In this document: positions 1-64,000 of the stretch, one piece after another
Position numbering within the stretch: the first letter of the stretch is position 1
How the letters are laid out: each line of letters opens with the position of its first letter
Assembly (NCBI RefSeq): GCF_003600645.1
Contig: NZ_CP032482.1
Coordinates: 1,426,001-1,490,000 of the forward strand
Length of the DNA: 64,000 nt
Source: Yersinia rochesterensis
Lineage (GTDB): Bacteria; Pseudomonadota; Gammaproteobacteria; Enterobacterales; Enterobacteriaceae
Direction of reading: 5' to 3'
Translations under genes and position numbers: made by a program
Notes under the pieces: generated by a model
The model's input: only the letters and a program-made list of their open reading frames with translations
Databases searched by the model: none
Told to the model about the DNA's origin: nothing

Positions 1-1
1 T

Positions 2-1213
2 GATGATTTTAAGGCCTCGATAATCTGGCTGAATGATTTTTGTCAGCAACAGCATGTAGATGCGCTGTTTTATAACCAACAGTATGAGTTGAATGAACGT
101 GTGCGCGATGAGGCATTGACGACATTACTGAGTCAACGCGCTATCGCCTGTCACGGCTTTCATGACAGTGTGCTATTGCCGCCGGGCACTGTCCTGACGG
201 GCAATAATGAAATGTATAAAGTTTTCACTCCGTTTCGCCGTGCATTTATCCAGCGGTTAATGATGAGTGATTGCCGCAGTGTTCCGGCACCGAAAGCCCG
301 TGCCACCGCAGTTGTGCCCCCCGCGCAACCCTTGGCTCCTTTCGATTACCCACAACAGCCAGTTGATAATCAGCTATTCCCTGCGGGGGAAGAGGCCGCG
401 CTACAGCGTTTGCGCCGTTTTTGTCGCGAGGATGCGCCGGACTATCAGCAGCAACGTGATTTCCCCGCAGTTGCGGGCACCAGTTGCCTGTCACCTTATC
501 TGGCGCTGGGAATACTTTCGCCTCGTCAATGTGTTAATCGCCTACGCGCTGAATGTCCGGAGGTGCTGGAGAATGCCGATGGTGGAGCCTTTATCTGGCT
601 TAATGAGTTGATATGGCGTGAATTTTATCGTCATTTACTGGTAGCCTATCCTCGGTTATGCCAGCACCATCCCTTTATTACCTGGACTGATGCAGTAATA
701 TGGAACCACTCAGAACAGCAATTAATCGCCTGGCAGCAGGGGCGAACAGGGTATCCTATTGTTGATGCAGCAATGCGGCAGCTCAATGCCACAGGTTGGA
801 TGCATAACCGCTTGCGGATGATCAGTGCCAGTTTTCTGGTCAAAGACTTGTTGATCGACTGGCGGCACGGCGAACGCTATTTTATGTCGCAATTATTGGA
901 CGGTGATTTGGCCGCTAATAATGGCGGTTGGCAGTGGGCAGCATCAACCGGGACTGATGCCGCACCCTATTTTCGCATCTTTAATCCCACCACGCAGGGA
1001 GAGCGTTTTGATAAAGATGGCGCTTTTATTCGCCGCTGGTTACCTGAGTTGGCGGCAGTACCCGACAGCGATATCCATCAACCATGGCGTTGGGCCGAGC
1101 GACAGCAGCAACCATTGGATTACCCACCACCGCTGGTGGACCATAAGCAGGCCAGATTGGCTACACTCGCGGCATTTGAAGCCGCTAAGCGGGATGGCAG
1201 CAAGGATCCCTAA
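2..1213 (+). CDS. phrB: Deoxyribodipyrimidine photolyase, 5'-truncated by window edge
   Basis: Light-driven repair flavoprotein that splits cyclobutane pyrimidine dimers. The reading frame is open from base 2, so the start codon and part of the N-terminal antenna domain lie outside the window. About 403 residues remain, against roughly 470 for the family. The C-terminal FAD domain is intact: WREFYRHLL, the GYPIVDAAMRQL segment, WMHNRLRMISASFLVKDLL, and the DGDLAANNGGWQWAASTGTDA region that contacts FAD and the dimer. The downstream phosphodiesterase gene begins 15 bases after the stop and may be co-transcribed. The FAD domain pattern fits class I CPD photolyase rather than cryptochrome or (6-4) photolyase. 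Confidence 0.95.
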   Translation, partial: DDFKASIIWLNDFCQQQHVDALFYNQQYELNERVRDEALTTLLSQRAIACHGFHDSVLLPPGTVLTGNNEMYKVFTPFRRAFIQRLMMSDCRSVPAPKARATAVVPPAQPLAPFDYPQQPVDNQLFPAGEEAALQRLRRFCREDAPDYQQQRDFPAVAGTSCLSPYLALGILSPRQCVNRLRAECPEVLENADGGAFIWLNELIWREFYRHLLVAYPRLCQHHPFITWTDAVIWNHSEQQLIAWQQGRTGYPIVDAAMRQLNATGWMHNRLRMISASFLVKDLLIDWRHGERYFMSQLLDGDLAANNGGWQWAASTGTDAAPYFRIFNPTTQGERFDKDGAFIRRWLPELAAVPDSDIHQPWRWAERQQQPLDYPPPLVDHKQARLATLAAFEAAKRDGSKDP

Positions 1214-1228
1214 TCACCTGGAGCCTTC

Positions 1229-2299
1229 ATGTTTTTGACTTATATTTCGACTCAATCGGCAGCAACTGTCAGTCAAGTCAGCAGTAATAAGCGCCGTAAC
1301 CGGCTGCTTAACGCCGGATTGGTTTTCTCTTTTAGCCTCTATAGCACCTTGGCGGCGGCAGGGTTTGAAGTGGTGGCTCTGGGGGTAGATGGCGGTGTCA
1401 GTGATGGCAATCTGACTTCCTATCTGATTCGTGATGATAGCCAGCCAGTGTATTTGGCGTTGGATGCCGGTTCGGTGTTGCCGGGGATAGCCAAGGCGCT
1501 AGATAAAGGTCATTTTTCTGATGTGACAGCCGAACAGGCCGCTCCGCTCACTCGGCAGGGTTATGTTTTTCGCCAAAGCATCAACAGCTATTTTATTAGC
1601 CATGCCCATCTTGACCATGTATCTGGCCTGATTATTGGTTCACCGGAAGACAGTAAAAAAACTATTTATGCATCAGCCGATACTATTGATGTATTGCGGA
1701 ACTACTATTTTAACTGGCGTGTCTGGCCCAATTTTACCGACAGTGGCAGTGGCACACGTTTGGGGACCTACCGCATGCAACTGGTGCGCCCGAATCAGCC
1801 TTTAAGCTTAGGGCTAACCCGTTTAACCGGCGAAATGTATCCGCTCAGTCATGATAAATCGCTATCTTCTATGTTGCTGATTAGCAGCAATATTATCGCC
1901 AGCAATAAGGCGGCTTTTGCCTATTTTGGCGATACCGGCCCGGATGAGATAGAAAAGTCAAAAAATCTGGATACAGTGTGGCGCAAGTTGGCTGAAAAGG
2001 TCCAAAAGCAGCAGTTGAAAGGGATGATTATTGAAGTTTCATATCCTAATGAAGTGGATGATGGCAAATTGTATGGCCACATGACCCCCAAGTGGTTACT
2101 GAAAGAATTGAAGAATCTTGAGAAGTACAGCGGCGAAGGGCAGCCATTAAAAGGCTTGCCGGTGGTTATTAGCCATATCAAACCCTCATTCAAACAGGGC
2201 CAGGATGTGCGCAAAGTGATTGCGGCCGAGCTTACGCAAGGTAATGATATGGGGGTTAATTTTATCATTATGGATCAAGGTGATAGCCGGAAATTTTAA
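1229..2299 (+). CDS. cpdP: Class II 3',5'-cyclic-nucleotide phosphodiesterase, exported
   Basis: Metallo-beta-lactamase-fold enzyme of the class II cyclic nucleotide phosphodiesterase family, predicted to hydrolyse cAMP and/or cGMP. The metal motif HAHLDH is at about residues 125-130; a further motif GDTGPD, the segment EVSYPNE and a late ISHIKPS segment fit the family. Residues 26-45 form a hydrophobic stretch ending in LAAAG, preceded by KRRNR, consistent with a signal peptide with a long n-region. A GGAG six bases before the ATG supports this start. This is not the cytoplasmic CpdA family, which has a calcineurin-like fold. Export is inferred, and substrate preference cannot be read from sequence. 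Confidence 0.85.
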   Translation: MFLTYISTQSAATVSQVSSNKRRNRLLNAGLVFSFSLYSTLAAAGFEVVALGVDGGVSDGNLTSYLIRDDSQPVYLALDAGSVLPGIAKALDKGHFSDVTAEQAAPLTRQGYVFRQSINSYFISHAHLDHVSGLIIGSPEDSKKTIYASADTIDVLRNYYFNWRVWPNFTDSGSGTRLGTYRMQLVRPNQPLSLGLTRLTGEMYPLSHDKSLSSMLLISSNIIASNKAAFAYFGDTGPDEIEKSKNLDTVWRKLAEKVQKQQLKGMIIEVSYPNEVDDGKLYGHMTPKWLLKELKNLEKYSGEGQPLKGLPVVISHIKPSFKQGQDVRKVIAAELTQGNDMGVNFIIMDQGDSRKF

Positions 2300-2303
2300 A
2301 TAT

Positions 2304-2514
<211 letters not shown>

Positions 2515-2551
2515 AATTGATTTAATAGCATCTATTTATGGGGCTAATGAA

Positions 2552-3295
2552 ATGCGTAATACCGAACTCGAAACTCTACTCAATAATCAGCTTAATATCT
2601 CAGCTTTTCAAGACTATGCACCCAACGGTTTGCAGGTTGAAGGAAAGGCGGAGGTAAAGCGTATTGTTACTGGTGTCACGGCCAGTCAGGCGCTGCTGGA
2701 TGCGGCGGTGGCGCAGCAGGCGGATGCCATTTTGGTGCATCACGGTTATTTCTGGAAAAATGAACCGGCAGTAGTGCGGGGAATGAAACGTAACCGACTG
2801 AAAACCTTATTAATCAACGACATCAATCTGTATGGCTACCATTTGCCGCTGGATGCACACCCGGAATTAGGCAATAACGCGCAACTGGCGAAATTACTGG
2901 GAATTCGGGTGGAGGGAGAAATTGAATCTCTGCTGCCGTATGGTGAATTTGATGCGCCACTAAATGCTGTGATTTTACGTGAGCGATTGGAAAAATTATT
3001 GGGGCGTCCGGTGTTACATTGTGGTGAACACGCGCCGACGGATGTGCGCCGTATCGCCTGGTGTAGCGGGGGCGGGCAAGGATATATTCAGCAAGCCGCT
3101 GAGTTTGGTGTCGATGCATTTATAACTGGCGAGGTTTCTGAGCAAACTATTCATATCGCCCGTGAGATGGGAGTGAATTTTTATGCGGCTGGGCACCACG
3201 CAACTGAGCGCTATGGCATTAAAGCGCTAGGTGAATGGCTCGTAACCCACTATCAACTTGATGTTATCTTTATTGATATTCCTAACCCCGCATGA
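2552..3295 (+). CDS. ybgI: NIF3-family dinuclear metal protein YbgI
   Basis: NIF3 / GTP cyclohydrolase I type 2-like protein, a toroidal dinuclear-metal protein whose physiological reaction is not settled. The metal-binding ILVHHGYFW motif is near residue 60, LDAHPELGNN follows, and the late GHHATERYG motif is present. The start at 2552 gives MRNTELETLL and 247 residues, the length of E. coli YbgI. The open frame extends upstream to 2426, but that extension runs through the ERIC repeat and is unlikely to be translated. As in E. coli, it sits directly before the 5-oxoprolinase genes, although here 411 bases separate them. Confidence 0.93.
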   Translation: MRNTELETLLNNQLNISAFQDYAPNGLQVEGKAEVKRIVTGVTASQALLDAAVAQQADAILVHHGYFWKNEPAVVRGMKRNRLKTLLINDINLYGYHLPLDAHPELGNNAQLAKLLGIRVEGEIESLLPYGEFDAPLNAVILRERLEKLLGRPVLHCGEHAPTDVRRIAWCSGGGQGYIQQAAEFGVDAFITGEVSEQTIHIAREMGVNFYAAGHHATERYGIKALGEWLVTHYQLDVIFIDIPNPA

Positions 3296-3301
3296 CCTAA
3301 T

Positions 3302-3348
3302 ACGGTAACTTATGCACCGGCGATAAGCCTCGGTGCATAAGTTACCGT
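3302..3348. terminator. Perfect 18-bp inverted repeat after ybgI
   Basis: ACGGTAACTTATGCACCG at 3302-3319 is repeated perfectly in inverted form at 3331-3348, with an 11-base loop. It lies just after the ybgI stop codon. There is no run of T after either arm, so it is not a textbook intrinsic terminator. It could block RNA decay from the 3' end, act in termination with Rho, or be a dispersed palindrome. Confidence 0.55.
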
Positions 3349-3706
3349 TGATATCCCCTCCATCATGCAGCATTAAACCACATAAAATAAATGGTTTATC
3401 GGCTATTCAGCTATTTGAAATACTCCTCTGGCTGCATTTGAATGATAAAACGGCAATTTTTAAGAATATCTCGGTGCTTCCCTCTGATTCTAAATAAGAA
3501 AAAATAATACAGTTCCCGCTATTTTTGTTAAAAAACCTTAAAAATAAGCTTTTACAGTGATGAATATCGGTCTTTTCACCCGGTTTAGTCATTGTTAGTA
3601 GTTATGGGTTAGTTCTGTTCTATTGACAGTGGCTAGGTGCTAACGCATAAATATGTTCTTATAACTGCTATATATCTAATAAAAACGAAAGCGATAGGGG
3701 ACGGGA
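3349..3706. other. Non-coding, AT-rich leader of the 5-oxoproline operon
   Basis: No credible gene is seen in this 358-base stretch. A minus-strand open frame at 3407-3592 has no family resemblance and no good ribosome site. The last 60 bases are AT-rich (TATATA near 3670) and probably hold the pxpB promoter. An AGGGG about seven bases before the GTG at 3707 serves as the ribosome site. No operator could be named. Confidence 0.5.
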
Positions 3707-4363
3707 GTGCAACGAGCTCGATGCTATTTACTGGGAGAAAGTGCGGTGGTTCTGGAGCTAGAGCCGCCAGTCACATTAATAAGCCAGCAACGGATTTGGG
3801 GGCTAGCTGATCGCCTGATTCATCATCCCGATGTTCTGGAAGCTATCCCCGGAATGAATAACCTGACTTTATTGCTGACAGATCCACAGCATACCGCGCT
3901 GGATGCCATTGAACGGCTGCAACGCTGGTGGGAAGAGAGTGAGTCATTAGTCCCTGAATCGCGCGATGTCACTATCCCGGTTATTTATGGCGGTGAAGCA
4001 GGGCCAGATCTGGCTGAAGTGGCGCGTCATACCGGCATGACGGAGCGTCAGGTGGTTGAGTGCCATGCGGGGGTGAGTTATATCGTCTATTTTCTCGGGT
4101 TCCAACCGGGCTTTTCATATCTGGGGGGAATGCCGGAACAACTGGCAACACCACGGCGCGCTGAGCCACGGCTGGTGGTTCCTACGGGTTCTGTTGGGAT
4201 TGGCGGGAGCCAAACCGGTATTTATCCGCTGGCCACTCCGGGTGGCTGGCAGCTTATTGGCCGCACATCATTGGCGCTCTTTAATCCGCTAGAAATGCCG
4301 CCAACCTTATTGCGGCCTGGTGACAATGTGCGCTTCCTGCCCTTAAAGGAGGGCGTATGCTGA
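3707..4363 (+). CDS. pxpB: 5-oxoprolinase subunit PxpB (GTG start)
   Basis: With PxpA and PxpC it forms the ATP-dependent prokaryotic 5-oxoprolinase that opens 5-oxoproline (pyroglutamate) to glutamate. The protein has the PxpB/KipI-like cyclophilin-fold domain, with the diagnostic [13 protein letters not shown] and [11 protein letters not shown] segments. The start is GTG, giving [12 protein letters not shown], which aligns with the E. coli start; AGGGG precedes it. Length is 218 residues, matching the family. The end overlaps pxpC by 7 bases, implying translational coupling. KipI, the Bacillus sporulation kinase inhibitor, is a paralogue, but the pxpC and pxpA neighbours settle the call. 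Confidence 0.95.
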
Positions 4364-5322
4364 AAATAATTCGTGCAGGTATTTATACCACAGTGCAAGA
4401 CAGTGGCCGCGGCGGTTTTCGCCGTTTAGGTATCAGTCAGGGCGGCGCGCTCGACTTACCGGCGCTGAGTATGGCGAATATGCTAGTAGGGAATGATGCT
4501 GGCGCTGCCGGGTTGGAAATTACATTGGGCCAATTTATGGCTGAATTTACCCAACCGGGCTGGATTGCGGTCACTGGCGCGGGCTGTGAGGCGATGTTGG
4601 GTGACCAACTGCTGTGGACGGGCTGGCGTTATCCGGTCAAGCCAGGCCAACAGTTAAAACTCAGTGTGCCGCACCGTGGTATGCGTAGTTATCTGGCGAT
4701 TTCCGGCGGTATTGATGCGCCGGAATGCTTGGGGTCGCGCAGTACAGATTTAAAAGCGGGCTTTGGTGGTCATCAGGGACGGTTGATTAAAGAGGGCGAC
4801 AACTTGCCATTGGGCCAGCCGACTCGTTTACCGCGTGAATCTGTTGGTATAAAACAAATGTTATTTGGTAACCGGGTGCGCGCGGTACCGGGGCCGGAAT
4901 ATCATGAGTTTGACGATGTTGCGCAGGGCGCTTTCTGGCGCGAGGCTTGGCAACTCAGCCCGCAAAGTAACCGGATGGGATATCGCCTGACAGGGCGTGA
5001 GTTAACTCGCACCACTTCACGCGAGATGTTATCGCACGGTTTATTGCCCGGTGTGGTGCAAGTGCCGCATAACGGCCAGCCCATTGTGTTGATGGCGGAT
5101 GCACAAACGACTGGCGGTTATCCGCGTATTGCCTGCGTGATTGAAGCAGATCTCTACCATTTGGCGCAACTTAGGCTCGGAGAGTCAGTGCATTTTGTTC
5201 AGTGCAGCGTCGAAGAGGCACTGCGTGCCAAGTCAGAACAACGCCATTATCTACAGCAGATTGAATGGGGCTTACAGCAAGGTTTTGAGACTGTGGAGGC
5301 TAAATGCACGGAGGCCAAATGA
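4357..5322 (+). CDS. pxpC: 5-oxoprolinase subunit PxpC
   Basis: Biotin-dependent-carboxylase-like (KipA/YbgK family) subunit of the three-part 5-oxoprolinase. The segments [22 protein letters not shown] at the N-terminus, then GSRSTDL and [12 protein letters not shown], are typical. It has 321 residues against about 310 in E. coli. AAGGAGG lies immediately upstream inside the end of pxpB. The stop overlaps the pxpA start as ATGA. The name urea amidolyase-related or allophanate hydrolase subunit 2 found in older annotations reflects shared domains, not function. Confidence 0.95.
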
Positions 5323-6056
5323 AGGTTGATTTAAATGCAGATTTAGGTGAGGGCTGTGCCAATGATCAGGCACTGTTACAATTAGTCAGTTCCGCCAATA
5401 TCGCCTGTGGTTTTCATGCGGGTGACGCGCAGACCATGCGCCAATCAGTGCGCTGGGCTATGGAGTATGGGGTGGCTATTGGCGCACACCCGAGCTTCCC
5501 GGATCGTGAGAACTTTGGTCGCACCGCCATGCAGTTACCGCCCGAGACAGTTTTCGCGCAAGTGGTTTACCAACTGGGTGCGCTGGCCGCCATCGTGAAA
5601 GCCGAAGGGGGGATTATGCAGCATGTGAAACCGCACGGCATGTTGTACAACCAGGCGGCATTGGATTCGCAACTGGCAGATGCGATTGCTCAGGCGGTTA
5701 AGGCTGTCGACCCGTCGTTGCGCTTGGTGGGATTAGCGGGGAGCGAACTCATCCGCGCCGGTGAGCGAGTGGGCTTAGTGACTCGACAAGAAGTATTTGC
5801 TGACCGCCGCTATCAAGGCGATGGCACCTTGGTGCCGCGCAATCAACCTGATGCGCTGATCGAAAGTGACGATTTGGCTTTGTCACAAACCTTAGACATG
5901 GTGCAACGTCATCAAGTGCAGGCGCGTGATGGCAACTGGGTGCCGGTGCAGGCGGACACGGTTTGTGTACACGGTGATGGTGCCCATGCATTGCATTTTG
6001 CCCGCCGTTTACGTGACAGTTTTCAGCAGCAAAATATCATCATCACCGCGCAATAA
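5319..6056 (+). CDS. pxpA: 5-oxoprolinase subunit PxpA (LamB/YcsF family)
   Basis: LamB/YcsF-family subunit of 5-oxoprolinase. The family markers are all present: DLNADLGEG at the N-terminus, [11 protein letters not shown] near residue 30, [25 protein letters not shown] and late VCVHGDG. The start is placed at 5319 (MKVDLNADL, 245 residues) because it aligns with E. coli PxpA and follows a GGAGG about ten bases upstream. An in-frame ATG at 5304 would add five residues and bury that ribosome site. The ATGA overlap with pxpC indicates coupling. A 103-base gap with no clear terminator follows before the membrane protein genes. Confidence 0.96.
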
Positions 6057-6159
6057 GAGACATTAAAACTCTATTTTGATCATAAGCGCCAGTCCTGATC
6101 GCAATAGCATTACAGATATAAATCTATAACATTTTCAATATAATGACAGGAGCGTCATC

Positions 6160-6891
6160 TTGGGACAAACAGTCAACCTTTGGCCGCTGATAGGGATCGC
6201 GGCAATTATAATCGGATTTTTACTGCGCATTAACGCCGTCTTGGTGGTGATAAGCGCCGGGATCATCACGGGCGTGGCAGCATTGATGCCAATAGCCACC
6301 ATTTTAGAAAAACTGGGTGAGGGGTTTCTCAACACCCGTAATCTGCCCCTGATTCTGTTACTGCCGTTGGCGGTTATTGGCTTGCTGGAGCGTCATGGCC
6401 TGAAAGAGCGGGCGCAGGCGTGGATTTCGCAAATTAAAAGTGCCACTTCTGGCCGCTTATTGATTGTGTATTTATTTGTCCGTGAAGCCACGGCAGCGCT
6501 GGGGTTAACCAGCCTCGGCGGTCATGCACAGATGGTGCGGCCGCTATTGGCTCCGATGGCGGAAGGGGCGGCGAAAACCCGTTATGGCGAGCTGCCGGAA
6601 AAAGTACGTTATCGTCTGCGCGCCATGTCGGCCGCGACAGATAACGTGGGGCTGTTCTTTGGTGAAGATATTTTTGTCGCCTTCGGTGCCATCATTTTTA
6701 TGCATAACTTTATGCTGGAGTCCGGTGGTATCCAAACTGAGCCGCTGCATATCGCCCTGTGGGGGATCCCGACGGCGATTTGTGCTTTCTTGATTCATGC
6801 CTATCGCTTACAACGTTTAGATAAACATCTCGCCGCTGAATTAACCGCGTTGAATCAGTCTGCCCTGGCAACCAAGGGAGACAACAAATGA
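6160..6891 (+). CDS. DUF969-family membrane protein (TTG start)
   Basis: A 243-residue, very hydrophobic protein of the DUF969 family with several predicted membrane helices, the first at about residues 5-45. TTG at 6160 is preceded by ACAGGAG with ideal spacing and gives MGQTVNLWPLIG. The next gene overlaps by ATGA. DUF969 and DUF979 proteins usually occur as a pair beside pcp, and here they sit between pxpA and pcp. I infer the pair is a transporter for 5-oxoproline or pyroglutamyl peptides. No transport family motif is visible, so this rests on gene context only. Confidence 0.85.
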   Translation: MGQTVNLWPLIGIAAIIIGFLLRINAVLVVISAGIITGVAALMPIATILEKLGEGFLNTRNLPLILLLPLAVIGLLERHGLKERAQAWISQIKSATSGRLLIVYLFVREATAALGLTSLGGHAQMVRPLLAPMAEGAAKTRYGELPEKVRYRLRAMSAATDNVGLFFGEDIFVAFGAIIFMHNFMLESGGIQTEPLHIALWGIPTAICAFLIHAYRLQRLDKHLAAELTALNQSALATKGDNK

Positions 6892-7907
6892 TTTTCCAAC
6901 AACAATATTTATATTGGCTAGCTGGCGCTGTATTGCTGATGGTCGCAGTGATGTCGTTTCGCGATAAAGCTAACCCGCGCCGTGTGACAACCGGGCTGTT
7001 TTGGGGGTTGTACGGGCTGATTTTCCTGGTCGGAGATTGGACTTACCGCTTGGCAAATACCTTGGCGGGCGAGGGGCCAGATGAGAAGCGAGTTCTCAAT
7101 ATCACTGTCGGTGTGGTGGTCATTATTATGGCGCTAATTGCCGGTTTCGGCGGGGTAAAACTGGGCAGTTATCATCAGCGCACCGAGCAAGAGCGCGAAG
7201 TGAGCGCCAAGCGCCTCGGTAACCGGCTGTTTCTTCCGGCACTGACCATCCCTGTGGTGACGGTTATCGGCGTGCTGCTGTTTAATAATATTCCGGCTTT
7301 GGATCTGTGGTTATTTGGTGCCGGTAACCACGCCACTTTGGTGACCTTATTCTCAATGACGGTCGGCTGTGTACTCGGCTTGCTGATTGCGGTGTTCCTA
7401 ACCCGCGAAACGGCTGCTCAGCCAGTGCAAGAAGCGCGGCGTTTGCTGGATTCCATCGGTTGGGCATTTATTTTGCCGCAGATTCTGGCGACGCTCGGCC
7501 TGCTGTTTACTACTGCGGGTGTTGGGACGGCGATTGCCCATCTGACTCAGGAATATCTGGCGGTAGATCATCGCCTTATTGCCGTGGCAGTCTATGCTAT
7601 TGGCATGGCGGTGTTAACCATGATCATGGGTAATGCCTTTGCGGCTTTCCCTATTGTCACTGCCGGTATTGGTATCCCCATTTTAGTGTTGCAGCACGGT
7701 GGTAACCCCGCAGTGATGGCCGCTATCGGGATGTTCTCAGGTTATTGCGGTACTCTAATGACCCCAATGGCGGCCAACTTTAACATTGTTCCTGCTGCAT
7801 TATTGGAGCTGCCAGATAAAAATGCGGTGATCAAAGCTCAGATCCCAACAGGGGTCACTCTCTTGATTGTTAACGTATTTTTACTGTATTTCTTGATGTT
7901 CCTCTAG
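6888..7907 (+). CDS. DUF979-family membrane protein
   Basis: A 339-residue membrane protein of the DUF979 family with about ten hydrophobic segments. It contains glycine-rich stretches such as [17 protein letters not shown] and [19 protein letters not shown], which resemble re-entrant or ion-binding regions of carboxylate permeases. The start codon overlaps the DUF969 stop as ATGA, so the two are probably made in fixed ratio and act together. Eight bases separate its stop from pcp, with AGGAGAG bridging them. The likely role is uptake of the substrate of the neighbouring enzymes; this is an inference from context. Confidence 0.85.
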
Positions 7908-7915
7908 GAGAGACG

Positions 7916-8563
7916 ATGAAAAGTGTATTAATTACCGGGTTTGAGCCATTTGACGGGGAGCGGGTTAATCCTTCCTGGGAAGTGGTCAAACAGCTCAATG
8001 ATCTGATGCTCGGCGGGGCCAAAGTGGTGGCCCGCCAATTACCTTGCGCTTTTGGCGAAGCCCTGATCGCGTTGAATGCCGCCATAGATGAAGTTCAGCC
8101 AGTATTGGTGTTGGCTATTGGTCAGGCGGGAGGCCGTGCCGAGATTAGCATCGAGCGGGTGGCCATTAATATTGACGACGCCCGCATTGCAGACAATCTG
8201 GGAAAGCAGCCCATAGACCAGCCAATAGTGGAAAATGGCCCGGCAGCCTACTTCACCCGTCTGCCTATCAAGGCCATGGTGCAGGGCATTCGCGAGGCGG
8301 GAATTCCGGCCTCAGTGTCTCAAACTGCCGGAACCTATGTCTGTAACCACGTAATGTACGGTTTATTACATCGGTTACATCAGGCTAATGATGAAGTTAA
8401 GGGTGGTTTTATTCATATCCCTTATTTACCGGAACAGGCAGTAAACCACCCTGGCGCGCCAAGTATGTCAGCGCACTCCGTGGTGATTGCTTTGGAACTG
8501 GCGATTTCCATCGCCTTACAAATTGATCATGATTCGCACATTGCCGGTGGTGCAATCCACTGA
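7916..8563 (+). CDS. pcp: Pyrrolidone-carboxylate peptidase
   Basis: Cysteine peptidase of family C15 that removes N-terminal pyroglutamate from peptides, releasing the 5-oxoproline that PxpABC then converts to glutamate. The catalytic Glu lies in [20 protein letters not shown] (E80), the Cys in [10 protein letters not shown] near residue 143 and the His in [11 protein letters not shown] near 167. Length is 215 residues, as usual for the family. It is the last gene of the six-gene operon; a deleted ERIC element and a terminator follow. Peptidase, putative permease and ring-opening enzyme together make a complete salvage route. Confidence 0.96.
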
Positions 8564-8570
8564 TCCTACC

Positions 8571-8637
8571 TTTCGTCCTTGAAGCTACAGGGGTGTTTGC
8601 TTGCTGCCTACCTGTAACTCCAATGAGTTTGGGTATA
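8571..8637 (+). repeat. Internally deleted ERIC-type repeat
   Basis: About 67 bases match both ends of the longer element at 2304-2514. CTTGAAGCTACAGGGGTGTT joins directly to TGCTTGCTGCCTACCTG and TTTGGGTAT, and the whole ERIC core is missing. The remaining ends can pair, so it forms a short hairpin at the 3' end of the pcp transcript. Confidence 0.7.
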
Positions 8638-8667
8638 AAAAACGCCACCTAAGAGGTTGGCGTTTTT
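8637..8667. terminator. Bidirectional intrinsic terminator between pcp and gltA
   Basis: AACGCCACCT (8641-8650) pairs with AGGTTGGCGTT (8654-8664) with one bulged base, flanked by A-rich sequence on the left and TTTTT on the right. It serves the convergent pcp and gltA genes. Confidence 0.85.
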
Positions 8668-8693
8668 ACATCAAATAGCAAAAAGTCGGCCTA

Positions 8694-9974
8694 TTACTTC
8701 AGTTGGCTCTTAAAATCACGTTCTGCATAACCGGTATAAAGTTGGCGCGGACGGGCAATTTTAATGCCTTCGTCGTGCATTTCATTCCAGTGAGCAATCC
8801 AGCCAATAGTACGGGCGATAGCAAAGATTACCGTGAACATAGAAGATGGAATTCCCAACGCTTTCAGGATGATACCTGAATAGAAATCGACGTTTGGATA
8901 CAGTTTTCTCTCGATGAAGTACGGGTCGTTCAGCGCAATATGCTCTAACTCCATCGCCACTTTCAGCAAGTCGTCTTCCAGTTTTAGCTCTTTCAGCACT
9001 TCATGACAGGTCTCACGCATAACAGTTGCGCGCGGATCGTGGTTTTTATACACACGGTGACCGAAGCCCATCAGACGGAATGAGTCATTTTTATCTTTTG
9101 CACGACGGATAAACTCTGGAATGTGCTCAACAGTTTTAATCTCTTCCAGCATCTTCAGACAGGCTTCATTAGCACCGCCGTGAGCTGGCCCCCACAGGGA
9201 AGCGATCCCCGCAGCGATACAAGCAAACGGGTTCGCACCAGAAGACCCGGCGGTGCGCACCGTAGATGTCGAAGCATTTTGCTCATGGTCGGCATGCAGG
9301 ATGAAAATGCGATCCATAGCGCGTTCCAGTACCGGGTTAACTTCGTATTTCTCACAAGGTGTAGAGAACATCATGTTCAGGAAGTTACCGGCATAGGACA
9401 GGTCGTTACGCGGATAAACAAATGGCTGGCCGATGGAATATTTGTAACACATCGCGGCGACCGTCGGCATTTTGGACAGCAGGCGGAAAGCGGTGATTTC
9501 ACGATGGCGCTCATTATTGACATCCAGCGCATCGTGGTAGAAAGCCGCCAGTGCGCCCGTCACCCCACAGAGCACGGCCATTGGGTGTGAGTCGCGGCGA
9601 AATCCGCGGAACAGGCTGGTTATCTGTTCGTGGATCATGGTATGGCGGGTGACTGTCGCTTTGAAGGTTTCATACTCTTCTGCGGTCGGAGTTTCGCCAT
9701 ACAATAAGATGTAGCAAACTTCCAGATAAGTAGAGTTCTTGGCCAATTGGGCAATTGGGAAGCCTCGGTGCAGCAGAATACCTTCGTCACCATCAATATA
9801 AGTGATTTTTGATTCGCAGGATGCGGTAGAGGTAAAACCGGGGTCAAAGGTAAAATAACCTTTAGAACCTAGGGCACGAACATCAATAACGTCAGTGCCG
9901 ATGGTCGGGGATAGCACGCCCAGTTCGATCGCAGCTTCGCCGTCCAGATTCAGCGTCGCTTTTTTGTTAGCCAT
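8694..9974 (-). CDS. gltA: Citrate synthase, type II
   Basis: Condenses acetyl-CoA and oxaloacetate to citrate, the entry step of the TCA cycle. The 426-residue length and the N-terminal beta-rich domain are those of the hexameric, NADH-inhibited Gram-negative type. The active-site segments are [30 protein letters not shown] and NVDFYSGI, with the catalytic His and Asp in place. GCGCTAAGGAGACTG precedes the ATG. It is transcribed away from sdhC, and the 646-base gap must hold both promoters, an arrangement known from E. coli where ArcA and CRP control the pair. Confidence 0.98.
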
Positions 9975-10620
9975 TTACAGTCTCCTTAGCGCTTATTTTA
10001 AAACCCCTAACAATCTAAATGTCTTGGATACCCGCAGGGCATTCCCTCATCAGCACGTCTCTGTGTTCACCTTGAAAAGTGAATTAGGGTACAGAGTGTC
10101 TTACCAATGCGGCGGACGACTCAATCATGCGAATCGTCAACTGACGTTGCTTTTTTGTTAGAGATTTGTTGATTTCTTATAATTCGTTTTTCATTTTCCT
10201 ACGAAACATATGGGGGTAATTACTGAGTACACTGTTGCATAACTTAAGCTTATGGGGAAGTGTATCCGCACACCTTTAGTGAATGATAGGGTTTGTTTTC
10301 ACCATAGTTGTAATTTAAATGTTTATTCTTTGTCAAATCAGATAATTAATTTTATGCCAATTATGTAAATCGTGATCGTAATCACTGTTCAGGGGAAATG
10401 TTACCAATCAGATTGTGTGGGAATTGTAATAAGAATGTGAACCCCCTATACTGCCGCCAGGTCTCCGGATTACCCTGAAGTAGGAGCACCCAGCGTTATA
10501 TAGAACACGTCATCTAAGCATTCAGGATGTTATGTTTAAATGTGCGATGTGAAGGGTTTCGGCTCTTAACGCTGTCTGATCCACGCCCAGGCCCGGAGGA
10601 AGGAAAATAATAAGAGCTGT
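9975..10620. promoter_or_regulatory. Divergent gltA / sdhC control region
   Basis: A 646-base non-coding stretch. The central part (about 10150-10450) is AT-rich and contains a CRP-like palindrome at 10371-10386 and several TAATTA/ATTAAT runs of the ArcA-P type (for example near 10342). GGAGGAAGG at about 10596-10604 lies rather far from the sdhC GTG; AAGAG is nearer. Small open frames here (9895-10161 plus, 10566-10838 minus) have no support. In E. coli the same interval is repressed by ArcA and activated by CRP, which fits, but promoter positions here were not proven. Confidence 0.7.
10371..10386. promoter_or_regulatory. CRP-like site upstream of sdhC
   Basis: CGTGATCGTAATCACT keeps the GTGA-N6-TCAC core of the CRP consensus; only the outermost bases differ. 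It lies about 235 bases before sdhC, so distance to a promoter is uncertain. Confidence 0.5.
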
Positions 10621-11010
10621 GTGGGCAAAACCGTGAAAAAACAAAGACCTGTCAATTTGGATCTGCAAACGATTCGATTTCCTGTTACTGCGATAGCGTC
10701 CATTTTACACCGAGTCTCTGGCGTAATTACTTTCGTTGCCGTGGGTATCCTCCTTTGGCTGTTAGGTTTGTCTGTCTCTTCGCAAGAAGGGTTCATACAA
10801 GCTGCGGCTGTCATGAATAGCTTTTTTGTTAAATTCATCTTCTGGGGAATACTGACTGCGCTGGCCTATCACATTTGCGGTGGCATCCGTCACTTGTTAA
10901 TGGATTTCGGCTATATCGAAGAGAGCTTGGCTGCGGGGACCCGCTCCGCCCAAGTAGCAATGGTGTTAACCTTGGTGCTGTCAGTTTTAGCTGGAGTCCT
11001 TGTATGGTAA
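10621..11010 (+). CDS. sdhC: Succinate dehydrogenase cytochrome b556 subunit (GTG start)
   Basis: Membrane anchor that, with SdhD, binds heme b and ubiquinone in complex II. The 129 residues match E. coli SdhC in length and closely in sequence from [17 protein letters not shown] onwards. The quinone-site SILHRVSG segment lies near residue 27, and the heme-ligand His is in [11 protein letters not shown] near 84. Three transmembrane helices are apparent. The start is GTG, giving [10 protein letters not shown]. The stop codon overlaps the sdhD start within ATGGTAA, implying coupling. Confidence 0.96.
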
Positions 11011-11351
11011 GCAATGCTTCTGCGTTAGGGCGTAATGGCGTACACGACTGGCTGTTACTACGTGCTTCTGCGATCGTCATCACTCTGTATGTTCTTTATA
11101 TTCTGGGCTTTGTCGTCATTGTCCCAGATATCACCTACGAAATCTGGCGTGCCTTCTTTGCTTCGCACATCACAAAAGTGTTTACCCTGCTGACATTGCT
11201 GTCGATTCTGGCTCACGCCTGGATTGGTTTGTGGCAGGTATTAACGGACTATATCAAGCCGATAGCGATACGACTGGTGTTGCAACTAGCCGTCGTGATT
11301 ACGCTGCTGGTTTATCTATTATATGGAACCATTGTGGTGTGGGGTGCTTAA
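11004..11351 (+). CDS. sdhD: Succinate dehydrogenase membrane anchor subunit
   Basis: Second hydrophobic anchor of complex II, 115 residues, starting [20 protein letters not shown] as in E. coli. Three membrane helices are visible, and the second carries the heme-ligand His region [17 protein letters not shown]. The start is set at 11004, overlapping the end of sdhC, not at an upstream in-frame ATG inside sdhC (10875). The stop lies next to the sdhA start with no gap. Confidence 0.97.
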
Positions 11352-13118
11352 ATGAAACTGCCGGTCAGAGAGTTTGATGCTGTTGTTGTTGGTGCGGGCG
11401 GCGCAGGTATGCGCGCGGCACTGCAAATTTCACAAATGGGGCTGTCGTGCGCCCTGATATCCAAAGTTTTCCCAACCCGTTCCCATACCGTATCTGCGCA
11501 AGGGGGTATCACTGTTGCGCTGGGTAATACCCATGAAGATAACTGGGAATGGCATATGTATGACACGGTAAAGGGTTCCGATTATATCGGTGACCAGGAT
11601 GCCATTGAGTATATGTGTAAAACCGGCCCTGAAGCTGTCCTTGAGCTGGAACACATGGGGCTACCTTTCTCCCGTTTAGAAGATGGCAGCATTTATCAGC
11701 GGCCATTTGGTGGGCAGTCGCTCAACTTTGGCGGTGAGCAAGCGGCGCGTACTGCGGCGGCGGCTGACCGTACCGGGCATGCACTGTTACACACCCTTTA
11801 TCAGCAAAACCTGAAAAATCACACCACGATTTTCTCCGAATGGTATGCACTGGATTTAGTGAAGAATCAGGACGGCGCTTTTGTGGGCTGTACCGCTATC
11901 TGCATTGAAACCGGTGAAGTGGTCTATTTCAAAGCGCGGGCGACTGTGCTGGCGACCGGCGGTGCTGGACGTATTTACCAGTCAACCACCAATGCGCACA
12001 TTAATACCGGTGACGGTGTGGGCATGGCCCTGCGTGCCGGTGTTCCGGTGCAGGACATGGAAATGTGGCAATTCCACCCGACGGGTATCGCCGGGGCGGG
12101 TGTGTTGGTGACCGAGGGTTGCCGTGGTGAAGGCGGTTATCTGCTGAATAAACACGGCGAGCGCTTTATGGAGCGTTATGCGCCAAACGCCAAAGATTTG
12201 GCGGGTCGTGATGTTGTCGCGCGCTCCATTATGATTGAAATCCGTGAAGGCCGTGGTTGTGATGGCCCGTGGGGCCCGCATGCTAAATTGAAGTTGGATC
12301 ACTTGGGTAAAGATGTGCTGGAATCCCGCCTGCCGGGCATTCTTGAGCTATCACGCACCTTTGCTCACGTTGACCCAATTAAAGAACCGATCCCGGTTAT
12401 CCCAACTTGTCATTATATGATGGGCGGAATTCCGACCAAAGTAACTGGCCAGGCCATTACAGTTAATGAAAAGGGTGAAGATGTTGTCATCCCAGGTTTG
12501 TTTGCTGTGGGTGAAATTGCCTGTGTTTCCGTCCACGGTGCAAACCGTTTGGGAGGTAACTCATTGCTGGACTTGGTGGTATTTGGTCGCGCAGCCGGTA
12601 TGCATCTGCAAGAGTCTTTGATGGAGCAGGGCGCTAGCCGCGATGCCAGTGATTCTGATATCGAAGCATCACTGGAGCGCATGAACCGTTGGAATAACAC
12701 CCGCTCAGGTGAAGACCCGGTTGAGATCCGCAAAGCATTACAGGCCTGTATGCAGAATAACTTCTCGGTGTTCCGTGAAGGTGATGCTATGGCCAATGGT
12801 TTGGAAGAACTAAAAACTATCCGCGAACGTCTGCAAAATGCCCGTTTGGATGACACCTCCAGTGAATTCAATACCCAGCGTATTGAATGTCTGGAATTGG
12901 ACAACCTGATGGAAACCGCGTTTTCCACTGCCGTGTCTGCAAACTTCCGTACCGAAAGCCGTGGCGCGCATAGCCGCTTCGACTTCCCGGAACGTGATGA
13001 TGCTAACTGGTTGTGTCACTCGCTCTATTTGCCAGACACCGAAAGCATGACCCGCCGTGAGGTAAACATGCAACCTAAGCTACGCGCGGCCTTCCCGCCG
13101 AAAGTGCGTTCTTACTAA
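11352..13118 (+). CDS. sdhA: Succinate dehydrogenase flavoprotein subunit
   Basis: Catalytic subunit of complex II, oxidising succinate to fumarate with covalently bound FAD. 588 residues as in E. coli. The FAD-binding [11 protein letters not shown] is near residue 14, the covalent-FAD His lies in the [10 protein letters not shown] segment near residue 45, and HPTGIAGAG and the catalytic Arg region GRDVVARSI follow. The conserved [17 protein letters not shown] motif and the acidic C-terminal domain are intact. A 54-base gap with GAGGAAAAGG precedes sdhB. Confidence 0.98.
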
Positions 13119-13172
13119 TGCATGTGTTGTGTTGATAGGGTTAAATTCTAACCCGTTGCGGAGGAAAAGGTC

Positions 13173-13889
13173 ATGAAGCTTGAGTTTTCAATTTATCGCT
13201 ATAACCCGGACGTCGATAACGCGCCGCATATGCAGGATTATACCCTCGAAGCGGAAGAAGGCCGGGATATGATGTTGCTGGATGCCCTTATCCAGTTAAA
13301 AGAAAAAGATCCGACGCTGTCGTTTCGTCGCTCATGCCGTGAAGGTGTTTGTGGCTCAGACGGGTTGAATATGAATGGCAAAAATGGGCTGGCATGCATT
13401 ACACCGGTTTCGGCTTTGCAAAAAGGCAATAAAAAGATTGTGATTCGCCCATTACCGGGGTTGCCGGTGGTGCGGGATTTAGTGGTCGATATGGGGCAGT
13501 TTTATACTCAATATGAGAAAATTAAACCTTACCTGTTGAATGATGGCAAAAATCCGCCAGCACGTGAGCATTTACAATCGCCGGAACAGCGCGAAAAACT
13601 GGATGGTTTGTATGAATGTATCCTGTGTGCCTGTTGCTCCACATCTTGCCCGTCATTTTGGTGGAATCCGGATAAATTTGTTGGCCCAGCAGGGTTACTG
13701 GCTGCCTATCGCTTCCTGATAGATAGCCGTGATACTGAAACAACAGCACGTTTGGATGATCTGGACGACGCTTTTAGTGTTTTCCGCTGCCATAGCATCA
13801 TGAATTGTGTCAGTGTTTGTCCTAAAGGCCTTAACCCGACCAAAGCAATTGGTCACATTAAGTCTATGTTGTTACAGCGTAGCGCATGA
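13173..13889 (+). CDS. sdhB: Succinate dehydrogenase iron-sulfur subunit
   Basis: Carries electrons from FAD to ubiquinone through three clusters. The [2Fe-2S] ligands are in SCREGVCGSDG, the [4Fe-4S] ligands in CILCACCSTSCP and the [3Fe-4S] ligands in CHSIMNCVSVCPKG. Length is 238 residues. GAGGAAAAGG stands at the usual distance from the ATG. The last six codons (LLQRSA) lie in the first unit of a 21-bp tandem repeat that continues beyond the stop. Confidence 0.98.
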   Translation: MKLEFSIYRYNPDVDNAPHMQDYTLEAEEGRDMMLLDALIQLKEKDPTLSFRRSCREGVCGSDGLNMNGKNGLACITPVSALQKGNKKIVIRPLPGLPVVRDLVVDMGQFYTQYEKIKPYLLNDGKNPPAREHLQSPEQREKLDGLYECILCACCSTSCPSFWWNPDKFVGPAGLLAAYRFLIDSRDTETTARLDDLDDAFSVFRCHSIMNCVSVCPKGLNPTKAIGHIKSMLLQRSA

Positions 13890-13954
13890 TAGTTACAGCG
13901 TAGTGCATGATAAGCGCTACAGTGCACATGATAGTTGCAACGTAGTACATGATG
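13871..13954 (+). repeat. Four degenerate 21-bp tandem repeats at the sdhB 3' end
   Basis: Units begin at 13871, 13892, 13913 and 13934. Units 1 and 2 (GTTACAGCGTAGCGCATGAT and its near copy) differ by one base, while units 3 and 4 are more diverged. Each ends CATGAT. The first unit holds the last codons and stop of sdhB, so the array looks like repeated duplication of the gene end. Confidence 0.75.
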
Positions 13955-13964
13955 TGAGTTTATT

Positions 13965-14043
13965 AACCTGGGGATGTTTCCCCAGGTTGCTTAAAGGTAG
14001 GGAATCTCTAAAAGCCGACAAATTGTCCGTTTTTAGAGGTTCC
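13965..14043 (+). terminator. Two stem-loops between sdhB and sucA
   Basis: AACCTGGGGA / TCCCCAGGTT (13965-13988, loop 4) is followed by GGAATCTCTAAAA / TTTTAGAGGTTCC (14001-14043). Neither is followed by a T run, so they more likely stabilise or partly attenuate the sdh transcript than end it. A sucA promoter may lie in the remaining 135 bases. Confidence 0.55.
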
Positions 14044-14178
14044 TTGAACGGGACCGTTAAGGTCCATAACAGAACGTGTATTAAGCACGTCGAGTGAACC
14101 GTTTTTACGGCAAACCGTTGATATTACGGTGTATATGTTAACCACGGCGAAAACTGAAGCTTCAAAGCTTAAGGGATC

Positions 14179-16989
14179 ATGATGCAGAACGGCGCAATGA
14201 AGGCCTGGCTGGATTCCTCCTATCTGGCGGGCGCGAACCAGTCCTACATAGAGCAGCTCTATGAAGACTTTTTAACCGATCCTGGTTCCGTTGATGATAG
14301 TTGGCGTTCAATTTTTCTACAACTACCTACGACGGGTGTAAAACCTGATCAGTTCCACTCTCAAACACGTGAGTATTTCCGTCGCCTGGCGAAGGATCCC
14401 TCTCGTTATAACTCATCCATCAGTGATCCTGAAAATGATGCCAAGCAAGTTAAGGTGTTGCAGTTAATCAATGCCTTCCGCTTCCGCGGCCATCAACATG
14501 CCAACCTAGACCCACTCGGTTTGTGGAAGCAGGAGTCTGTTCCAGACCTTGACCCTGCTTATCACCATCTGACCGAATCCGACTTCCAGAACACTTTCAA
14601 TGTGGGTTCTTTTGCTATCGGCAAAGAAACCATGAAGCTGTCTGACTTGTATGCGGCCCTGAAACAGACCTATTGTGGTTCGATTGGCGCTGAATACATG
14701 CACATCACCAATACTGAAGAGAAACGTTGGCTTCAGCAGCGGATTGAATCGGTGGTCGGGAAACCCACATTCAGCGATGAAGAAAAGCGCCGCTTCCTGA
14801 GCGAACTGACTGCAGCTGAAGGTTTGGAGCGTTATTTAGGGGCTAAATTCCCTGGTGCTAAGCGTTTCTCACTGGAGGGCGGCGATTCGCTGGTCACCAT
14901 GTTGAAAGAAATGATTCGCCATGCCGGTAAAAACGGAACACGTGAAGTGGTTCTGGGAATGGCGCACCGTGGCCGCCTGAACGTATTGATTAACGTGTTG
15001 GGTAAAAAACCGGAAGATTTGTTTGATGAATTCGCCGGCAAACATAAAGAGCATCTGGGGACTGGTGACGTTAAATATCACCAAGGTTTCTCATCCGATG
15101 TGGAAACCGAAGGCGGCCTGGTTCACTTGGCGCTGGCCTTTAACCCTTCACATTTGGAAATTGTTAGCCCAGTAGTCATCGGTTCTGTGCGAGCTCGTCG
15201 TGATCGTCTGGATGAAGCGCGCAGCAATATGGTATTGCCAATCACTATTCATGGTGATGCGGCGATTGCCGGGCAGGGCGTGGTGCAAGAAACATTGAAC
15301 ATGTCTCAAGCCCGTGGCTATGAAGTGGGCGGGACAGTGCGCATTGTTATCAACAACCAGATTGGTTTCACCACCTCGAACCCACTGGATGCGCGCTCTA
15401 CCCAATACTGTACTGATATCGCCAAAATGGTGCAGGCCCCAATTTTCCACGTGAATGCTGATGATCCTGAAGCTGTGGCGTTTGTGACTCGTCTGGCGTT
15501 GGATTTCCGTAACACCTTTAAACGTGACGTGATGATCGACCTGGTTTGCTACCGCCGCCATGGGCATAACGAAGCCGATGAGCCAAGTGCAACACAGCCA
15601 GTGATGTATCAGAAGATCAAAAAACACCCGACGCCGCGCAAAATCTATGCTGACAAGCTGACTGAGCAAAATATCGCCAGCTTGGAAGATGCCACGGAAA
15701 TGGTCAACCTGTACCGTGATGCACTGGATCATGGTGACTGTGTGGTGGAAGAATGGCGTCCAATGAATCTTCAATCCTTCACTTGGTCACCCTATCTGAA
15801 CCACGAATGGGATGAAGAGTATCCAAGTAAAGTTGAGATGAAACGCCTGCAAGAGCTGGCGCGCCGTATCAGCCATGCGCCAGAAGCCATTGAAATGCAA
15901 TCCCGTGTAGCCAAAATCTATGGCGACCGTGCTTTGATGGCAAGCGGCGAGAAACCATTTGACTGGGGCGGTGCTGAAACACTGGCTTACGCCACTCTGG
16001 TCGATGAAGGGATCCCCATTCGCTTATCTGGTGAAGATGCTGGGCGCGGGACTTTCTTCCATCGCCATGCGGTGATTCATAACCAGAAAAATGGCTCAGT
16101 TTATGTGCCATTGGCTAATGTTCACAGCGGGCAGGGCGATTTCCAGGTATGGGACTCCGTGTTATCGGAAGAAGCTGTTTTGGCGTTTGAATATGGTTAT
16201 GCCACTGCAGAACCACGCACTCTGACTATCTGGGAAGCGCAGTTCGGTGACTTTGCCAACGGTGCTCAAGTCGTTATCGACCAGTTCATCAGCTCCGGCG
16301 AGCAGAAATGGGGCCGTATGTGTGGTCTGGTTATGCTGTTGCCGCACGGTTATGAAGGGCAAGGGCCAGAGCACTCCTCGGCACGATTGGAACGCTATCT
16401 GCAACTTTGCGCCGAACAAAACATGCAGGTGTGTATCCCTTCAACACCTGCACAGGTTTACCACATGATTCGCCGTCAGGCATTACGTGGTATGCGCCGT
16501 CCGCTGGTGGTGATGTCACCTAAATCATTGTTGCGTCATCCATTAGCAGTTTCTTCGCTGGATGAATTGGCTAATGGTAGCTTCTTACCCGCCATTGGTG
16601 AAATCGATGAGCTGGACCCGAAAGGCGTTAAGCGTGTCGTGATGTGCTCTGGCAAAGTTTATTATGATTTGCTGGAACAGCGACGCAAAAACGGGCAAAC
16701 CGACGTTGCTATCGTGCGTATCGAGCAGCTTTATCCGTTCCCACATCACGCGGTACAAGCGGTGCTGGAACAATTTGCTCATGTGCATGATTTTGTTTGG
16801 TGTCAGGAAGAGCCGCTTAACCAGGGCGCCTGGTATTGCAGCCAGCATAACTTCCGTGAAGTGATCCCATTTGGCGCATCCTTGCGTTATGCAGGCCGTC
16901 CAGCATCAGCTTCACCGGCAGTTGGATACATTTCCGTACACCAAAAACAACAACAAGCGCTGGTTAATGACGCGCTGACTGTTGAATAG
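14179..16989 (+). CDS. sucA: 2-oxoglutarate dehydrogenase E1 component
   Basis: Thiamine diphosphate-dependent E1 enzyme that decarboxylates 2-oxoglutarate and loads succinyl onto the SucB lipoyl arm. 935-936 residues against 933 in E. coli. The N-terminal SucB-binding segment (LDSSYLAGANQSYIEQLYEDF), AHRGRLNVLINVLGK, the ThDP/Mg segment IHGDAAIAGQG, NNQIGFTTSNP, RRHGHNEADEPS, and the C-terminal transketolase-like region with EAQFGDFANGAQV are present. Two adjacent ATGs exist; the second (14182) aligns with E. coli. AAGGG is only six to nine bases upstream. Confidence 0.97.
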   Translation: MMQNGAMKAWLDSSYLAGANQSYIEQLYEDFLTDPGSVDDSWRSIFLQLPTTGVKPDQFHSQTREYFRRLAKDPSRYNSSISDPENDAKQVKVLQLINAFRFRGHQHANLDPLGLWKQESVPDLDPAYHHLTESDFQNTFNVGSFAIGKETMKLSDLYAALKQTYCGSIGAEYMHITNTEEKRWLQQRIESVVGKPTFSDEEKRRFLSELTAAEGLERYLGAKFPGAKRFSLEGGDSLVTMLKEMIRHAGKNGTREVVLGMAHRGRLNVLINVLGKKPEDLFDEFAGKHKEHLGTGDVKYHQGFSSDVETEGGLVHLALAFNPSHLEIVSPVVIGSVRARRDRLDEARSNMVLPITIHGDAAIAGQGVVQETLNMSQARGYEVGGTVRIVINNQIGFTTSNPLDARSTQYCTDIAKMVQAPIFHVNADDPEAVAFVTRLALDFRNTFKRDVMIDLVCYRRHGHNEADEPSATQPVMYQKIKKHPTPRKIYADKLTEQNIASLEDATEMVNLYRDALDHGDCVVEEWRPMNLQSFTWSPYLNHEWDEEYPSKVEMKRLQELARRISHAPEAIEMQSRVAKIYGDRALMASGEKPFDWGGAETLAYATLVDEGIPIRLSGEDAGRGTFFHRHAVIHNQKNGSVYVPLANVHSGQGDFQVWDSVLSEEAVLAFEYGYATAEPRTLTIWEAQFGDFANGAQVVIDQFISSGEQKWGRMCGLVMLLPHGYEGQGPEHSSARLERYLQLCAEQNMQVCIPSTPAQVYHMIRRQALRGMRRPLVVMSPKSLLRHPLAVSSLDELANGSFLPAIGEIDELDPKGVKRVVMCSGKVYYDLLEQRRKNGQTDVAIVRIEQLYPFPHHAVQAVLEQFAHVHDFVWCQEEPLNQGAWYCSQHNFREVIPFGASLRYAGRPASASPAVGYISVHQKQQQALVNDALTVE

Positions 16990-17017
16990 CGACCGGTTAA
17001 CACATAAAGGATAGAGA

Positions 17018-18241
17018 ATGAGTAGCGTAGATATTAATGTTCCTGACCTCCCTGAGTCTGTCGCCGATGGCTCTGTAGCAACCTGGCACAAGAAACCGGG
17101 CGATAGTGTCAAACGTGATGAAGTGCTGGTCGAAATTGAAACGGACAAAGTGATTCTGGAAGTTCCGGCGAGTCAGGACGGCATCTTGGATGTCATCTTG
17201 GAAGATGAGGGCGCGACCGTGCTCTCACGCCAGGTATTGGGCCGCATTCGCCCCAGTGACAGTTCCGGCTTACCGACGGAAGAAAAAAGCCAAAGCACGG
17301 AGTCAACTCCGGCTCAGCGCCAGACTGCTAGCTTGGAAGTTGAAAGCAACGATACTCTCAGCCCAGCGATTCGTCGCCTGATTGCTGAACATAGCCTTGA
17401 TGCTTCGGCCATTAAAGGCAGTGGTGTGGGCGGGCGTATCACGCGTGAAGATGTCGATAGTCATCTGGCAAACCGGAAATCGGCTCCAGCCGCAGTGGAA
17501 ACCAAAGTTGAAGCCGCCGCACCTGTAGCCGCTCTTGCTGGCCGCAGTGAAAAACGCGTGCCGATGACGCGTCTGCGTAAACGTGTTGCCGAGCGTCTGT
17601 TGGAAGCTAAAAACAGCACCGCGATGTTGACCACGTTTAACGAAATCAACATGAAGCCAATTATGGATCTGCGTAAGCAGTATGGCGAAGCTTTTGAGAA
17701 GCGCCACGGTGTCCGTTTGGGCTTTATGTCTTTCTATATCAAAGCGGTCGTTGAAGCACTGAAACGCTATCCAGAAGTGAATGCTTCCCTCGATGGCGAA
17801 GACGTGGTTTACCACAATTACTTTGATATTAGTATTGCCGTTTCTACTCCGCGTGGTCTGGTTACTCCGGTATTGCGTGATGTGGACACCATGGGCATGG
17901 CTGATATTGAGAAGAAAATCAAAGAACTGGCTATAAAAGGCCGTGACGGCAAATTGAAAGTTGAAGAACTGACCGGTGGTAATTTCACTATTACCAATGG
18001 CGGTGTATTCGGCTCATTGATGTCGACTCCGATCATTAACCCGCCACAAAGCGCAATCCTTGGCATGCATGCCATTAAAGACAGGCCTATGGCGGTAGAG
18101 GGTCAGGTAGTGATTCTGCCAATGATGTATCTGGCACTGTCCTACGATCACCGTTTGATTGACGGCCGTGAATCCGTTGGTTATTTGGTGACGGTAAAAG
18201 AGATGCTGGAAGATCCAGCTCGCTTACTGCTCGACGTATAA
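17018..18241 (+). CDS. sucB: Dihydrolipoyllysine succinyltransferase (E2)
   Basis: Core of the 2-oxoglutarate dehydrogenase complex. One lipoyl domain is at residues 1-80, with the lipoylated Lys in [10 protein letters not shown] near 44. A linker and a peripheral E1/E3-binding domain ([15 protein letters not shown], near 112-150) follow, then the catalytic domain from about 180 with the active-site [10 protein letters not shown]. 407 residues. AAGGATAGAGA precedes the ATG. The 28-base spacing from sucA fits one operon. Confidence 0.98.
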
Positions 18242-18264
18242 AAAAGATAAATGACAAGGTCAGT

Positions 18265-18304
18265 CTGATTGCAAGGTGTTGATTACCTGCCTCCGTGCAA
18301 TCAG
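18265..18304 (+). repeat. Stem-loop in the sucB-sucC spacer
   Basis: CTGATTGCA (18265-18273) pairs perfectly with TGCAATCAG (18296-18304); AGGT and ACCT inside can pair as well. It sits in the 113-base gap between sucB and sucC and could serve as a processing or stability element. No T run follows. Confidence 0.55.
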
Positions 18305-18354
18305 GCTACCTGGTAGGCTTCGGCTCAACTCAGACCTTATATGGATAGAACATC

Positions 18355-19521
18355 ATGAATTTACACGAATATCAGGCAAAACAACTGTTTGCTCGGTATG
18401 GCATGCCAGCGCCAACTGGCTACGCCTGTACCACACCGCGTGAAGCAGAAGAAGCCGCATCTAAAATCGGTGCTGGCCCGTGGGTGGTTAAATGTCAGGT
18501 GCATGCTGGTGGTCGCGGTAAAGCGGGCGGCGTGAAACTGGTTAATAGCAAAGAAGATATTCGTGCTTTCGCTGAACAGTGGTTGGGCAAAAAACTGGTG
18601 ACTTACCAGACTGATGCACATGGCCAACCCGTTCACCAAATTTTAGTTGAAGCGGCGACTGATATCGACAAAGAGCTATATCTGGGCGCGGTTATTGACC
18701 GTAGCTCCCGTCGGGTGGTGTTTATGGCATCTACTGAGGGCGGTGTTGAGATTGAGAAAGTTGCCGAAGAAACACCAGAATTGATCCACAAAATTGCCTT
18801 GGACCCATTGACTGGTCCGCAGCCTTATCAAGGTCGTGAATTGGCTTTCAAACTGGGCCTGACCGGTAAGCAAGTTGCTCAATTTACCAAGATCTTTATG
18901 GGGCTGGCGACCTTGTTCTTGGAACGCGATTTGGCGATGGTTGAGATCAATCCGCTGGTTATCACCAAGCAGGGCGATCTGATTTGTTTGGATGGCAAAT
19001 TGGGTGCTGATGGCAACGCCTTGTTCCGTCAACCCGAACTGCGTGAAATGCGAGATCCTAGCCAGGAAGATGCCCGTGAAGCTCATGCTGCGCAGTGGGA
19101 ACTGAATTACGTGGCGCTGGATGGCAACATTGGCTGCATGGTAAATGGTGCTGGTCTGGCCATGGGTACTATGGACATCGTGAAACTGCACGGCGGTGAG
19201 CCGGCTAACTTCCTTGATGTCGGCGGTGGTGCTACTAAAGAGCGTGTGACTGAAGCCTTCAAAATTATTTTGTCTGATGACAAAGTAAAAGCGGTTTTCG
19301 TGAACATCTTCGGCGGGATTGTGCGTTGTGACCTGATTGCTGACGGCATTATCGGTGCAGTTGAAGAAGTGGGTGTCAATGTGCCAGTGGTCGTTCGTCT
19401 GGAAGGGAATAACGCCGAACTGGGTGCCAAAAAACTGGCAGACAGCGGTTTGAATATCATTGCTGCGACCAGCCTGACAGATGCGGCTCAGCAAGTTGTA
19501 GCGGCAGTGGGGGCTAAATAA
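18355..19521 (+). CDS. sucC: Succinyl-CoA synthetase beta subunit
   Basis: Nucleotide-binding subunit of succinyl-CoA synthetase, which makes ATP or GTP from succinyl-CoA. 388 residues with an N-terminal ATP-grasp domain ([16 protein letters not shown], then [17 protein letters not shown]) and a C-terminal CoA-ligase domain with [16 protein letters not shown]. The stop overlaps the sucD ATG by one base. Confidence 0.98.
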
Positions 19522-20399
19522 TGTCTATTTTAATTGATAAAAACACCAAAGTTATTTGCCAGGGTTTTACCGGTAGCCAAGGGACTTTCCATTCCGAACA
19601 AGCTATTGCTTATGGCACAAAAATGGTGGGTGGCGTAACGCCAGGCAAAGGCGGCACCCAGCATTTGGGCTTACCAGTATTCAATACTGTACGTGAAGCG
19701 GTAGATGCGACCGGTGCTACGGCCTCTGTTATCTATGTACCAGCTCCGTTCTGCAAAGACTCGATTCTGGAAGCTATCGACGCCGGTATTAAATTAATTA
19801 TCTGTATTACTGAAGGCATTCCAACACTGGATATGCTGGTGGTAAAAGTCAGATTAGAACAGTCTGATGCACGGATGATCGGCCCGAACTGCCCAGGTGT
19901 TATCACCCCAGGTGAATGTAAGATTGGTATCATGCCGGGTCACATTCATTTGCCGGGCAAAGTGGGTATTGTCTCCCGCTCAGGTACTTTGACCTATGAA
20001 GCAGTAAAACAAACTACTGATATCGGTTTCGGTCAGTCCACTTGTGTTGGTATCGGTGGCGACCCGATCCCAGGTTCTAACTTCATCGATATCCTGAAGT
20101 TGTTCCAGGAAGATCCGCAAACTGAAGTGATTGTGATGATCGGTGAAATCGGCGGCAACGCAGAAGAAGAAGCCGCAGCTTACATTAAAGATCACGTGAC
20201 CAAACCTGTCGTGGGTTACATTGCTGGTGTGACTGCACCAAAAGGCAAGCGTATGGGCCATGCGGGCGCCATCATTGCAGGCGGTAAAGGAACTGCGGAT
20301 GATAAATTTGCTGCGCTGGAAGCTGCGGGGGTGAAAACCGTCCGTAGCCTGGCTGAAATCGGCAATGCTGTTAAAGCAGTTTATCAGAGCAATAAATAA
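19521..20399 (+). CDS. sucD: Succinyl-CoA synthetase alpha subunit
   Basis: CoA-binding and catalytic subunit. It starts [20 protein letters not shown] with the Rossmann CoA site. The phosphorylated His lies in [17 protein letters not shown] near residue 248. 292 residues, slightly longer than the 289 of E. coli. Last gene of the sdh-suc operon; a strong terminator begins 14 bases after the stop. In E. coli the 3' UTR here yields the small RNA SdhX; only about 40 bases are available here, so a counterpart is uncertain. Confidence 0.98.
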
Positions 20400-20412
20400 T
20401 CTTGTGATATAG

Positions 20413-20436
20413 AGGCCACCTTAGGGTGGCCTTTTT
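20413..20436. terminator. Intrinsic terminator after sucD
   Basis: AGGCCACC, loop TTAG, GGTGGCCT, then TTTTT. It ends the sdh-suc operon and lies ten bases from the stop of the convergent nucleotidase gene. Confidence 0.9.
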
Positions 20437-20445
20437 AATACCTAA

Positions 20446-22344
20446 TCAGAATTTATTCAGCGCCGTAATAAGAGCGATATCTGTTTGAGCCTGCTGTTTA
20501 ACTTGCTCATTTTTGCTGCCCGACACTTGTTGCTGCAATGTCGTCAGCGCTGCGTCGTAACTGGTTTTATCTTTGAACAGCTTATCTTTTATGTTGATCG
20601 ATGCAATGTTGGTATAGCGGCCATCATCCGTGGCTGGCACTGCTATGGTGCCGTTATTAATCAATTGTTTAACAATCTGCCGCTCTTTCTCATAGCCTTC
20701 CAGCCCCACCAAATGCCAGCGCTGTTGAGGTTTTCCCTCATATTTCCCCATTTTAACATCCGTCAGATAGTGAATTGTTAGGTTACGGATAGTGCCTTCT
20801 TCTTCACCATATTGGGCTTTGCTGTCCGATAATATCGGGAATGATTGTCCTTCCAGCACGCCGCCTTTTTGCGTTAAATGCCCCATCCGATAACTGTTCA
20901 TGCCCAAATGTATGGGAGTGATATCTGTGACGGGGGTGCCGTCATTGAGACGCAGGTCGGTGATACGCATCCCTGCGGGTTGGCGTAAATCGATGGTGTA
21001 TGTCACCCCATCAAAGAAGTCATTAGTAGAATATTTAGAGGCACGGCGCTGCGGGTTAAAGCTGTAGGTTACGTCGCCCAGCTTAACTTGGTTAAAGTAG
21101 TCAGCCGACCACTCCATATATTGCTTCAGTTCTTTACCAGTCAGGGCATAAACCGTAATTTCACCGCCAGCATATTGATAGTTGAATGCAATGTCTTTAG
21201 CCGTGATATCACCCACATCCATTTTGGGACGGTCATTATCAATCTGCAAGGCGATGACTTGGGCCTGCGGGGCATAATAATGGGCGGCTTCTTGATAGAG
21301 TGCACTGATACCGGTGTCTTGCACATGGACTTGCGGAATACCTTTAATCTCATCCGGCGGGACTAAATTTGTACCGCTCAGTTTCGCAATCACTCGATTA
21401 GCATTGGCGCGCAAAATATCGTGGTAAGGTTGATAGAGTGATTCCAGCGTTTTATCAGACTCAATCCCCTTGATAGGGTAGGTGTAGCTGTCTTTCTCTA
21501 TAAGGTGATATTTCCCGTCGCGTTGCTCAAATTTCAGGTCAATACGGGAAAGGGCACGGCCATATTTATCCGGCTCAGTAATAATGACGCCGTTGACCAC
21601 CGCTTTATCAATTTTTACATGCATATGGCCCGCGACAATGGCAGCAAGTTCTGGATTGGCTTTGGCGATATCGCCAACACCGGTTCCGGGCCGCTGATTC
21701 TCATTGTCGATTCCCATATGCGCTACCAGAACAATGGCATCTACCTGTGGCTGGAGCTGCTGAATGACCTTTTTCACTTCCTGCACTGGATCAGTGAAAT
21801 GGATGCCATTAATACGGTCAGTACCCTGAGCAAACTCGGCGGTCATCGGAGTATCCATCCCGATAATGCCGATTTTAACCCCTTGGCGCTCAATTATTTT
21901 GTAAGAGGGCAGGTAGGGTTTACCTGAATCCCAGAAAATATTGCCCGCCAGTGCTGCGCCGTCAAATTGCTTTAATGAGGTAGAAAGAGCTTTCAAGCCA
22001 AAATCGAATTCGTGATTACCCATCACCCAGGCGTCATATTTCAAGGCATTAAAGCCAAGGATCATTGGGCTGATAGGTTCGTTTTTAAAGGTTTCGACAA
22101 AGTTGCCCTGAATAGTATCGCCGGCATCCACCAGAATAATATTCGGTTGTTCAGCCCGTATTTTATGCACTTTGGTGGCTATTTGACTTAGACTACCGGC
22201 CAGATTTTCACTGTCACTGGCATAGTCCCATGGTACGAAAGTGCCATGTAAATCAGAGGTTCCCAAGATAGTAATATCAATTTGTGGTGCAGCGAAAGCG
22301 GGGGAGCTGATACAGAGTAATGTGGTGAGTGCTATTTTTTTCAT
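20446..22344 (-). CDS. Secreted 5'-nucleotidase / cyclic phosphodiesterase family enzyme
   Basis: Two-domain metallophosphoesterase of the UshA/CpdB superfamily, 632 residues. MKKIALTTLLCISSPAFA is a clear signal peptide. The calcineurin-like domain carries GTSDLHG, DAGDTIQGN, MGNHEFD, VLVAHMG and AGHMHV for the di-metal centre. The C-terminal 5'-nucleotidase domain follows from about residue 340. The start at 22344 is chosen for the signal peptide and the GTAGGAG before it; the open frame runs 19 codons further upstream without support. It is clearly not a close UshA orthologue, so the substrate (nucleotide, 2',3'-cyclic nucleotide or nucleotide sugar) is left open. Confidence 0.85.
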   Translation of the reverse strand: MKKIALTTLLCISSPAFAAPQIDITILGTSDLHGTFVPWDYASDSENLAGSLSQIATKVHKIRAEQPNIILVDAGDTIQGNFVETFKNEPISPMILGFNALKYDAWVMGNHEFDFGLKALSTSLKQFDGAALAGNIFWDSGKPYLPSYKIIERQGVKIGIIGMDTPMTAEFAQGTDRINGIHFTDPVQEVKKVIQQLQPQVDAIVLVAHMGIDNENQRPGTGVGDIAKANPELAAIVAGHMHVKIDKAVVNGVIITEPDKYGRALSRIDLKFEQRDGKYHLIEKDSYTYPIKGIESDKTLESLYQPYHDILRANANRVIAKLSGTNLVPPDEIKGIPQVHVQDTGISALYQEAAHYYAPQAQVIALQIDNDRPKMDVGDITAKDIAFNYQYAGGEITVYALTGKELKQYMEWSADYFNQVKLGDVTYSFNPQRRASKYSTNDFFDGVTYTIDLRQPAGMRITDLRLNDGTPVTDITPIHLGMNSYRMGHLTQKGGVLEGQSFPILSDSKAQYGEEEGTIRNLTIHYLTDVKMGKYEGKPQQRWHLVGLEGYEKERQIVKQLINNGTIAVPATDDGRYTNIASINIKDKLFKDKTSYDAALTTLQQQVSGSKNEQVKQQAQTDIALITALNKF

Positions 22345-22928
22345 TGTAGGAGATTCATTTATCAGGTAATAGCACTTTATCATGCAACAAAATAGCAACA
22401 CTTGCGAACGCTTCCCTCAGGATGGACTAATATATTCATGTAAAACTCGGAAATGTGATTTAACTCACTCTGAAAATAATAAATTTAAAAGTTAACCTGG
22501 ATCGCATAATAACCACGTAATAAAGCACGAACTAAACTATAAAATTACATTCTGTTAACAGTTGTGGATTATATAAAAACAATTGAACTTTTAATTAACA
22601 TTAGAAAGAAATAATTGTTCTAAATCAACTTTTGAATATAGCAATAATGTTCATATGGGCTTAAATTGTTCTGGATCAAATTACGATATGATAGGCAAAT
22701 GGCCTATTTATTGACCTGTATCCAGAACTCGAAGCTGGGTCACGTAAAATCCTATTTATTGTGTGGGATTAGAAGCGTACTATTACCGCGGTGTAATACT
22801 GGGTAGTTGATATTGTTATTTTTGTTGTGTTTTTTGGGCATTCACTGCGGGTAATGACTAAACTTCCAATATAACGGAGGTCCAGTTGCCGCAAGTCGGA
22901 GTCTTCGTGCGAGGAGCAAGGAGTCAAG
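22345..22928. promoter_or_regulatory. Long cydA control region
   Basis: A 584-base gap between the divergent nucleotidase and cydA genes, very AT-rich from 22430 to 22700. It contains an FNR-like site at 22666-22679 and an ArcA-P-like TTAATTAAC at 22591-22599. Both fit the known oxygen control of cydAB in enterobacteria by Fnr and ArcA. The last 70 bases carry CGGAGG and finally AAGGAGT before the cydA ATG. No gene was found. Confidence 0.65.
22666..22679. promoter_or_regulatory. FNR-like site upstream of cydA
   Basis: TTGTTCTGGATCAA matches the FNR consensus TTGAT-N4-ATCAA at nine of ten positions. It lies 250 bases before the cydA start. Confidence 0.5.
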
Positions 22929-24497
22929 ATGTTTGATATTGTCGAACTGTCACGGTTACAGTTTGCCTTAACGGCAATGTACCATTTCTTATTTGTCCCA
23001 TTAACGCTGGGTATGGCGTTTTTGTTGGCAATTATGGAATCGGTTTATGTGCTGTCTGGCAAACAAATCTATAAAGATATGACCAAGTTCTGGGGTAAGT
23101 TATTTGCGATTAACTTTGCTCTGGGTGTTGCTACTGGTCTGACTATGGAGTTCCAATTCGGGACCAACTGGTCATATTTCTCACATTACGTCGGTGATAT
23201 TTTCGGTGCCCCTCTGGCAATCGAAGGTTTAATGGCGTTCTTCTTAGAATCTACTTTCGTCGGTCTATTCTTCTTCGGTTGGGATCGTCTGAGTAAACAC
23301 CAGCATTTGGCAGTAACCTGGCTGGTTGCATTAGGCTCTAACTTCTCTGCACTGTGGATCTTGGTTGCGAATGGCTGGATGCAAAACCCGATTGCATCTG
23401 ACTTCAACTTTGAAACCATGCGTATGGAAATGCTGAGCTTCTCAGAGTTGGTGCTAAATCCAGTTGCTCAGGTGAAATTCGTTCACACTGTGGCCGCAGG
23501 TTATGTCACTGGCGCGATGTTTGTTCTGGGTATCAGTTCTTACTATCTATTGAAAGGCCGTGATATTCCGTTCGCCAAACGTTCCTTTGCTATTGCTGCG
23601 AGTTTTGGTATGGCTGCCGTGCTGTCTGTTATCGTGCTGGGTGATGAATCCGGTTATGAGATGGGTGACGTGCAGAAAACCAAATTGGCTGCGATTGAAG
23701 CAGAATGGGAAACTCAGCCACCTCCGGCGGCTTTCACGCTATTTGCCATCCCCAATCAGGAAACCATGGAGAACCGGTTTGCGGTTCAGATTCCATTCGC
23801 TCTGGGGATAATTGCGACCCGTTCATTGGATACGCCAGTTATCGGCTTACGTGATTTGATGTCTCAGCACGAAGTCCGTATCCGTAATGGTATCCATGCT
23901 TACAGTCTGTTAGAAAAATTACGTTCCGGTAATACTGACCCAGCCGTGCGTGAAGCATTCAGTAAGGCGAAGCAAGACTTGGGCTACGGTCTATTACTGA
24001 AGCGTTATACACAAAACGTTACCGATGCGACTGAAGAGCAAATTCAGTTAGCAGCACAGGACTCCATTCCACGCGTTCTGCCGCTGTACTTTGCCTTCCG
24101 TATCATGGTGGCCTGTGGTTTCCTGATGTTAATTATCATCGGCCTGTCCTTCTATAATGTGATTCGTGGTCGGATTGGTGAGAAGAAATGGTTACTGCGT
24201 GCCGCATTGTTCGGTATTCCGTTACCGTGGATTGCAGTCGAAGCAGGTTGGTTTGTGGCGGAATATGGTCGCCAACCATGGGCCATCGGTGAGGTGCTAC
24301 CGACAGCAATTGCAAACTCATCCGTCTCCGCCGGGGATATTTTATTCTCCATGGGGCTGATTTGCGGTTTGTACACGCTGTTCCTGGTGGCAGAAATGTA
24401 CCTGATGTTCAAATTCGCGCGCCTTGGGCCTAGCAGCCTGAAAACTGGCCGTTATCATTTTGAGCAGCCGACTGCCCCAGTGCAGGAAGCACGGTAA
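22929..24497 (+). CDS. cydA: Cytochrome bd-I ubiquinol oxidase subunit I
   Basis: Heme-bearing subunit of the high-affinity terminal oxidase used at low oxygen. 522 residues with nine membrane helices. The heme ligand His is in [22 protein letters not shown] near residue 19; a second His/Met pair lies in the membrane core, and the quinol Q-loop follows near 250-310. The family motif [13 protein letters not shown] lies at about residue 445. AAGGAGT precedes the ATG. The operon continues with cydB, cydX and ybgE. Confidence 0.98.
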
Positions 24498-24511
24498 ACA
24501 GGAGTCCACTT

Positions 24512-25651
24512 ATGTTTGATTATGAAGTATTACGATTTATCTGGTGGCTGCTGATCGGTGTACTGCTGATTGGTTTCGCAGTCACTGATGGTTTCGATAT
24601 GGGTGTCGGTATCCTGCTGCGCATCATCGGGAAGAATGATACAGAACGTCGCATTATGATTAACTCGATTGCCCCTCACTGGGATGGTAATCAGGTTTGG
24701 TTGATAACTGCGGGTGGGGCGCTGTTTGCTGCCTGGCCAATGGTGTATGCCGCGGCATTCTCCGGCTTCTATATTGCGATGATTTTGGTGTTGGCTGCGT
24801 TATTCTTCCGCCCGGTCGGTTTCGATTACCGGTCTAAGCTGGAAAACAGCCGCTGGCGTAATATGTGGGACTGGGGCATTTTTGTCGGTAGCTTCGTGCC
24901 TGCGGTGGTGTTCGGTGTGGCGTTCGGTAACTTGCTGCAAGGTGTGCCGTTCCATATGGACAGCTACATGCGCCTGTTCTACACCGGTAACTTCTTCCAG
25001 TTGTTAAACCCGTTTGGTTTACTGGCAGGGGTGGTCAGCTTGACCATGCTGGTCACACAGGGTGCGACTTACCTGCAAATGCGTACCCGTGGGGAGTTGC
25101 ACTTGCGTTCCCGTGCTGCGGCGCAAATCTCTGCGTTGGTGATGGGCGTTGCCTTCCTGCTGGCCGGTATCTGGTTAGTTAATGGTATTGATGGCTTTGT
25201 TGTGACCTCAGCATTGGATACAGCAGCTCAATCTAACCCGATGCGTAAAGAAGTTGCACATCAAGCAGGTGCATGGTTGATTAATTTCAACAAGTATCCA
25301 AGCTTGTGGGCGCTGCCAGCACTGGGCGTGATTTTGCCTCTGTTCACCATCTTGTTATCGCGCTTTGAAAAAGGGGCTTGGGCGTTCCTGTTCTCATCAC
25401 TGACCATTGCCTGTGTGATACTGACTGCTGGGGTCACTATGTTCCCATTCGTTATGCCGTCAAGCACAGTGCCAAATGTCAGTCTGACAATGTGGGATGC
25501 AACATCGAGCCTGTTAACGCTGAAAGTGATGACCATTGTTGCGATAATCTTTGTTCCTATCATCCTGATTTACACCAGCTGGTGTTACTACAAGATGTTC
25601 GGGCGCATTGATAAAGAGTTCATCGAAAACAACAAGCATTCACTGTACTAA
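24512..25651 (+). CDS. cydB: Cytochrome bd-I ubiquinol oxidase subunit II
   Basis: Second large subunit of cytochrome bd. 379 residues beginning MFDYEVLRFIWWLLIGVLLIGFAVTDGFDMGVG, with the acidic residues of the proton path in DGFDMG, and NSIAPHWDGNQVWLITAGGALFAAWP. Eight or more membrane helices. It starts 14 bases after cydA with AGGAG in the gap. Confidence 0.98.
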   Translation: MFDYEVLRFIWWLLIGVLLIGFAVTDGFDMGVGILLRIIGKNDTERRIMINSIAPHWDGNQVWLITAGGALFAAWPMVYAAAFSGFYIAMILVLAALFFRPVGFDYRSKLENSRWRNMWDWGIFVGSFVPAVVFGVAFGNLLQGVPFHMDSYMRLFYTGNFFQLLNPFGLLAGVVSLTMLVTQGATYLQMRTRGELHLRSRAAAQISALVMGVAFLLAGIWLVNGIDGFVVTSALDTAAQSNPMRKEVAHQAGAWLINFNKYPSLWALPALGVILPLFTILLSRFEKGAWAFLFSSLTIACVILTAGVTMFPFVMPSSTVPNVSLTMWDATSSLLTLKVMTIVAIIFVPIILIYTSWCYYKMFGRIDKEFIENNKHSLY

Positions 25652-25663
25652 GGAGCATAAAGC

Positions 25664-25801
25664 ATGTGGTATTTTGCCTGGATTCTAGGGACACTTCTGG
25701 CCTGCTCCTTTGGTATCATTACTGCCCTGGCGCTGGAGCAGAGTGAAGCCAACGCAGCAGCGAAAGCCGCTAATAATGGCGAAGATGATGTTGTCCGATA
25801 A
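25664..25801 (+). CDS. cydX: Cytochrome bd small subunit CydX
   Basis: A 45-residue single-pass membrane peptide, MWYFAWILGTLLACSFGII followed by a polar Ala/Asn/Glu tail, the pattern of CydX (YbgT). Known CydX is needed for stability and full activity of cytochrome bd-I. TAAGGAGCATAAAGC stands before the ATG, which is 12 bases after cydB. Its 3' end overlaps the start of ybgE in another frame. Confidence 0.95.
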   Translation: MWYFAWILGTLLACSFGIITALALEQSEANAAAKAANNGEDDVVR

Positions 25802-26075
25802 GCTATACAATCTAATGGACAAGGGCTCGCTACGAGCCCTTTCACTGGTGCTCGCATTTGCTGTGGCTTTTTGTGTGTTCTGGGACCCTTCGCGTTTTGC
25901 GGCGGCAACTAGCTCACTGGAAGTCTGGCAAGAGGTGTTTATCGTGTGGGCGGTTTGTACCGGTGTGATTCATGGCGTTGGTTTTCGTCCAAAACGGATG
26001 TGGTTACGCGCTTTTTTCTCACCACTTCCAGCAATTGTGATCTTGGGCGCGGGATTATTCTACTTTTTTGTCTAA
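25785..26075 (+). CDS. ybgE: YbgE, cyd-operon membrane protein
   Basis: Small membrane protein of unknown role, always found in the cyd operon (YbgE/Cyd_oper_YbgE family). Three hydrophobic segments are seen, with the conserved FWDPSRFAA and CTGVIHGVGFRP. The start is uncertain: ATGs at 25776, 25785 and 25788 all overlap cydX; 25785 gives 96 residues, close to the 97 of E. coli. A longer frame from 25710 would lie inside cydX and is not favoured. The overlap suggests coupling to cydX translation. Confidence 0.9.
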   Translation: MMLSDKLYNLMDKGSLRALSLVLAFAVAFCVFWDPSRFAAATSSLEVWQEVFIVWAVCTGVIHGVGFRPKRMWLRAFFSPLPAIVILGAGLFYFFV

Positions 26076-26223
26076 TCTGGTCATATTTCGCCTAATCTGA
26101 ACACAAACTCTCCTTTATGGGTCGCCTGGCCCATAATTATTTTCGTTCTATTCTTGCAAGTGATTCCAAACCTTATCACTCTTCAGTATAGTGTGTCCGT
26201 TAACTGCATTACTGGGAAGTAGA

Positions 26224-27311
<1,088 letters not shown>

Positions 27312-27323
27312 GTAGGGGGTTGT

Positions 27324-27752
27324 ATGGCGCGAGGACGTGGTCGTAAACGGCGCGAGCTTAAGTCTGAAATTAACATTGTTCCCTTGCTCGACGTTTTGCT
27401 GGTGCTATTGCTGATCTTTATGGCGACCGCGCCGATTATCACGCAAAGCGTTGAGGTGGACTTACCTGACGCGACGGATTCAAAAACTGTCTCCAGCGAT
27501 GATAATCCTCCGGTGATTGTCGAAGTCTCAGGTGTGGGCCAATACTCGCTGGTTATTGACCATCAGCGGATGGAGCAACTACCCTCAGAACAAGTGGTGG
27601 CAGAGGCTCAAGCAAGGTTGAAATCGAATCCGAAAACTGTATTTTTGATCGGCGGCGCGAAAGAGGTTCCTTATGATGAAATTATTAAGGCCCTTAATAT
27701 GCTGCATCAGGCTGGAGTGACATCGGTAGGCTTAATGACTCAACCGATATAA
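27324..27752 (+). CDS. tolR: Tol-Pal system subunit TolR
   Basis: ExbD/TolR family protein, 142 residues. A single N-terminal helix carries the essential Asp in INIVPLLDVLLVLLLIFMATAP near residue 23; a periplasmic domain follows, ending GVTSVGLMTQPI. RRELKSEINIVP gives inside-positive topology. It begins 12 bases after tolQ with AGGGGG. Confidence 0.97.
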   Translation: MARGRGRKRRELKSEINIVPLLDVLLVLLLIFMATAPIITQSVEVDLPDATDSKTVSSDDNPPVIVEVSGVGQYSLVIDHQRMEQLPSEQVVAEAQARLKSNPKTVFLIGGAKEVPYDEIIKALNMLHQAGVTSVGLMTQPI

Positions 27753-27863
27753 ATTTGCGTTGATATTGGCTGGGTTGATAGTAAATCCAGCCAGTAGATA
27801 CCCTGTTTTTGGCAGTTCCGTTTTTTAGCAATAGAGCGCGGACATCGAGTGTGGAAATCGAGC

Positions 27864-29009
27864 GTGGGTAAGGCAACCGAGCAAAATGATAAGCTGAATC
27901 GCGCTGTTATAGTGTCGGTGGTTCTGCACATCGTATTGATTGCCCTGTTGATTTGGGGCTCTCTGACGCAGACGACTGAAATGGGCGGCGGCGGTGCTGG
28001 CGGCGAAGTTATTGATGCCGTTATGGTCGACCCGGGCGCGGTGACAGAGCAGTATAACCGCCAGCAACAGCAGCAGACGGACGCTAAACGGGCGGAACAA
28101 CAACGCCAGAAGAAAGCCGATCAGCAAGCTGAAGAATTACAGCAAAAACAGGCGACTGAGCAACAACGTCTGAAAGAATTGGAAAAAGAGCGTCTGCAAG
28201 CACAAGAAGATGCCAAGCAGGCGGTTGAAGAACAGAAAAAACAGGCTGCTGAACAGCAAAAAGAAGCGGCTGAGCAACAAAAAGTGGCCGCCGCTGCTGC
28301 GGCGAAAGCTAAAGAGGAGCAGAAGCAGGCCGAGGCCGCTGCAGCTCAAGCCAAAGCAGAAGCGGATAAGCTGGTGAAAGCGCAGGCTGAAGCACAGAAA
28401 AAAGCGGAAGCTGAGGCCAAGAAAGAGGCTGCAGTCGCTGCTGCTGCGAAGAAGCAAGCTGATGCTGATGCGAAGAAAGCCGCAGAAGCTGCTGAAAAAG
28501 CTGCAACAGAGGCCGCTGAAAAGAAAGCCGCCGCTGATGCTGAGAAAAAAGCAGCTGCTGACGCTAAGAAAGCCGCTGCTGCTGAGGCCAAAAAGAAAGC
28601 TGCCGCAGAAGCTGCCGCGGCAACAGATGTTGATGATTTATTCGGTGGCTTGGCAAATTCCAAGAATGCGCCGAAAAGTGGATCAGGTGCCGGTGCCGCC
28701 GCTGCCGGTAAAGGTGGTGGCAAGAAGAGCGGGGCATCAGGCGCGGAGGTCAGTGGCTATCTAGGCCAGATTACTGCTGCGATCCAAAGTAAATTTTATG
28801 ATGCAGATCTTTACAAAGGCCGTACCTGTGATCTGCGAATTAAATTGGCACCAGATGGTCTATTAATTGATGTTAAAGCGGAAGGCGGCGACCCGGCACT
28901 GTGCCAGGCTGCAATCGCCGCAGCAAAACAAGCGAAGATCCCTAAACCACCAAGTTCTGATGTTTATGAGGTGTTTAAGAATGCTCCGCTTGTATTTAAA
29001 CCTCAATAA
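27864..29009 (+). CDS. tolA: Tol-Pal system spanning protein TolA (GTG start)
   Basis: Inner-membrane anchored protein that crosses the periplasm. One helix lies near residues 13-33. A long Ala/Lys/Glu/Gln-rich coiled helix spans about residues 55-260, and a C-terminal globular domain contains the Cys pair in RTCDLRIKLAPDG and DPALCQAAI. The start is placed at GTG 27864 because MGKATEQNDKLNR aligns with E. coli TolA. A GTG at 27849 would add five residues. The 111-base gap after tolR has no obvious terminator. The repetitive coding of domain II makes shadow frames look long. Confidence 0.95.
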   Translation: MGKATEQNDKLNRAVIVSVVLHIVLIALLIWGSLTQTTEMGGGGAGGEVIDAVMVDPGAVTEQYNRQQQQQTDAKRAEQQRQKKADQQAEELQQKQATEQQRLKELEKERLQAQEDAKQAVEEQKKQAAEQQKEAAEQQKVAAAAAAKAKEEQKQAEAAAAQAKAEADKLVKAQAEAQKKAEAEAKKEAAVAAAAKKQADADAKKAAEAAEKAATEAAEKKAAADAEKKAAADAKKAAAAEAKKKAAAEAAAATDVDDLFGGLANSKNAPKSGSGAGAAAAGKGGGKKSGASGAEVSGYLGQITAAIQSKFYDADLYKGRTCDLRIKLAPDGLLIDVKAEGGDPALCQAAIAAAKQAKIPKPPSSDVYEVFKNAPLVFKPQ

Positions 29010-29128
29010 GGTTTGATTGACGGGGATATACTCTGTTAAGCAACCATGTATTATGTAGTTTTGTTTGCGTTGGTTTGTTAAAATTCTGCTAATTATCGCG
29101 GGCATCCCGCTCGGGTAAGGGAGACAAG

Positions 29129-30421
29129 ATGAAGCAGGCATGTCGAGTTGCGCTAGGCTTTTTAGTTTTATGGGCTTCTGTTTTACACGCGGAAGTTCGC
29201 ATTGAAATTACCCAAGGGGTAGATTCTGCTCGTCCAATTGGCGTTGTGCCATTCAAATGGATGGGGCCAGGTACACCACCGGAAGAGATTGGCGCGATCG
29301 TCGGCGCAGATTTACGCAACAGTGGCAAATTTAACCCAATTGATGCGGCGCGTATGCCACAGCAACCGTCTACTGCAGCTGAAGTGACACCTGCTGCCTG
29401 GACTGCATTGGGTATTGATGCCGTGGTTGTAGGGCAGGTTCAGCCAAGTGCTGATGGCAGCTTCGTGGTTTCTTACCAGTTAGTGGATACCTCTGGTGCT
29501 GCGGGTAGTGTATTGGCGCAAAATCAGTATAAAGTGACTAAACAGTGGTTACGTTATGCCGCGCATACTGCCAGTGACGAAGTCTTTGAAAAGCTGACCG
29601 GGATTAAAGGTGCGTTCCGTACCCGAATTGCTTATGTGGTGCAAACCAACGGCGGCAAATTCCCACATGAATTGCGAGTCTCTGATTACGATGGCTACAA
29701 CCAGTTTGTGGTTCACCGCTCTCCAGAGCCTTTGATGTCACCAGCCTGGTCTCCAGATGGCAGCAAAATTGCTTATGTAACTTTTGAGAGTGGCAAATCA
29801 GCACTGGTTATTCAGACGCTGGCAAATGGTGCAATCAGACAAGTGGCCTCATTCCCACGTCATAATGGTGCGCCAGCTTTCTCACCAGACGGTACCAAAT
29901 TGGCCTTCGCTTTGTCTAAAAGCGGTAGCTTGAATTTGTATGTTATGGACTTGGGGTCTGGCCAAATCAGCCAGGTGACCGATGGCCGTAGCAATAACAC
30001 TGAACCAAGCTGGTTCCCGGATAGCCAAAACCTGGCCTATACCTCGGATCAGGGCGGTCGTCCACAAGTGTATAAAGTGAATATTAATGGCGGTGCGCCA
30101 CAGCGAATCACGTGGGAAGGTTCTCAGAACCAGAACGCAGATGTGAGTCCTGATGGTAAGTTCCTGGTATTGGTTAGTTCCAATGGTGGGGCACAACACA
30201 TCGCCAAAATGGATCTGGTAACGGGAGCCGTTCAAGTATTAACGGACACGTTCCTGGATGAAACGCCTAGTATCGCGCCTAACGGCACCATGGTTATCTA
30301 TAGCTCGACACAAGGGCTGGGAGCCGTGTTACAGCTGGTCTCGACTGATGGGCGTTTCAAAGCGCGTCTTCCGGCAACTGATGGACAGGTCAAATTTCCT
30401 GCCTGGTCGCCGTATCTGTGA
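29129..30421 (+). CDS. tolB: Tol-Pal system periplasmic beta-propeller TolB
   Basis: Periplasmic protein that shuttles between TolA and Pal. Signal peptide [22 protein letters not shown]-terminal alpha/beta domain; then a six-bladed propeller of [15 protein letters not shown] repeats from about residue 200 ([44 protein letters not shown]). 430 residues. The 119-base gap after tolA may contain a second promoter. GGGAGACAAG precedes the ATG. Confidence 0.97.
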
Positions 30422-30471
30422 TGCATGTGTAAATACGTATGTATGGCAAACTATAAAAAAGGATCAAAGAG

Positions 30472-30978
30472 ATGCAACTGAACAAAGTGCTAAAAGGGCT
30501 AATGTTGGCTTTGCCAGTTCTGGCTGTAGCGGCTTGTAGTTCCAACAAAAGCGCAAATAATGACCAATCTGGCATGGGCGCTGGCACTGGTACAGAAAAC
30601 GGCAGCAACCTGTCTTCCGAAGAGCAAGCGCGTCTTCAGATGCAAGAACTGCAAAAGAACAATATCGTTTACTTCGGTTTCGATAAATACGATATCGGTT
30701 CTGACTTCGCTCAAATGCTGGATGCGCATGCTGCATTCCTGCGTAGCAACCCATCTTACAAAGTTGTTGTTGAAGGCCACGCGGATGAACGCGGTACGCC
30801 AGAATACAACATCGCGTTGGGCGAGCGTCGTGCAAACGCAGTGAAAATGTATCTGCAAGGTAAAGGCGTTTCTGCTGACCAAATCTCTATCGTTTCTTAC
30901 GGTAAAGAGAAGCCAGCAGTACTGGGCCATGACGAAGCAGCATTTGCTAAAAACCGTCGTGCAGTTCTGGTTTACTAA
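30472..30978 (+). CDS. pal: Peptidoglycan-associated lipoprotein Pal
   Basis: Outer-membrane lipoprotein that holds peptidoglycan through its OmpA-like domain. 168 residues; the lipobox LAVAAC puts the lipidated Cys at 22. The OmpA-family domain contains [23 protein letters not shown] (diaminopimelate-binding region) and [12 protein letters not shown]. It follows tolB by 50 bases with AAAGGATCAAAGAG before the ATG. Confidence 0.98.
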
Positions 30979-30987
30979 GAGAATCGC

Positions 30988-31797
30988 ATGAACAGTAACT
31001 TCAGACGTCACTTAGTGGGTCTGTCGTTATTGGTTGGCGTAGCGGTCCCATGGGCCGCTACTGCCCAAGCGCCAATCAGTAATGTCGGCTCCGGCTCGGT
31101 AGAAGATCGGGTCACTCAACTTGAGCGTATTTCCAACGCTCACAGCCAACTATTAACTCAACTTCAGCAACAACTATCAGATTCGCAACGCGATGTAGAT
31201 AGCTTACGCGGTCAGATCCAAGAAAATCAGTATCAGCTCAATCAAATTGTTGAGCGGCAAAAACAGATCTATCAGCAGATGGATAGTCTGAGCGGTGGTC
31301 AGGGGGCGTCTACTTCAACGCCTGCGGCTGCTGGCGCTGCGGCAGATAATGCAACGGCTGGAAGTTCTGATGCTGCCACCGCAGGCGCAGCAGCGGCTAC
31401 AGCGGCACCTTCAGCAAGTACTGGTGATGAAAACAGCGATTACAATACAGCCGTTTCTCTGGCTCTTGAGAAAAAGCAATACGATCAAGCGATCACTGCT
31501 TTCCAAGGTTTTGTGAAACAGTACCCAAAGTCGACTTACCAGCCTAATGCCAATTACTGGTTAGGGCAGTTGTATTACAACAAAGGTAAGAAAGACGATG
31601 CTGCGTATTATTATGCTGTTGTTGTAAAAAATTATCCAAAGTCCCCAAAAAGTTCAGAAGCGATGTTTAAAGTCGGGGTGATCATGCAGGATAAAGGCCA
31701 AAGTGATAAAGCTAAGGCGGTTTATCAACAAGTGATCAAGCAATATCCCAACACTGATGCTGCTAAACAGGCACAGAAACGTTTATCTGCACTTTAG
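30988..31797 (+). CDS. cpoB: Cell division coordinator CpoB (YbgF)
   Basis: Periplasmic TPR protein that links Tol-Pal with PBP1B during septation. Signal peptide ending in WAATAQA near residue 27; a coiled-coil trimerisation region at about 35-105 (SVEDRVTQLERISNAHSQLL); a low-complexity Ala/Ser/Thr/Gly linker at about 108-150; then three TPR units to the end. 269 residues, slightly longer than the E. coli protein because of the linker. It begins nine bases after pal. Confidence 0.96.
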   Translation: MNSNFRRHLVGLSLLVGVAVPWAATAQAPISNVGSGSVEDRVTQLERISNAHSQLLTQLQQQLSDSQRDVDSLRGQIQENQYQLNQIVERQKQIYQQMDSLSGGQGASTSTPAAAGAAADNATAGSSDAATAGAAAATAAPSASTGDENSDYNTAVSLALEKKQYDQAITAFQGFVKQYPKSTYQPNANYWLGQLYYNKGKKDDAAYYYAVVVKNYPKSPKSSEAMFKVGVIMQDKGQSDKAKAVYQQVIKQYPNTDAAKQAQKRLSAL

Positions 31798-31806
31798 CTT
31801 TTTTCG

Positions 31807-31843
31807 AGCCCAGGAATTGGTCTTATTGACTAATTTCTGGGCT
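31807..31843 (+). terminator. Stem-loop after cpoB
   Basis: AGCCCAG (31807-31813) pairs with CTGGGCT (31837-31843), and AATT/AATT inside extends the stem. A short TT follows. It probably ends the tol-pal transcript before the tRNA promoter. Confidence 0.6.
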
Positions 31844-31890
31844 TTAGCGAGCGAAGAACAAGCAGTTAGACGTCTTTACAGAAATTTAAG

Positions 31891-31930
31891 TTGCACTGTG
31901 AAGAGAAATTAGTAATATATGCCGCCGTTG
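31891..31930 (+). promoter_or_regulatory. Promoter of the tRNA-Lys cluster with GC-rich discriminator
   Basis: TTGCAC (31891-31896), 16 bases, TAATAT (31913-31918), then the GC-rich stretch GCCGCCG typical of stringently controlled stable-RNA promoters. Transcription would begin about 65 bases before the first tRNA. The assignment is by motif only. Confidence 0.7.
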
Positions 31931-31989
31931 CCAAGACAACTTGTAAAACGTTAAAGCAACAGGAAATTATCGTTCGCAGTAAGCATAAT

Positions 31990-32065
31990 GGGTCGTTAGC
32001 TCAGTTGGTAGAGCAGTTGACTTTTAATCAATTGGTCGCAGGTTCGAATCCCGCACGACCCACCA
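31990..32065 (+). tRNA. tRNA-Lys (anticodon TTT), copy 1
   Basis: 76 bases with CCA encoded. The acceptor stem GGGTCGT pairs with ACGACCC. The anticodon loop CTTTTAA gives TTT (32023-32025), and the T loop is TTCGAAT. Identical to the other three copies in the window. E. coli carries lysT/lysW/lysY/lysZ/lysQ with valT and valZ at this same place between ybgF (cpoB) and nadA; no tRNA-Val is seen here. Confidence 0.98.
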
Positions 32066-32228
32066 TTATGAAGAATTATCAGGGTATCAAATCGTAGGAA
32101 TGAGAACCGTAAAGGTTCGAGTCGAGCGAAGCGAGACAGCAACGCGTAGCGTTGACCCGAAGGGCGAGTCCGCAGGACGAGTAATCCTGCACGACCGACC
32201 ATTATGTTATGAAGTACCGCATTACAGC
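32066..32228 (+). repeat. Spacer with interrupted tRNA-Lys 3' half, copy A
   Basis: Between tRNA copies 1 and 2. AAAGGTTCGA (about 32112-32121) is the T-arm start of tRNA-Lys, followed by about 64 bases of small hairpins. GTAATCCTGCACGACC(G)ACCA then completes a slightly mutated tRNA 3' end. There is no matching 5' half, so it is not a working tRNA. The same insert occurs in spacer B and in every unit of the downstream array. Confidence 0.8.
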
Positions 32229-32304
32229 GGGTCGTTAGCTCAGTTGGTAGAGCAGTTGACTTTTAATCAATTGGTCGCAGGTTCGAATCCCGCACGACCC
32301 ACCA
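32229..32304 (+). tRNA. tRNA-Lys (anticodon TTT), copy 2
   Basis: Identical over all 76 bases to copy 1, anticodon TTT at 32262-32264, CCA encoded. The 137-base spacer after it lacks the interrupted-tRNA element and contains TAAAAT (32375-32380) and a GTGGA/TCCAC stem, so a second promoter for copies 3 and 4 is possible but weakly supported. Confidence 0.98.
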
Positions 32305-32441
32305 TTCTTTCGCAGTTTGGTTTGAATGTAAGAAGTTGAAATCATCGCATAGATATTCCTCTTCCTGTTTTGTCTAAAATACCTCGAGTGGATTTATTCC
32401 ACACGACTGGCAGTGAATTGTCATCAAGCAGTAAACATAAT

Positions 32442-32517
32442 GGGTCGTTAGCTCAGTTGGTAGAGCAGTTGACTTTTAATCAATTGGTCGCAGGTTCGAA
32501 TCCCGCACGACCCACCA
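32442..32517 (+). tRNA. tRNA-Lys (anticodon TTT), copy 3
   Basis: Identical to copies 1, 2 and 4; anticodon at 32475-32477. The sequence just before it (AGTAAACATAAT) and the spacer after it nearly repeat those around copy 1, so copies 3-4 look like a duplication of copies 1-2. Confidence 0.98.
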
Positions 32518-32694
32518 TTATGAAGAATTATCAGGGTATCAAATCGTAGGAATGAGAATCGTAAAGGTTCGAGTCGAGCGAAGCGAGACAGCAGCGCGTA
32601 GCGTTGACCCGAAGGGCGAGTCCGCAGGACGAGTAATCCCGCACGACCCACCATTATGTTTTACAGTAAAGTATACGCAGTACCGCATTACAGC
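32518..32694 (+). repeat. Spacer with interrupted tRNA-Lys 3' half, copy B
   Basis: Nearly the same as spacer A, with few base changes, and the tRNA-like end here is intact: AATCCCGCACGACCCACCA follows the insert. It differs from the 13 array units mainly in the hairpin loop (AACGCGTAGCGTT against AACGCGCTAGCGTT) and in the bases before the T arm. Confidence 0.8.
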
Positions 32695-32770
32695 GGGTCG
32701 TTAGCTCAGTTGGTAGAGCAGTTGACTTTTAATCAATTGGTCGCAGGTTCGAATCCCGCACGACCCACCA
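32695..32770 (+). tRNA. tRNA-Lys (anticodon TTT), copy 4
   Basis: Identical to the other copies; anticodon at 32728-32730. Its CCA end at 32770 joins directly to the first 169-bp unit, so its own 3' end acts as the seed of the tandem array. Confidence 0.98.
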
Positions 32771-34967
32771 TTATCTCAAGTATCGAAATATCCCCCCAGA
32801 CTCAGAAGTTGCATACTACACAGCATCGTGTGGGTGAGATCCTGCGTTCAGGTTCGAGCCGAGCGAAGCGAGACAGCAACGCGCTAGCGTTGACCCGAAG
32901 GGCGAGTCCGCAGGACGAGTCATCCCGCACGACCCACCATTATCTCAAGTATCGAAATATCCCCCCAGACTCAGAAGTTGCATACTACACAGCATCGTGT
33001 GGGTGAGATCCTGCGTTCAGGTTCGAGCCGAGCGAAGCGAGACAGCAACGCGCTAGCGTTGACCCGAAGGGCGAGTCCGCAGGACGAGTCATCCCGCACG
33101 ACCCACCATTATCTCAAGTATCGAAATATCCCCCCAGACTCAGAAGTTGCATACTACACAGCATCGTGTGGGTGAGATCCTGCGTTCAGGTTCGAGCCGA
33201 GCGAAGCGAGACAGCAACGCGCTAGCGTTGACCCGAAGGGCGAGTCCGCAGGACGAGTCATCCCGCACGACCCACCATTATCTCAAGTATCGAAATATCC
33301 CCCCAGACTCAGAAGTTGCATACTACACAGCATCGTGTGGGTGAGATCCTGCGTTCAGGTTCGAGCCGAGCGAAGCGAGACAGCAACGCGCTAGCGTTGA
33401 CCCGAAGGGCGAGTCCGCAGGACGAGTCATCCCGCACGACCCACCATTATCTCAAGTATCGAAATATCCCCCCAGACTCAGAAGTTGCATACTACACAGC
33501 ATCGTGTGGGTGAGATCCTGCGTTCAGGTTCGAGCCGAGCGAAGCGAGACAGCAACGCGCTAGCGTTGACCCGAAGGGCGAGTCCGCAGGACGAGTCATC
33601 CCGCACGACCCACCATTATCTCAAGTATCGAAATATCCCCCCAGACTCAGAAGTTGCATACTACACAGCATCGTGTGGGTGAGATCCTGCGTTCAGGTTC
33701 GAGCCGAGCGAAGCGAGACAGCAACGCGCTAGCGTTGACCCGAAGGGCGAGTCCGCAGGACGAGTCATCCCGCACGACCCACCATTATCTCAAGTATCGA
33801 AATATCCCCCCAGACTCAGAAGTTGCATACTACACAGCATCGTGTGGGTGAGATCCTGCGTTCAGGTTCGAGCCGAGCGAAGCGAGACAGCAACGCGCTA
33901 GCGTTGACCCGAAGGGCGAGTCCGCAGGACGAGTCATCCCGCACGACCCACCATTATCTCAAGTATCGAAATATCCCCCCAGACTCAGAAGTTGCATACT
34001 ACACAGCATCGTGTGGGTGAGATCCTGCGTTCAGGTTCGAGCCGAGCGAAGCGAGACAGCAACGCGCTAGCGTTGACCCGAAGGGCGAGTCCGCAGGACG
34101 AGTCATCCCGCACGACCCACCATTATCTCAAGTATCGAAATATCCCCCCAGACTCAGAAGTTGCATACTACACAGCATCGTGTGGGTGAGATCCTGCGTT
34201 CAGGTTCGAGCCGAGCGAAGCGAGACAGCAACGCGCTAGCGTTGACCCGAAGGGCGAGTCCGCAGGACGAGTCATCCCGCACGACCCACCATTATCTCAA
34301 GTATCGAAATATCCCCCCAGACTCAGAAGTTGCATACTACACAGCATCGTGTGGGTGAGATCCTGCGTTCAGGTTCGAGCCGAGCGAAGCGAGACAGCAA
34401 CGCGCTAGCGTTGACCCGAAGGGCGAGTCCGCAGGACGAGTCATCCCGCACGACCCACCATTATCTCAAGTATCGAAATATCCCCCCAGACTCAGAAGTT
34501 GCATACTACACAGCATCGTGTGGGTGAGATCCTGCGTTCAGGTTCGAGCCGAGCGAAGCGAGACAGCAACGCGCTAGCGTTGACCCGAAGGGCGAGTCCG
34601 CAGGACGAGTCATCCCGCACGACCCACCATTATCTCAAGTATCGAAATATCCCCCCAGACTCAGAAGTTGCATACTACACAGCATCGTGTGGGTGAGATC
34701 CTGCGTTCAGGTTCGAGCCGAGCGAAGCGAGACAGCAACGCGCTAGCGTTGACCCGAAGGGCGAGTCCGCAGGACGAGTCATCCCGCACGACCCACCATT
34801 ATCTCAAGTATCGAAATATCCCCCCAGACTCAGAAGTTGCATACTACACAGCATCGTGTGGGTGAGATCCTGCGTTCAGGTTCGAGCCGAGCGAAGCGAG
34901 ACAGCAACGCGCTAGCGTTGACCCGAAGGGCGAGTCCGCAGGACGAGTCATCCCGCACGACCCACCA
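32771..34967 (+). repeat. 13 exact tandem copies of a 169-bp unit ending in the tRNA-Lys 3' end
   Basis: The span is 2197 bases, exactly 13 x 169, and the copies read as identical. Each unit begins TTATCTCAAGTATCG, contains CAGGTTCGA (start of the tRNA-Lys T arm), then about 65 bases holding the mirror-symmetric GAGCGAAGCGAG, the hairpins AACGC-GCTA-GCGTT, CCC-GAA-GGG and GTCC-GCA-GGAC, and then ATCCCGCACGACCCACCA, the exact tRNA-Lys 3' end. The units lie in line with the tRNA promoter and would be in the precursor transcript. E. coli tyrT has a comparable 178-bp repeat carrying the tRNA 3' end, which yields rtT RNA; function here is unknown. A 65-codon TTG-start frame recurs in each unit but shifts frame every time. 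Confidence 0.93.
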
Positions 34968-36314
<1,347 letters not shown>

Positions 36315-36341
36315 ACATTTCATACTGACGGCAAAGCCAAA

Positions 36342-36415
36342 TGAAGGGGAATTGTGCCGTTCGGGTCGTAGCGACGTGAGTCGCCGGAGTGCCCGTAGGT
36401 GCGGTAAACCCTTCA
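36342..36415 (+). other. Nested stem structure in the nadA-pnuC spacer
   Basis: Four nested complementary pairs: TGAAGGG / CCCTTCA (36342-36348 with 36409-36415), TGCCG / CGGTA, CGGG / CCCG, and the apical GCGAC-GTGA-GTCGC. Together they form one long hairpin within the 148-base spacer. No T run follows. It might be an RNA stability element, a regulatory leader of pnuC or a dispersed palindrome. It does not match the known NAD-II (pnuC) riboswitch as far as I can judge. Confidence 0.6.
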
Positions 36416-36462
36416 CTCCACCAGCTATAAAACAGATGTATTAACTGCAAAAGGGTCACCAG

Positions 36463-37191
36463 ATGGATTTCTTCAGTACCAGCAATATATTAGTTCATAT
36501 TCCGCTGGGTGCGGGCGGGTATGACCTTTCATGGATAGAGGCGATTGGGACACTGTTCGGGTTGCTGTGTATCTGGTTTGCCAGCAAAGAGAAAATCATC
36601 AACTACTTGTTTGGGTTGATAAACGTGACGTTGTTTGCGGTGATTTTCTTCCAGATTCAACTTTATGCCAGCTTGTTGTTACAGCTGTTCTTCTTTGTTG
36701 CCAATATTTATGGTTGGTATGCCTGGAGCAAACAAACTCCTGATAACCAAGCTGAATTGAAAATCCGCTGGCTATCTTTGCCGAAAGCATTGGCGTGGGG
36801 TGCCGTCTGCGTGGCGGGCATCGCTTTGATGACGTTGAATATTGATACCGTCTTTGCCTGGCTGACCCGCGCGGCAGTGACAGTGATGCAAAGCTTGGGT
36901 GTCAATGTCCAAATGCCTGAATTGCAACCAGATGCTTTCCCATTCTGGGACTCTACTATGATGGTCTTATCCATTGTGGCGATGATTTTGATGACTCGGA
37001 AATATGTTGAAAACTGGCTGATTTGGGTGGTTATTGATGTCATCAGTGTGGCCATTTTCGCCTATCAGGGCGTCTACGCCATGGCGTTGGAGTATGTAAT
37101 ACTGACCCTGATCGCCCTGAATGGTTCTTGGTTGTGGATTAAGAGTGCGACGCGGAATCATTCACGCCCACTGTCTACTCAGAGTGATTAA
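36463..37191 (+). CDS. pnuC: Nicotinamide riboside transporter PnuC
   Basis: Inner-membrane facilitator for nicotinamide riboside. 242 residues, about seven membrane helices. The N-terminal GAGGYDLSWIEAIGTLFGLLCIW and the substrate-site segments NIYGWYAW and FPFWDSTMM are conserved with E. coli. It follows nadA in the same direction, as in the enteric nadA-pnuC operon. It converges with zitB, 76 bases away. Confidence 0.96.
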   Translation: MDFFSTSNILVHIPLGAGGYDLSWIEAIGTLFGLLCIWFASKEKIINYLFGLINVTLFAVIFFQIQLYASLLLQLFFFVANIYGWYAWSKQTPDNQAELKIRWLSLPKALAWGAVCVAGIALMTLNIDTVFAWLTRAAVTVMQSLGVNVQMPELQPDAFPFWDSTMMVLSIVAMILMTRKYVENWLIWVVIDVISVAIFAYQGVYAMALEYVILTLIALNGSWLWIKSATRNHSRPLSTQSD

Positions 37192-37267
37192 TACTTAATC
37201 CCAATAGCTGTTGATGGAAATGTCAGTCAGGCGAGGTGCTACAGAGCATGCGCCCGACTGATGGCTA

Positions 37268-38200
37268 TTAATGATGGTGATGATGGTGCTCTCCTGCGCT
37301 GGCCGCTTGATGAATGCCGCAATCTGGTGCTTTGCAGTGCTGGTATTCCATCTGAATGGTGGCATGACCAATATTATAATGATGCAGCAGATGGTGCTGA
37401 ATGCGTTGCAGTAACTCATCATTATCTTGCGGAGGGATCACTTGCACATGCAGCGTCATCAGCCGTTGGTCACCAATTTGCCATAAGTGGACGTGATGGA
37501 CATCCCGCACTTCATATATGCTGGTGCAGAGATTTTTGCGCAGTTTATTGATGTCAATCTCTAGCGGTGCCCCCTCTAATAGCTCGTGAAAACTTTCTTT
37601 CAACAGCCGCCAGGCACTGCGTAACACTAATACCGAGACCAATACTGACAAAATCGGGTCTATTGGTGTCCAGCCGGTGGTCAGGATCACCACTGCCGCC
37701 ACGATAGCCCCGACTGAACCTAATAAATCCCCCATGACATGCAAAGCGGCGGCTCGCACATTAATATTCTTTTTTTCCTCACCGCGATGAAGTATCCAGA
37801 AGCAGAAAATATTCGCGCACAACCCCGCGATGGCGATGATTAACATCGGCCCGCCCATCACTTCATGAGGGGTAAAAAAGCGCCTAACCGCCTCCCAAAA
37901 AATCAGCACCACAATCAATAATAATGCGGCGGCGTTAACAAAAGCAGCCAGCGTAGTGAGGCGCAAATAACCAAAGGTATGGCGAGAGTCCGGCTTCCTC
38001 TGCGAAAAATGAACTGCCATTAAGGCGATAAATAATGCAGCAGAATCCGTCAGCATATGCCCGGCATCGGCTAAGAGCGCCAGTGAGCCTGATAGCCAGC
38101 CACCAATGGCCTCAGCCACCATAAACACCGTGGTGACCGCGAAAGCGACTAGCAGACGTTTGCTGTTGCTGTCTTGCGGGAAAAATGATGATGCAGACAT
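37268..38200 (-). CDS. zitB: Zinc/cation efflux transporter ZitB
   Basis: Cation diffusion facilitator exporting Zn2+ in exchange for protons. 310 residues with six membrane helices. Metal sites are in [12 protein letters not shown] (near residue 41-52) and HVMGDLLGS (near 155-163). The C-terminal cytoplasmic domain follows, ending in GEHHHHHH, a His tail expected to bind metal. The His-rich tail present at the N-terminus of E. coli ZitB is absent here. AAAGGA precedes the ATG. Confidence 0.95.
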
Positions 38201-38434
38201 ATTTATCCTTTAACCATAAAAGGTGAAAACAGGACGAGAAAGTTAACTCTGATAGGATTTCATTCAATGATTGATATGTATTATAGATAATAGCTATATC
38301 GTTGTTTATCTGTACTGAGCCCCTAATACAATAAAGTCGATTTACAGCATCCCATTCACCCGTTAGATTGGTTCAACTAGATTAATACAGACAGACGTTG
38401 TGCGATGATCGTCACAAGACTTAATGGAAGAGCT

Positions 38435-39484
38435 ATGAACTACCTGAATGATGACCTACGGATTAATGAAATTAAGGAACTCCTCCCACCTGTTGCTCTG
38501 TTAGAGAAGTTTCCGGCCAGTAACAATGCAGCAGAGACGGTATCCAAGACCCGTACTGCTATTCACAACATCTTGCGCGCTCAGGATGATCGCTTGCTGG
38601 TAGTGATTGGCCCATGCTCAATTCACGATACCCAAGCGGCCAAAGAATATGCGGCCCGTTTGCTGACATTGCGTGAAGAGCTACAAGGTGAGCTTGAAGT
38701 GGTGATGCGCGTCTATTTTGAAAAACCGCGTACCACGGTGGGTTGGAAAGGTCTGATTAACGATCCGCATATGGATGGTAGCTACGACATCAATGATGGT
38801 CTGCGTATTGCGCGCAAGTTGCTATTAGACATTAACGAGAGTGGCTTACCGGCTGCGGGTGAGTTTTTGGATATGATAACCCCGCAATACTTGGCTGACC
38901 TGATGAGCTGGGGGGCTATTGGCGCCCGTACCACTGAATCACAAGTTCATCGCGAACTGGCCTCTGGGCTGTCTTGCCCGGTTGGTTTTAAAAATGGCAC
39001 CGACGGCACCATTAAAGTCGCTATTGATGCTATCAATGCTGCCAGCGCGCCACACTGTTTCCTGTCAGTGACTAAATGGGGTCATTCGGCGATTGTAAAC
39101 ACTGCCGGTAATGATGATTGCCATATCATTTTGCGTGGCGGTAAAGAGCCGAATTACAGCAGTGCGCATGTGGCGGCGGTGAAGGAAGGCTTAAGCAAAG
39201 CTGGCCTCGAACCACAAATTATGATTGATTTCAGCCATGCTAACAGCAGTAAGCAATTCAAAAAGCAAATGGAAGTGGGAACCGACGTTTGTCGCCAGAT
39301 TGCGCAGGGCGAAAAATCTATTATGGGCGTGATGATTGAAAGCCATCTGATAGAAGGTAACCAGAATCTGGAAAGTGGCGAACCACTGGCTTACGGCAAA
39401 AGTGTCACCGATGCGTGTATTGGTTGGGAAGATACTGAAGTGTTGCTACGCCAGTTGGCTGACGCGGTGAAAGAACGCCGTTAG
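38435..39484 (+). CDS. aroG: 3-deoxy-7-phosphoheptulonate synthase, Phe-sensitive
   Basis: First enzyme of aromatic amino acid synthesis, joining phosphoenolpyruvate and erythrose 4-phosphate. 349 residues. The start at 38435 gives MNYLNDDLRINEIKELLPP, as in E. coli AroG; an in-frame ATG at 38405 would add ten unmatched residues. VVIGPCSIHD (metal Cys near 61), EKPRTTVGWKGL, GARTTESQVHRELASGLS and IMIDFSHANS are present. GGAAG precedes the start. No TyrR box could be drawn with confidence. Confidence 0.96.
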   Translation: MNYLNDDLRINEIKELLPPVALLEKFPASNNAAETVSKTRTAIHNILRAQDDRLLVVIGPCSIHDTQAAKEYAARLLTLREELQGELEVVMRVYFEKPRTTVGWKGLINDPHMDGSYDINDGLRIARKLLLDINESGLPAAGEFLDMITPQYLADLMSWGAIGARTTESQVHRELASGLSCPVGFKNGTDGTIKVAIDAINAASAPHCFLSVTKWGHSAIVNTAGNDDCHIILRGGKEPNYSSAHVAAVKEGLSKAGLEPQIMIDFSHANSSKQFKKQMEVGTDVCRQIAQGEKSIMGVMIESHLIEGNQNLESGEPLAYGKSVTDACIGWEDTEVLLRQLADAVKERR

Positions 39485-39486
39485 TA

Positions 39487-39658
39487 GGCTATCGTACTTG
39501 CCATTTTGAATTTGGGCAGTGCTCACAATCCTCACGTACTTGTGTACGCTCCGGTTGTTGCGCGCTGTCCGCGTCCAAACTGCCTACGCTGATAACGCCT
39601 ACTGGTAAAATACGGCTATCGTACTTGTCATTTTGAATTCGGGCGATGTTCCTCCCAA
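39487..39658. repeat. Dispersed intergenic repeat after aroG
   Basis: Starts GGCTATCGTACTTGCCATTT, with a short hairpin around ACGTACTTGTGTACG. A second copy with the same core stands after pgl at 54553-54665. A partial third copy of the opening (TATCGTACTTGTCATTTTGA) begins near 39619 within this same stretch. No coding capacity is evident. Confidence 0.7.
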
Positions 39659-39670
39659 TAACTGGCAAAT

Positions 39671-39708
39671 AAAAACCCCCGGCATCCATGATGCGCGGGG
39701 GTTTTTTT
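39671..39708. terminator. Bidirectional terminator between aroG and gpmA
   Basis: AAAAACCCCC and GGGGGTTTTTTT flank an inner GCAT/ATGC pairing. It serves convergent aroG and gpmA. Confidence 0.88.
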
Positions 39709-39729
39709 AATAGCACGAATCAGAAATGA

Positions 39730-40482
39730 TTACTTCGCTTTACCCTGATTGGCTACCGCAGCAGCTTTAGCCGCGATCTCATCAGCATTGCCCAGATAGT
39801 AGTGTTTGATTGGTTTGAAGTTTTCATCAAACTCATACACCAAAGGCACGCCAGTTGGGATATTTAGCTCAAGAATTTCGTCTTCGTTCAGGTTATCCAG
39901 ATATTTAACCAGCGCGCGCAGTGAGTTACCGTGGGCGGCGATGATAACGCGCTCACCACTGGCGATGCGTGGTTTGATCACTTCTTCCCAGTAAGGGATA
40001 ACGCGGTCAATCGTCAGAGCCAGGCTTTCAGTGGTTGGCAGCTCTGCATCGGTTAATTTTGCATAACGCGGGTCATGGCCTGGGAAGCGCTCATCACTTT
40101 TATCCAGTGCTGGAGGGGTGATAGCAAAACCACGACGCCACAGTTTGACTTGGTCATCACCGTATTTTGCCGCAGTTTCTGATTTATCCAGACCTTGCAA
40201 TGCGCCGTAATGACGTTCATTCAGCTTCCACGTTTTTTCCGTTGGTAGCCAAGCCTGATCCAGTTCGTCCAGAATGCTCCATAAGGTATGGATAGCGCGC
40301 TTTAATACTGAGGTGTAGGCGAAATCAAAAGTAAAACCTTCATCTTTCAACAGCTTGCCTGCTGCCTTTGCTTCAGTACGACCTTTCTCAGACAAGTCAA
40401 CGTCATACCAACCGGTGAAGCGGTTTTCGTTGTTCCATTGACTTTCGCCGTGACGTACCAGAACCAGCTTTGTTACTGCCAT
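39730..40482 (-). CDS. gpmA: 2,3-bisphosphoglycerate-dependent phosphoglycerate mutase
   Basis: Glycolytic interconversion of 3- and 2-phosphoglycerate through a phospho-His. 250 residues. The catalytic RHGESQWN is at residues 10-17 (His 11), and the second His is in [12 protein letters not shown] near 184; KRAIHTLW and [13 protein letters not shown] are typical of the dPGM type. GGAG lies before the ATG. A Fur-like palindrome stands 29 bases upstream. Confidence 0.98.
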
Positions 40483-40510
40483 AGTTCAAACTCCTCAATC
40501 TAACTTATTC

Positions 40511-40529
40511 AATGATAACTATTATCATT
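40511..40529. promoter_or_regulatory. Fur-box-like palindrome upstream of gpmA
   Basis: AATGATAACTATTATCATT is a near-perfect 19-base palindrome close to the Fur consensus GATAATGATAATCATTATC. It lies 29-47 bases before the gpmA start. Iron control of gpmA has been reported in E. coli, which supports this reading. Confidence 0.7.
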
Positions 40530-40639
40530 ATATTGCGTGATTGCCACAGACAGCAATCGTTTGTGTTTAACCATAGCCAATTTTTTAAGGGAACGTAAGG
40601 TAGGGAGTCGAATCGATTCTGCTATAGCTATAACTAATT

Positions 40640-40690
40640 AATCTATGGGGCGGTAAATACCCCATAGATTGCGGGGTTTGAACTGACCCC
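40640..40690. terminator. Two adjacent stem-loops after psiF
   Basis: On the minus strand GGGGT/ACCCC (40673-40690) is followed by a perfect 11-bp stem AATCTATGGGG/CCCCATAGATT (40640-40670). They lie a few bases past the psiF stop and likely end its transcript; the T run is weak. Confidence 0.6.
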
Positions 40691-40696
40691 ATAAAG

Positions 40697-41035
40697 TTAA
40701 GCGGCTTTCTTCAGGCAAGTGCTCATGAAAGTTTTGCGTGCGTCGCCTTTTAGCGCTTTGGTCGCTGCTTCAGCATTACAACTTTTCATTTTCTGCTGTT
40801 GTGGTGTGAGGGCTTTTTCATCTGGATGAACCTGTGCTTTCAAGCATTGGCTCATAAATTTCTTGCGGTCATCGCCTTTCAGCGATTGAGTCGCAGCTTG
40901 CTGATTACAGTCGGTCATTTTCTTCTGTTGCGCTGCCTGAGCGGGCGAGGGTGTTTTCACTGCTGTCTCCGCCGCCATCACATTCGCACTGAGTAGTAAT
41001 CCGGCTGAGAGTAACCATAGGGTAGTTAGACGCAT
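40697..41035 (-). CDS. psiF: PsiF-repeat periplasmic protein
   Basis: A 112-residue exported protein. The signal peptide ends ANVMA near residue 21. The mature part holds two copies of the PsiF repeat (KMTDCNQQAATQSLKGDDRKKFMSQCL and KMKSCNAEAATKALKGDARKTFMSTCL), each with two Cys. In E. coli PsiF is phosphate-starvation inducible; its biochemical role is unknown. No Pho box was identified here. Confidence 0.88.
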   Translation of the reverse strand: MRLTTLWLLSAGLLLSANVMAAETAVKTPSPAQAAQQKKMTDCNQQAATQSLKGDDRKKFMSQCLKAQVHPDEKALTPQQQKMKSCNAEAATKALKGDARKTFMSTCLKKAA

Positions 41036-41181
41036 AAGAGTTCCCTTTATTTAAGCACTGTTTATTCAGTAACGTTAGGATCTGAAAGGGCGAGCAAGAT
41101 GCCAGTATGACCGCCTGACAGATGTCTTAAGCGTAGATGCTGTTTATCAATAAGGGTAGGTTTTGGTTATATATTATGCCA

Positions 41182-41211
41182 TTAGCATTGCCACCGGAGT
41201 GGTAATGCTAA
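41182..41211. terminator. Stem-loop after galM
   Basis: TTAGCATTGCCAC and GTGGTAATGCTAA pair over 13 positions with one G-T, loop CGGA. It stands 20 bases beyond the galM stop on the minus strand. No strong T run follows. Confidence 0.6.
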
Positions 41212-41231
41212 CAGCGTATAGCGAAATAAAG

Positions 41232-42296
41232 TTAAAGCGCAATAAAGTGATAAACAGTGGTTGAGTGGTAGGCTTTCCCCGGCTTTAGCCAGCAATCGGG
41301 TTGTGGCCATTCCGGGTGATTAGGGCTATCAGGTAAGAATTCACTTTCCAGAGCGACGCCAGTGTAACTGGCATAGGTTCCGCCATTACGTGCAGGTGTT
41401 CCGCCGAGGAAATTACCGCTATAGAGCTGCAATGCGGGTGCGGTGGTGTAAACGCTCATTTGGACTTGATTATCAGACGACCACAGGTGCGCCGCCGGGC
41501 TTTCGGTAGCACCACAGGTGCGATGCAGTAGATAGGCATGGTCGTAGCCCTTAACCCGCTGTTGGCAACGGTCTTGCAGGAAGTCTCGTGCCAGCGTTTT
41601 CGCTTGACGAAAATCCATGCCGGTTTTTTCAACACTTTCGAGTCCGCCGGTTGGTATCCCATCACTGTCGACCGGTAAATAGCGGTCAGCAAACAGCTGT
41701 AATCGATGTGCCCGCACATCTCGCCCTTCGCCATCGAGATTAAAGTACGCATGATTGGTTAAGTTTACCGGGCAGGTTTTATCAACCTGAGCCTGATAGC
41801 GAATCTCCAGGCGATTATCCTCGGTCAGCAGATACTGCACTTCGGCGGTTAGATTACCGGGGAAACCCTGATCGCCATCAGGAGAAAACAGTTGATAAGT
41901 CACCTGTTTTTCATCCTGTTTAACCTTTGTCCAGCGCCGGTTATGGAACCCTTCCGGGCCACCATGTAGTTGGTTCTCGCCTTGATTGGGTATCAGATGG
42001 AGGATTTCGCCCTCCACGGTGATTTGTGCTTTCGCGATGCGGTTGGCGTAGCGGCCAACTGTCGCGCCGAGATAAGCCGCTTGATGCAGATAATCGGCCG
42101 GGGTTTGGCAGCCCAGCAGCAACTCACGTTTTTCGCCCCCTTTTAGTGGCAATATTGCTGATAACCAGGTAGCGCCCCAATCCATCAGCGTCACGCTCAT
42201 GCCCGCTTTATTATGTAATTCGGTCAATTCAAAGGGGTGACCATCCGGTGCTAACTGGTCAACACTGCTTGGTGATGCAGAGTCGTTTTTCAGCAT
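41232..42296 (-). CDS. galM: Aldose 1-epimerase (galactose mutarotase)
   Basis: Converts beta- to alpha-galactose for GalK; last gene of galETKM. 354 residues. [25 protein letters not shown] (His), [14 protein letters not shown] (catalytic His) and [20 protein letters not shown] (catalytic Glu) are present. The start at 42296 gives [11 protein letters not shown] and overlaps the galK stop, as expected for coupling; an upstream in-frame ATG at 42323 lies inside galK. Confidence 0.95.
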
Positions 42297-43441
42297 AAAC
42301 CTGCTCCTTGTGAAGCTTGGCAAACGTAAAAGGTTTCAGTCCTGCCGCCACTGTATGCCGGATATTGCTGCGCGACAGCCGCACGAACTTGCTCGACCAG
42401 CGAGTTTGGCATTAGCGCGACAATGCAGCCGCCAAAACCACCGCCAGTCATTCGGACACCACCTTGCTCCCCAATAACAGATTTCACAATATCCACCAGG
42501 CTATCTATCGGCGGAACTGTGATCTCAAAATCATCACGCATTGAAATATGAGACTCGTGCATCAATTGCCCCATCAATTTCAAATCGCCAGCCGCCAATG
42601 CATCCGCCGCTGCCAAAGTGCGCTCATTTTCGGTAATCACATGGCGAGCACGTTTAGCTACCACCGGGTCTAACTCATCCTGAATAGAGAAGAACAGTTT
42701 CGCGTCAACATCGCGCAGGGCTTTAACCCCAAAGAAGCGCGCTGCGGTTTCACATTGCTCGCGGCGGGTGTTGTATTCGCTATCAACCAAACCGCGCTTC
42801 ACATTGGAATTGATAATCACCACTGCCACGTTTTCGGGCATCGCTACTGCGCGAGTTTCAAGCGTGCGGCAGTCGATCAGCAGCGCATGGTCTTGCTGGC
42901 CGAGTGCTGAAATCAGCTGATCCATGATGCCGCAGTTACAGCCGACAAACTGATTTTCAGCTTCTTGCCCATTGAGCGCCAGTTCCACGCCACTCAGGGG
43001 CAACTGATAGAGGGATTGCAGCGCCTGTCCGACAGCCACTTCTAAAGAAGCCGATGAACTCAGGCCAGCACCTTGTGGGACATTGCCGCTGATGACTAAG
43101 TCTGCCCCACCAAAATCGGCATGGCGCAGCTGCAAGTGTTTTACCACCCCGCGCACATAATCTGCCCAACGGTATTGCGCATGTGGGACAATTGGCTCAT
43201 CGAGAGAGAATATGTCTTGTTGATTTTCATAATCAGCCGCAATGACACGAATCTGGCGGTCATCGCGTTTGCTAATGCTTATCACGGTTTCATAATCAAT
43301 GGCGCAGGGCAATACAAAGCCATCGTTATAATCGGTATGTTCGCCAATCAGATTGACGCGCCCCGGCGCTTTAATGGTGATGTCCGATTCATGACCAAAC
43401 TGTTGGCGGAAAATGGCCTGGGTATGCTGTTTTAAACTCAT
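42290..43441 (-). CDS. galK: Galactokinase
   Basis: Phosphorylates galactose to galactose 1-phosphate in the Leloir pathway. GHMP kinase, 383 residues. [25 protein letters not shown] is the galactokinase signature near residues 25-50; the ATP motif [16 protein letters not shown] is near 120 and [11 protein letters not shown] near 340. The start overlaps the galT stop by one base. Confidence 0.98.
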
Positions 43442-44529
43442 TATTTGACTCCGGCTTCTCGATAATGAACATCACTGACTGCCCGCAGGTGTTCAGCCGC
43501 CTGTTCTGCTGTCAGGTCGCGCTGGATTTCGGCCAGCATTTCATAACCCACCATAAATTTCCGTACTGACGCAGAACGCAGTAATGGCGGATAAAAATGT
43601 GCATGTAACTGCCAATGTTTGTTGTCATCGGTGTTATCAGCGCCATGATCGTTTTTATCAGGACAACAAATGTTATAAGGCGCGCCGTGCCATCCCATTG
43701 AGTAAGGGAAAGAGCATGAGAAAAGATTGTCGTAGCGGCTGGTCAGCTTTTTCAGGGCAATAGCCAAATCACGGCGCTGTTCATCGGATAAATCTTCTAA
43801 ACGCAGGACATGGGTTTTGGGCAGCAGCAAGGTTTCAAACGGCCACGCCGCCCAATAGGGCACCACGGCTAACCAATGCTCGGTTTCAACCACCGTCCGG
43901 CTGCCGTCACGGCGCTCACGTTCGGCATAATCGAGCAGCATAGGTGATTGATGTTCTTGGAAATATTGCTGTTGTAGCCGGTCTTCGCGCGCGGCTTCAT
44001 TGGGCAGGAAGCTATTGGCCCAAATTTGCCCATGCGGATGGGGATTCGAGCAGCCCATGGCCGCGCCTTTATTTTCAAATACTTGTACCCAAGGGTAAAT
44101 TTTACCCAACTCGGCACCTTGTTGTTGCCAGGTTTGGATGACATCTTCCAGTGCGGGTAATGTCAGTTGCGGCAATGTTTTACTGTGATCCGGTGAGAAG
44201 CAAATAACCCTGCTGGTGCCGCGTGCACTCTGGCTGCGCATCAGCGGATCATCACTTTGCGGCGCGTCGGGGGTGTCGGGCATGAGCGCGGCAAAGTCAT
44301 TAGTGAATACATAGGTTGACGGGTAGTCAGGGTTGACGTCGCCGGTCACCCGAGTATTGCCGGGGCATAAGAAACAATCAGCATCGTGCGCGGGTAAACT
44401 CTCAGTCGCGGGTGCTTCCTGCTGACCTTGCCATGGGCGCTTGGCCCGATGCGGTGAAACCAATACCCACTGGTCGCTTAGTGGATTATATCTGCGATGT
44501 GGATGATCCACAGGGTTAAAATTAGTCAT
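43441..44529 (-). CDS. galT: Galactose-1-phosphate uridylyltransferase
   Basis: Exchanges UMP between UDP-glucose and galactose 1-phosphate. 362 residues. The nucleophilic His lies in the [12 protein letters not shown] motif near residue 165, and Zn ligands include Cys in DCFLCPGN. It starts [17 protein letters not shown], nine bases after galE. About ten residues longer than E. coli GalT, mostly in an insertion [15 protein letters not shown] near residue 295. Confidence 0.97.
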
Positions 44530-44538
44530 AACAATACC

Positions 44539-45555
44539 TTAATCGGGATAGCCCTGAGGATTATGTGATTGCCAACGCCAGGTATCAGCGGCCATTTCAT
44601 CCAGTGAGCGGCTGACTCTCCAGCCCAACTGTTCTGCGGCTTTGCTGGCGTCTGCCCAATAAACTGGGAGATCGCCGGCGCGACGTGGTGCAAAATGGTA
44701 AGCCAGGGGCTTACCGCAAGCTTTGCTGAAAGCTTCGACCACTTGTAAAACACTGTGGCCAACACCTGCACCCAAATTGAAGATGTGTACGCCGGGCTGG
44801 TTGTGCAGTGTTTTCATCGCCGCGACATGGCCATCAGCTAAGTCGACTACATGAATATAATCACGCACCCCAGTGCCATCAGGGGTCGGGTAGTCATCGC
44901 CGAATATCGCCAGTGATTCACGGCGGCCTACTGCAACCTGCGCAATAAACGGCATCAAGTTGTTCGGAATGCCCTGTGGGTCTTCCCCCATTAGCCCTGA
45001 CGGATGCGCTCCCACCGGGTTGAAATAGCGCAAGATAGTCATATTCCATTGCGGATCAGCTAATTGAACATCTTGCAGAATTTGCTCAACCATTAATTTG
45101 CTGCGGCCATATGGGCTGGAAGGTAAACCGGTCGGGAAGCTTTCAACATAAGGAATTTGCGGTTGATCGCCATACACCGTGGCGGAAGAACTGAAGATAA
45201 GGTTTTTGATCCTGGCGGCGCGCATCGCTTCCAGCAACACTAAGGTGCCGAAGACATTATTATTGTAATATTCCAGCGGCTTACTGACAGATTCGCCCAC
45301 GGCTTTTAAGCCCGCAAAATGAATGACAGCATGAATAGAATGAGCTGCAAATATTTGGTCGAGTAGGGCGCGGTCACGGATATCACCTTGATAAAGTTCA
45401 GGTGTGTAGCCGGTCAATTGATGTATCCGAGCTAATACGCTGGATTTACTGTTGCAAAGGTTGTCGAGAATAATGGGCTTGTAACCCGCTTCAATCAACT
45501 GTACACAGGTATGGCTACCAATGTAACCGCTACCACCTGTTACCAGAACGTACAT
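44539..45555 (-). CDS. galE: UDP-glucose 4-epimerase
   Basis: NAD-dependent epimerase linking UDP-galactose and UDP-glucose, also feeding surface polysaccharides. 338 residues, start MYVLVTGGSGYIGSHT with the GGSGYIGSH NAD motif. The catalytic Ser-Tyr-Lys are in SSSATVYG and YGRSK near 122-153. The frame continues 15 codons upstream but alignment with E. coli GalE favours 45555. First gene of galETKM; a GalR-type operator is 76 bases upstream. Confidence 0.98.
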   Translation of the reverse strand: MYVLVTGGSGYIGSHTCVQLIEAGYKPIILDNLCNSKSSVLARIHQLTGYTPELYQGDIRDRALLDQIFAAHSIHAVIHFAGLKAVGESVSKPLEYYNNNVFGTLVLLEAMRAARIKNLIFSSSATVYGDQPQIPYVESFPTGLPSSPYGRSKLMVEQILQDVQLADPQWNMTILRYFNPVGAHPSGLMGEDPQGIPNNLMPFIAQVAVGRRESLAIFGDDYPTPDGTGVRDYIHVVDLADGHVAAMKTLHNQPGVHIFNLGAGVGHSVLQVVEAFSKACGKPLAYHFAPRRAGDLPVYWADASKAAEQLGWRVSRSLDEMAADTWRWQSHNPQGYPD

Positions 45556-45630
45556 AAAGGCTCCTCGAATCATTTTTGTCTCAGAAAGATAGCATGCCAT
45601 TATGTGAGAAAAGGTGATCTGCGCTCAATA

Positions 45631-45646
45631 ATGGAATCGTTTACAT
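45631..45646. promoter_or_regulatory. GalR/GalS-type operator upstream of galE
   Basis: Read on the minus strand it is ATGTAAACGATTCCAT, matching the GalR consensus GTGTAAACGATTCCAC except at the end bases. It lies 76-91 bases before galE. Confidence 0.8.
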
Positions 45647-45783
45647 TTAAATTTAGTTTAGCTTAATCTCTATCAAGGTATAAATACAGGGCAATTAGTC
45701 AGAATGGACAAAGATGCAGAAACTTTGGGCATGATAAACAGAAGGGAAATGGTAGCGTTCTCACCCATAAATTTAGCGGGAAT

Positions 45784-45838
45784 ATCACTGTTAGTGATAG
45801 CCACGGCCTGATGCCGTGGGGAAAATGGCATCGGGCCG
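45784..45838. terminator. Cluster of stem-loops, two mutually exclusive
   Basis: ATCACT-GTT-AGTGAT (45784-45798) is followed by CCACGGC-CTGAT-GCCGTGG (45801-45819). An overlapping alternative pairs CGGCCTGATGCC (45804-45815) with GGCATCGGGCCG (45827-45838). The last two share bases and cannot form together. They lie after the CPBP protease stop and before the gal promoter region. The rest of the 350-base gap (45556-45905) holds the gal operator and no gene. Confidence 0.55.
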
Positions 45839-45905
45839 GGCTGTAGCCAGTAAAGATTCTGTTGTCAGTAAAAAGCTGTAGTCAGCAAAAGATAGTCAGT
45901 AAAAA

Positions 45906-46724
45906 TCAGTGAGCGGAATACAGCGGATAGGTAAAGAACAACAAATGCATTAAATTCAGGCCAAAATGAAAGGCCACGGCCACCCATAAACGGCCACTCC
46001 ACAGCCATGCCAAACCATAAATCACCCCAGCCAATGCGGCAAATACCATCAATAGTGGGCCGCCTGCCATATGCGCAGCACCGAATAGCAGGGCAGTGAG
46101 CAGCAGCGCGGGGTAATTCCCCACACATTGGCTTAGGCGTTGCTGCAAATAGCCGCGAAAGAGTGCTTCTTCGGCCAAACACACAAAAAACACGTTGGCG
46201 ATAACAAAGGAGCCAACCCATGCTGGCGTGTGCATTTCAACTTTCAAACCACCTAAGGCGACCGCCAGTAGTAGCAATGCCGGGATACTAACAATCAAAC
46301 TTACCCAGCCGAGCCGCCCGACAGATAGATGCTTTTTCGCAACAAACAAGGTGGGCAGGCAAGCAAGTAAAATAAAGGGTACCAGCGCCTTATCAAGGTT
46401 GTAATACATGCTAAAGGCGGCACTGAGCGGCCCAACCTTGACTTTATCTAATATTTTTAGGTTATTAAAACCAGGAACCAGATGCAGGAATAAGGCGATA
46501 GCAGCGAGCACTAAGAGCAATTCTAGCCCGGCGGCAAGCCATTTTTGTTGGCGGTATTTCTTTAGCAGCAGGGCAACTATCAGTGTCAGCAGCAAGAACC
46601 CCGCAGAGGGTAGGGTCAGAACGCCGTGATAAAGGGCTACAGATAATGATAAAGCCAAAAGAAACAGGGAAAGTACCCGGTTAATTGATAAGAAAAGCAG
46701 TGATGCAGCAAGTACGCCCCACAT
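45906..46724 (-). CDS. CPBP-family intramembrane metalloprotease
   Basis: A 272-residue membrane protein with about eight hydrophobic segments and the CPBP (Abi/CAAX protease-like) motifs: EEALFRGYLQQRL near residue 187, FGAAHMAGGP near 215, and HFGLNLMH near 256. The family comprises glutamic-type intramembrane peptidases, but bacterial members mostly have no known substrate. It stands alone between gal and modF and is not part of the E. coli order recalled from memory, so it may be a lineage insertion. Confidence 0.88.
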   Translation of the reverse strand: MWGVLAASLLFLSINRVLSLFLLALSLSVALYHGVLTLPSAGFLLLTLIVALLLKKYRQQKWLAAGLELLLVLAAIALFLHLVPGFNNLKILDKVKVGPLSAAFSMYYNLDKALVPFILLACLPTLFVAKKHLSVGRLGWVSLIVSIPALLLLAVALGGLKVEMHTPAWVGSFVIANVFFVCLAEEALFRGYLQQRLSQCVGNYPALLLTALLFGAAHMAGGPLLMVFAALAGVIYGLAWLWSGRLWVAVAFHFGLNLMHLLFFTYPLYSAH

Positions 46725-46915
46725 AAATCGTCCCTTTAGTTGTTAAATCCTAACTATTTTAAACCAGATAATCGAAACCATCCCCGCCGTCAGCATGAAT
46801 CATATCTGACGGCGGGAATAGTAGCATAAATGACTGTAAATACCCCCCGGAATGGGGATGAAAAGAGGTTGTTATTTTTCAGTATAATATAATTATATGA
46901 ATATTTTAACCGCAT

Positions 46916-48409
46916 TCAGAGGGGCAATTTCTCCTGCTGATATTGATAAATATCACCATCGGGAACAAAGGTCAGCCGGTGGGTAATGCACTGCGGAGCA
47001 TCTTCTGCATGGTGAGAGACAAACAGCAGTTGAGTTTCCCCCTCGCCGATCATCACATCAATAAAACGTCGCACTAACAAGCGGTTGAGTGGGTCCAAAC
47101 CTTGTAGCGGCTCATCAAGAATCAATAGTGCGGGGTGCTTGACCAGCGCCCTGGCGATCAGTGCTAAGCGCTGTTGCCCCCAAGATAAACTGTGGAAAGG
47201 CTGGTCGGCAGTTGCGGCGGTAAACCCCAGCAAAGCCAGCCATTGATCGGCAAGCTGCTGCTGGCGGTCTGATACCGCCTGATAAATACCAATTGAATCG
47301 AAAAAGCCGGATAAAATCACGGTACGCAGGTTAGTGCTGACACGGTAGTCCAAATGCAAGCTACTGCTGACATAACCGATATGGCGCTTGATATCCCAGA
47401 TGGTTTCCCCGCTGCCACGGCGGCGGCCAAACAGTGTCAAATCATTACTGTAACCTTGTGGATGGTCGCCAGTAATCAGACTGAGTAAAGTTGATTTCCC
47501 TGCGCCATTCTGGCCGATAATTTGCCAGTGTTCTCCGGGGTTAACCTGCCAGCTCAGGTTATGCAAAATGGGGCGGTCATTATGTTCAACTACCCCATTA
47601 CGCAATATAATCAGCGGTTTATCTTGTGGGAGGCGGGGGTGTTGCTGTGGATTTTCCGTCTCGGGCAATAACAAACCATCAATGTTTTCACTGTGTGCCA
47701 GTTGAGCAATCAGAGCTTCGGCAAGGATCTGTTGGCGCGGGCCAGTATGGGTCAATTGACAATCGGCGAGCACGCCAACGTGTTGCACAAAATCGGGAAT
47801 ATCATCAAAGCGGTTAAGCACTAAAACCAGTGTGACCCCGTGGGCCGACAGTGTGGACAACATGCCCGCCAACTGGGCGCGGGCGGCCACATCCAGACCG
47901 TCAAACGGCTCATCCAGAATCAGCAAGTCGGGTTGCGGCATTAATGCCCGGCACAGCAGTGTTTTGCGGGTTTCGCCGGTCGAAAGATACTTAAAACGGC
48001 GTGAGAGTAAGTGGCTGATGCCAAATTGCTCGGCTAACTGTTGGCAACGCGGCGGGTCACTACATTCTTCCTGAATGATTTCGGCCGTGGTACGCCCGGT
48101 ATCATCTTCATCGACGCTGAGTAAATCGGTGTTATTACGCTGCCATTCTTCGCTGACTAATTGTTGGAGTTGCTCGAAGGACAAGCGCACAATATGGTTG
48201 AAATTGCTCTGGCGGCTACCGTTAAGCAGGGTCAGCTCCCCTGATAAGGCTTTGGCCAATGACGATTTTCCACTGCCATTGGCACCGACAAATGCCCAGC
48301 TATCGCCAGGTTGTTGCTGAACACCGGAGGAAATAGAAAGCTCGGGCAAGATGAGTGTCTTGGTGTCATTCAGACGAAAACAACCTTGCGATATTTGCAA
48401 CTCAGACAT
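46916..48409 (-). CDS. modF: ModF, tandem ABC ATPase of the molybdate cluster
   Basis: Cytoplasmic ATP-binding protein with two ABC domains, 497 residues. Walker A copies are VGANGSGKSS near residue 37 and IGQNGAGKST near 292; signatures STGETRK and LSWGQQR; Walker B LLILDEPFDGLD and LLILDEPLQGLD. The start at 48409 gives MSELQISQGCFRLNDT, aligning with E. coli, with GGGAAAAG upstream; the open frame begins seven codons earlier. Role is unclear, but the gene always follows modE. Confidence 0.95.
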   Translation of the reverse strand: MSELQISQGCFRLNDTKTLILPELSISSGVQQQPGDSWAFVGANGSGKSSLAKALSGELTLLNGSRQSNFNHIVRLSFEQLQQLVSEEWQRNNTDLLSVDEDDTGRTTAEIIQEECSDPPRCQQLAEQFGISHLLSRRFKYLSTGETRKTLLCRALMPQPDLLILDEPFDGLDVAARAQLAGMLSTLSAHGVTLVLVLNRFDDIPDFVQHVGVLADCQLTHTGPRQQILAEALIAQLAHSENIDGLLLPETENPQQHPRLPQDKPLIILRNGVVEHNDRPILHNLSWQVNPGEHWQIIGQNGAGKSTLLSLITGDHPQGYSNDLTLFGRRRGSGETIWDIKRHIGYVSSSLHLDYRVSTNLRTVILSGFFDSIGIYQAVSDRQQQLADQWLALLGFTAATADQPFHSLSWGQQRLALIARALVKHPALLILDEPLQGLDPLNRLLVRRFIDVMIGEGETQLLFVSHHAEDAPQCITHRLTFVPDGDIYQYQQEKLPL

Positions 48410-48517
48410 CACTTTTCCCATATTCTGCAACGTAATAATAGTGTAGGGATAGGTGGTATAGGGTTAAATGTCAACAGGTAAATATCTTGCCCACGGTTAA
48501 TAACTAATCTGAATTAT

Positions 48518-49309
48518 TTAGCAAAGTGTCGCGATAATGACTCGATCAGCATTGAACTGTGCAATAACTGGGCTGCCCACGCGTAAATTAAGCTTATGCA
48601 GTTCACTGTTATTCTGTGTCGAACAGAGGCTAGCACCTCCCGCTAAGGTCAGGATAACTTCGCTGTGCTCATTACCCTGCTCGATACTGCTTACCGTCCC
48701 TGGCAGAGAGTTATCGGCTGCACCCGCCAACGCCTGGTCAGTCACCAGCTTTATCCAAGGCGCTTTGATAAGTGCTAATACTTCTTTACCGGTTGTCAGT
48801 TGTAGTCGGTCAGCACTTTGCTGGGTTATCGCCGCAGATAGCCGGGTTTTCCCGTCAGATAAAAGAATATTGACGTGTTGCTGGACATGCTGGTGGTCGC
48901 GTTCAATCAGGGTACCGAAAAATTGATTACGGGCGCTGGTTTGCAGTGAAAAACGAGAAATGGCCGCGAGTAAACTGTCCAGCGGCATTGAGTCGTCTTT
49001 CAGAGTATCAAATGCTTTTTGCTGAATTATCGCAAGTAAATCATAGAGTTGAATTAATCTCTCGCCATAACGGGTCAGAAACGTGCCGCCGCCGCCCTTG
49101 CCACCAGTCGCGCGTTCGACCAGTGTTTCCTCTGCCAATGTATTCATTTCATTAATGGCATCCCAGGCACTTTTATAGCTAATTCCGGCGAGTTTCGCGC
49201 CCTGACTGATAGATCCTGTATTTTGTATTTGTTTAAGTAATGAAATTCGTCGCGGATCGGCAAACAGTCGCTGCTGAAGTTTTAACGTAAGTAGGATTTC
49301 GGCCTGCAT
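48518..49309 (-). CDS. modE: Molybdate-responsive transcription regulator ModE
   Basis: LysR-type winged-helix domain (residues 1-110, QGAKLAGISYKSAWDAINEMN as recognition region) followed by two molbindin repeats with SARNQFFG and the Ser/Lys sites that bind molybdate. 263 residues. The start at 49309 (MQAEILLTLKLQQR) aligns with E. coli ModE; the frame opens 13 codons earlier. It represses modABC through the palindrome at 49857-49880. Confidence 0.97.
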   Translation of the reverse strand: MQAEILLTLKLQQRLFADPRRISLLKQIQNTGSISQGAKLAGISYKSAWDAINEMNTLAEETLVERATGGKGGGGTFLTRYGERLIQLYDLLAIIQQKAFDTLKDDSMPLDSLLAAISRFSLQTSARNQFFGTLIERDHQHVQQHVNILLSDGKTRLSAAITQQSADRLQLTTGKEVLALIKAPWIKLVTDQALAGAADNSLPGTVSSIEQGNEHSEVILTLAGGASLCSTQNNSELHKLNLRVGSPVIAQFNADRVIIATLC

Positions 49310-49544
49310 GATGATTTGCTCCAGCGGGAAACGGGGGTGATGACTCAACAGTCGGTCTATAGTTAATGAACATCAAGTGGATAGCACCGAGGCTCAAACC
49401 GCACTTTTGGCAGGTTACATTCTTTTAGTGTGGGTTAAAATAACTGGATTCATTCATTGGTCATATAAATTACAGCGAATGATATCTATTGGTTATTGTG
49501 ATAACGTGGTTTATCGCGCTATAAAGTGGTCATGAGAGGTTGAT

Positions 49545-49685
49545 ATGTTAGATCTATTGAAAAGTCTGCTCTTTGCTGTGGTCATGGTCCCAGTAGTGAT
49601 GGCAGTGATTTTGGGCCTGATCTATGGGCTGGGTGAGGTATTTAACATCATCTCCAAAAGCAGTAATAAGAAAGAACGCGCTTAA
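49545..49685 (+). CDS. acrZ: AcrAB-TolC-associated small membrane protein AcrZ
   Basis: A 46-residue single-helix protein, [20 protein letters not shown] and [13 protein letters not shown], matching E. coli AcrZ (YbhT) nearly throughout the helix. AcrZ binds AcrB in the inner membrane and shifts the drug range of the efflux pump. The polar tail (SSNKKERA) is shorter and different. GAGAGGTTGAT precedes the ATG. It lies between modE and modA, as in E. coli. Confidence 0.93.
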
Positions 49686-49730
49686 TCTAAAGTCATTAAA
49701 ATTTTTTGACGTGTTGGTATCCATCTTATA

Positions 49731-49760
49731 AATGCCTGGCGGAAGAACGCCGGGCATTTT
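49731..49760 (+). terminator. Intrinsic terminator after acrZ
   Basis: AATGCCTGGCG and CGCCGGGCATT pair around GAAGAA, followed by TTCGTTTTT. Confidence 0.88.
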
Positions 49761-49856
49761 CGTTTTTATCTTTTGCTACATTTCTTGCGCTATCTTGCGA
49801 CAACTCAAGTTACCTCACATCTTGCCGATAAACTGAATGACCTGCCCGGAGTGTTG

Positions 49857-49880
49857 CGTTATATTTCAATGTATATAACG
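49857..49880. promoter_or_regulatory. ModE box upstream of modA
   Basis: The left half CGTTATATT and right half TATATAACG flank six bases, giving the ModE consensus spacing. It lies 24 bases before modA and would repress modABC when molybdate is plentiful. Confidence 0.88.
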
Positions 49881-49903
49881 ATATCACTCATGTGGAGAAT
49901 AAG

Positions 49904-50680
49904 ATGAAGAATCAATACGGTAAAGTGAATAAATGGGTCGCGAGTGCAGCACTGTTAGCGGCATTTTCCAGTTCGGCCATGGCGGCTGACATGACAGTTT
50001 TTGCTGCTGCCTCTTTGACCAATGCGCTGCAAGACATTGCGGCACAGTATAAAAAAGAGAAGCAAGTTGATGTCGTGGCTTCTTATGCATCCTCTTCGAC
50101 TCTGGCACGCCAGATTGAACAGGGCGCACCGGCGGATTTGTTTATTTCTGCTGACCAGCAATGGATGGATTATGTCATTGATAAACAACAAATGGTGGCT
50201 AACACCCGCTATACCTTGTTAGGTAATGAGCTGGTTTTGATCGCGCCAAAAGACAGCAAAATTGATAAAGTCGAGATTGATAAAAAAACCGATTGGAAGA
50301 AATTGTTAAAGGGCGGCCGCCTGGCTGTCGGCGATCCTGATCATGTTCCTGCCGGGATTTATGCCAAAGAGTCACTGGAGAATTTAGGTGCCTGGTCAAC
50401 TTTAGCCCCAGAAATGGCGCGGGCCAATAATGTCCGCAGTGCTATGGCACTGGTCGAACGGGCCGAAGCGCCACTGGGTATCGTCTATGGTTCAGATGCT
50501 ATTGCCAGCGATAAAGTGAAAGTTGTGGGGGTATTCCCGGCAGCGAGTCATAAGCCGGTTGAATACCCAATGGCGATTGTCAAAGGTCATGAAAATCCTA
50601 CCGTTACAGCTTTTTATGATTACCTGAAAAGCCCTGCAGCGGCAGTTATTTTCGAAAAATATGGATTTACCACACGCTAA
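49904..50680 (+). CDS. modA: Molybdate-binding periplasmic protein ModA
   Basis: Solute-binding protein of the high-affinity molybdate/tungstate transporter. 258 residues from MKNQYGKVNKWVAS, with a signal peptide ending SSSAMAA near 29. Ligand residues are in FAAASLTNALQDIA, ASSSTLARQIEQGAPADLFIS and GIVYGSDA. GTGGAGAATAAG precedes the ATG at 49904; a GTG at 49892 falls on the ribosome site itself and is rejected. Confidence 0.97.
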   Translation: MKNQYGKVNKWVASAALLAAFSSSAMAADMTVFAAASLTNALQDIAAQYKKEKQVDVVASYASSSTLARQIEQGAPADLFISADQQWMDYVIDKQQMVANTRYTLLGNELVLIAPKDSKIDKVEIDKKTDWKKLLKGGRLAVGDPDHVPAGIYAKESLENLGAWSTLAPEMARANNVRSAMALVERAEAPLGIVYGSDAIASDKVKVVGVFPAASHKPVEYPMAIVKGHENPTVTAFYDYLKSPAAAVIFEKYGFTTR

Positions 50681-51375
50681 TGATATTGAGCGAGTATGAG
50701 TGGCAGGCCATCATTCTGAGCCTGAAGGTGTCTGGTGTTGCCGTGGTGTTCAGTTTGCCATTAGGTATTTTAATGGCATGGATTTTAGTGCGCTGCCGCT
50801 TTCCCGGTAAGTCCTTGTTAGACAGCGTGATTCACTTGCCACTGGTGCTACCGCCAGTGGTGATTGGTTATTTGCTGTTGATAAGCATGGGTCGGCGCGG
50901 TTTTATTGGCGAATGGCTCTATAGCTGGTTTGGCATCAATTTCAGTTTCAGTTGGCGCGGTGCGGCGTTGGCCTCGGCGGTGGTCGCTTTCCCGTTGATG
51001 GTCAGGGCCATCCGACTGGCGCTGGAAGCGGTCGATACCCGCCTGGAGCTGGCTGCACGTACCCTCGGGGCAAATCCGTGGCGGGTGTTTTTCACCATTA
51101 CACTGCCGCTATCTTTACCGGGCGTCATTGCTGGCACAGTATTGTCTTTTGCCCGTTCACTGGGGGAGTTTGGCGCGACCATCACCTTTGTTTCCAATAT
51201 CCCCGGCGAAACCCGCACCATTCCATTGGCAATGTACACCTTAATTGAAACACCCGGTGCTGAAGCTGCGGCTGCGCGGCTGTGTATTATCGCCATTATT
51301 CTGTCGCTGGTTTCTCTGTTGCTGTCGGAATGGTTGGCTCGTTGGGGTAAAAAACGCATGGGGGCACCATGCTAG
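50680..51375 (+). CDS. modB: Molybdate ABC transporter permease ModB
   Basis: Homodimeric inner-membrane permease, 231 residues, about five or six helices. The EAA loop that meets ModC is [26 protein letters not shown] near 125-150. It starts on the last base of the modA stop and overlaps modC by seven bases. Confidence 0.97.
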
Positions 51376-52433
51376 AACTGGATTTCACTCAACAATTGGG
51401 TGATTTGAATCTGCAAGTTTCCACTAATTTACCGGCGCAAGGGATTACGGCTATTTTTGGTTTGTCGGGAGCCGGCAAAACCTCATTGATCAATGTGATT
51501 GGCGGTCTAACCCGCCCGCAGCAAGGCAAAGTTGTGCTCAATGGCCGGGTATTAGTGGATACAGAACAGCGGATTTATCTGCCGCCGGAAAAACGCCGTG
51601 TGGGGTATGTCTTTCAGGATGCCCGCTTATTCCCCCATTATCGCGTGATGGGCAATTTGCAATACGGCATGAGCCCGTCCATGCGCGGGCAGTTTGATAC
51701 CATTGTCGGTTTGCTGGGGATCGAGGCGTTATTAGGCCGCTTCCCACTCACCCTGTCTGGTGGCGAAAAACAGCGGGTGGCCATTGGCCGTGCATTACTG
51801 ACCGCCCCTGAGCTACTGCTGATGGATGAACCCTTGGCTTCGCTGGATTTGCCGCGTAAACGTGAGCTATTGCCGTATTTGGAGCGCTTGGCGCAAGACG
51901 TCAATACGCCGATATTGTATGTCAGCCATAGTATGGATGAGATTTTGCGTCTGGCGGATCAAGTGGTGGTGATGGATGCCGGTAAAGTTCGGGCGGTAGG
52001 TGGATTGGAGGAAGTGTGGGCCAGTAGCGCACTGCGCCCATGGCTGCAACGGGAAGAGCCGAGCAGCATATTGCGGGTGAGTGTCATTGGTCATCATGAC
52101 CGCTATGCAATGACGGCATTGGCATTAGGCGACCAGCGGTTGTGGGTCGGCAAGCTGGAGGCGCAAGAGGGCGACTCAATGCGTATCCGGATTAATGCGG
52201 CCGATGTTTCATTAGTCTTGCAGCCACCGCAAAACAGCAGTATTCGTAATATCTTGCCGGTAAAAATAGCCGAGTGTCTTGAAGTTGATGGGCAGATTGA
52301 TGTCAAACTGGCCGTTAGCGACCAATGGTTATGGGCCAGAATTACACCATGGGCGCGGGATGAGCTGGGGCTGAAGCCCGGTCAGTGGGTTTACGCACAG
52401 ATAAAAAGTGTGTCGTTTAATCGCAAAAATTAA
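51369..52433 (+). CDS. modC: Molybdate ABC transporter ATPase ModC
   Basis: ATPase of ModABC. 354 residues. Walker [10 protein letters not shown] near 33-41, signature LSGGEKQR near 132, Walker [13 protein letters not shown] near 151, H-loop YVSHSMDE near 186. A C-terminal molbindin-type regulatory domain from about residue 290 ([14 protein letters not shown]) can sense oxyanion. A terminator begins 27 bases after the stop. Confidence 0.97.
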
Positions 52434-52460
52434 GCTCAACATACTGATAATGAAAGAAAT

Positions 52461-52491
52461 AAAAAAGCGCCCATCATCAAGGCGCTTTTTT
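52461..52491. terminator. Bidirectional terminator between modC and ybhA
   Basis: AAAAAAGCGCC and GGCGCTTTTTT pair around nine bases. It serves convergent modC and ybhA. Confidence 0.92.
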
Positions 52492-52509
52492 AGTCTTTAG
52501 ACTTAATGA

Positions 52510-53331
52510 TTAAGCCAATACATGCTGGCGGATAACGGCAGCAATACCCGGCTGTTCGTTATCGGCAATAACCAAATCAGCCCGTTGTTTGATGGCATCG
52601 GCGCTATTGCCCATCGCCACACCCAAACCGGCGGTCTCAAGCATGCTTAAATCATTAAAGTTATCGCCAAAAGCCACCACATCTTTCATGCTCAAACCTT
52701 GAGATTCAACCCATTGTTGCAGGCGCATCCCTTTGCTATTACCGGCTTGCGCAATATCCACCTGGTCATGCCACGACCATTCACACGCCAGCCCCATGTC
52801 ATTTTCTACTTTGTTGGCGAATGCTTTTAATTGCTCAATATCGGCATGGGAAGTGGCAAATTTCCAGATAGCATTGGCGCTATGGGCAGCATCTAATAAG
52901 CTCTCGACATGCAGCAGTGTTGGGCGCTGGGCAACCGGCAATGACTCGGCCCAACTCAGGGAACGAACCACATGCCCGCTGGTTTGCTGATAGAGCATAG
53001 CGTCATCGACATACATCAACCCGTGGATATCACTTTGTTCCAGCAATTGTAATACCTGAACCGCCTGCTGGGGTTGTAATGGATTGGAATCCAAAACTTT
53101 TTTGGCTTTATAATCATAAATATAGGTGCCATTACAGCAAATTGCGGGGGTGTCTAGTGCTAAAGCCTGATAAAACGGGTGAATCGCCACATGATGGCGG
53201 CCAGTGACCACCACCACTTTCACACCTTCAGCCCGTGCTTGGGCCAGTGCGGATAAAGATTCTGGCAAAATGCGTTTCTTGCTGTCGAGAAGTGTTCCAT
53301 CCAGATCCAATGCAATAATACGGTATGTCAT
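52510..53331 (-). CDS. ybhA: HAD-family (Cof-type) phosphatase YbhA
   Basis: Cytoplasmic HAD phosphatase; the E. coli enzyme acts on pyridoxal phosphate and other sugar phosphates. 273 residues from MTYRIIALDLDGTLLD, which contains motif I DLDGT. Motif II VVTGRHH is near 45, and motif IV GDNFNDLSML near 215. The start at 53331 aligns with E. coli YbhA; the frame opens 22 codons upstream without support. Confidence 0.94.
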   Translation of the reverse strand: MTYRIIALDLDGTLLDSKKRILPESLSALAQARAEGVKVVVVTGRHHVAIHPFYQALALDTPAICCNGTYIYDYKAKKVLDSNPLQPQQAVQVLQLLEQSDIHGLMYVDDAMLYQQTSGHVVRSLSWAESLPVAQRPTLLHVESLLDAAHSANAIWKFATSHADIEQLKAFANKVENDMGLACEWSWHDQVDIAQAGNSKGMRLQQWVESQGLSMKDVVAFGDNFNDLSMLETAGLGVAMGNSADAIKQRADLVIADNEQPGIAAVIRQHVLA

Positions 53332-53558
53332 GGCAGTCCCGGTTTTATTAAAAAGTATATAAATAATATGTTTGGATAGTATTTTCTGATGGTACACCGG
53401 ATAGCAGGCTGATTAAACCTGGCTTGGGAGTGGGGGGCATAATCGGTTAAAAATAAGCGGGATAAGTTTTGAGCCGCGCGACGGCGGACTGTTGTATTAT
53501 CTAGGATATAAATAATATGTTAATAGCATTGCCCAACAGGTTCGACTAAGGAGTAAAG

Positions 53559-54554
53559 ATGAAGCAAGTGGTTTACGTGGCAAGCCCAGACAGTCAGCAG
53601 ATTCATGTCTGGCAATTAGATTCCTCCGGTGCACTCACTTTACTGCAAACGGTGGAAGTACCGGGCCAGGTGCAGCCGATGACAATCAACCCCAACCAGC
53701 GCCATCTGTATGTTGGAGTTCGCCCTGACTTTGGTATTGTTAGCTACAATATTGGCGACGATGGCACCTTGACCGCCGCCGGTATGGCGCCACTGCCGGG
53801 CAGCCCAACTCATATTGGTACGGATTTACAAGGCCGTTTCTTGTTCTCTGCTTCTTACAGTTTCAACTGTGTCAGTATCAGCCCCATTGATGAGCATGGT
53901 GTGGTACAGGCACCCATTCAGCAGCTTGATGACTTACCTGCGCCGCACTCGGCAAATATTGACCCGACCAATCAAATCCTGCTGGTGCCTTGTCTGAAAG
54001 AAGACAAAGTGCGTTTATTTGATTTGAGTGCTGCGGGCAAATTGACACCACACGCACAGGCGAGTGTGACAGTTACCGCTGGTGCTGGCCCGCGTCACAT
54101 GGCTTTCCACCCTAATCAGCAGGTGGCTTATTGTGTGAATGAGCTGAATAGCTCGGTTGATGTATACCAAATAAGTAATAACGGACAAGAATATAAGATT
54201 ATTCAAACACTGGATGCCATGCCGGTTGGTTTTAGTGATACCCGTTGGGCATCTGATATTCATATCACGCCAAATGGCCGTCATTTGTATATTAGTGACC
54301 GTACCGCCAGTTTGTTGGGGATTTTCAGTGTTTCTGAAGATGGGCGAGAAATTGCCTTGGTCGGGCATCATCCGACTGAAGCACAGCCGCGCGGTTTCAA
54401 TATTGACCACAGCGGCCAGTTCTTGATCTCTTCTGGTCAGAAATCTGATCATATTGCCGTGTATCGTATTGACCAGAACAGCGGCGAGCTGACCACGCTA
54501 AATCGCTATCCGGTCGGGAAAGGCCCGATGTGGGTCAGTATTTTGGCGAAATAG
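53559..54554 (+). CDS. pgl: 6-phosphogluconolactonase (beta-propeller type)
   Basis: Hydrolyses 6-phosphogluconolactone, second step of the oxidative pentose phosphate pathway. 331 residues forming a seven-bladed propeller of the YbhE type, starting [20 protein letters not shown]. The conserved [26 protein letters not shown] is near 171-196 and [15 protein letters not shown] near 275. AAGGAGT precedes the ATG. Not related to the DevB-type lactonase. Confidence 0.95.
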
Positions 54555-54665
54555 GCTATTTTACTTGCCATTTTGAATTTGGGCAGTGCTCGTAATCCTC
54601 ACGTACTTTTTGTACGCTCCGGTTACTGTGCGCTGTCCGCATCCAAACTGACTGCGACAATGACG
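54553..54665. repeat. Dispersed intergenic repeat after pgl
   Basis: Shares its core with the repeat at 39487-39658: TACTTGCCATTTTGAATTTG, then GGGCAGTGCTC, an ACGTAC...GTACG hairpin and GCGCTGTCCGC(A/G)TCCAAACTG. Located between convergent pgl and bioA, the same kind of site as the other copy. Confidence 0.7.
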
Positions 54666-54682
54666 CCAATAAGGCCATTTTT

Positions 54683-55960
54683 CTAATTGGCACTGTCCAC
54701 CGCAGAAGCCACTGCATCAGTCAGTTGAGATAATGCCTCCGACGAAATAATATAAGGCGGCATCAGGTAAATCAGCTTGCCAAAGGGCCGGATCCACACG
54801 CCGTGTTTGACAAAGCCGCGTTGTAGGTGGGCGACGTTAACCGGTTGTTTCATTTCCACTACCCCGATGGCCCCTAATACCCGCACATCAGCCACTGTTT
54901 TATGCTCTGCTAATGGTGAAAGTGCTTGTTTCAATTGTATTTCTATGGCGGAAACTTGCTGTTGCCAGTGATTTTCAGCCAATAAATTCAAACTAGCCGA
55001 GGCCACCGCGCAAGCCAGCGGGTTTGCCATAAATGTCGGCCCATGCATAAAGCACCCGGCATCACCATTACTGATGGTTTCTGCCACTTTACGGGTGGTT
55101 AGTGTGGCCGATAAAGTCAAATATCCGCCTGTAAGCGCCTTACCCAGACAGAGAATGTCCGGCACGATTTGTGCGTGTTCACAGGCAAAAAGCTTACCGG
55201 TGCGGCCAAAACCGGTGGCGATTTCATCAGCAATTAACAAAATTTTATGCTGATCGCACAATGCTCTCACTTCGCGCAGGTAGCTGGGGTGGTAAATCCG
55301 CATCCCGCCCGCGCCTTGCACTATTGGCTCTAAAATCACCGCCGCAATCTCACCAGAGTGTTTTGCTATCATCGCAGCAAAATCCGTGATGTCTTCTGGG
55401 TTCCACTCCTCATCAAAGCGGCATTGTGGCGCGGTCGCGAACAGATTTTCAGCTAAATAACCTTGATATAAACTGTGCATGGAATTCTGCGGGTCACACA
55501 CTGACATCGCGCCGAAAGTATCGCCATGATAACCATGGCGTAGGGTCAAAATCCGCTGCCGCCGCTCCCCTTTTGCTTGCCAGTATTGCAATGCCATTTT
55601 CAGGGCAACCTCGACCGCCACCGAACCCGAATCGGCCAAAAACACACATTCCAGCGCCGATGGTGTCATGGCGACCAGTTGTTGGCAGAGTTTCACTGCT
55701 GGTGGATGGGTGATACCGCCAAACATCACATGCGACATTTTATCCAACTGTTGGTGTGCCGCCTGATTCAGTGCCGGGTGGTTGTATCCATGAATAGCTG
55801 CCCACCATGACGACATACCATCAATCAGCCGCCGACCATCAGCCAGTTGTAGCTCAACGCCCTCAGCCGCCACCACTGGATAGCAAGGGAGCGGGTCGGT
55901 CATTGAGGTGTAGGGGTGCCAAATATGGCGTTGGTCAAAAGCCAGGTCAGAAGGTGTCAT
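54683..55960 (-). CDS. bioA: Adenosylmethionine-8-amino-7-oxononanoate aminotransferase
   Basis: PLP enzyme making 7,8-diaminopelargonate with S-adenosylmethionine as amino donor. 425 residues. [10 protein letters not shown] near residue 11, [38 protein letters not shown], and LGKALTGGY with the PLP Lys near 270. Transcribed divergently from bioBFCD. Little ribosome-site sequence precedes the ATG, which falls ten bases from the BirA operator, as in E. coli. Confidence 0.98.
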
Positions 55961-55969
55961 GAGGATTTG

Positions 55970-56003
55970 TTGTAAACCAAATTGATGTAAGAATGGTTGA
56001 CAG
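55970..56003. promoter_or_regulatory. BirA (biotin) operator between bioA and bioB
   Basis: TTGTAAACC (55970-55978) and GGTTGACAG (55995-56003) are separated by 16 bases, the BirA operator pattern. Biotinyl-AMP-bound BirA would repress both divergent promoters. The right half has one base (G) off the perfect GGTTTACAA core. Confidence 0.9.
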
Positions 56004-56059
56004 TATATCGAGTTTATTTACACTGACGACACTTTTTTCTCTTCCTTAGAGAGGCCGTA

Positions 56060-57127
56060 ATGGCAAATTATATTCGCTGGACAGTCGGGCAAGCCCAAGC
56101 CCTGTTTGAAAAACCTTTGTTGGATTTATTGTTTGAAGCACAGCTTGTTCATCGTCAGCATTTTGATCCGCGCCAGGTTCAGGTCAGTACCTTGTTGTCG
56201 ATTAAAACCGGTGCTTGCCCGGAAGATTGCAAATATTGCCCACAAAGTTCGCGCTACAAAACCGGGCTGGAAAGTGAGCGATTAATGCAGGTCGAGCAAG
56301 TGCTGGAGTCAGCGAAAAAAGCCAAAGCGGCGGGTTCAACGCGTTTCTGTATGGGGGCGGCCTGGAAAAACCCACATGAACGCGATATGCCTTATCTGGA
56401 AAAAATGGTCGAAGGTGTCAAGGCGATGGGCATGGAAACCTGCATGACACTTGGCACCTTGGACAAGCAGCAAGCCCACCGTTTGGCCGATGCCGGGTTG
56501 GATTATTACAATCACAATCTGGATACCTCCCCGGAGTTCTATGGCAGTGTCATTACCACCCGCAGTTATCAGGAGCGGCTCGATACCCTAAGCGAAGTGC
56601 GTGATGCGGGCATTAAAGTCTGCTCCGGTGGGATTGTCGGGCTGGGGGAGACGGTTCGTGACCGCGCCGGGCTATTAGTGCAACTGGCGAATTTGCCGAA
56701 ACCACCGGAAAGTGTGCCGATCAACATGCTGGTCAAAGTGAAAGGCACCCCAATGGAAAATAACGAAGATGTGGATGCTTTCGAATTCATTCGCACTATC
56801 GCGATTGCCCGCATCATGATGCCCACCTCCTATGTGCGGCTCTCTGCTGGCCGCGAGCAGATGAATGAACAGACCCAGGCCATGTGCTTTATGGCGGGGG
56901 CCAATTCCATTTTCTACGGCTGCAAATTACTCACCACACCGAACCCGGAAGAAGATAAAGATTTACAACTGTTCCGCAAATTGGGGCTGAATCCACAACA
57001 CACGGCAACCGATCACGGCGATCGTGAACAGCAGCAAGTCTTGGCCGAGCAATTGTTATCAGATAAATCATTGCACGGCGACTCATCGCCCGAAGACTCA
57101 GTTCAATTTTATAACGCGGCTGTCTGA
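56060..57127 (+). CDS. bioB: Biotin synthase
   Basis: Radical SAM enzyme inserting sulfur into dethiobiotin. 355 residues. The [4Fe-4S] motif [12 protein letters not shown] is near residues 53-64; the [2Fe-2S] ligands include Cys in RFCMGAAW and METCMTLG, and in [23 protein letters not shown] and [20 protein letters not shown] are conserved. The gene overlaps bioF at its last base. Confidence 0.98.
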
Positions 57128-58278
57128 TGAGCTGGCAGGACAAAATAGAGCAGGGTTTGCAGCAACGGCGCGATGCAGCCGCTTATCGCAGTCGCCAAAT
57201 GAATGACGGCGCTAATGGGCGCTGGTTGCAGACCGGCGCACGGCAATATCTTAACTTTTCCAGTAATGATTATTTGGGATTGAGTCAGGATGCCGCGGTG
57301 ATTGCGGCCTGGCAGCAAGGGGCGCAGCGCTATGGCGTGGGTAGCGGTGGCTCCGGCCATGTGACGGGCTACAGCTTGCCTCATGCCCAATTGGAACAGC
57401 AATTGGCTGACTGGCTGGGTTACCCGCGCGCGTTGTTATTTATCTCCGGTTATGCGGCTAATCAGGCGGTATTGGCGGCGATAACTGCCGCCGATGACCG
57501 AATTTTGGCGGATAAACTCAGTCACGCCTCTTTGCTGGAGGCCGCTGCACACTCGCCAGCTCAACTGCGGCGTTTTGCTCATAATCACCCCGATTCCCTG
57601 CAAAAACTGCTCAATAAGCCGTGTTCAGGGCAAACTTTGGTGGTGACGGAAGGCGTTTTTAGCATGGATGGCGACAGCGCGCCATTGGCGGCTATACACC
57701 AACACACTGCGGCGGCAGGGGGCTGGTTATTAGTGGATGATGCCCACGGTATCGGCGTGCGGGGTGACGCGGGGCGGGGCAGTTGCCAGTTACAAGGGGT
57801 GAAACCCGAGCTATTGGTGGTCACTTTTGGCAAGGCGTTTGGGTTAAGCGGCGCGGCAGTATTGTGTCAGGAACCTGTCGCCGAATATTTGCTGCAATAT
57901 GCGCGTCACCTGATTTACAGCACCGCAATGCCGCCAGCACAGGCCTGTGCGTTACAAGCCGCATTACTGCGTATTCAGCAAGGTGATGATTTGCGGCAAC
58001 AGCTTCAGCTGCGTATTGCGCAATTTCGCCACGGTGCGGCAAATTTACCGCTGCCATTAGGGGCATCTGAAACTGCCATCCAGCCGCTCTTGGTGGGCGA
58101 TAATCAGCAGACCCTGGCATTGGCGGAACAGCTACGCGCAGCGGGGTTGTGGGTCACGGCTATTCGCCCGCCGACAGTTCCCCCTGGTGGTGCCCGATTG
58201 CGCATTACCCTGAGTGCGGCTCATCAAAGTGAAGATATCGACCAGCTGCTGGAGGTGCTATATGGCGTTTGCCACTGA
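57127..58278 (+). CDS. bioF: 8-amino-7-oxononanoate synthase
   Basis: PLP enzyme condensing pimeloyl-ACP with alanine. 383 residues. [11 protein letters not shown] near 45, the [11 protein letters not shown] segment near 78, [15 protein letters not shown], and the PLP Lys in [15 protein letters not shown] near 236. Starts at the last base of bioB and overlaps bioC by 17 bases. Confidence 0.97.
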
Positions 58279-59089
58279 GAATGCACCGCCCGTATGGGGT
58301 AAGAAGCGGGCAGTGAATCAGCCGACAGTGAATAAATCAAAAGTGAATAAACCGGCGATTGCCGCAGCTTTTAGTCGGGCGGCTGGCAGCTACGACACCG
58401 CTGCCGATTTACAGCGGGAAACCGGCCATACCTTGCTGGCCCTCGGCGCGCAGCATCCGGGGCAAAGGGTATTGGATGCGGGCTGCGGCACCGGGCATTT
58501 TTCTCGCCTGTGGCGCGAGCGCGGTAAGCGGGTTATTGCATTGGATTTGGCGGCTGGGATGCTGGAGCACGCCCGCCAACACCAGGCCGCCGATGACTAT
58601 CTTCTCGCCGATATTGAAAATATTCCGCTAGCAGATCAATCAGTTGATATCAGTTTTAGCAACTTGGCGGTGCAGTGGTGTGCCGATTTACCGGTGGCGC
58701 TGGCTGAACTTTATCGGGTTACACGCCGTGGGGGAATCATTCTGTTTTCAACACTGGCGAGTGGCTCGCTTGATGAGTTGGGGCGGGCATGGCAACAGGT
58801 TGATGGCAAGCGGCATGTGAATGATTTCCTGCCATTTCAACATATTAGTGCGGCTTGCCAAGATTACCGACACACTCTGACACCGCAGTTATATCAGCAA
58901 CAATTTCCGAATGTCATTGCGCTTATGCGTTCGCTACAGGGCATTGGTGCCACACATGTGCATCAGGGGCGTGAGGCTGGGTTGAGTGGCCGCCAACGCC
59001 TAATGGCCTTAGAGTGCGCTTATAACAGGCAATCCAGTTATTTCCCGCTGAGTTACCATTTAGTTTATGGGGTTATTTATCGTGACTAA
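58262..59089 (+). CDS. bioC: Malonyl-ACP O-methyltransferase BioC
   Basis: SAM methyltransferase that caps malonyl-ACP to start pimelate assembly on the fatty acid machinery. 275 residues. SAM motif [19 protein letters not shown] is near residue 75-93 and [13 protein letters not shown] follows; [19 protein letters not shown] is typical. The start ATG at 58262 lies inside bioF. The N-terminus is about 20 residues longer than E. coli BioC ([11 protein letters not shown] region). Confidence 0.95.
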
Positions 59090-59786
59090 ACGTTGGTTTA
59101 TCACCGGCACAGATACTGATGTCGGTAAGACAGTTGCCAGCTGTGCATTATTACAAGCTGCTGCACTTGAGGGATATCGCACTGCCGGTTATAAACCGGT
59201 GGCCTCGGGCAGCCAGATGACGGCTGATGGTTTGCGTAACAGTGATGCGCTGGCATTACAGGCCAACAGCACTCAAGTATTGTCTTATGCACAGGTGAAC
59301 CCGCTGACATTGCTGGAGGCGACCTCGCCACATATTGCCAGTGTAAGTGAAGGGCAAGAGATTCATTTGTCTGTGTTATCTGAAGGGTTGCGCCAGCTTG
59401 AGCAATCCGCTGACTGGATACTGGTCGAGGGGGCGGGTGGCTGGTTTACGCCACTTTCTTCACAAGCCACTTTTGCTGATTGGGTGCAACAAGAACAATT
59501 GCCGGTGATTATGGTTGTTGGGATAAAATTGGGGTGCATTAATCATGCATTGTTGACCGCTTTGGCTATTAAGCAGGCGGGGCTGAGTCTGGTGGGCTGG
59601 GTCGCTAATGAAGTGATCCCCGCGGGGCGGCGACAAGCTGAATACATGGCAACACTGACACAGATGATCAGCGCCCCCTTATTGGGCGTGATTCCTCATT
59701 TGGATGATCTGGCTGATAATCCTGCGACGACGCGCTCTGATCTGGGTGACTATCTGGATTTAAGTTTGCTGGCTGTGGCGCGGTAA
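59082..59786 (+). CDS. bioD: Dethiobiotin synthetase (GTG start)
   Basis: ATP-dependent ureido ring closure giving dethiobiotin. 234 residues. The P-loop GTDTDVGKT is near residue 8-16, then KPVASGSQ, VEGAGGWFTPLS and VVGIKLGCINHALLT. GTG at 59082 gives [15 protein letters not shown], aligning with E. coli, and overlaps bioC by eight bases; an ATG at 59067 would add five residues. Last gene of the bio operon. Confidence 0.96.
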   Translation: MTKRWFITGTDTDVGKTVASCALLQAAALEGYRTAGYKPVASGSQMTADGLRNSDALALQANSTQVLSYAQVNPLTLLEATSPHIASVSEGQEIHLSVLSEGLRQLEQSADWILVEGAGGWFTPLSSQATFADWVQQEQLPVIMVVGIKLGCINHALLTALAIKQAGLSLVGWVANEVIPAGRRQAEYMATLTQMISAPLLGVIPHLDDLADNPATTRSDLGDYLDLSLLAVAR

Positions 59787-59817
59787 ATACGCATTTTTAG
59801 TTAGTTGGTATTGAAAA

Positions 59818-59847
59818 GGGCTAATACCGGTTATTAGCCCACTTTTT
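59818..59847. terminator. Terminator between bioD and the UrtE-like gene
   Basis: GGGCTAATA, loop CCGGT, TATTAGCCC, then ACTTTTTC. The minus-strand side is followed by TTTT as well, so it may serve both convergent genes. Confidence 0.88.
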
Positions 59848-59891
59848 CTTTTGGCACCAATATGCTGCTGACGGAGCTTGCCTGCGCCATA

Positions 59892-60602
59892 TCAACTGGC
59901 TAAATGCTCAATAATCATATTTTCATCCAACTGATCTAATGTCCCTTGTGCCACATTTCTGCCGTCCGCCATCAGACAGAATCTATCCGCAACATGTTGA
60001 ATAAACGGCAATCTATGCTCGACTAACAATACTGTCATGCCAAAGCTGCTGCTGAGTTGGTGCAATATATTACTGATTTCTTCACGTAATGGCGGCAATA
60101 CACCACTGCCCGGCTCATCAAGGATAAGCAACTCCGGCTCGGTCACCAGTGCACGAGCAATAGCCAACTGCTGCTGCTGATTGCGGCTCAGTTCGCCACC
60201 CCGCAGACTGCGTTTATCATATAGCTGGGGAAACAACTCAAAAACCCAGCCCGGAATATGGCGCGATGGATGGCGGCCAGCCAACACGGCTATCAACATA
60301 TTCTCCTCGACACTCATTTGGGAAAATATCTGTTGCCCTTGAGGAACATAGCCGATACCCAGCGCGGTGCGCTCCTCGACAGGATGCTGTAGCAAATTCT
60401 GTGGTGGTTCATGGTTAGGCTGCCAGGTCATGGTGCCACTTTTAATTGGCAGATGGCCCATGATGCAATTAATTAACGTGGTTTTCCCTACGCCGTTGCG
60501 GCCAATTAGGCAGGTACATTGGCCGCGAGGAATCTCCAGATTGATATCCCAAAGGATATGATTCTGCCCATAGTATTGATTTACAGCGGTTAAACTCAGC
60601 AT
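59892..60602 (-). CDS. UrtE-like ABC ATPase, isolated and degenerate
   Basis: 236 residues resembling UrtE, the second ATPase of urea/branched-chain amino acid ABC transporters. Walker A GRNGVGKTT is at 34-42, Q-loop YVPQGQQIFSQMSVEEN near 85-101, Walker B LLILDEP ending at 164, and the His switch is in LLVEHRL. The ABC signature, LSGGQ in the family, reads LSRNQ at 138-142, and the usual TEGIQPS after the Walker B is GSGVLPP. No urtA-D genes flank it; 59.8 kb is bio DNA and 60.6-61.5 kb is non-coding. It is probably a remnant or repurposed protein, though the frame is intact. Confidence 0.8.
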   Translation of the reverse strand: MLSLTAVNQYYGQNHILWDINLEIPRGQCTCLIGRNGVGKTTLINCIMGHLPIKSGTMTWQPNHEPPQNLLQHPVEERTALGIGYVPQGQQIFSQMSVEENMLIAVLAGRHPSRHIPGWVFELFPQLYDKRSLRGGELSRNQQQQLAIARALVTEPELLILDEPGSGVLPPLREEISNILHQLSSSFGMTVLLVEHRLPFIQHVADRFCLMADGRNVAQGTLDQLDENMIIEHLAS

Positions 60603-61136
60603 CAGTGCTTCTCCTTAGTCAGTCTCAGTTGTTCACAGGTATCCCGGTGTTCTGTAACGGCTAGTGAGGATTAACCAGCAAATCTGCATACTGGGTAGCG
60701 GCAGCACAGCATAAAAACCATCTTTTTGACGAGTGGTTGTGAGTATCTCTCTATCAAGATCAAGCAACTCTTGGGCCAAGTTGCGCTGAAGCGAGCTAAA
60801 ATATGTATGTTAATGGGCTGTAAATAGTTTTGGCGCGCGAAGATATACTCAAATAGCCCAAACCGTGGGAGGGATCGGAGGGGAGTGGCATTTTTTTGCA
60901 CTTAAGCAGTGCTATCAAGCATAACATGGTGCAAAAAATATAGTCATGCAGGTGATTGTTAAGTTTGTACACGTAGAATGCTGAAATTATAGAATTAGCA
61001 AATAGATTTATTAGCACTAATTGAAATATGCGGTGAAATAAATATGTAAAAAAAACACTAAAAAAGCCAGTTTGTCACAATTAAATCGCTAAGCTTTGCT
61101 TTTCGCCAACACGCGGCCCTTATGGGCTTGAATGAG

Positions 61137-61159
61137 TTATCCACCATTCCTGTGGATAA
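61137..61159. promoter_or_regulatory. Inverted pair of DnaA boxes
   Basis: TTATCCACC at 61137-61145 faces TGTGGATAA at 61151-61159. Reading outward, both are DnaA boxes (TTATCCACA type), one with a single mismatch, and they also form a 9-bp inverted repeat GTTATCCAC/GTGGATAAC. A DnaA-binding sequence upstream of uvrB has been described in E. coli. Confidence 0.65.
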
Positions 61160-61457
61160 CCTTGTGCATTAGCCATAGAAAACTGATGGCAAGCGAGAGC
61201 GGACGCGGCTTACGCTCATGTTGTCCGGATTCTCGGCTTTTTGGTAATTTATTTAAATTTCAATTGGTTAATTAAAATCAAGCACTCAAAAATATAACTA
61301 ATACATATGGATGAACTTTAATCAATTGACTATCAATAATGTATTTATGTGAACGGCTGGGGATAAAATACGTTTAGGGTGCAAATGTTAGCAACATGTC
61401 ACTGTAACAATGCAAAGGATATCGCATTGAGAGCTATTTCGGCATTTTGCTGCTTGA

Positions 61458-61477
61458 AGCTGGTTTTATATCCAGTA
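61458..61477. promoter_or_regulatory. LexA (SOS) box upstream of uvrB
   Basis: AGCTGGTTTTATATCCAGTA has the CTG-N10-CAG core with an AT-rich centre. It lies 81-100 bases before the uvrB start and fits the known SOS induction of uvrB. Confidence 0.88.
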
Positions 61478-61557
61478 TCATAGCAGTGGAAAAAATCTAT
61501 GGGGCTTTCATAATTAGCCTCCTGACAGTGTGTATTTCTCCGGCGGGTAGCAAATTC

Positions 61558-63570
61558 ATGAGTAAATTATTCAAACTACATTCTGAGTTTAAGCCAGCGG
61601 GTGATCAGCCTGAGGCCATCCGTAAACTGGAGGAGGGGTTGGAAAATGGTCTGGCCCATCAGACGCTGTTGGGGGTGACGGGGTCGGGCAAAACCTTTAC
61701 GGTTGCCAATGTTATTGCTGATTTGAATCGGCCCACTATGGTATTAGCGCCCAACAAAACCTTGGCGGCACAGCTTTATGGCGAGATGAAAGAGTTTTTC
61801 CCCGATAATGCGGTGGAATATTTCGTCTCCTACTATGACTATTATCAGCCCGAAGCCTATGTCCCAAGCTCTGATACCTTTATTGAGAAAGATGCCTCGG
61901 TAAACGAGCATATTGAGCAAATGCGGCTGTCAGCGACTAAAGCCCTGCTGGAGCGACGCGATGTGGTGGTGGTGGCCTCGGTCTCCGCCATTTATGGTTT
62001 GGGTGATCCCGACTTATACCTGAAAATGATGCTGCATTTAACCAAGGGCATGATAATTGATCAGCGCGCAATTTTACGGCGCTTGTCAGAATTGCAATAT
62101 AGCCGCAATGACCAAGTGTTTCAGCGCGGAACTTTCCGGGTGCGTGGCGAGGTTATTGACATCTTCCCAGCGGAATCTGATGAGTGGGCGGTGCGGGTTG
62201 AATTATTTGATGAAGAAGTTGAGCGACTGTCCATTTTTGATCCGCTCACCGGCCAACTACAGCATGAAGTTCCCCGTTTTACTGTCTATCCTAAAACGCA
62301 CTACGTTACCCCGAGGGAGCGTATTTTACAGGCGATGGAAGACATCAAAATTGAGCTAGCTGAGCGGCGTCAGGTGTTATTAGCCAACAATAAATTGGTT
62401 GAAGAACAGCGGATTACACAGCGAACTCAGTTTGATCTCGAAATGATGAATGAACTGGGCTACTGCTCCGGCATTGAAAACTATTCCCGCTATCTTTCTG
62501 GTCGTGGCCCGGGTGAAGCGCCGCCAACCCTCTTTGATTACCTCCCGGCGGATGGTTTGCTGATTGTGGATGAATCCCACGTTACCATCCCGCAAATCGG
62601 CGGCATGTACAAAGGTGACCGTTCGCGGAAAGAAACCTTGGTGGAATATGGCTTCCGGCTGCCATCGGCGCTGGATAACCGCCCAATGCGCTTTGAAGAG
62701 TTTGAGGCGCTGGCGCCGCAAACCATTTATGTCTCTGCCACTCCCGGCAAATACGAACTGGAGAAATCCGGTGGCGATATTATTGAACAGGTGGTGCGCC
62801 CAACCGGCTTGCTCGATCCATTGATTGAAGTGCGCCCGGTGGCAACACAAGTGGATGATTTGCTGTCAGAGATCCGCATCCGCGCGGCGATTAATGAGCG
62901 GGTACTGGTGACCACGCTGACTAAGCGGATGGCCGAAGACTTAACGGAGTATCTGGTAGAACATGGTGCGCGGGTGCGTTACTTGCATTCGGATATTGAC
63001 ACCGTTGAGCGCGTAGAGATTATTCGCGATTTGCGTCTGGGCGAGTTTGATGTGCTGGTGGGGATCAACTTACTGCGAGAAGGGCTGGATATGCCGGAGG
63101 TTTCTCTTGTCGCTATCCTTGATGCTGATAAAGAGGGGTTCCTGCGCTCCGAGCGCTCCTTAATCCAGACCATTGGCCGTGCAGCACGTAACCTCAATGG
63201 TAAAGCAATTCTTTATGGTGACAGAATTACGGCCTCGATGGAAAAAGCCATTGGTGAAACGCAGCGCCGCCGGGCTAAGCAGCAAACTTACAATGAAGAG
63301 CGCGGCATTATTCCACAGGGACTTAACAAGAAGGTCGGCGATATTTTGCAATTGGGCCAACCTTCACTGCGCGGTAAAGGGAAAGGGCGGGGCGGTAAAG
63401 TGGCTGATACCCACGATTACCAATCTCTGGCACCGAAAGCGCTTGACCAAAAAATCCGGGAGTTGGAAGCGAAAATGTACACACACGCGCAAAATCTGGA
63501 GTTCGAACAGGCGGCAGAATTACGCGATCAAGTACACCAGTTGCGCCAGCAATTCATCGCTATATCTTAA
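61558..63570 (+). CDS. uvrB: UvrABC system subunit B
   Basis: Damage-verifying helicase-like subunit of nucleotide excision repair. 670 residues. Walker A GVTGSGKT is near 39-46, the beta-hairpin [21 protein letters not shown] near 92-112, then helicase motifs DESHVTIPQ and QTIGRAARN, and the C-terminal UVR domain that meets UvrC ([32 protein letters not shown]). The start at 61558 gives [18 protein letters not shown], aligning with E. coli; the open frame extends 37 codons upstream across the LexA box and is rejected. Confidence 0.97.
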
Positions 63571-63645
63571 TATCTTGCGGCATACCTCGATTCCTCGTAA
63601 GGTGTGCTGCTAAATTTAGGGTTAATAGATAAATAAACAGGGCAA

Positions 63646-63906
63646 ATGATGAGCGACCATGTATCAAAAGATCCGTTACACGGCATTACCCTTGAACAAC
63701 TGTTGACCAAACTGGTCGAGCACTATGGCTGGGAAGAGTTAGCACACCGCATTCGGATCAACTGTTTCATCAGCTCACCGAGTATTAAATCTAGTTTGAA
63801 GTTTTTGCGGCGAACTCCGTGGGCGCGCACTAAAGTGGAAGAGCTATATATCCACATGAATGATACTGCGGCTTTGGAAGAAAAATTTCGTCACTCACAG
63901 GACTAG
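63646..63906 (+). CDS. VF530-family (DUF2132) DNA-binding-like protein
   Basis: 86 or 85 residues (two adjacent ATGs). The sequence [60 protein letters not shown] matches the VF530 family (DUF2132), small helical proteins suggested to bind DNA. No experimental role is known to me. GGG lies about seven bases before the first ATG. Its stop codon overlaps the stop of the convergent yvcK by two bases. Confidence 0.88.
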
Positions 63907-64000
63907 CCCACTGACACAGAATTAGCCCCACCCAATTGCTGTAAGGTGGTTTCTAGTGCTTGGCGCAGTAGCTCCCGATCATGACGATAAGGGATATCTT
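63903..64000 (-). CDS. yvcK: YvcK/YbhK family protein, last codons only
   Basis: Reading the minus strand from the window edge gives [20 protein letters not shown] ending before a TAG at 63903-63905. It matches the C-terminus of E. coli YbhK (YvcK, CofD-like, gluconeogenesis factor family) in the segment DIPYRHDR and in its place next to uvrB. Only 32 codons are visible; the rest is outside the window. Confidence 0.8.

Follow-up and report, generated by a model that had tools for sequence, protein, structure and literature searches.

A tandem array of 13 identical RtT-type units behind a tRNA-Lys gene of Yersinia rochesterensis, and the relation of RtT ends to the adjacent tRNA

Introduction

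The closest described relatives of the repeat analyzed here are the RtT units of Escherichia coli K-12, one of which lies between tyrT and tyrV and three behind tyrV; a RefSeq gene of this strain, rttR, is annotated as 171 nt long with the CCA of an RtT unit at its 3' end. rtT has been linked to the stringent response. The frame tpr, which has 29 codons in K-12, presumably falls outside the Rfam definition of RtT. Variable rtT copy number is already in print, since rtT was described as a 175-bp variable-number repeat of which two Paratyphi A genomes differ by one copy (PMC2658671). A table in another paper marks rttR as holding a REP (PMC12306157); by general description, RtT and REP share the character of short palindromic repeated DNA outside genes, whereas the RtT elements checked here follow tRNA genes in the same orientation and have tRNA-derived ends. 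In the literature consulted, most of it outside subscription journals, RtT elements behind tRNAs other than tRNA-Tyr were not mentioned.

The present analysis concerns a window of 64,000 nucleotides of the Yersinia rochesterensis chromosome (contig NZ_CP032482.1, positions 1,426,001 to 1,490,000), in which an original prediction, made from the letters of the window, had described a tRNA-Lys gene prolonged into 13 exact repeats. The extent of this array, its family, its folding, the distribution of its relatives and the processes that may have produced it were investigated.

Results

ARAGORN called four tRNA-Lys(TTT) genes in the window, all on the + strand, at 31990..32065 (copy 1, also found by Rfam), 32229..32304 (copy 2), 32442..32517 (copy 3) and 32695..32770 (copy 4). 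The cluster is flanked by frames that, from gene order, we take to be cpoB-like and nadA-like, and upstream of it, at 30879-31017, the known cpoB/ybgF thermometer gave a strong match (RF02782, 171.5 bits). Behind copy 4, Tandem Repeats Finder reported a period of 169, 13.1 copies and a 100% match at 32753-34971, and cutting the window at 32771 + 169n yielded 13 units of one single sequence, the last of which ends at 34967. The span first proposed, 32695..34967, was accurate at its end, but its start takes in tRNA-Lys copy 4, and the repeat proper (+ strand) begins at 32771. The claim that each of 13 exact 169-bp units ends in the tRNA 3' end was borne out at 18/18 nt: the last 18 nt of copy 4 (32753-32770) recur in every unit, and the identity between gene and unit consists of these 18 nt inward from the CCA. 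The flank 3' of the array has 4 bases in common with the unit start. Open frames of up to 116 amino acids run through the repeats, according to the ORF list alone.

Unit 1 (32771..32939, + strand) consists of a spacer, an inverted 5' arm (32826..32834), the T-loop motif GGTTCGA (32851..32857), a 64-nt insert with mini-hairpins (32858..32921), whose site corresponds to tRNA T-loop position 58/59, and a tail (32922..32939) equal to the last 18 nt of tRNA-Lys; unit 13 occupies 34799..34967 on the same strand. The window units are without a tRNA body. All 13 units matched the Rfam family RtT (RF00391) at 107.9 bits, compared with a gathering cut-off of 45, and the likeness to the E. coli tyrT/rtT repeats that had been proposed is therefore right. 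Two diverged units in the spacers of the cluster also scored above the cut-off, one between tRNA-Lys copies 1 and 2 (32078..32201, + strand, 78.4 bits), whose 3' end differs from the tRNA end at 2/18 positions, and one between copies 3 and 4 (32532..32653, + strand, 79.4 bits). As here, each K-12 unit ends with the 3' end of its host tRNA, and the three tails behind tyrV are 178 bp apart compared with 169 bp in the window; the two loci differ in that the host is tRNA-Tyr with four units in K-12 and tRNA-Lys with 13 identical units in Y. rochesterensis. The Tpr peptide was rejected as a conserved product of the family: among 299 RtT matches no conserved frame ran from the start-codon region, and 138 were without a start by the motif used.

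The Y. rochesterensis chromosome, assembled as one contig of 4,437,953 bases, contains 13 exact copies of the 169-bp unit, all of them in the window array. A Val-Val-Val-Lys tRNA cluster is followed by two further copies at 88%, and there are weaker relatives. With 18 RtT matches, Y. rochesterensis ranked first among 25 genomes of the genus; the next had 11, and none was without a match. The description of the array as much more expanded than in E. coli and kept uniform agrees with these counts; 13 units without a difference suggest recent expansion or homogenization. Among the arrays compared it was both the longest and the most uniform, others reaching up to 10 units in Photorhabdus, where one array lies 83 bases from the edge of its stretch and so has at least 10. 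Identity of every unit could also be expected if the copy number were an artifact of assembly and the true array were shorter, and several RtT clusters in draft genomes of the genus do lie at contig ends. Such an artifact is very unlikely, however, given the single-contig chromosome, the 6 and 10 distinct sequences held by Photorhabdus arrays of 10 units and the presence of six RtT units in a complete E. coli genome.

Within the array unit, TCGTGTGGG (32826-32834) pairs with CCCGCACGA (32924-32932, inside the tail), and this 9-bp outer helix between 5' arm and tRNA tail conforms to RtT; in the two spacer units the longest unbroken outer helix has 5-6 bp. From its letters, the 5' arm can be read as the tRNA T-arm and acceptor in inverted orientation. 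It had been proposed that 14 tails in a read-through transcript would compete for the one GGGTCGT of copy 4. This proposal was contradicted and, as stated, had to be given up, since every unit carries its own complementary arm and need not compete for the tRNA 5' end.

The inserts were compared in alignment A1, which holds 33 of 46 inserts and in which four rows stand one column off in the first helix, counting against pairing. The analysis showed that 10 of the 13 hairpin pairs change on both sides, that 93.0% of cells are paired (80.0% when shuffled and at most 43.9% with the partner slid) and that the covariation score is 0.365, compared with 0.145 for shuffled inserts; by hand count, G-U occupies 5 of about 397 paired cells. 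Judged from this alignment, the insert mini-hairpins are kept by compensatory change; together with that of the arm, this change shows that folding is under selection in some form, something a purely neutral repeat would not need. Folding energy was rejected as weak evidence, being only mildly unusual for 126 nt (z -2.08) and 169 nt (z -0.90) and not unusual for the insert folded as RNA (z -0.21) or DNA (z -0.75).

A loop census revealed C(GNA)G in 292/403 triloops and C(GNNA)G in 106/155 tetraloops, the third base of the latter being a purine in 50 and a pyrimidine in 56. A recount with longer stems gave C(GNA)G in 134/206 triloops in largely the same sequences and in 61/85 in a broad sample. 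Loops of both types give exceptionally stable DNA mini-hairpins, and the insert loops, which are without purine bias at the third loop base, agree with a DNA mini-hairpin no less well than with an RNA loop. A variant unit with another 5' part, beginning GGCGAGTATC or GGTGAGTCT, was observed at loci L194, L223 and L224, and in Pectobacterium (L056, L109), and looks like a fusion of two insert ends.

For the comparison of element ends with host tRNAs, RtT elements of Yersinia and of a set of named loci were collected with an nhmmer profile of 11 seeds at a cut of 40 bits. The 299 matches represent 255 distinct sequences, some named loci being the same sequence as a genus genome; the named loci had been found by a pattern fixing the T-loop motif and the insert start, so that conservation at these two places is by choice. 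An uninterrupted tRNA call lay upstream of 265/299 matches, and over 18 nt the tail was identical to the upstream tRNA end in 178, with one difference in 37, two in 7 and at least three in 43. Among the 255 distinct sequences, tails were identical in 143, differed at one or two positions in 39 and at three or more in 41, and were not comparable in 32.

Of 404 element calls overall, 246 were distinct, and 113 distinct elements could be anchored for a test of the inverted arm. Their arms agreed with the reverse complement of their own tail at 5.20/8 positions, a value reached in 0/1000 permutations (mean 3.67/8, maximum 4.04). Within single hosts, the observed agreement was reached in 0/1000 permutations for Lys, 0/1000 for Gln, 6/1000 for Tyr and 40/1000 for Ser. 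It was not seen within Pro, where three elements were available and 839/1000 permutations reached it, and Arg elements matched their own inverted tail no better than other tails (11.7 vs 12.1 of 25). Two earlier, unanchored arm tests were blunt, the own tail ranking strictly first in only 47/167. In the outer arm, G-U was found at 29/133 (G sites) and 19/149, compared with A-C at 82/639 (C sites) and 9/113; these counts come from related sequences that are not independent, and the excess of G-U is suggestive only. These comparisons show that tails are mostly the host tRNA end and that the inverted arm follows the host on the whole, with Arg and Pro as exceptions.

The search of other genomes that the original prediction had proposed yielded relatives behind many tRNA types. 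At E <=0.001, the Rfam model matched 9/59 genomes of the order and 17/94 of the class, Y. rochesterensis included, and most matches outside its own family were weak. In this sample, 32/42 elements carried the exact last 18 nt of the upstream tRNA and three differed by 1-2; of the remaining seven, five had at least three differences and two were without a tRNA in the stretch. The hosts of the 35 matching elements were tRNA-Gln (two anticodons), Ser (four), Tyr, Glu, Pro, Lys and Val. A pattern composed of GGTTCGA, CCCGNAGGG and ATCC was found in 63/185 genomes of the class and 21/120 of the phylum, some of the latter outside the class and standing as pattern matches alone; the reversed pattern gave one match in each sample, and both counts include Y. 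rochesterensis and some matches resembling coding sequence. Among the matches listed, 20/30 class-pattern loci held an element with the exact tail of its upstream tRNA, one of the 20 being Y. rochesterensis and several repeating loci of the order and class sample, and these loci added the hosts Arg(tcg), Arg(ccg) and Glu(ctc). In five others (L287, L288, L290, L299, L310) the tail was not an exact match, four (L295, L301, L306, L311) had no tRNA upstream and were taken as chance, and L291 starts at a contig end.

One candidate element call lies behind tRNA-Gly. RtT motifs were also observed in two contigs labeled Saccharibacteria and one labeled Chryseobacterium (L115, L130, L131); the element at L131 follows tRNA-Pro and has an insert resembling those of Citrobacter, which makes misbinning or contamination likely.

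These loci make RtT one corner of a wider family with the same plan behind Lys, Tyr, Arg, Pro, Ser, Gln, Glu and Val tRNAs, namely an inverted copy of the tRNA 3' end, GGTTCGA, mini-hairpins and a direct copy of the same 3' end. As an alternative, RtT could be a minimal, gene-less derivative of a site-specific element that, in the manner of genomic islands, inserts mid T-loop and places a second tRNA 3' end at its distal border; the arrays would then be tandem integrations. The Dehalococcoides ssrA islands are reported to have this geometry, with mid T-loop insertion, a 20-bp direct repeat of the 3' end of the gene and tandem arrangement (PMC3146451). A direct repeat of the tRNA 3' end does lie at the far border of the unit, and in the elements read the T-loop position at which the insert ends is the same for all hosts, a regularity that is partly built into the search patterns. 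The RtT unit differs from these islands, however, in having neither integrase nor cargo, for which 169 bp leave no space, in its inverted copy of the tRNA end and in its many hosts; both of its ends match many tRNAs, unlike those of an integrase with one core. At blastn sensitivity, none of 50,697 phage records and 12/72,556 plasmid records matched, 6 of the 12 being longer than 1 Mb, and carriage by phages or plasmids was rejected on these counts. An integrative origin is improbable.

Some relatives carry the insert within a tRNA gene. In Photorhabdus, an intact tRNA-Lys is followed by tandem tRNA-Lys units with the insert exactly between GGTTCGA and ATCC (L095, L123), and 51 distinct units had a tRNA body while four were without. 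Some Yersinia copies have a whole tRNA-Lys body, several of these lacking the final CCA, and some Pectobacterium copies have the body from the anticodon arm onward. Such arrangements indicate recombination between tRNA genes and RtT units around the T-loop motif. Units with a whole tRNA-Lys body and the insert at T-loop position 58/59 resemble tRNA genes interrupted by introns, but in the two Photorhabdus loci an intact tRNA-Lys stands beside them and their bodies decay: acceptor, D and anticodon stems were all kept in 29/69 interrupted bodies (3/72 were set aside as too divergent), whereas 27/28 intact Photorhabdus tRNA-Lys genes were unchanged. Splicing is thus neither needed nor indicated, and a spliced T-loop intron was rejected.

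ARAGORN calls such interrupted units tRNA-Lys of 73 nt (L095, L123, L178 and other loci), so annotated tRNA counts may be inflated. Separately, the T-stem GCAGG/CCCGC, with an A51-C63 mismatch, occurred in all 100 tRNA-Lys calls with a standard T-loop from the Yersinia loci examined, the window included (86 from genus genomes and 14 from named Yersinia loci, some being the same gene twice). Most relatives have CCTGC in place of CCCGC; the A51-C63 form was also present in Serratia (2/5), Brenneria (2/6) and the one Edaphovirga gene. C63 of tRNA-Lys forms a perfect pair with the RtT arm, a hint of conversion in the direction from RtT to tRNA.

Units of the arrays read extend from one tail to the next. 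The tyrT region was matched in 5375/5426 complete E. coli genomes, and among the matches listed (60 of 5391 records) the loci of K-12 and three other strains were opened. RtT units numbered 0 in strain 3150, 4 in K-12 and 6 in 22F46. What follows each tRNA in strain 3150 is homologous to the stretch beyond the corresponding RtT tail in K-12, and the limits of both empty sites fall exactly on the tRNA tail and the RtT tail. WP4-W18-ESBL-08 has a different stretch after a single tRNA-Tyr and is no clean case. We infer that the empty sites of 3150 are losses rather than an older state, and that recombination or slippage between identical tails explains the copy changes, and by extension the growth of the Y. 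rochesterensis array. On a further reading, of low probability, arrays like the 13-unit one would represent the amplified state.

In 39/166 cases an intrinsic terminator separated the tRNA from the first element (13/66 named loci, 9/58 Yersinia, 17/42 of the broad sample), compared with 2/840 shuffles of the broad sample; the 39 refer to first elements only, and homologous loci of related species are counted apart. All nine Yersinia cases lie behind tRNA-Arg. Among later units, the terminator was repeated with the unit in 6/77. An element behind such a terminator would not be made with its tRNA. No terminator separated tRNA and element in the other 127/166, and in the window a simple scan of 31750-35300 gave no terminator-like site, including directly after 32770, where a terminator had been named as an argument against the original prediction. 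Transcription through the array is therefore possible, and with it a small RNA from the 13 units.

If so, processing might yield 13 CCA-ended RNAs, each about 160 nt long, with a part in regulation or as decoys for tRNA-processing enzymes. This would suit the RF00391 score, the CCA end of the annotated rttR, the terminator-free stretch around the array and the compensatory changes of arm and insert, as well as a tandem GA motif in RtT RNA for which another study reports extra covariation (PMC7657543). A functional RNA of this kind is nonetheless unlikely: relatives lie behind intrinsic terminators, E. coli strains have 0, 4 or 6 copies, the tpr frame is not kept and outer-arm wobble only modestly exceeds A-C mismatch. 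In one E. coli study, RttR did not alter biofilm (97 +/- 9%) or any other trait that was scored (PMC4606813), and in another study rttR values ranged from 0 to 0.47 in six RNA-seq samples (PMC10651509). The elements behind terminators and the RtT-free E. coli loci weigh against taking an RNA role as the general explanation. A role of the array in tRNA maturation was not supported, and the suggested role in the starvation response was likewise unsupported, its basis being the stringent-response link of rtT known from the literature.

Discussion

The array is probably a tandem amplification of an RtT-type element that exists chiefly as a DNA-level repeat and changes copy number through exchange between identical tRNA tails. 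The ends of such an element match the 3' end of the adjacent tRNA: an inverted copy of T-arm and acceptor is followed by a short loop, GGTTCGA and the mini-hairpin insert, and the far end repeats the tRNA directly, reaching from T-loop position 59 to the CCA, so that element and tRNA share an 18-bp repeat. Through unequal exchange or slippage of these tails, blocks of spacer, element and tail would be gained or lost as a whole, and in Y. rochesterensis this may have given 13 copies recently enough for no mutation to have arisen. In tRNA operons that lack a terminator, as at this array, the element may also be transcribed and cut to CCA-ended RNAs like the annotated rttR. As DNA, the element would be chiefly neutral or selfish.

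With relatives behind many kinds of tRNA genes in many bacteria, the array of Y. rochesterensis resembles a labile repeat with ends that follow the adjacent tRNA more than it does a special starvation RNA. The findings also carry a warning for annotation, since tRNA finders, as seen with ARAGORN, count interrupted units as extra genes, and draft assemblies can break at arrays. Until now, rtT has been regarded as a curious by-product of a single tyrosine tRNA operon in E. coli. Should the survey hold, rtT would be one case of a widespread tRNA-linked repeat with host-following ends, and the questions for the family would become how a short gene-less element gains the ends of many tRNAs and whether the DNA, the RNA or both are selected.
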